A program made the position numbers and the translations under genes. From Acidobacteriaceae bacterium (GTDB lineage Bacteria > Acidobacteriota > Terriglobia > Terriglobales > Acidobacteriaceae): a stretch of DNA of 15,478 nt. The notes under the pieces were generated by a model. It worked only from the letters and a program-made list of their open reading frames with translations. It made no database searches and was not told where the DNA came from. The first letter of the stretch is position 1; each line of letters begins with the position of its first letter. The stretch covers positions 1-15,478 of the forward strand of contig JASHVU010000259.1 of the NCBI GenBank assembly GCA_030044455.1. Direction: 5' to 3'. Below are positions 1-15,478 of this stretch, in pieces.

Positions 1-307
1 CCTTGACACCGTTGCTGAAATAGCTAATTTCGAATGCAGAAACGCTTTCCTTCAGAAAAAAGACTACGTCCTTCTCCGGGGCGAGGGGATAGGTTAAGTC
101 CTTCTGGAAGAAGCATGCCCAGGTTGCAGTCCTTGCGGTATCGTCTCCGCCGTTCCACAATTGTTTGAATGTCTGGCATCCCAGGCCCTCGGGACAATCG
201 GGGGCCTTGGAGACGTGCAATTTGCTCACCGGGGACAGAGGGGCAGTTTGCGCGGTCGAGATACCCACAGCAAGCAACAAGACTCCAAACATCAACCTTG
301 CTTTCAT
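1..307 (-). CDS. Secreted protein of unknown function, N-terminal part (runs off the left edge)
   Basis: An open frame reads leftward from an ATG at 307 to the window edge, giving 102 residues with no stop. It begins with a typical Sec signal peptide: MKAR, then a hydrophobic stretch, ending near ISTAQT (residues 1-20). The mature part has three cysteines (about residues 35, 40 and 62 in the contexts APDC, GLGC, TWAC) and a segment LAPEKDVVFFLKESVSAFE that looks like part of a globular extracytoplasmic domain. A weak purine-rich stretch (AGGAA) lies about 7 bases before the ATG, and a good sigma-70-like promoter sits about 50 bases upstream. I do not recognise the family. The C-terminus is outside the window, so no function can be given. 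The signal peptide and continuous frame make it very probably a real gene. Confidence 0.75.
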   Translation of the reverse strand, partial: MKARLMFGVLLLAVGISTAQTAPLSPVSKLHVSKAPDCPEGLGCQTFKQLWNGGDDTARTATWACFFQKDLTYPLAPEKDVVFFLKESVSAFEISYFSNGVK

Positions 308-358
308 AGCTAGGTTCCTACGGCATGCTGGCATTGCAACGGAGTTAACCGCATCGGA

Positions 359-387
359 AGTATAGGATGCGCAATCTTTGGATGCAA
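359..387 (-). promoter_or_regulatory. Candidate sigma-70 promoter of the leftmost gene
   Basis: On the minus strand, TTGCAT (382-387) is separated by exactly 17 bases from TATACT (359-364, five of six matches to TATAAT). This would give a leader of roughly 45 bases before the ATG at 307. It lies in the 101-bp gap after the phosphatase stop codon, so the downstream gene would be independently transcribed. The -35 match is only moderate. Confidence 0.4.
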
Positions 388-408
388 TCCGTGGCGTTTC
401 GCTTGCCC

Positions 409-2400
409 TTACGCCGCGCTGGCCACTGCCGCTTCGCGCGTAATGGCAACCACCGTCATGTCGTCCTGCTGCCCGAATTCCTTGGCAGCCTTCACAATCG
501 CCGCCACCGGCTGCATAGCCATTTCGCTGCTGCGTTCAAAGCCGAACAACTCACCCTTTGCATTCGTCGCTTCCACAATTCCGTCGGAGTAGAACGTAAG
601 CCGACTGCCCGGAGGCAGGGTAAGGTCGACCGTCTCATACTTCGTTCCGGTCTTCACCCCAAGAGGCAGCGCGCCGGGCAACGGCACCTCCAGCCCGTCG
701 AAATATGGTGGCAGATGCCCGGCGTTGGCAATCCTTACATCGCCCTCGGCGCCGATGCGCGCCACCAGCGCCGTTGAAAACCCTCCGCCCGAGCGCCCCA
801 CCAGCCGCTCGTTCAGGTTCGACAACAGTTCGGCAGGGTCGGCTGTGTACTCGGCCGCGCCGCGCGTGGCTCCCACCAGCACTGAAACCAGCATGGCCGC
901 GGGCAGTCCCTTGCCCGCTACATCGCCAATCACCACCAGCATGCCGCCGTTTTTCGTTGGCAATATCTGGTAAAAATCTCCGCCCACCTGTTGCGCCGGC
1001 TCATACACGCTGTCAACTGTAAACCCGGAAACGGTTGCTCTGTTCTCAGGCAAAATCACGCGTTGCACTTCGCTCGCGGCGGCAATCTCGCTCTCGAGCC
1101 GCGCCTGCTGGCGCGTAGTCTTCATCGATCTCCAGATCATGATCACGGCAAGCGAGACCGTCGACAGGATGCTCGCCACCTGGTTGAGTGAGAAAGCGAA
1201 CGGCCCGACTGGATATCGCTCGATCAAATTGAACCCACGCAGTGCGGTCTGTTTCCACGCCGGGATCTCGAACAACACATCAAGCAAAAGCTCCGCATAA
1301 ATATAAAGGCTGAGTAGCAGCACCGGGATCAGCAGAATACCCGCTTCGCGGTTGCCCTTTCGCCAGTGCGACGCGAGCACGATAGGCAGAACCGCCGCCA
1401 GAAGCGCCACGAACGGAAGGCTCATGTAGAGTTGAACCCGCAGTGGCACAACATAAAAGAGCGGCTGGACGGCCGACAACATACTCGAGACGCCGGCGAC
1501 TATCAGCACAATCTTCCAAATCCAGCCGCTCTTCTGACGCACGAACGAGAAATAGGCCGACACGAGGACGTACGGCATGAAGAGCCTGAATACGCTGTTG
1601 AAGATCTCCCATCCAATGGGTATGTTGGGCCAGAGCGTAATAAAAGGCTCAGGAAACTCGCACAAAGTCAGCAACCCCCAGGCGGCGACCCACCTGTATT
1701 CCACCACACGGCGTTCGCCGGCCCAGAGCACCAGCGCCACAAGCCCGAGCGCGATCAGAAGGGCCTTTTGCAACCACTCGAGCGAGTGTTCGCCGATCAC
1801 CTCAAGCCAGTTGATGCCGTTGAGCGTCGATTCCTGGCCTATTTGCAGATTGCTGACATAGAATCCAGGGTCCTGGTCGTTAACCCACTCCACCATTGCA
1901 ATGCGGACCCGCATGGCGATAACGATCTCGCCCGATGCCAGCAGTCGATCGGGAATTGGTTTCAGGATTCTCGCGCCAACCGTGTACTGCTTGAATGGGT
2001 TCACCTGGCCGTTCGAAATCAGCCTCTCGCCGTTTACATAAATCTCAAATGCCCGCGAAACGCTCCGCTCGTCCAGCGCCAGACCGGTCTGTTTGGGGTC
2101 GACCTTTACATGCAGGCGGTACCACACAACCTGCGGCTTCTCGTTTGGAAACACGCTGGTCAGCGAACTGTGAGGGTCGAAGAGAGTCCAGTGAGAATCG
2201 TCGAATCCTGGCTGCGCCCAAGCCGGTTCGTCTCCCGCCCGAATGAGCCACGGCACGCCAGGATAGGCAGGCTCGCGCAAACCGGTAGCGTCGAAAGTCT
2301 GCGCGTGGACTGGGAGCGGCGCAAAGCCCGATACTACAAACGCAATAACAGTTATCGCAAGAAGACGCAAACTGGTGCGGACAAAAGGACGGTGAACCAT
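409..2400 (-). CDS. Membrane receptor-type SpoIIE/RsbU-family PP2C serine phosphatase with exported sensor domain
   Basis: The 663-residue protein has four parts. Residues 1-33 are a signal peptide (basic start, hydrophobic core, ending PLPVHA). Residues about 40-195 form an exported beta-sandwich like the GH2 sugar-binding fold (FDDSHW, VVWYRLHV, AFEIYVNGERL). About 205-425 hold seven hydrophobic helices, the 7TM-DISM layout. After a short coiled linker (ARLESEIAAASEVQR), residues 450-655 are a SpoIIE-type PP2C domain. Its probable metal-binding acids are visible: GGDFYQ (D475), GDVAGKG (D493), SDGIVEA (D606) and DDMTVV (D647). Family members dephosphorylate STAS anti-anti-sigma proteins in partner-switching pathways, so this is probably a ligand-gated phosphatase acting on such a partner. 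No STAS protein or anti-sigma kinase is adjacent. I chose the ATG at 2400; a GTG at 2436 is possible but would put extra residues before the signal peptide. The start lies inside an inverted repeat. Confidence 0.9.
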   Translation of the reverse strand: MVHRPFVRTSLRLLAITVIAFVVSGFAPLPVHAQTFDATGLREPAYPGVPWLIRAGDEPAWAQPGFDDSHWTLFDPHSSLTSVFPNEKPQVVWYRLHVKVDPKQTGLALDERSVSRAFEIYVNGERLISNGQVNPFKQYTVGARILKPIPDRLLASGEIVIAMRVRIAMVEWVNDQDPGFYVSNLQIGQESTLNGINWLEVIGEHSLEWLQKALLIALGLVALVLWAGERRVVEYRWVAAWGLLTLCEFPEPFITLWPNIPIGWEIFNSVFRLFMPYVLVSAYFSFVRQKSGWIWKIVLIVAGVSSMLSAVQPLFYVVPLRVQLYMSLPFVALLAAVLPIVLASHWRKGNREAGILLIPVLLLSLYIYAELLLDVLFEIPAWKQTALRGFNLIERYPVGPFAFSLNQVASILSTVSLAVIMIWRSMKTTRQQARLESEIAAASEVQRVILPENRATVSGFTVDSVYEPAQQVGGDFYQILPTKNGGMLVVIGDVAGKGLPAAMLVSVLVGATRGAAEYTADPAELLSNLNERLVGRSGGGFSTALVARIGAEGDVRIANAGHLPPYFDGLEVPLPGALPLGVKTGTKYETVDLTLPPGSRLTFYSDGIVEATNAKGELFGFERSSEMAMQPVAAIVKAAKEFGQQDDMTVVAITREAAVASAA

Positions 2401-2440
2401 AGGGTGGACCAGCCCTCGGCAAGAGCTACGGTCCACCCTA
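2400..2440. repeat. Inverted repeat (11-bp perfect arms) over the phosphatase start codon
   Basis: TAGGGTGGACC (2400-2410) and GGTCCACCCTA (2430-2440) are perfect inverted copies around a 19-base loop. The phosphatase ATG (2398-2400) begins on the last base of the arm, and the only purine-rich stretch upstream (GAGGG, minus strand) lies in the loop. It fills most of the 75-bp gap between the small secreted protein gene and the phosphatase gene. It may be an RNA hairpin controlling translation, an operator, or a dispersed repeat. Confidence 0.7.
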
Positions 2441-2475
2441 CCACTGAGACCAATGCGAATCCTAGGAGAAAACCA

Positions 2476-2883
2476 CTACTGTTGCGGAGCTGGAGCAGGC
2501 GCCGCATCACCGCGATTGGCCGTGAACTCCTGCGGCGGACGATCCCCATTCGGACCACTCGGAAAGCTGCGCGTGAACTTGATTGTGTCGCCCGCAATCG
2601 TTCCCTTGTAGCTGATGGTGAATGAATTTCCGTTGAAGTTCATCACCTGGTCGAAGCTGATGTTGTCGCCGTCAATCTTGCCGTTGGAAATGTCGGTATC
2701 GCCGCGCGGCGTGGTAATGGTGCCGGTCAACGTCGTTCCATCCACCTTGAAGTTGAAGGTGATGGTTTGCGGGCCGTTGCGCCCCTGAGTCTGGCCCGTC
2801 CACTTCCCGTTAAAATCCGCTGCCAGAGCAGCCACTGAGCCCAGCGCCAGAAATGTGACGGCGAGCAAGAATTTGCGCATCAT
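2476..2883 (-). CDS. Small secreted beta-rich protein of unknown function
   Basis: The 135-residue product starts at tandem ATGs (2883, 2880). A strong Shine-Dalgarno GAGGAGG is 8 bases before the first, which decides the start. A signal peptide covers residues 1-21 (MMRKFLL to VAALA, then ADFNGKW). The mature part is a run of short beta-strand motifs: FNGKWTGQTQ, ITFNFKVDGTTLTGTI, then ISNGKIDGDNISF and YKGTIAGDTIKFTR. This is the G-x-x-L-x-G-T / I-x-G-D-x-I-x-F rhythm of small extracytoplasmic proteins common in Acidobacteria and Planctomycetes. The tail is Pro/Ala-rich (APAPAPQQ). No catalytic motif is visible, so I assign no function. The phosphatase gene follows 75 bp downstream on the same strand and may be co-transcribed. 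Confidence 0.85.
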   Translation of the reverse strand: MMRKFLLAVTFLALGSVAALAADFNGKWTGQTQGRNGPQTITFNFKVDGTTLTGTITTPRGDTDISNGKIDGDNISFDQVMNFNGNSFTISYKGTIAGDTIKFTRSFPSGPNGDRPPQEFTANRGDAAPAPAPQQ

Positions 2884-2914
2884 TGGAATTGCCTCCTCGC
2901 GCGCCTCCCCTTCA

Positions 2915-3043
2915 CTCAAGCCTGCTGTGGCGAATCAGTTTGAAGGGTACGGGCTTTAGCCCGTACCCTAAACGACCAAAAATCCATTGGGGCGTTAGCC
3001 CCTGAGGGACGTTTCTTGCAAACTGGCCGCTGCTCAAGCCTGC
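2915..3043. repeat. REP/MITE-like intergenic element with two hairpins (copy 1)
   Basis: Hairpin 1 is a 12-bp perfect stem with a two-base loop (2944-2969, arm AGGGTACGGGCT). Hairpin 2 is GGGGC-GTTA-GCCCC (2989-3002). Both are enclosed by CAGTTTG (2935-2941) and its inverted copy CAAACTG (3020-3026). An 11-bp perfect direct repeat CTCAAGCCTGC lies outside at 2915-2925 and 3033-3043. The same core, a strong hairpin followed about 38 bases later by a GGG-CTTTAG-CCC type hairpin, recurs in the flgK-flgL gap. The outermost boundaries are uncertain. Hairpin 1 may also act as a factor-independent stop, but no T-run follows on either strand. Confidence 0.65.
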
Positions 3044-3179
3044 GGAGGTCGCGGACTACCACCCGATCCCGCCAGCGACAGATTGCGATGGCAGTGATCT
3101 CTCACAGTGGGACGGGGATTCCGGCTAATTAGTTTAGTTGGTTTGGATTTTCCGGATGAAAATCTGGCTTTCGGGCTCG

Positions 3180-3947
3180 TCACTTGGCCAGCCGCGGGCG
3201 GTGAATGCGCTCCACCTCGCGGCTGTACCGGCCAAGTAGCGCATTCCAGCGAACGATGGCGATGTCCTCAAGCATGCGCACACCGTCTTTCAGGTAGCTC
3301 ATGCGGGTACGCTCGTCGTGGGCCCAGCTCACCGGCACTTCATCAATACGGTAGCCCCTCTTGATACCGATAAACAGGATTTCAGGATCGAATCCCCACC
3401 GCTCGATGGTCTGCAGCTGAAAAACCGTCTGCGCAGCCTTGCGCGTAAAGGCCTTGAAACCGCACTGCGTATCGGCGAAGTTGAGACCCATGATCATGCG
3501 TGTGACCGCGTTGAAGCAGCGGCCGAAAAACTGCCGGTAAAGCGGCTGGCGTATGGTTTGCCGCTTGCGCTCAAGCCAGCGCGAACCAATGGCGATGTCG
3601 GCGCCGTCGGCAATGGCCGCAAACAGCCCTTCGGCCTCCTCCATGGGCGCAGAAAGATCGGCGTCAGTAAACATCACCACCTCGCCCAGAGCCTGCAGAA
3701 CGCCGTTGCGAACACTGTAGCCCTTGCCCCGGTTTCCGGGATTCTGGATCAGCCGCACCTCCGGTGCCTCTCGGGCAATCGCCCTCACCAGCTCTGCGGT
3801 CGCATCCCGCGAGCCGTCATCCACCACAATGACTTCGGCATTCCAGTTGTGCGCATGAATGCATTCCAGAACCGAGCGGAGCGTGGCCGGGATGCGTCCG
3901 CTCTCGTTGTAGGCAGGAATCACGATGCTAAAAGCCGGATAAGGCAT
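3180..3947 (-). CDS. Family 2 glycosyltransferase, dolichyl/polyprenyl-phosphate glucosyltransferase (ALG5) type
   Basis: The 255-residue protein is a complete GT-A glycosyltransferase with no membrane segments. Motifs in order are FSIVIPAYNE (7-15), VVDDGSRD (41-48), NRGKGYSVRNG (72-82), the DxD-containing FTDADLS (93-99), the acceptor-region QCGFKAF (161-167), and ERWGFDPEILF (182-192). NRGKGYSVRNG together with DTQCGFKAF and WGFD is the signature of the DPG-synthase/ALG5 subgroup, which transfers glucose or a related sugar from a nucleotide sugar to a polyprenyl phosphate at the inner membrane. The donor and the final glycan are not deducible, since no other glycan genes are adjacent. It has a weak GAGAG Shine-Dalgarno. 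HU is divergently transcribed 328 bp upstream. Confidence 0.9.
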   Translation of the reverse strand: MPYPAFSIVIPAYNESGRIPATLRSVLECIHAHNWNAEVIVVDDGSRDATAELVRAIAREAPEVRLIQNPGNRGKGYSVRNGVLQALGEVVMFTDADLSAPMEEAEGLFAAIADGADIAIGSRWLERKRQTIRQPLYRQFFGRCFNAVTRMIMGLNFADTQCGFKAFTRKAAQTVFQLQTIERWGFDPEILFIGIKRGYRIDEVPVSWAHDERTRMSYLKDGVRMLEDIAIVRWNALLGRYSREVERIHRPRLAK

Positions 3948-4132
3948 TGGTCAGAACTCTCGCGCTTGCCGGAATTGAGCCGGGCCCTTGTGGATTTGAT
4001 GGAATGGCCGCTCAACAGTTTCACGTTCGTTCCCCGGGGCTGGCTTCCGCCGTCAAAGCCGCTCGTCCACCCTCGGATTCAGAATATGCGGCCGGCTACC
4101 GCCTGCAGGCTTCCGCCATCATACAGCATCAA

Positions 4133-4159
4133 CAGCCGCCCGCCCCCTTCCGGCGGCTG
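4133..4159. other. Hairpin in the divergent glycosyltransferase/HU intergenic region
   Basis: CAGCCGCC (4133-4140) pairs with GGCGGCTG (4152-4159) around an 11-base C-rich loop. It lies in the 328-bp gap (3948-4275) between the two divergent genes. Apart from this hairpin and the possible HU promoter I see nothing in that gap. No T-run follows, so it does not look like a terminator. Confidence 0.4.
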
Positions 4160-4214
4160 CCTTGTTCAGGGTGTCCAAATGGCTGATGCAAAAGAGCTAA
4201 ATTCCACAAGGGGC

Positions 4215-4243
4215 TTGCATTTTCGTGCGCCGACGGGCAGAAT
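4215..4243 (+). promoter_or_regulatory. Weak candidate sigma-70 promoter of the HU gene
   Basis: TTGCAT (4215-4220), then 17 bases, then CAGAAT (4238-4243, four of six matches to TATAAT), about 32 bases before the HU ATG. The -35 is the same TTGCAT as in the candidate promoter at 359-387. Both boxes are weak matches, so this is tentative. Confidence 0.3.
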
Positions 4244-4275
4244 CCGTTTATGCTTGGTGGGGAGGCGAACCGAAC

Positions 4276-4572
4276 ATGACAAAAGCAGACCTGGTGGAAA
4301 AGGTAACCGCGTTGGGCGACCTGACCCGCCGCGACGGTGAAGTGATTGTTGAAACCATCTTCGGCTCTGTCATTGGAGCCCTTCAAACCGGCGATAAAAT
4401 CGAGATCCGCGGGTTCGGCTCATTCCGCATTCGCCAGCGCAATCCCCGCATTGGGCGCAACCCCAAAACTGGCGATCGCGTTGAAGTTCCCGCCAAGAAA
4501 GTACCATACTTTAAACCGTCAAAGGAACTCCGCGACCTTGTGAACCCGGGCGAGGCATCGAGCGGCGCGTAA
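4276..4572 (+). CDS. HU/IHF-family nucleoid DNA-binding protein
   Basis: The 98-residue product has the full HU/IHF fold. The N-terminal helices MTKADLVEKV and EVIVETIFGSVIGAL are followed by the saddle strand DKIEIRGFGSFRIRQR (residues 40-55). The DNA-minor-groove arm carries the intercalating proline in RNPRIGRNPKTG (56-67), then VPYFKPSKELRDLVN. These proteins bend and compact DNA as dimers in the nucleoid. The short tail PGEASSGA is not part of the fold. An in-frame GTG at 4225 is rejected because the ATG at 4276 begins exactly at the conserved N-terminus and has a GGGGAGG Shine-Dalgarno (about 4258-4264). IHF and HU subgroups cannot be separated reliably here. It is the only plus-strand gene in the left half and converges with the PgeF gene. 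Confidence 0.93.
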   Translation: MTKADLVEKVTALGDLTRRDGEVIVETIFGSVIGALQTGDKIEIRGFGSFRIRQRNPRIGRNPKTGDRVEVPAKKVPYFKPSKELRDLVNPGEASSGA

Positions 4573-4697
4573 ACGCGTCGCTTCCTATATAACACGCAAT
4601 TCTTCGCTGCCTCACCTCGGCGCGTTTCTGTTCTTGCGCCTGGCGTCAGAGACCACGAATCTCAACATGGCCGCACTTGGTTTGTTTCTTGCCAGAA

Positions 4698-5696
4698 TCA
4701 AATTCTGCTACTGATTCCAATGATTGCCATCATGCGGCCCGTGCGGCCATGCGAGCCGCGGTGCGAATAGAAGAGCTCCGGATGGCACTGAGTACAGCCG
4801 CCAACAACTGAGATCGACTCTGCGCTCAACCCCGCGTCCATCAGCTGCCTGCGGTTAGCTTCGATCAAATCCACGTGCAGGCTGGGACCGATGGGCGAGT
4901 GCCCCGGCGCGCGCTGCGTAAGAAACAGCATCGGATACTTCCGCCGCACCACGTCAGCATCATCCACCTCGCGAAAGAGCTCTCGCCCATAACTGAATTG
5001 CGACTCGAACTCCGAAAGCACCTCTTCGCCCACGGCGTAACAACACACGCTGTTTCCCGGTCCGATGGCCGCAACCATGTCTTCAGGCTTCGATCCAAAC
5101 TCAAGCCGCATCCGCCCCACCCCGATTTCGGCGATCCGCTTCACCGTTCCCCTCCAGCCCGCGTGAAACACTCCCACAGCGCGCCGCGTGCGGTCAACCA
5201 CGATCACCGGAATGCAATCGGCCGTCTGCACCGCAAGCAGAATCCCGGGCTCATCGGTGATTTGCCCGTCAGCGCGGCGCGGCCGCTCGCGCCCGGCGTC
5301 AGCAAATGTGGCGCGGACCACCAGATTTGAATGGAACTGCTTGAGCGCGATCAGCGGCGTTGCGGGATCGCCTGTTACTGCTTCGGCCAGCAGACGCCGG
5401 TTGGCGGAGACGGCCTGGCGCAAGTCTTCAGCCGTAAATCCAAGGTTCAGTTCTCCCCGCGCATCTTCAGCGCAGTAGGCGCGGCTCAAGCCCCCACTCC
5501 GGGTACTGAACCCACTCCAAAGCCATGGGAAGTCCCAACCTGGAATCGGCAACCATGCGGCGCCGTTGGCAGCGATCACAGGTTGGGGCGCGGGACCCGC
5601 AAGCCACTCCTGCACGGCATGGTCAAATCTGCCCCCCCGCACCCCGGACACAGCCTCTCCACGTCGGTTCCTCACCAACCCACCGATCGCAAACAT
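4698..5696 (-). CDS. pgeF: PgeF/YfiH (LACC1-type) multicopper-oxidase-like protein, purine nucleoside phosphorylase/peptidoglycan editing factor family
   Basis: Signature motifs, numbered from the ATG at 5696 (332 residues), are ALKQFHSN (H122), the acidic ADGQITDEPGILLAVQTADC (C161) and VGVFHAGWRGT (H178). These carry the H, C and H metal ligands of the family. IGPGNSVCCYAVGEEV, HVDLIEANRRQL, CTQCHPELFYSHR and GRMMAIIG follow. Homologues process purine nucleosides (adenosine deaminase and phosphorylase activities are reported) and affect the fidelity of muropeptide synthesis. The start is uncertain: the conserved core begins near PWLWSGFSTRSGG (residues 57-69), so the roughly 55 residues before it are longer than usual for the family. 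The frame stays open to an ATG at 5837, which would add 47 basic, low-complexity residues. The protein is cytoplasmic, with no signal peptide. It stands alone in a convergent arrangement with HU. Confidence 0.88.
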   Translation of the reverse strand: MFAIGGLVRNRRGEAVSGVRGGRFDHAVQEWLAGPAPQPVIAANGAAWLPIPGWDFPWLWSGFSTRSGGLSRAYCAEDARGELNLGFTAEDLRQAVSANRRLLAEAVTGDPATPLIALKQFHSNLVVRATFADAGRERPRRADGQITDEPGILLAVQTADCIPVIVVDRTRRAVGVFHAGWRGTVKRIAEIGVGRMRLEFGSKPEDMVAAIGPGNSVCCYAVGEEVLSEFESQFSYGRELFREVDDADVVRRKYPMLFLTQRAPGHSPIGPSLHVDLIEANRRQLMDAGLSAESISVVGGCTQCHPELFYSHRGSHGRTGRMMAIIGISSRI

Positions 5697-5837
5697 CGCG
5701 TCGATGCCCTCAACTGTCTGTTTGCTCGCACGAACCCGCGCTAAACTGCTGGCCCGCGAGAAATCGGCGGCTCGCAAGGAACCAACCGACTTATGGCGTT
5801 GGGGGCCCGAAGTTTTTTTGCGGTGGTGGGCAGTCAT

Positions 5838-6265
5838 CCTGACTTGATTTTAGTGGGATTGGATACGAATGCGGTTCAGGCTGAATTTCGCTCAAGCGAG
5901 CAAATGGGCCTACCTTCCGGTAGGCCCGCTCGAGAGGCAGTTAAGGGAGGGAATCCAGGGGGGATTTTGGGAAGAGGTCCACAAGTGGACCCTCAAAAAG
6001 GAATTGAAACCTTTCTTTGGTAGGACATCATGGGGAAGCCTCTGCTAATTACTAATTAGGATGCAAACTTGTACAAAAGGTTGCAACTTAAATTAGGAAG
6101 GATCAAAAAACTTTTTGAACGCCTTAAGCGATTTAGCGTCCCCTTTTGGCTCTCACGCTTGTGGAAAACCTACGATCTTCCTGTCAAACCCGATCCAAAA
6201 CCGGTCTCGGCAGGAAAAAATGGGAGATATCGGACCGGCACTACCCGATTCAGGCCCGCTATTCC
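5838..6265. other. AT-richer intergenic stretch with a series of palindromes; no convincing gene
   Basis: This 428-bp gap between the DUF1080 gene and the PgeF gene is clearly more AT-rich than its surroundings, mainly at 6000-6130. It holds five separate dyads. GGGCCTACC-TTCC-GGTAGGCCC (5906-5927) is extended by CGAGC/GCTCG (5897-5901, 5928-5932). The others are GGTCCAC-AA-GTGGACC (5976-5991), CTAATTA-C-TAATTAG (6045-6059), TTGTACAA (6069-6076) and TCAAAAA-AC-TTTTTGA (6103-6118). The first is GC-rich but has no T-run. The AT-rich dyads resemble operators. I see no RNA gene fold I can name. A short plus-strand frame from 6069 has no good ribosome site and no recognisable similarity. Confidence 0.5.
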
Positions 6266-7060
6266 CTATGGCAGATCTCTTACCCAAATGTTTCTGAAGC
6301 TGATGGGCTCGCTCTTGTCGCCGTGGGCCTGCAGTTTGATGGGCGCGCGATCGTATTTCTTGTAGAAGGGCCGGCCGATGTATAGCGTCTGCCCCTTGAG
6401 CTGGAAGTGGTTCTGCACTAGCACTCCATTGAAAAACGCGGTCACATAAGCCGGCGTCTTCAACGAACCGTCGTCATTGAAGGTCGGCGCCGTCCACACT
6501 ACGTCGTAGCTCTGCCATTCACCCGGCTTGCGCGCCGTGTTCACCAGCGGGGCACTCTGTTTGTAGATGCTTGCCGCCTGCCCGTTCACGTACGTTGTGT
6601 TGTTGTAGGAGTCCAGTATCTGCAGTTCGTAACCGTCGTCGCCGGGACCGGTGGAGGCGAGAAACAGCCCGCTGTTGCCGCGCGCCTGCCCGCTGCCCGT
6701 GATGTTCTCCGGGATCCGAAATTCGAGGTGCAGCTGGTAGTTTTTGAATCTGCGCTTTGTTTCGATGTTGCCAACCCCGGGCGCCTTTTTCACGGTCAGA
6801 ATGCCGTCATGCACTACCCACTGCGCCGGTGTGTGGTCCTGCGCTGAAACCCACTCGTCCTCGTTCTTGCCGTCGAACAGAACAATTGCGTCCGATGGCG
6901 GCTCAGAGTCCTTCGCGCCCGGAGTGACGATCGCGGGCACCGGTTGCCATACTTCGGTATCTTCGGGCCGGGGCTTGGGCTGTTCCTGCGCAACGAGTGG
7001 GAGGGCAAACGCAATGAGAGAAACAAGGGCAATTGCAGGCGCGTTTCGACGCGTGTTCAT
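6266..7060 (-). CDS. Secreted 3-keto-disaccharide hydrolase (DUF1080 family)
   Basis: The 264-residue product has a signal peptide (MNTRRNAPA, hydrophobic core, cleavage near PLVAQ, about residues 1-24). It then has one concanavalin-like beta-jelly-roll of the DUF1080 / 3-keto-disaccharide hydrolase type. Hallmarks are AIVLFDGKNEDEWVS, WVVHDGILTVKKAPG, NYQLHLEFRIP, RGNSGLFL, DGYELQILDSYNN, GEWQSYDVVWTAP, VTAFFNGVLVQ and PIKLQAHGD-SEPISFRNIWVR. Such enzymes act in the periplasm on glucosides oxidised at C3 and are very numerous in Acidobacteria, Planctomycetes and Verrucomicrobia. The true substrate is unknown, and no oxidoreductase partner is adjacent. The ATG at 7060 is chosen because it has an AAAGGA Shine-Dalgarno and starts directly at the signal peptide; an upstream TTG at 7084 is less likely. 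The IS3 element ends 100 bp upstream and could have separated the gene from its original control region. Confidence 0.92.
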   Translation of the reverse strand: MNTRRNAPAIALVSLIAFALPLVAQEQPKPRPEDTEVWQPVPAIVTPGAKDSEPPSDAIVLFDGKNEDEWVSAQDHTPAQWVVHDGILTVKKAPGVGNIETKRRFKNYQLHLEFRIPENITGSGQARGNSGLFLASTGPGDDGYELQILDSYNNTTYVNGQAASIYKQSAPLVNTARKPGEWQSYDVVWTAPTFNDDGSLKTPAYVTAFFNGVLVQNHFQLKGQTLYIGRPFYKKYDRAPIKLQAHGDKSEPISFRNIWVRDLP

Positions 7061-7124
7061 GAGGTCGATTCCTTTCCGCTCCAATGTACCGCGTAAGCCC
7101 GCCCGAGTGCCAAGGGGTGTCTTG

Positions 7125-7138
7125 GCTTCTAGCTTCTA
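7125..7138 (+). repeat. Heptamer repeat, two units of GCTTCTA
   Basis: Two identical units, GCTTCTA at 7125-7131 and 7132-7138, lie between the DUF1080 start and the left end of the IS. Two units alone would be weak evidence. It is listed because the same heptamer family makes longer tracts at 10245-10265 / 10407-10429 and 10518-10545. Confidence 0.5.
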
Positions 7139-7159
7139 ACCTGGATTTCTCACCAGCCG

Positions 7160-7185
7160 TGGAGTGACCCCCTAAACTGAGACAG
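7160..7185 (+). repeat. Left terminal inverted repeat of the IS3 element
   Basis: It begins TGGAGTGACC and ends CTGAGACAG. It matches the reverse complement of 8666-8691 at 21 of 26 positions; the outer TGG and the inner TGAGACAG are identical. Confidence 0.8.
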
Positions 7186-7222
7186 ATGAGGAAAGCCCCA
7201 TTTTCATGGAATGGAGGTTTAG

Positions 7223-7558
7223 ATGTCGCGAGGGTTTCGTCGTTGGACGCAGGCCGAGAAGCAGGCGGCGGTGGCGCAGATGTCAGTGTGTGGCCATGGG
7301 AAAATAGCGGCCGAGCTGGGCATCTCCAAGCGTCTGTTGTACTACTGGCGCGCGCAGCAGGTGCGGCTGGAAAAGGCAGCCAAGGCGGAAGCCAGCCGGG
7401 AGCGGGCGCTTGAGCGGGAGAACCGGAAGCTGAAAGAGACGCTTGCAACCAAGGTTCTCGAAGTGGATTTCTTACAAGGTGTGTTGCGCAGAATCGAGGC
7501 TCGACGCCAGCCGACCAGCGGCTCCGGCGAGACTGCATCTACGAGCAGGTCCGAGTAA
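7223..7558 (+). CDS. IS3-family transposase OrfA (HTH DNA-binding protein)
   Basis: The 111-residue protein has an N-terminal helix-turn-helix of the IS3/IS911 OrfA type: RRWTQAEKQAAVAQM, then KIAAELGISKRLLYYWRAQQ (residues 6-45). A long charged coiled coil follows (about 50-92, with ALERENRKLKETLATKVLEVDFLQGVLRRIEA), the leucine-zipper part used for multimerisation. OrfA binds the terminal repeats and regulates transposition. The Shine-Dalgarno GGAGG lies 5 bases before the ATG. The stop overlaps the OrfB start in TAATG. OrfB is in the -1 frame relative to OrfA, but I see no A-rich slippery site of the usual IS3 kind near the junction. Confidence 0.9.
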   Translation: MSRGFRRWTQAEKQAAVAQMSVCGHGKIAAELGISKRLLYYWRAQQVRLEKAAKAEASRERALERENRKLKETLATKVLEVDFLQGVLRRIEARRQPTSGSGETASTSRSE

Positions 7559-8487
7559 TGCGGTCTGCAGCGCACCTCAGTATCGAGTCCATGTGCCGGC
7601 TGGGTCAGGTCAGCCGGGCCGGATTTTACCGTCACTGGCAGCAGCATGAGCCGCGCGCCGAGCAGACCGAGCTGCGTGCGCGGATGCATGAGATTGTGCT
7701 GGCCCATCGGCGCAACTACGGCTACCGGCGGGTGACGCGCGAGTTGCACAACCAGGGATGGGCGGTGAACCACAAGCGGGTGGCGCGGCTGATGGCCGAG
7801 GACAACCTGCTGTGTCTGCGCAAACGCCGCTTCGTGGCCACGACCGACTCCAGCCACGAACTGCGCGTGTATCTGAACCTTGCCGCGCGCATGCATCTGA
7901 CCGGGATCGATCAACTCTGGGTGGCCGATATCACCTACATCCGGCTGGCCGAGGAGTTCCTCTTCCTGGCCGTGGTGCTGGACGCCTTCAGCCGCCGCGC
8001 GCTGGGTTGGGCGCTGGATGAACGGCTGGATGCGGGACTTGCGATAGCCGCGTTGCGCCAGGCCATCGACCTGCGCCAGCCGGCGCCGGGCCTGGTCCAC
8101 CACTCCGACCGCGGCGTGCAATACGCCTCCCACGCCTACGTCGATCTGCTGCTCGAGCATGGCATCGAGCCCAGCATGAGCCGGATCGGCAACCCCTACG
8201 ACAACGCAAAATGCGAGAGCTTCCTCAAGACCTTCAAGCAGGAGGAGATCTACACCCGGCAGTATCGCGACCGCGCCGATCTGGAGGCCCACATCGGCCA
8301 GTTCATCGAACGCTATTACAATCGCAGACGCCTGCACTCGGCCCTCGGCTACCGCTCCCCGGAGCAGTTCGAGCAAAGACTGCTCAACCCACCGGCATCT
8401 GGGCCGGAACCAGGCGTGAGTTTTTTCAGGCATGAGGGAATCTATCGTCCCGATGTCGGCCAACAAGCCGGAGAGGAGCCGTCATGA
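7558..8487 (+). CDS. IS3-family transposase OrfB (DDE integrase catalytic subunit)
   Basis: The 309-residue protein begins with the HTH_21-like region (RRNYGYRRVTRELHNQGWAVNHKRVARLM, about residues 52-80). An rve retroviral-integrase core follows. The catalytic triad is visible: WVADITYI (first Asp), HHSDRGVQYAS (second Asp), and NPYDNAKCESFLKTFKQEEIY (Glu of CES). The conserved YYNRRRLHSALGYRSPEQFE lies after it. It cuts and joins the element ends. No frameshift or stop interrupts the frame, so the enzyme looks intact. The C-terminal tail after EQFEQRLL (about 35 residues) is not conserved family sequence. Translation is probably coupled to OrfA through the TAATG overlap. Confidence 0.93.
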   Translation: MRSAAHLSIESMCRLGQVSRAGFYRHWQQHEPRAEQTELRARMHEIVLAHRRNYGYRRVTRELHNQGWAVNHKRVARLMAEDNLLCLRKRRFVATTDSSHELRVYLNLAARMHLTGIDQLWVADITYIRLAEEFLFLAVVLDAFSRRALGWALDERLDAGLAIAALRQAIDLRQPAPGLVHHSDRGVQYASHAYVDLLLEHGIEPSMSRIGNPYDNAKCESFLKTFKQEEIYTRQYRDRADLEAHIGQFIERYYNRRRLHSALGYRSPEQFEQRLLNPPASGPEPGVSFFRHEGIYRPDVGQQAGEEPS

Positions 8488-8665
8488 CCCCTCCCCAGCC
8501 CATCGGTTTACTGCTCATCGGTGCGATGAGTTCCGGCCAAGTAATCCTTGGCGAGTTGCTCTCCAGCAGAGCTCGCCTCCGCTTCCCCAGCCGGCCTCAT
8601 CGTCTCTCTATCAACTCCCGTTCGTCCAGCAAATCCAAGCGAACGGCATACAGGGAAATTCCAAA

Positions 8666-8691
8666 CTGTCTCACTCAAGGGGTTCACCCCA
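8666..8691 (-). repeat. Right terminal inverted repeat of the IS3 element
   Basis: It begins CTGTCTCACTC and ends TTCACCCCA, the imperfect inverse of 7160-7185 (mismatches at positions 4, 9, 15, 16 and 18 from the outer end). It defines the right border of the element about 180 bp after the OrfB stop. Confidence 0.75.
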
Positions 8692-8967
8692 AGGCCGTTT
8701 CTCCTCGTCAAGACCCTCGGTCTCGGCTTCCTCCGCAAACCCTTGAAATGATTGATTCCTTCACCGCTGCGCCTTTGCACGCCATTTCCCCCGAATTCGC
8801 TACTCTTGACTTGTCAGATGCCCACTCGCTTTTGATTACCATAAGGGATTGATTCAAAGGAATCTGTCGTAAGTGATGTGCGTTTTCATAAATTTACGGA
8901 AACGAGCGGCCTGAGTCATCTGAAAACACACTGGTTAGCCGCAGAATTCCGTAGAGGGGGTGAGGGT
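8692..8967. other. Flank of the IS element; no gene seen
   Basis: This 276-bp stretch lies between the right IS end and the small Cys/His protein gene. Short frames here have no plausible start signals or recognisable products. The last 130 bases are AT-richer and probably hold the promoter of the next gene, but no convincing -35/-10 pair stands out. Confidence 0.4.
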
Positions 8968-9303
8968 ATGGGAACCACGAAATCCGGATGCCGCACTTGC
9001 CGGCACATGATGCCTACCGGCCGGCCATGTCAGTCACCGGCTATGCGCGAGTCGGCCTACTGTTACTTCCATGCCCATCTTCATGGCCCCACCCACCGCA
9101 TGACTCAGCCACGCATCCCGCTCGACCCTCCCCCTCTCGACAGTCCAAAGGCGGTGCGAGACAGCGTGGGCATCATCAGCAACCTGCTCATCGCGCGCAA
9201 AATCAATCCCAGCCAGGCCGGTCGCATCCTCTACGGTATTCAGACCGCCGCCGCAAACCTTGGCGGGCAGCCGATGCCCCCGCACCCTTCCTCCAAGACC
9301 TGA
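8968..9303 (+). CDS. Small Cys/His-rich protein of an apparently Acidobacteria-typical family, unknown function
   Basis: The 111-residue product has a zinc-finger-like head: C8-x2-C11-x-H13, C21, then YCYFH with C32 and H35. The pattern is CRTCRHMMPTGRPCQSPAM followed by YCYFHAHLH, where short signatures CRHMM, PCQSPA and CYFH alternate. A Pro-rich linker (PRIPLDPPPLD) leads to a helical C-terminal region (VRDSVGIISNLLIARKINPSQ, then AGRILYGIQTAAANL), likely a small helical bundle. I recall many similar acidobacterial proteins of the form CRHxxxxGxxCxxxA…CYFHxRxH…LYGLQLA, always annotated hypothetical. That is memory, not a search. A role in DNA or RNA binding is possible but unproven. I chose the ATG at 8968, just before the conserved head and after GAGGGGGTGAGGG; an in-frame ATG at 8878 would add 30 residues. 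It converges on flgL with only 14 bp between the stops. Confidence 0.8.
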   Translation: MGTTKSGCRTCRHMMPTGRPCQSPAMRESAYCYFHAHLHGPTHRMTQPRIPLDPPPLDSPKAVRDSVGIISNLLIARKINPSQAGRILYGIQTAAANLGGQPMPPHPSSKT

Positions 9304-9317
9304 TTCGCCCTGCCCGC

Positions 9318-10238
9318 TCAGTTCGGCATCTTGCTGAACAGGCTGTTCGAAGTCGACTCCAGCTGCGCAATCACATCTTCCAGCGCCGTCTGCTGCGTCT
9401 CGTCGAGCGAAAGCTGGGTTGACACGGTCGGAATATCGGCCTGCATCAGGTCAGTTTGCGCGGTCGTAAGCTGGGTCTGGGAATTGGTGGTTGCGGTCGA
9501 AGCGGCCGTGAGTTGCGTAACGGAGTTATCAATCGTCACTCGCTGTTGCGACACGTAGTTAAGCGCCGAACTCAGCGCCTCGGTGTCGTCGACCGCCTGG
9601 CCGGTGTTCACCGTACCCGATGAGTAATCGGCCACCAGCGCATTCAACGCGCCAAACACGCTCAAGCCCGAGTTGCCGCTGCCCAGAAAAATCTGATCCC
9701 CCGGCACATTCAGCTGAATCTTTTGCCCATTGGGCAGCTCAAGGTAATTGATGTCGTCATCGCCGTCGTAGCTGGTCACAGCGGGCGAAGTTGCTGCCGA
9801 AGTGGAAAACGGCGCCGACCCCGTCTGACCCCCGGCAAAGATGTACTGCCCCTGGTAACTCGTGTTGGCGAGCGATTGCACCTCGCCCAGGATACCCGAG
9901 ATCTGACTCCCGATTGACTGCACATCGCTCGCGCTCATGGTGCCGTTGTTGGCGCTGGTGGCCAGCGAAACCGCCTGCGTCAGCTCGCTCACCACGCTGC
10001 CCAACGCTGAATCCGCCACTTGAAGCTGGCCGGTCACCAGGTTCGAACTCTGCGTAAAGGAATCGTCCTGCTGAATCTGATTCAGCAGCAGCACATTCTC
10101 GCCCGCGCCAACGGGATTCTGGCTCAACGATGTGATGCTCACCCCACTCGAAAGCTCTGAGCTCAACTGTTGCTCGTTGGCCTGGGTCTGATCGAGCGAG
10201 CTCACCAGGTTCGTAATGTAAGTCGGATCAACCCGCAT
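9318..10238 (-). CDS. flgL: Flagellar hook-associated protein 3, FlgL (hook-filament junction)
   Basis: The 306-residue protein has the flagellin-type N-terminal helix pair: residues 1-140 from MRVDPTYITNLVSSLDQTQANEQQLSSEL, with the conserved SQNPVGAGENVLLLNQI and LANTSYQGQYIFAGG. A central variable domain is rich in G, D and S. The C-terminal helix (about 235-306) carries LSLDETQQTALEDVIAQL. YIFAGG is typical of FlgL and absent from most flagellins, which decides the call. It is exported by the flagellar type III system and joins FlgK to the filament. The Shine-Dalgarno CAGGAG is 7 bases before the ATG and is made by the last unit of a heptamer repeat. It is the last gene of the cluster, separated from flgK by 313 bp of repeats where other junctions are short. 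Confidence 0.92.
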   Translation of the reverse strand: MRVDPTYITNLVSSLDQTQANEQQLSSELSSGVSITSLSQNPVGAGENVLLLNQIQQDDSFTQSSNLVTGQLQVADSALGSVVSELTQAVSLATSANNGTMSASDVQSIGSQISGILGEVQSLANTSYQGQYIFAGGQTGSAPFSTSAATSPAVTSYDGDDDINYLELPNGQKIQLNVPGDQIFLGSGNSGLSVFGALNALVADYSSGTVNTGQAVDDTEALSSALNYVSQQRVTIDNSVTQLTAASTATTNSQTQLTTAQTDLMQADIPTVSTQLSLDETQQTALEDVIAQLESTSNSLFSKMPN

Positions 10239-10244
10239 AAAACA

Positions 10245-10265
10245 GCTCCTGGCCTCCAGCCTCTA
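10245..10265 (+). repeat. Heptamer tract, left half (three units), interrupted by the MITE-like element
   Basis: GCTCCTG, GCCTCCA and GCCTCTA follow in phase (10245-10251, 10252-10258, 10259-10265). The next unit in phase, GCTCCTG, continues at 10409 after the inserted element, whose flanking TA is shared with the last unit. On the minus strand the first unit supplies the AGGAG ribosome site of flgL. Confidence 0.65.
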
Positions 10266-10406
10266 GGGAACCTCTGATCAAGTACGGAAAGTCCGATCCA
10301 GTTGCCGTTTTGAAAGGGCACGGCTTCAGCCGTGCCGAAAAGGCAGGCAAAATGAATGGGACTTTAGCCCCCGAAGACAGGTCCCGCGACTTAATCAGTG
10401 CTTCCC
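10266..10406. mobile_element. MITE-like element, about 141 bp, with TA on both sides (copy 2 of the double-hairpin family)
   Basis: The terminal inverted repeats GGGAACCTCTGATCAAGT (10266-10283) and the reverse complement of 10389-10406 match at 15 of 18 positions. The element is flanked by TA at 10264-10265 and 10407-10408, the duplication expected of Tc1/mariner or IS630-type insertion. Inside are a 9-bp stem (GGCACGGCT-TC-AGCCGTGCC, 10317-10336) and a decayed GGG-ACTTTAG-CCC hairpin (10358-10370). These are spaced like those of copy 1 at about 2944-3002. There is no coding capacity, so any movement would need a transposase in trans. Excising it with one TA restores a continuous heptamer tract. 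Confidence 0.7.
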
Positions 10407-10429
10407 TAGCTCCTGCCTCCTGGCTCTCT
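10407..10429 (+). repeat. Heptamer tract, right half
   Basis: After the duplicated TA, the units GCTCCTG (10409-10415), CCTCCTG (10416-10422) and GCTCTCT (10423-10429) continue in the same phase and orientation as 10245-10265. Together the two halves make six units. Confidence 0.6.
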
Positions 10430-10493
10430 GATAGGTGGCACCTGCGCCCGCCCCCAAGGTCCGTCGTTCCTACCCTTGTCACCAATGACGCTC

Positions 10494-10520
10494 CTATCGA
10501 CATTAATTGGCTCGAAACTA
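10494..10520 (-). promoter_or_regulatory. Weak sigma-28-like promoter candidate upstream of flgL
   Basis: On the minus strand, GTCGATAG (10494-10501) matches six of eight positions of the sigma-28 -10 GCCGATAA. The -35 at N15 is only TAGT (10517-10520). It lies about 255 bases before flgL. The match is poor and overlaps a repeat tract, so chance is a fair explanation. It is listed because flgL is isolated from flgK and the flgM promoter has a similar -10. Confidence 0.2.
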
Positions 10521-10545
10521 GGAGCTAGAAGCTAGCGGCTAGTAG
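10518..10545 (-). repeat. Heptamer tract, four units in the opposite orientation
   Basis: On the plus strand it reads CTAGGAG, CTAGAAG, CTAGCGG, CTAGTAG in perfect seven-base phase. On the minus strand this is the same GCNNCTA family as the other tracts. It ends six bases before the flgK stop codon, so the tract lies directly in the 3' end of the flgK transcript. Confidence 0.65.
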
Positions 10546-10551
10546 CTGCCT

Positions 10552-12003
10552 TTACGACACCGCCGTCTCCACGCCCAGGTTCAGCGCCGAGGTGATAATC
10601 GTGTTCAGCATGGTAAATACCTGCGAAGCCGCCTGGTAGCTGGTCTCAAGGGTCGACATAGCCGCCGCTTCGTCATTCAGGTTCACGCTGGAAAGCGCGT
10701 TGTTCTGCGTCTGGAGCTGCGTCACCGATGCACCCTGCGCCGTGTTCTCCGTTTGAACCTCTGAAACCGTCGAGCCGAGCGTAGTCACAAGGTTCGAGTA
10801 GTAGTCGATCGGTGTCTGACCATTCACAATCTGCCCGCCAGCCAGATTCGCCATCGTAATCGCATTCGAGTCGTCACCCGTTCCGTCACCGAATCCCGCC
10901 GCTGCAATCTGGTTGGGATCGGTCATCGTCACCGTCATCGCAGCCGCACTGCCCGCCGCCTGCGCAGGCTCGTTGAAGATATAGAGTGGCGTCACTCCGT
11001 TGCCGACCACTCCTGACGAATTGGTCCCGGTGCCTTCGACACCGTCCAAATCGGTTCCCGAATTATTCGCCGCATTCACGCTCGTTGAGATGTTGTATGC
11101 AAGCTGATCGAGCGAGCTCAGCACATTGGGAATGTCCTGATCGCGCGCAGTGAGGTATCCCCCCAACTGCCCTCCGCCCGTCATGAGTCCCGAAGTAATG
11201 TCGTTGCCGCCCAGAAAGAAGTCCGTAACACCATCCGCCGTCCCGGTGGTGAGCTGATAGCTCTGACTGCCTGAGACCAGCAACTGCCCAGAGGTGGTGG
11301 TGATCTCAAGGCCATTGTTTTCGGTAGTCACCCGGTTGATCCCAATCAGTTGCGACAACTGGCTCAGGTCCTGCTGCCGCTGGTCTTCAAGGGTGCCGGC
11401 GTCGGCGTCAGGCGATGTGGACTCAATCTGCTGGTTCACCTGGGCCAACGCGCTGGTCAGCGAATTCACCTGACCGGCAATCCCCGCCGCCTCCTGGTCG
11501 ATCGCCGTACGCTGCGAATTCAGACTCGCCGCAGTGCCTGATATGTCGCCGGCGAGCGTCGATGCGGCCGAGAGTACGCTCTCGCGCAGTGAATTGTCGC
11601 TTGGGTCGCTTTCAAGCGATGAGAATGAATTGAAGAAACTGGTGACGTCGCTACCGATATCACCCGCAGTCGAGCTGGTGGAACCGGAATCCGGCGTGAA
11701 CAGCGCCTGCATCTGATTGAGTGCCGAAAGCCGCGTGCTCGACGCCGATGCGAGCTGCTGCTGCTGGTCCAACCGCTCGTTCAACACGAGGTCTCGTTGC
11801 GAGGTTGCGCCGGTTTCGGTCACTCCCTGGCCAATCGTGATCCCATTCACCGTGATCGGTGCGTTCTCCTGCCAATCAGGAGTCTCTTCTGTGTATCCGG
11901 TGGTGTTGGCGTTGGCTACATTGTTGGCCACCACATTCAGCGCCGACTGGTCGGCATCGAGTGCGCCCGAGATCAGTCCGAAGGCGGAGTTAATTGTCCC
12001 CAT
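10552..12003 (-). CDS. flgK: Flagellar hook-associated protein 1, FlgK (hook-filament junction)
   Basis: The 483-residue protein opens with the rod/hook family helix FGLISGALDADQSALNVVANNVANANTTGYTEE (about residues 8-40). It closes with the matching C-terminal motif VNLNDEAAAMSTLETSYQAASQVFTMLNTI (about 440-470). These helices pack together in the axial structure. The FlgK-specific region between is coiled-coil rich (about 75-220), including GTLEDQRQQDLSQLSQLIG, followed by beta-rich sequence. The protein is exported through the flagellar type III apparatus and forms the first junction ring above the hook. The Shine-Dalgarno GGAGG lies 7 bases before the ATG. The gene overlaps the flgN-like gene by 14 bases, which supports translational coupling of chaperone and client. 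Confidence 0.95.
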   Translation of the reverse strand: MGTINSAFGLISGALDADQSALNVVANNVANANTTGYTEETPDWQENAPITVNGITIGQGVTETGATSQRDLVLNERLDQQQQLASASSTRLSALNQMQALFTPDSGSTSSTAGDIGSDVTSFFNSFSSLESDPSDNSLRESVLSAASTLAGDISGTAASLNSQRTAIDQEAAGIAGQVNSLTSALAQVNQQIESTSPDADAGTLEDQRQQDLSQLSQLIGINRVTTENNGLEITTTSGQLLVSGSQSYQLTTGTADGVTDFFLGGNDITSGLMTGGGQLGGYLTARDQDIPNVLSSLDQLAYNISTSVNAANNSGTDLDGVEGTGTNSSGVVGNGVTPLYIFNEPAQAAGSAAAMTVTMTDPNQIAAAGFGDGTGDDSNAITMANLAGGQIVNGQTPIDYYSNLVTTLGSTVSEVQTENTAQGASVTQLQTQNNALSSVNLNDEAAAMSTLETSYQAASQVFTMLNTIITSALNLGVETAVS

Positions 12004-12385
12004 GCCCGCCCTCCACTCCCGGCTGGCTGAAACTGCAGCAACCTTTAGAGCCTTCTAAATACTCTGCCCTACCCGCGCGCAACTCCCGCAGCCGCTCCAT
12101 CACCTTCGCATTGGCGCGGGTGGCTTCAAGCACCCGCGCAAAGACCGCCATTTCGCCCCGCGCAGCGCGAGCCTGGCTGGCGAACACCTCCTGTTCTTTC
12201 TTCGTCTTGGGCGGCGGCATCCGCGTCAACGCCTGACACGATAGCGCCAGTTCCTCAAGCCGCGCAATATCGAGCCGGGCCAGCGCACGCGTTGCCTCAG
12301 TCACCAGTTCTTTCAGTTCTGGCGTGGACGCGATCATATTTGCCGCTTCACCTGCGGCCCCACTTGCCGATTCGATCAGCCGCAT
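11990..12385 (-). CDS. flgN: Probable FlgN-like flagellar export chaperone
   Basis: The 131-residue, mostly helical product has the FlgN layout. An N-terminal helix region (LKELVTEATRALARLDIARLEEL) leads to a Cys/Gln turn (ALSCQAL). A second long helix follows: EVFASQARAARGEMAVF and ARVLEATRANAKVMERLREL, with the N-A-K-V-M-x-x-L spacing seen near the client-binding end of FlgN. Sequence identity to known FlgN proteins is too weak to be decisive. The call rests on length, helix pattern and position between flgM and flgK, the order also known in Bacillus (flgM-flgN-flgK-flgL). FlgN proteins hold FlgK and FlgL in the cytoplasm before export. The ATG at 12385 is chosen; upstream codons in frame would run into flgM. 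The C-terminus overlaps flgK. Confidence 0.6.
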   Translation of the reverse strand: MRLIESASGAAGEAANMIASTPELKELVTEATRALARLDIARLEELALSCQALTRMPPPKTKKEQEVFASQARAARGEMAVFARVLEATRANAKVMERLRELRAGRAEYLEGSKGCCSFSQPGVEGGHGDN

Positions 12386-12419
12386 CGCCCTTCCAACCTT
12401 CGTTTCAATTTCTCCAGGT

Positions 12420-12713
12420 TCAGTTCGCACCGGCCAGCATGGCGTTGACCATCTTCGCGGCCACCGCCGAAGCTGGGACGTTGTATGTTCCTGCGCCCAG
12501 CGCGGCCTGTACCGCCGCAACTTTGTTCATGCGAACACCGTCGCCCGCGCTCTCCAGCGAAACCTCGCTCCCAGCGTTGCTCAAAGTGGCGTGATCACCG
12601 CTCAACCCACTTGACGCAGACTGTGTTCCGCTTCGCGTCGATGCAGATGGAGTGGAGGGCGTTTGCACCCCGAGAATCGAACTCAATCCGTCCAGATTGT
12701 TACGTACATCCAT
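12420..12713 (-). CDS. flgM: Anti-sigma-28 factor FlgM
   Basis: The 97-residue product has a low-complexity, Ser/Thr-rich, probably disordered N-terminal half. The conserved FlgM C-terminal half binds the sigma factor: RMNKVAAVQAALGAGTYNV, then PASAVAAKMVNAMLAGAN, matching the family pattern R-x-x-K-V-x-x-(I/V)-x-x-x-(I/L)-x-x-G-x-Y-x-V. FlgM holds FliA (sigma-28) inactive until the hook is finished and FlgM is exported. The Shine-Dalgarno GGGAG lies 8 bases before the ATG. The gene has its own sigma-28-like promoter and is followed 34 bp later by the flgN-like gene. This matches an autoregulated flgM transcription unit carrying late genes. Confidence 0.92.
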   Translation of the reverse strand: MDVRNNLDGLSSILGVQTPSTPSASTRSGTQSASSGLSGDHATLSNAGSEVSLESAGDGVRMNKVAAVQAALGAGTYNVPASAVAAKMVNAMLAGAN

Positions 12714-12734
12714 ATCCGTTGCTCCCTGGCCAGC

Positions 12735-12762
12735 CTATCGGCAACCTTTACGAATCACGTTA
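12735..12762 (-). promoter_or_regulatory. Candidate sigma-28 (FliA) promoter of flgM-flgN-flgK
   Basis: On the minus strand, the -10 GCCGATAG (12735-12742) matches seven of eight positions of GCCGATAA. TAAC (12759-12762) lies 16 bases upstream as the -35 (consensus TAAA at 15). The promoter sits in the 50-bp gap between the flgJ stop and the flgM start, with the flgM Shine-Dalgarno just downstream. This is the known location of the class 3 flgM promoter in enteric bacteria. Confidence 0.6.
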
Positions 12763-12763
12763 G

Positions 12764-13144
12764 TCATTTGTTGCTTCTCATAATGGTATTGCCGTGTAAA
12801 TCCCTGGTTACCGATCTAGGTCCGTGGCTGTTACCAGAATGGGAGAGCTGGCTCACAATTTTGTTGGCGATCCCAAACCCACCGCGGTCGCTTAGTGCCC
12901 TTCCCAAAGACTCCTGGGAAAACTCACCCAGCGTTCCGCCGGAGCCGGCGCCTGAGTCAAGCACCCCATCGGAACTTTGATCGTCTCCAGTGAGCGAATC
13001 GCCTCTCGTCAGAGGTTTCAATAACTCCTTCATCATCTGCGCCTCAAACTCGTGCGCCGCGCGCACCAACTTCGGCGACGGCGTAGCGGAAGCCTGTGCT
13101 TGAGGGCCACCGGCGTGGCCCGGCAGCGCCGTTATTGCTGCCAT
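12764..13144 (-). CDS. flgJ: Flagellar rod-binding protein, FlgJ N-terminal-domain type
   Basis: The 126-residue product matches only the rod-binding half of enteric FlgJ. KLVRAAHEFEAQMMKELLKPL (residues 25-45) is the conserved family signature. A Gly/Ser-rich loop and FSQESLGRALSDRGGFGIANKIVSQL (about 76-100) follow. The muramidase domain found in beta- and gammaproteobacterial FlgJ is absent, as in many other phyla. Another peptidoglycan hydrolase must therefore open the wall for the rod, and none is visible here. The ATG at 13144 overlaps the flgI stop (TGATG), indicating translational coupling. An adjacent in-frame GTG one codon earlier is less likely. The basic C-terminal tail after SQLSHSG is not conserved. 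Confidence 0.88.
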   Translation of the reverse strand: MAAITALPGHAGGPQAQASATPSPKLVRAAHEFEAQMMKELLKPLTRGDSLTGDDQSSDGVLDSGAGSGGTLGEFSQESLGRALSDRGGFGIANKIVSQLSHSGNSHGPRSVTRDLHGNTIMRSNK

Positions 13145-14313
13145 CACAGCACCTCCAGATCGGCTTCAAGAGCTCCGGCTTCTTTCATCGCCTGCAGAAT
13201 CGAGATCACGTCGCGGGCCCCCGCTCCAGTTCGTTGCAATTCCTGGACCAAATCCTCCACCGTGGCGCCTTCTTTCAGATCGATCCGGTTTACAGGCTTG
13301 TCCAGGGCCTGAACCTGGGTCTGCTCGACCACCTGTGTGGTTCCTGAGGACAGTGGCCCCGGTTGCGAGACCTCGGTTTGCGAGATCACATTCACGCTCA
13401 ACCCGCCATGCAGAATCGAGACTGGCTGCAGCCGCACCGTTCCTCCGATCACCACCGTCCCGGTCCGCTCGTTCACCACCACCCGCGCCCGTGGATAGAC
13501 ATCCACTTCGACCTGCTCAATACTGTCGAGCAGCTGCGCCCGATCTTCCGCGGGCTGGGGTGCGATCTCGATTCGACGGCTGTCAATCGCGTGCGCCCGC
13601 ACCGCCCCAAACGCCTTGTTGATTGCCCCGGCCATCTGTTCGGCGGTGTGGAAGTCGGCGTCGTTCAGCACCACGTCGATCGTATGCAGCTGGTTCAGGT
13701 CGAACGGCACCTGCCGCTCCACCAGTGCCCCGCCAATCACGCGGCCGGTGGTCGGATGATTCAGCTGGTGAGAGTTGCCGCCTGAGGCTGCAACGTATCC
13801 ACCCAGCACTAAAGCGCCCTGCGCCTGCGCAAAAATCTGCCCGTCGGGCCCATAAAGCGGCGTCATCAACAGGATTCCGCCTTCCAGAGAGCGCGCGTCC
13901 CCGGCCGAGGAGACCGTTACGTCGATCTTCGCGCCCGGCGGGCTGAAGGGCGGCAACGTGGCTACCACGAAAACGCCGGCCATGTTCTTCACCTGCATAT
14001 TGCTGGCGCTGTTTGAGCCCGTTTGCGGGACCGTCACACCCATTCGCTGCAGCACCGAAACCAGGGTCTGCGAGGGAAAGACTGTTTGCGAGCTGTCGCC
14101 GGTTCCGCGCAGTCCCACTACCAACCCGTAGCCGACCAGCTGGTTGTCGCGCACGCCCTCGATGCTGGCAATGTCCTTGATTCTTGCCTTTTGGGCCGTT
14201 TGCTGGGCCGAGGCCGCAGCCAGCGCCGCGAGTATCACCAGAGACAGAAGGGCCATAAGGCATCGAGATCCTGCTTTTCGCCCACCCATCGAATATTCGC
14301 CCGCATCTCGCAT
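13144..14313 (-). CDS. flgI: Flagellar P-ring protein FlgI
   Basis: The 389-residue protein is complete. Its signal peptide is about residues 1-36 (MGGRKAG, hydrophobic MALLSLVILAALAAASA, then QQTAQKARIKDI). The mature protein carries all the FlgI signatures: VRDNQLVGYGLVVGLRGTGD, FPSQTLVSVLQRMGV, NMQVKNMAGVFVVATLPPF, GAKIDVTVSSAGDARSLEGG, LLMTPLYGPDGQIFAQAQG, and the C-terminal ATVEDLVQELQRTGAGARD and ISILQAMKEAGALEADL. FlgI forms the periplasmic P ring around the rod and is assembled with FlgA. A GTG at 14316 and ATGs at 14313 and 14289 compete as start. 14313 has AAGAGA upstream, and 14289 begins directly at the signal peptide. The gene overlaps flgJ by one base and follows flgH after 32 bp. 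Confidence 0.96.
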   Translation of the reverse strand: MRDAGEYSMGGRKAGSRCLMALLSLVILAALAAASAQQTAQKARIKDIASIEGVRDNQLVGYGLVVGLRGTGDSSQTVFPSQTLVSVLQRMGVTVPQTGSNSASNMQVKNMAGVFVVATLPPFSPPGAKIDVTVSSAGDARSLEGGILLMTPLYGPDGQIFAQAQGALVLGGYVAASGGNSHQLNHPTTGRVIGGALVERQVPFDLNQLHTIDVVLNDADFHTAEQMAGAINKAFGAVRAHAIDSRRIEIAPQPAEDRAQLLDSIEQVEVDVYPRARVVVNERTGTVVIGGTVRLQPVSILHGGLSVNVISQTEVSQPGPLSSGTTQVVEQTQVQALDKPVNRIDLKEGATVEDLVQELQRTGAGARDVISILQAMKEAGALEADLEVL

Positions 14314-14345
14314 CACGTTCTCTTAAGCACCGCTTACTGCCCAGG

Positions 14346-15071
14346 TCAGAAGATCAACGCCCGCTCCAGAAACCGCACCAGAGGGTTCTGCCGGTAGGTT
14401 GAGTCGTTTACGATTCCCTTGCCCGTCACCTCAAGTTCAAGATCGGTCATGGCCGTCGAAAGCACCTCATTCTGGTTGCTCACATCCTCGGGCCGCACCA
14501 GTCCGCGCAGCTTGATCAGCTGCGTCTGTTCTGAAAACGTAAGTTGCCGCGTGGCCTGCACCACCAGCATGCCGTTGGGCAGCACATCCACCACTTCGGC
14601 GCCGAAGGTAGTCGCCAGACTCGAGTTGGTCGTGCTCTGGCCCTGCGCGGTCAACCCCGAGGAGGCGTTCGCTCCCACCAGGTTCTGCAGGCTGTTGGAG
14701 CTCTTGAGCGCGCCAAACAAGGAGGTCAGCCCAGAACTGGCGTTGGATGCACGCGAGTTTTTCACCTGCCCGTCGGTCGATGCCGCCAGGCTCTCGGTCA
14801 CCACCACCGAAACCACGTCGTGAATCCGGAAGGCCTTGGCGTCGGTCGCCAGCCTCACCATTCGCCCCTCCGTGCTCCAGATTGACCCGGGCGTCCGAAC
14901 CTCCGCTGCCTGCTGGGCGCGAACCCGCGCAATATAGGATTCGAGCGCGGTCTCCGGCGGACTAGGCTTGGCCGAGATGGCGTCGGATTTGTTCTTTTTC
15001 GCATCAGCGAATGGAAGAGTGAAGGCAATCAGAACCCCGAGAGCCATGGCTTTTACAAGACGCGCTTTCAC
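14346..15071 (-). CDS. flgH: Flagellar L-ring protein FlgH, without a lipobox
   Basis: The 241-residue protein has a signal peptide (residues 1-24, MKARLVKAMALGVLIAFTLPFADA) and the FlgH core. Core motifs are GSIWSTEGRMVRLATDAKAFRIHDVVSVVV, the Ala/Ser-rich region with GANASSGLTAQGQ, FGAEVVDVLPNGMLVVQATRQL, LRGLVRPEDVSNQNEVLSTAMTDLELEVTGKG and the C-terminal RFLERALIF. FlgH forms the outer-membrane L ring. Enteric FlgH is a lipoprotein with a cysteine at the cleavage site, but this protein has no cysteine anywhere, so it cannot be acylated that way. It starts with GTG at 15071, with GGAG 8 bases upstream, and overlaps the end of flgA by four bases (GTGA). The presence of P- and L-ring genes implies a cell with an outer membrane. 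Confidence 0.95.
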   Translation of the reverse strand: MKARLVKAMALGVLIAFTLPFADAKKNKSDAISAKPSPPETALESYIARVRAQQAAEVRTPGSIWSTEGRMVRLATDAKAFRIHDVVSVVVTESLAASTDGQVKNSRASNASSGLTSLFGALKSSNSLQNLVGANASSGLTAQGQSTTNSSLATTFGAEVVDVLPNGMLVVQATRQLTFSEQTQLIKLRGLVRPEDVSNQNEVLSTAMTDLELEVTGKGIVNDSTYRQNPLVRFLERALIF

Positions 15072-15478
15072 GGCCGTACTCCGGATTCCGGGATCAGCGT
15101 TGCGCGCCCCGCTCGAATTGCGCGGGCGCGCACTCGACCTCCGCCCATCGAAAGGCGCACCCAGAGCTCCGAGCCCTCCCGCGCCGGGCCGAGAGCGATG
15201 GCTTCGAGCGTTGCATCCACCACCGCTGTGTGCTCTTCTAGAATGACCTCGTCCCCGGCATGAATCACTGGAACCGGAGGCGCGGGCGTTCGATTCAAAT
15301 CGCTTCCCCAGGCTTCATTGCTCGAGTCGCCTGAAGCGCGCACGCTTCTCTCGTGGCCCAACCGCACCATCTGGCCCGGACCGCCTGGATGCCCGGAGCC
15401 CCGTTCCAGTAGCCAGCGGTCTCCGGTTGCGGGATCGTCGATTTCGCGAACAATCTCTTCCCTCGTGCGCGGCAAATC
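15068..15478 (-). CDS. flgA: P-ring assembly chaperone FlgA, C-terminal part (runs off the right edge)
   Basis: The visible 136 residues run from the window edge to the stop at 15068. The C-terminal SAF/beta-clip domain of FlgA is recognisable: VIHAGDEVILEEHTAVVDA, TLEAIALGPAREGSELWVRL, then SMGGGRVRARAIRAGRATL. The preceding part (REIDDPATGDRWLLERGSG, then HPGGPGQMVRLG) resembles acidobacterial FlgA proteins as I remember them, which is weaker evidence. FlgA is periplasmic and helps FlgI polymerise into the P ring. The direct coupling to flgH (GTGA overlap) and the order flgA-flgH-flgI support the call. The signal peptide and start lie beyond 15478; an apparent in-frame TTG at 15475 is unlikely to be the real start. 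Confidence 0.85.
   Translation of the reverse strand, partial: DLPRTREEIVREIDDPATGDRWLLERGSGHPGGPGQMVRLGHERSVRASGDSSNEAWGSDLNRTPAPPVPVIHAGDEVILEEHTAVVDATLEAIALGPAREGSELWVRLSMGGGRVRARAIRAGRATLIPESGVRP

Follow-up and report, generated by a model that had tools for sequence, protein, structure and literature searches.

The 15,478 nucleotide stretch of Acidobacteriaceae DNA analyzed here (the window) carries between flgK and flgL a 139 bp element (10267-10405) that is very probably a non-autonomous mini-element, one that has IS5-family ends and whose body is a complete RAYT/TIRYT-type REP unit. A broader reading, possible and put forward tentatively, is that two independent sets of mobility signals, the outer being the IS5 (DDE) ends and the inner a REP unit of the RAYT/TIRYT (HUH tyrosine) type, were combined here in a chimera that formed once, that the REP unit has become a near-obligate body of the element across the genus, and that a REP family has by this means gained a second, RAYT-independent route of spread. 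The parts of the element in the window are as follows.

10267-10405, + strand (the orientation of the internal REP unit): IS5-type MITE of 139 bp, type A layout, supported by multiple copies, paired ends, YTAR duplications and empty orthologous gaps
10263-10266, no strand: target-site duplication CTAG, copy 1, read directly, with the 4 bp register taken from element statistics
10406-10409, no strand: target-site duplication CTAG, copy 2, on the same basis
10267-10283, + strand: left terminal inverted repeat GGAACCTCTGATCAAGT; the full IS5 element L312/L287 has the same sequence at one of its ends
10389-10405, - strand: right terminal inverted repeat, GGAAGCACTGATTAAGT when read inwards, from the sequence reading
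10286-10302, + strand: second, decayed copy of the left inverted repeat with 4 mismatches, supported by the nested entries L001, L002 and L003 and by spacer counts
10307-10381, + strand: two-hairpin REP unit of 75 bp that stands alone at many other places, supported by its match to model R1, by the lone units and by its flanking of a REP-associated transposase gene in L311
10317-10336, + strand: first hairpin of the REP unit, GGCACGGC-TTCA-GCCGTGCC
10358-10372, + strand: second hairpin of the REP unit, GGGACTTTAGCCCCC, with a single G to A change relative to GGGGCTTTAGCCCC of most other copies shown

Compared directly, the 18 bp ends GGGAACCTCTGATCAAGT and GGGAAGCACTGATTAAGT agree at 15 of 18 positions and have TA on both sides, as an earlier note on this DNA had described, and a TA-flanked pair of this quality at 60-300 bp spacing is present once in the window and not at all in 30 mononucleotide shuffles taken together. 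The same note had placed the bounds at 10266-10406 with a TA target duplication, a placement that is overturned by the flanks of related elements. These were collected at loci fetched by several routes, requiring both ends with no more than 4 mismatches each (6 in total) and less than 400 bp, and the 62 raw paired-end readings reduce to 58 distinct elements when 4 nested readings are dropped. All four flanking bases agree between the two sides in 29 of the 58 elements (on average 9.3 and at most 20 in 10,000 shuffles), the other 29 not keeping all four duplicated bases, and YTAR, the IS5 target type, stands on both sides of 35. Among these 35 the outer Y agrees in 31 (19.2 in shuffles) and the outer R in 32 (17.5 in shuffles), neither of which is reached in 10,000 shuffles. 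Across the 62 raw readings the two sides are identical 46, 54, 51 and 48 times at the four positions in turn, as against 7-32 times at neighboring positions. The duplications seen are CTAG, CTAA, TTAA or TTAG on both sides. The agreement thus extends to the bases beyond TA, the target duplication is 4 bp and of the YTAR type, and the element proper therefore spans 10267-10405 between two copies of CTAG, with terminal inverted repeats of 17 bp each. The phase of the surrounding heptamers had been offered as support for the exact bounds and for the TA duplication; it fails as such, because removal of 139 + 4 bp and of 141 + 2 bp leaves the same joined sequence and the phase is therefore unable to separate the two readings. 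A flanking TA alone does not prove a mariner-type origin, and here the family call was altered by looking one base further on either side.

The MITE-like nature that had been proposed for the element is borne out. It is short, contains no transposase gene and no listed ORF of at least 80 aa wholly inside it, carries inverted ends and a target-site duplication, occurs in 15 complete copies in its own genome, and has an autonomous partner with the same ends in the congener G085. No Rfam family matches the window at gathering scores.

This partner (L312/L287), reached by following contig breaks in G101 to G085, is a full element of 1,184 bp with TTAG on both sides, whose left end matches the window left end at 17 of 17 positions and whose right end is two mismatches from the pattern. 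Its 320-aa transposase belongs to the IS5 family (NCBIfam NF033581, E 6.8e-101, 337 bits with a cut-off of 140) and contains DDE_Tnp_1 and DUF772 in Pfam. The contigs of G101 repeatedly end about 140 bp into a repeat that opens with these ends and then codes for either the first or the last part of a transposase. YTAR is given as the duplication of IS5 in the accessible text of PMC10359306. When 30 transposase loci were all scanned by ends alone (no more than 3 mismatches), eight had both ends, and 15 of the 16 sides of these full elements are YTAR. The flanking tetramers agree in four of the eight (L312; L316, CTAG; L321, TTAG; and L324, CTAA, which measures 993 bp with a masked run) and disagree in the other four (L314, TTAG/CTAA; L318, CTTG/CTAA; L319, TTAA/CTAG; L326, TTAA/CTAG), for which recombination between copies, assembly joins or decay are possible causes. 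The duplication is not established by the autonomous copies on their own; the claim rests on the 58 mini-elements.

IS5 protein matches, whole or partial, were found in 38 of 79 genus genomes searched. The window's own assembly, at 76.5% completeness, gave no IS5 transposase relative by PF05598 or by protein search, and the protein search was likewise empty in G066, the genome richest in ends (57; assembly 78% complete), where three DUF772 loci are present without such ends. These absences, in two incomplete assemblies, weigh against the reading we favor, under which an IS5-family transposase acting in trans would move the window's copies. Among other DUF772 loci, L247 and L251 are IS5 elements with ends related but not identical to those of the window. 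A 1.5 kb end-to-end span on contig C282 of G066 was considered as an autonomous copy and rejected, as it consists of two separate mini-elements around a gene, and in a 2.8 kb stretch of G011 no ORF in the ORF list was recognized as a transposase.

The own assembly (4.72 Mb in 813 contigs) contains at least 44 matches to a 141-base query, some of them interior-only, with 40 of 89 first-look candidates scored. The genome search that the earlier note had proposed thus finds a multi-copy element, present with both ends at 15 places. These complete copies fall into type A (139 bp, the class of the window; n=8), type B (120 bp; n=4) and type C (283-287 bp; n=3), where type A corresponds to the 120 bp type B plus 19 bp at the left end. 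Across all 139 bp, ends included, the type A copies share 95-100% identity (mean 98%, n=8). Two copies (L007/L008) lie in tandem with a single YTAR between them. The type C copies (L016, L017, L018) contain about 160 bp of extra interior, which has palindromes of its own and may be a further nested element. Across the genus, the end pattern at no more than 2 mismatches is present in 29 of 80 genomes, with a reversed control pattern found in 0 of 80.

The interior of the element is a repeat in its own right. Residues 10307-10381 match a 75 bp two-hairpin unit that runs from GTTTTGAAAGGGCACG to CCCCTGAGGGA and has sharp edges in copies that lack IS5 ends; an IS5-type end is absent within 70 bp of 34 of the 41 units examined. 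A model of the unit (R1), built from 29 aligned units, has at least 102 matches in the own genome (E<=0.001; 150 of 2433 candidates scored), 10 to 150 matches in nine other genus genomes and 0, 3, 86 and 148 in four genomes outside the genus, the high values in both sets being lower bounds with 150 candidates scored per genome. The unit is thus high-copy, palindromic and present outside other elements, as expected of a REP. The earlier note had rightly taken the whole for an inserted MITE and had missed that its interior is a separate and far more numerous REP unit.

The unit is also linked to a transposase gene of another kind. At three of 13 Y1-type transposase loci (L311, L309 and L302) it lies inverted on both sides of the gene, the L311 flanking units being 85% identical over query positions 1-72 and 77% over 3-72, and the L311 protein is a REP-associated tyrosine transposase (NCBIfam NF047646, 100.8 bits with a cut-off of 80). 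No inverted unit pair was found at the other ten Y1-type loci, which include both of those in the own genome. The edges of the unit (GTTTTGAAAGG and CCCCTGAGGGA) are without a GTAG tag, and by its sequence the body is therefore TIRYT-like and not a GTAG REP proper. In L311 (1284-1354) and L309 (1370-1447) the edge of a REP unit (GAGGGATG, GAGGGAATGTATG) abuts or overlaps the transposase start codon, as if the REP unit supplied the ribosome site of the gene.

How the IS5 ends and the REP unit came together can be judged from elements that were found independently of the interior. The 15 own-genome copies and L060 were fetched by whole-element similarity, so that their REP units are no independent count; the other 42 of the 58 elements were fetched by ends (including stretches picked from end pairs) or by unrelated queries, and 41 of these 42 carry the REP unit. 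The exception is a mini-element of G077 (L106/L187) with matching ends and no REP unit, showing that such ends can hold other DNA. Of the 56 elements (out of 58) with a clear unit, 39 have a spacer of 4 bp from end to unit, 5 one of 3 bp, 9 one of 4 + 19 bp and 3 some other spacer, the shared spacing recurring in several species. Eight of the 23 bp (4 + 19) cases are type A copies, where the fresh end is followed inwards by a decayed second end; the ninth is L179 of G094, in which a similar end duplication is seen by eye. On the right side the spacers form two main classes, of about 10 and of 19-20 bp.

From these sequence comparisons the simplest reading is that ends and unit were joined once and then spread, and it is likely that one old chimera spread through the genus. 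IS5 ends would have come to enclose a REP unit on one occasion, ahead of the diversification of the genus, the chimera would then have spread as one element, and an IS5-family (DDE) transposase in trans would have inserted it between flgK and flgL, at a CTAG within the heptamer tract. Repeated and independent joining, in which REP units would have entered IS5 mini-elements at a favored position, would account for the mini-element of G077 with matching ends and no REP unit, for the two main classes of right-side spacer and for the nesting of REP-type units in one another (L169, L173, L174 and L190, by eye). We nevertheless consider this alternative unlikely, as the left junction is 4 or 3 bp in 44 of 56 elements, and in 9 more when the 19 bp end duplication is counted, and as the two right-side classes, about 9 bp apart, otherwise share their layout.

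In those four loci the nested REP-type units sit in the hairpin loop of other REP units; some have a different inverted end at their borders (..GGCTGCGGAAAAA..TTTTTCCGCAGCC..), which may mark yet another family of mini-elements. In the flgK-flgL gaps of L131 and L145 a second REP class lies within the first: each gap contains a lone REP unit (R1) with its first hairpin broken by a GGTAGG-tagged palindrome.

Present mobility could be driven by an IS5-family or by a RAYT-type enzyme. If the copies were now moved as REP units by a RAYT-type transposase, the IS5 ends would be a passive relic; REP units do outnumber IS5-ended copies in the own genome (at least 102 versus 15 complete), and RAYT-type genes are present. 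However, the copies begin and end at the IS5 ends, with YTAR duplications, and not at the unit edges, and the near identity of the type A copies (95-100%, n=8) runs through the full 139 bp including the ends, so that movement by a RAYT-type enzyme is very improbable and movement through the IS5 ends remains the reading we favor.

Relative to IS5 insertion sequences, the element has one end identical to that of a full IS5 element of a congener encoding an NF033581 transposase and shares the YTAR duplication (PMC10359306, in its accessible text), but it is 139 bp long, has no transposase gene and, by eye, no recognizable IS5 body beyond the ends. In size, short inverted ends and an IS5 partner it resembles the IS5-derived MITEs of Archaea (140-252 bp, in M. 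burtonii, M. barkeri and M. acetivorans; PMC3852290), which differ in their archaeal hosts and for which the accessible text of that source does not mention a REP body. The body, inverted around a REP-associated tyrosine transposase in L311, recalls TIRtrons/TIRYT and REPtrons/RAYT (accessible parts of PMC3733652 and PMC6006769), the TIRtron/TIRYT arrangement having been described for Acidobacteria, where one of the TIRYT genes has a repeated TIR family (PMC3733652, same part), whereas the window unit lies between ends that belong to an unrelated DDE element and has no GTAG edge tag. REPINs, described in the available portion of PMC3116915 as two inverted REPs thought to use RAYT in trans, are likewise miniature repeats; the window unit instead consists of two different hairpins with IS5 ends outside. 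The idea of one repeat class spreading inside the transposon of another class has a counterpart in the SINE V-domain carried in the MER6 DNA transposon (PMC6887750, as far as its accessible text goes), there with an animal retroposon and a eukaryotic DNA transposon. By sequence the window element accordingly classes as a MITE with IS5-type ends, and not as an IS630/mariner element, with a TIRYT-like body. In the open-licence literature surveyed, to the extent of its accessible text, we found no prior description of an IS5-ended MITE with a REP body. REP sequences are common bacterial repeats whose dispersal is still called poorly understood (PMC8266576, accessible text); here one REP family also travels within IS5-type ends with clear 4 bp target duplications, and such boundary-defined REP insertions give a handle on whether two unrelated transposition systems share a substrate.

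The insertion lies directly 5' of flgL and widens the flgK-flgL gap from 170 to 313 bp, confirming what had been noted of its position. The features of the site are as follows.

10552-12003, - strand: flgK, directly supported by Pfam FlgK_D1
9318-10238, - strand: flgL, with Pfam Flagellin_N, which supports a flagellin-type protein
10245-10262, no strand: flgL-side heptamer tract, part between insertion and flgL, holding the likely flgL ribosome site CCAGGAGC
10410-10429, no strand: flgL-side heptamer tract, part beyond the insertion
10516-10551, no strand: flgK-side heptamer tract, which is inverted relative to the tract hit by the insertion and forms its partner arm

The tract of six heptamers proposed earlier stands as to its period and its reconstructible empty site, with 22 of 35 positions of the joined tract matching at offset 7 (reached in 4 of 20,000 shuffles); its heptamers are degenerate and not identical. 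Empty sites had been sought in orthologous flgK-flgL gaps and are found. Of 51 orthologous loci fetched, 43 gaps were measured (7 not tried, 1 without flgK), and none of the 43 contains the end pair. Ten of these were aligned with and without the element and all ten score better without it; dropping 143 bases always saves gap cost, and the real evidence is therefore the base-by-base match at the junction in L164 (flgL 85% identical) and L123 (84%), both of which retain both heptamer arms, a read-through junction and the target TA with no insert. The L164 empty site reads GCTAGCGGCTGGAAACCAGGAGC and the joined window GCTAGAGGCTGGAGGCCAGGAGC. The nearest named relatives by flgL are Acidobacteriaceae metagenome genomes, some labelled Terracidiphilus. 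In another genome (L150, 2797-2926) a 130 bp element of the same family, flanked by TTAG/TTAG and carrying the REP unit, lies just after flgL and is a separate insertion in the same gene neighborhood.

The heptamer tracts of the window (10239-10262 and 10410-10432 versus 10516-10551) are inverted to each other and bound the flgK-flgL gap. Inverted heptamer tracts are also present in L164, L123, L133 and L128; the repeats are AGCTAGA-like, save in L128 and L165, where they are GGGAACA-like. Heptamer repeats have been reported for Xanthomonas and Nostoc (PMC4692102, in its accessible portion).

In the predicted message the inverted heptamer tracts pair and place the likely flgL ribosome site in a stem, on top of which the element would form a self-contained hairpin. 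The predicted fold energy is -136.6 kcal/mol with the element versus -76.9 kcal/mol without it, and the predicted pairing of the ribosome site is 0.70 in both cases, so that a regulatory role is not favored and the effect on flgL is probably small. An element kept for regulating flgL, as a terminator, through message processing or by masking of the ribosome site, would fit its position directly upstream of the likely ribosome site, its folding as DNA (better than 200 shuffles, z -3.1) and the strong folding of the gap as RNA (z -4.0), but with the site pairing unchanged and the element in none of the 43 measured orthologous gaps we regard this as very unlikely.

Mobilization by an IS630/Tc1-mariner-type transposase, which the earlier note had proposed from the TA target, can be dismissed with near certainty: TA adjoins both ends of the window element and of most copies shown, and DDE_3 (IS630) transposases occur in all seven genomes searched (28 loci), but the bases outside TA agree as well, which a TA duplication does not predict, no IS630-like element with the same ends surrounds a transposase at these loci, and the full element bearing the ends is IS5. 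Scanned at no more than 6 mismatches in 20, 24 of the 28 DDE_3 loci are without such an end, some of the loci being cut by contig ends. Two of the others, L218 and L225, have one 6-mismatch end match each, L236 has a REP-carrying mini-element (MITE) beside the match and not around the transposase, and L237 has a single good end that runs into a REP unit, marking a REP-carrying copy. Elsewhere in the window, 7223-8487 contains a transposase ORF pair, with HTH_Tnp_1 followed by rve/HTH_21 in Pfam, which we take to be IS3-like.
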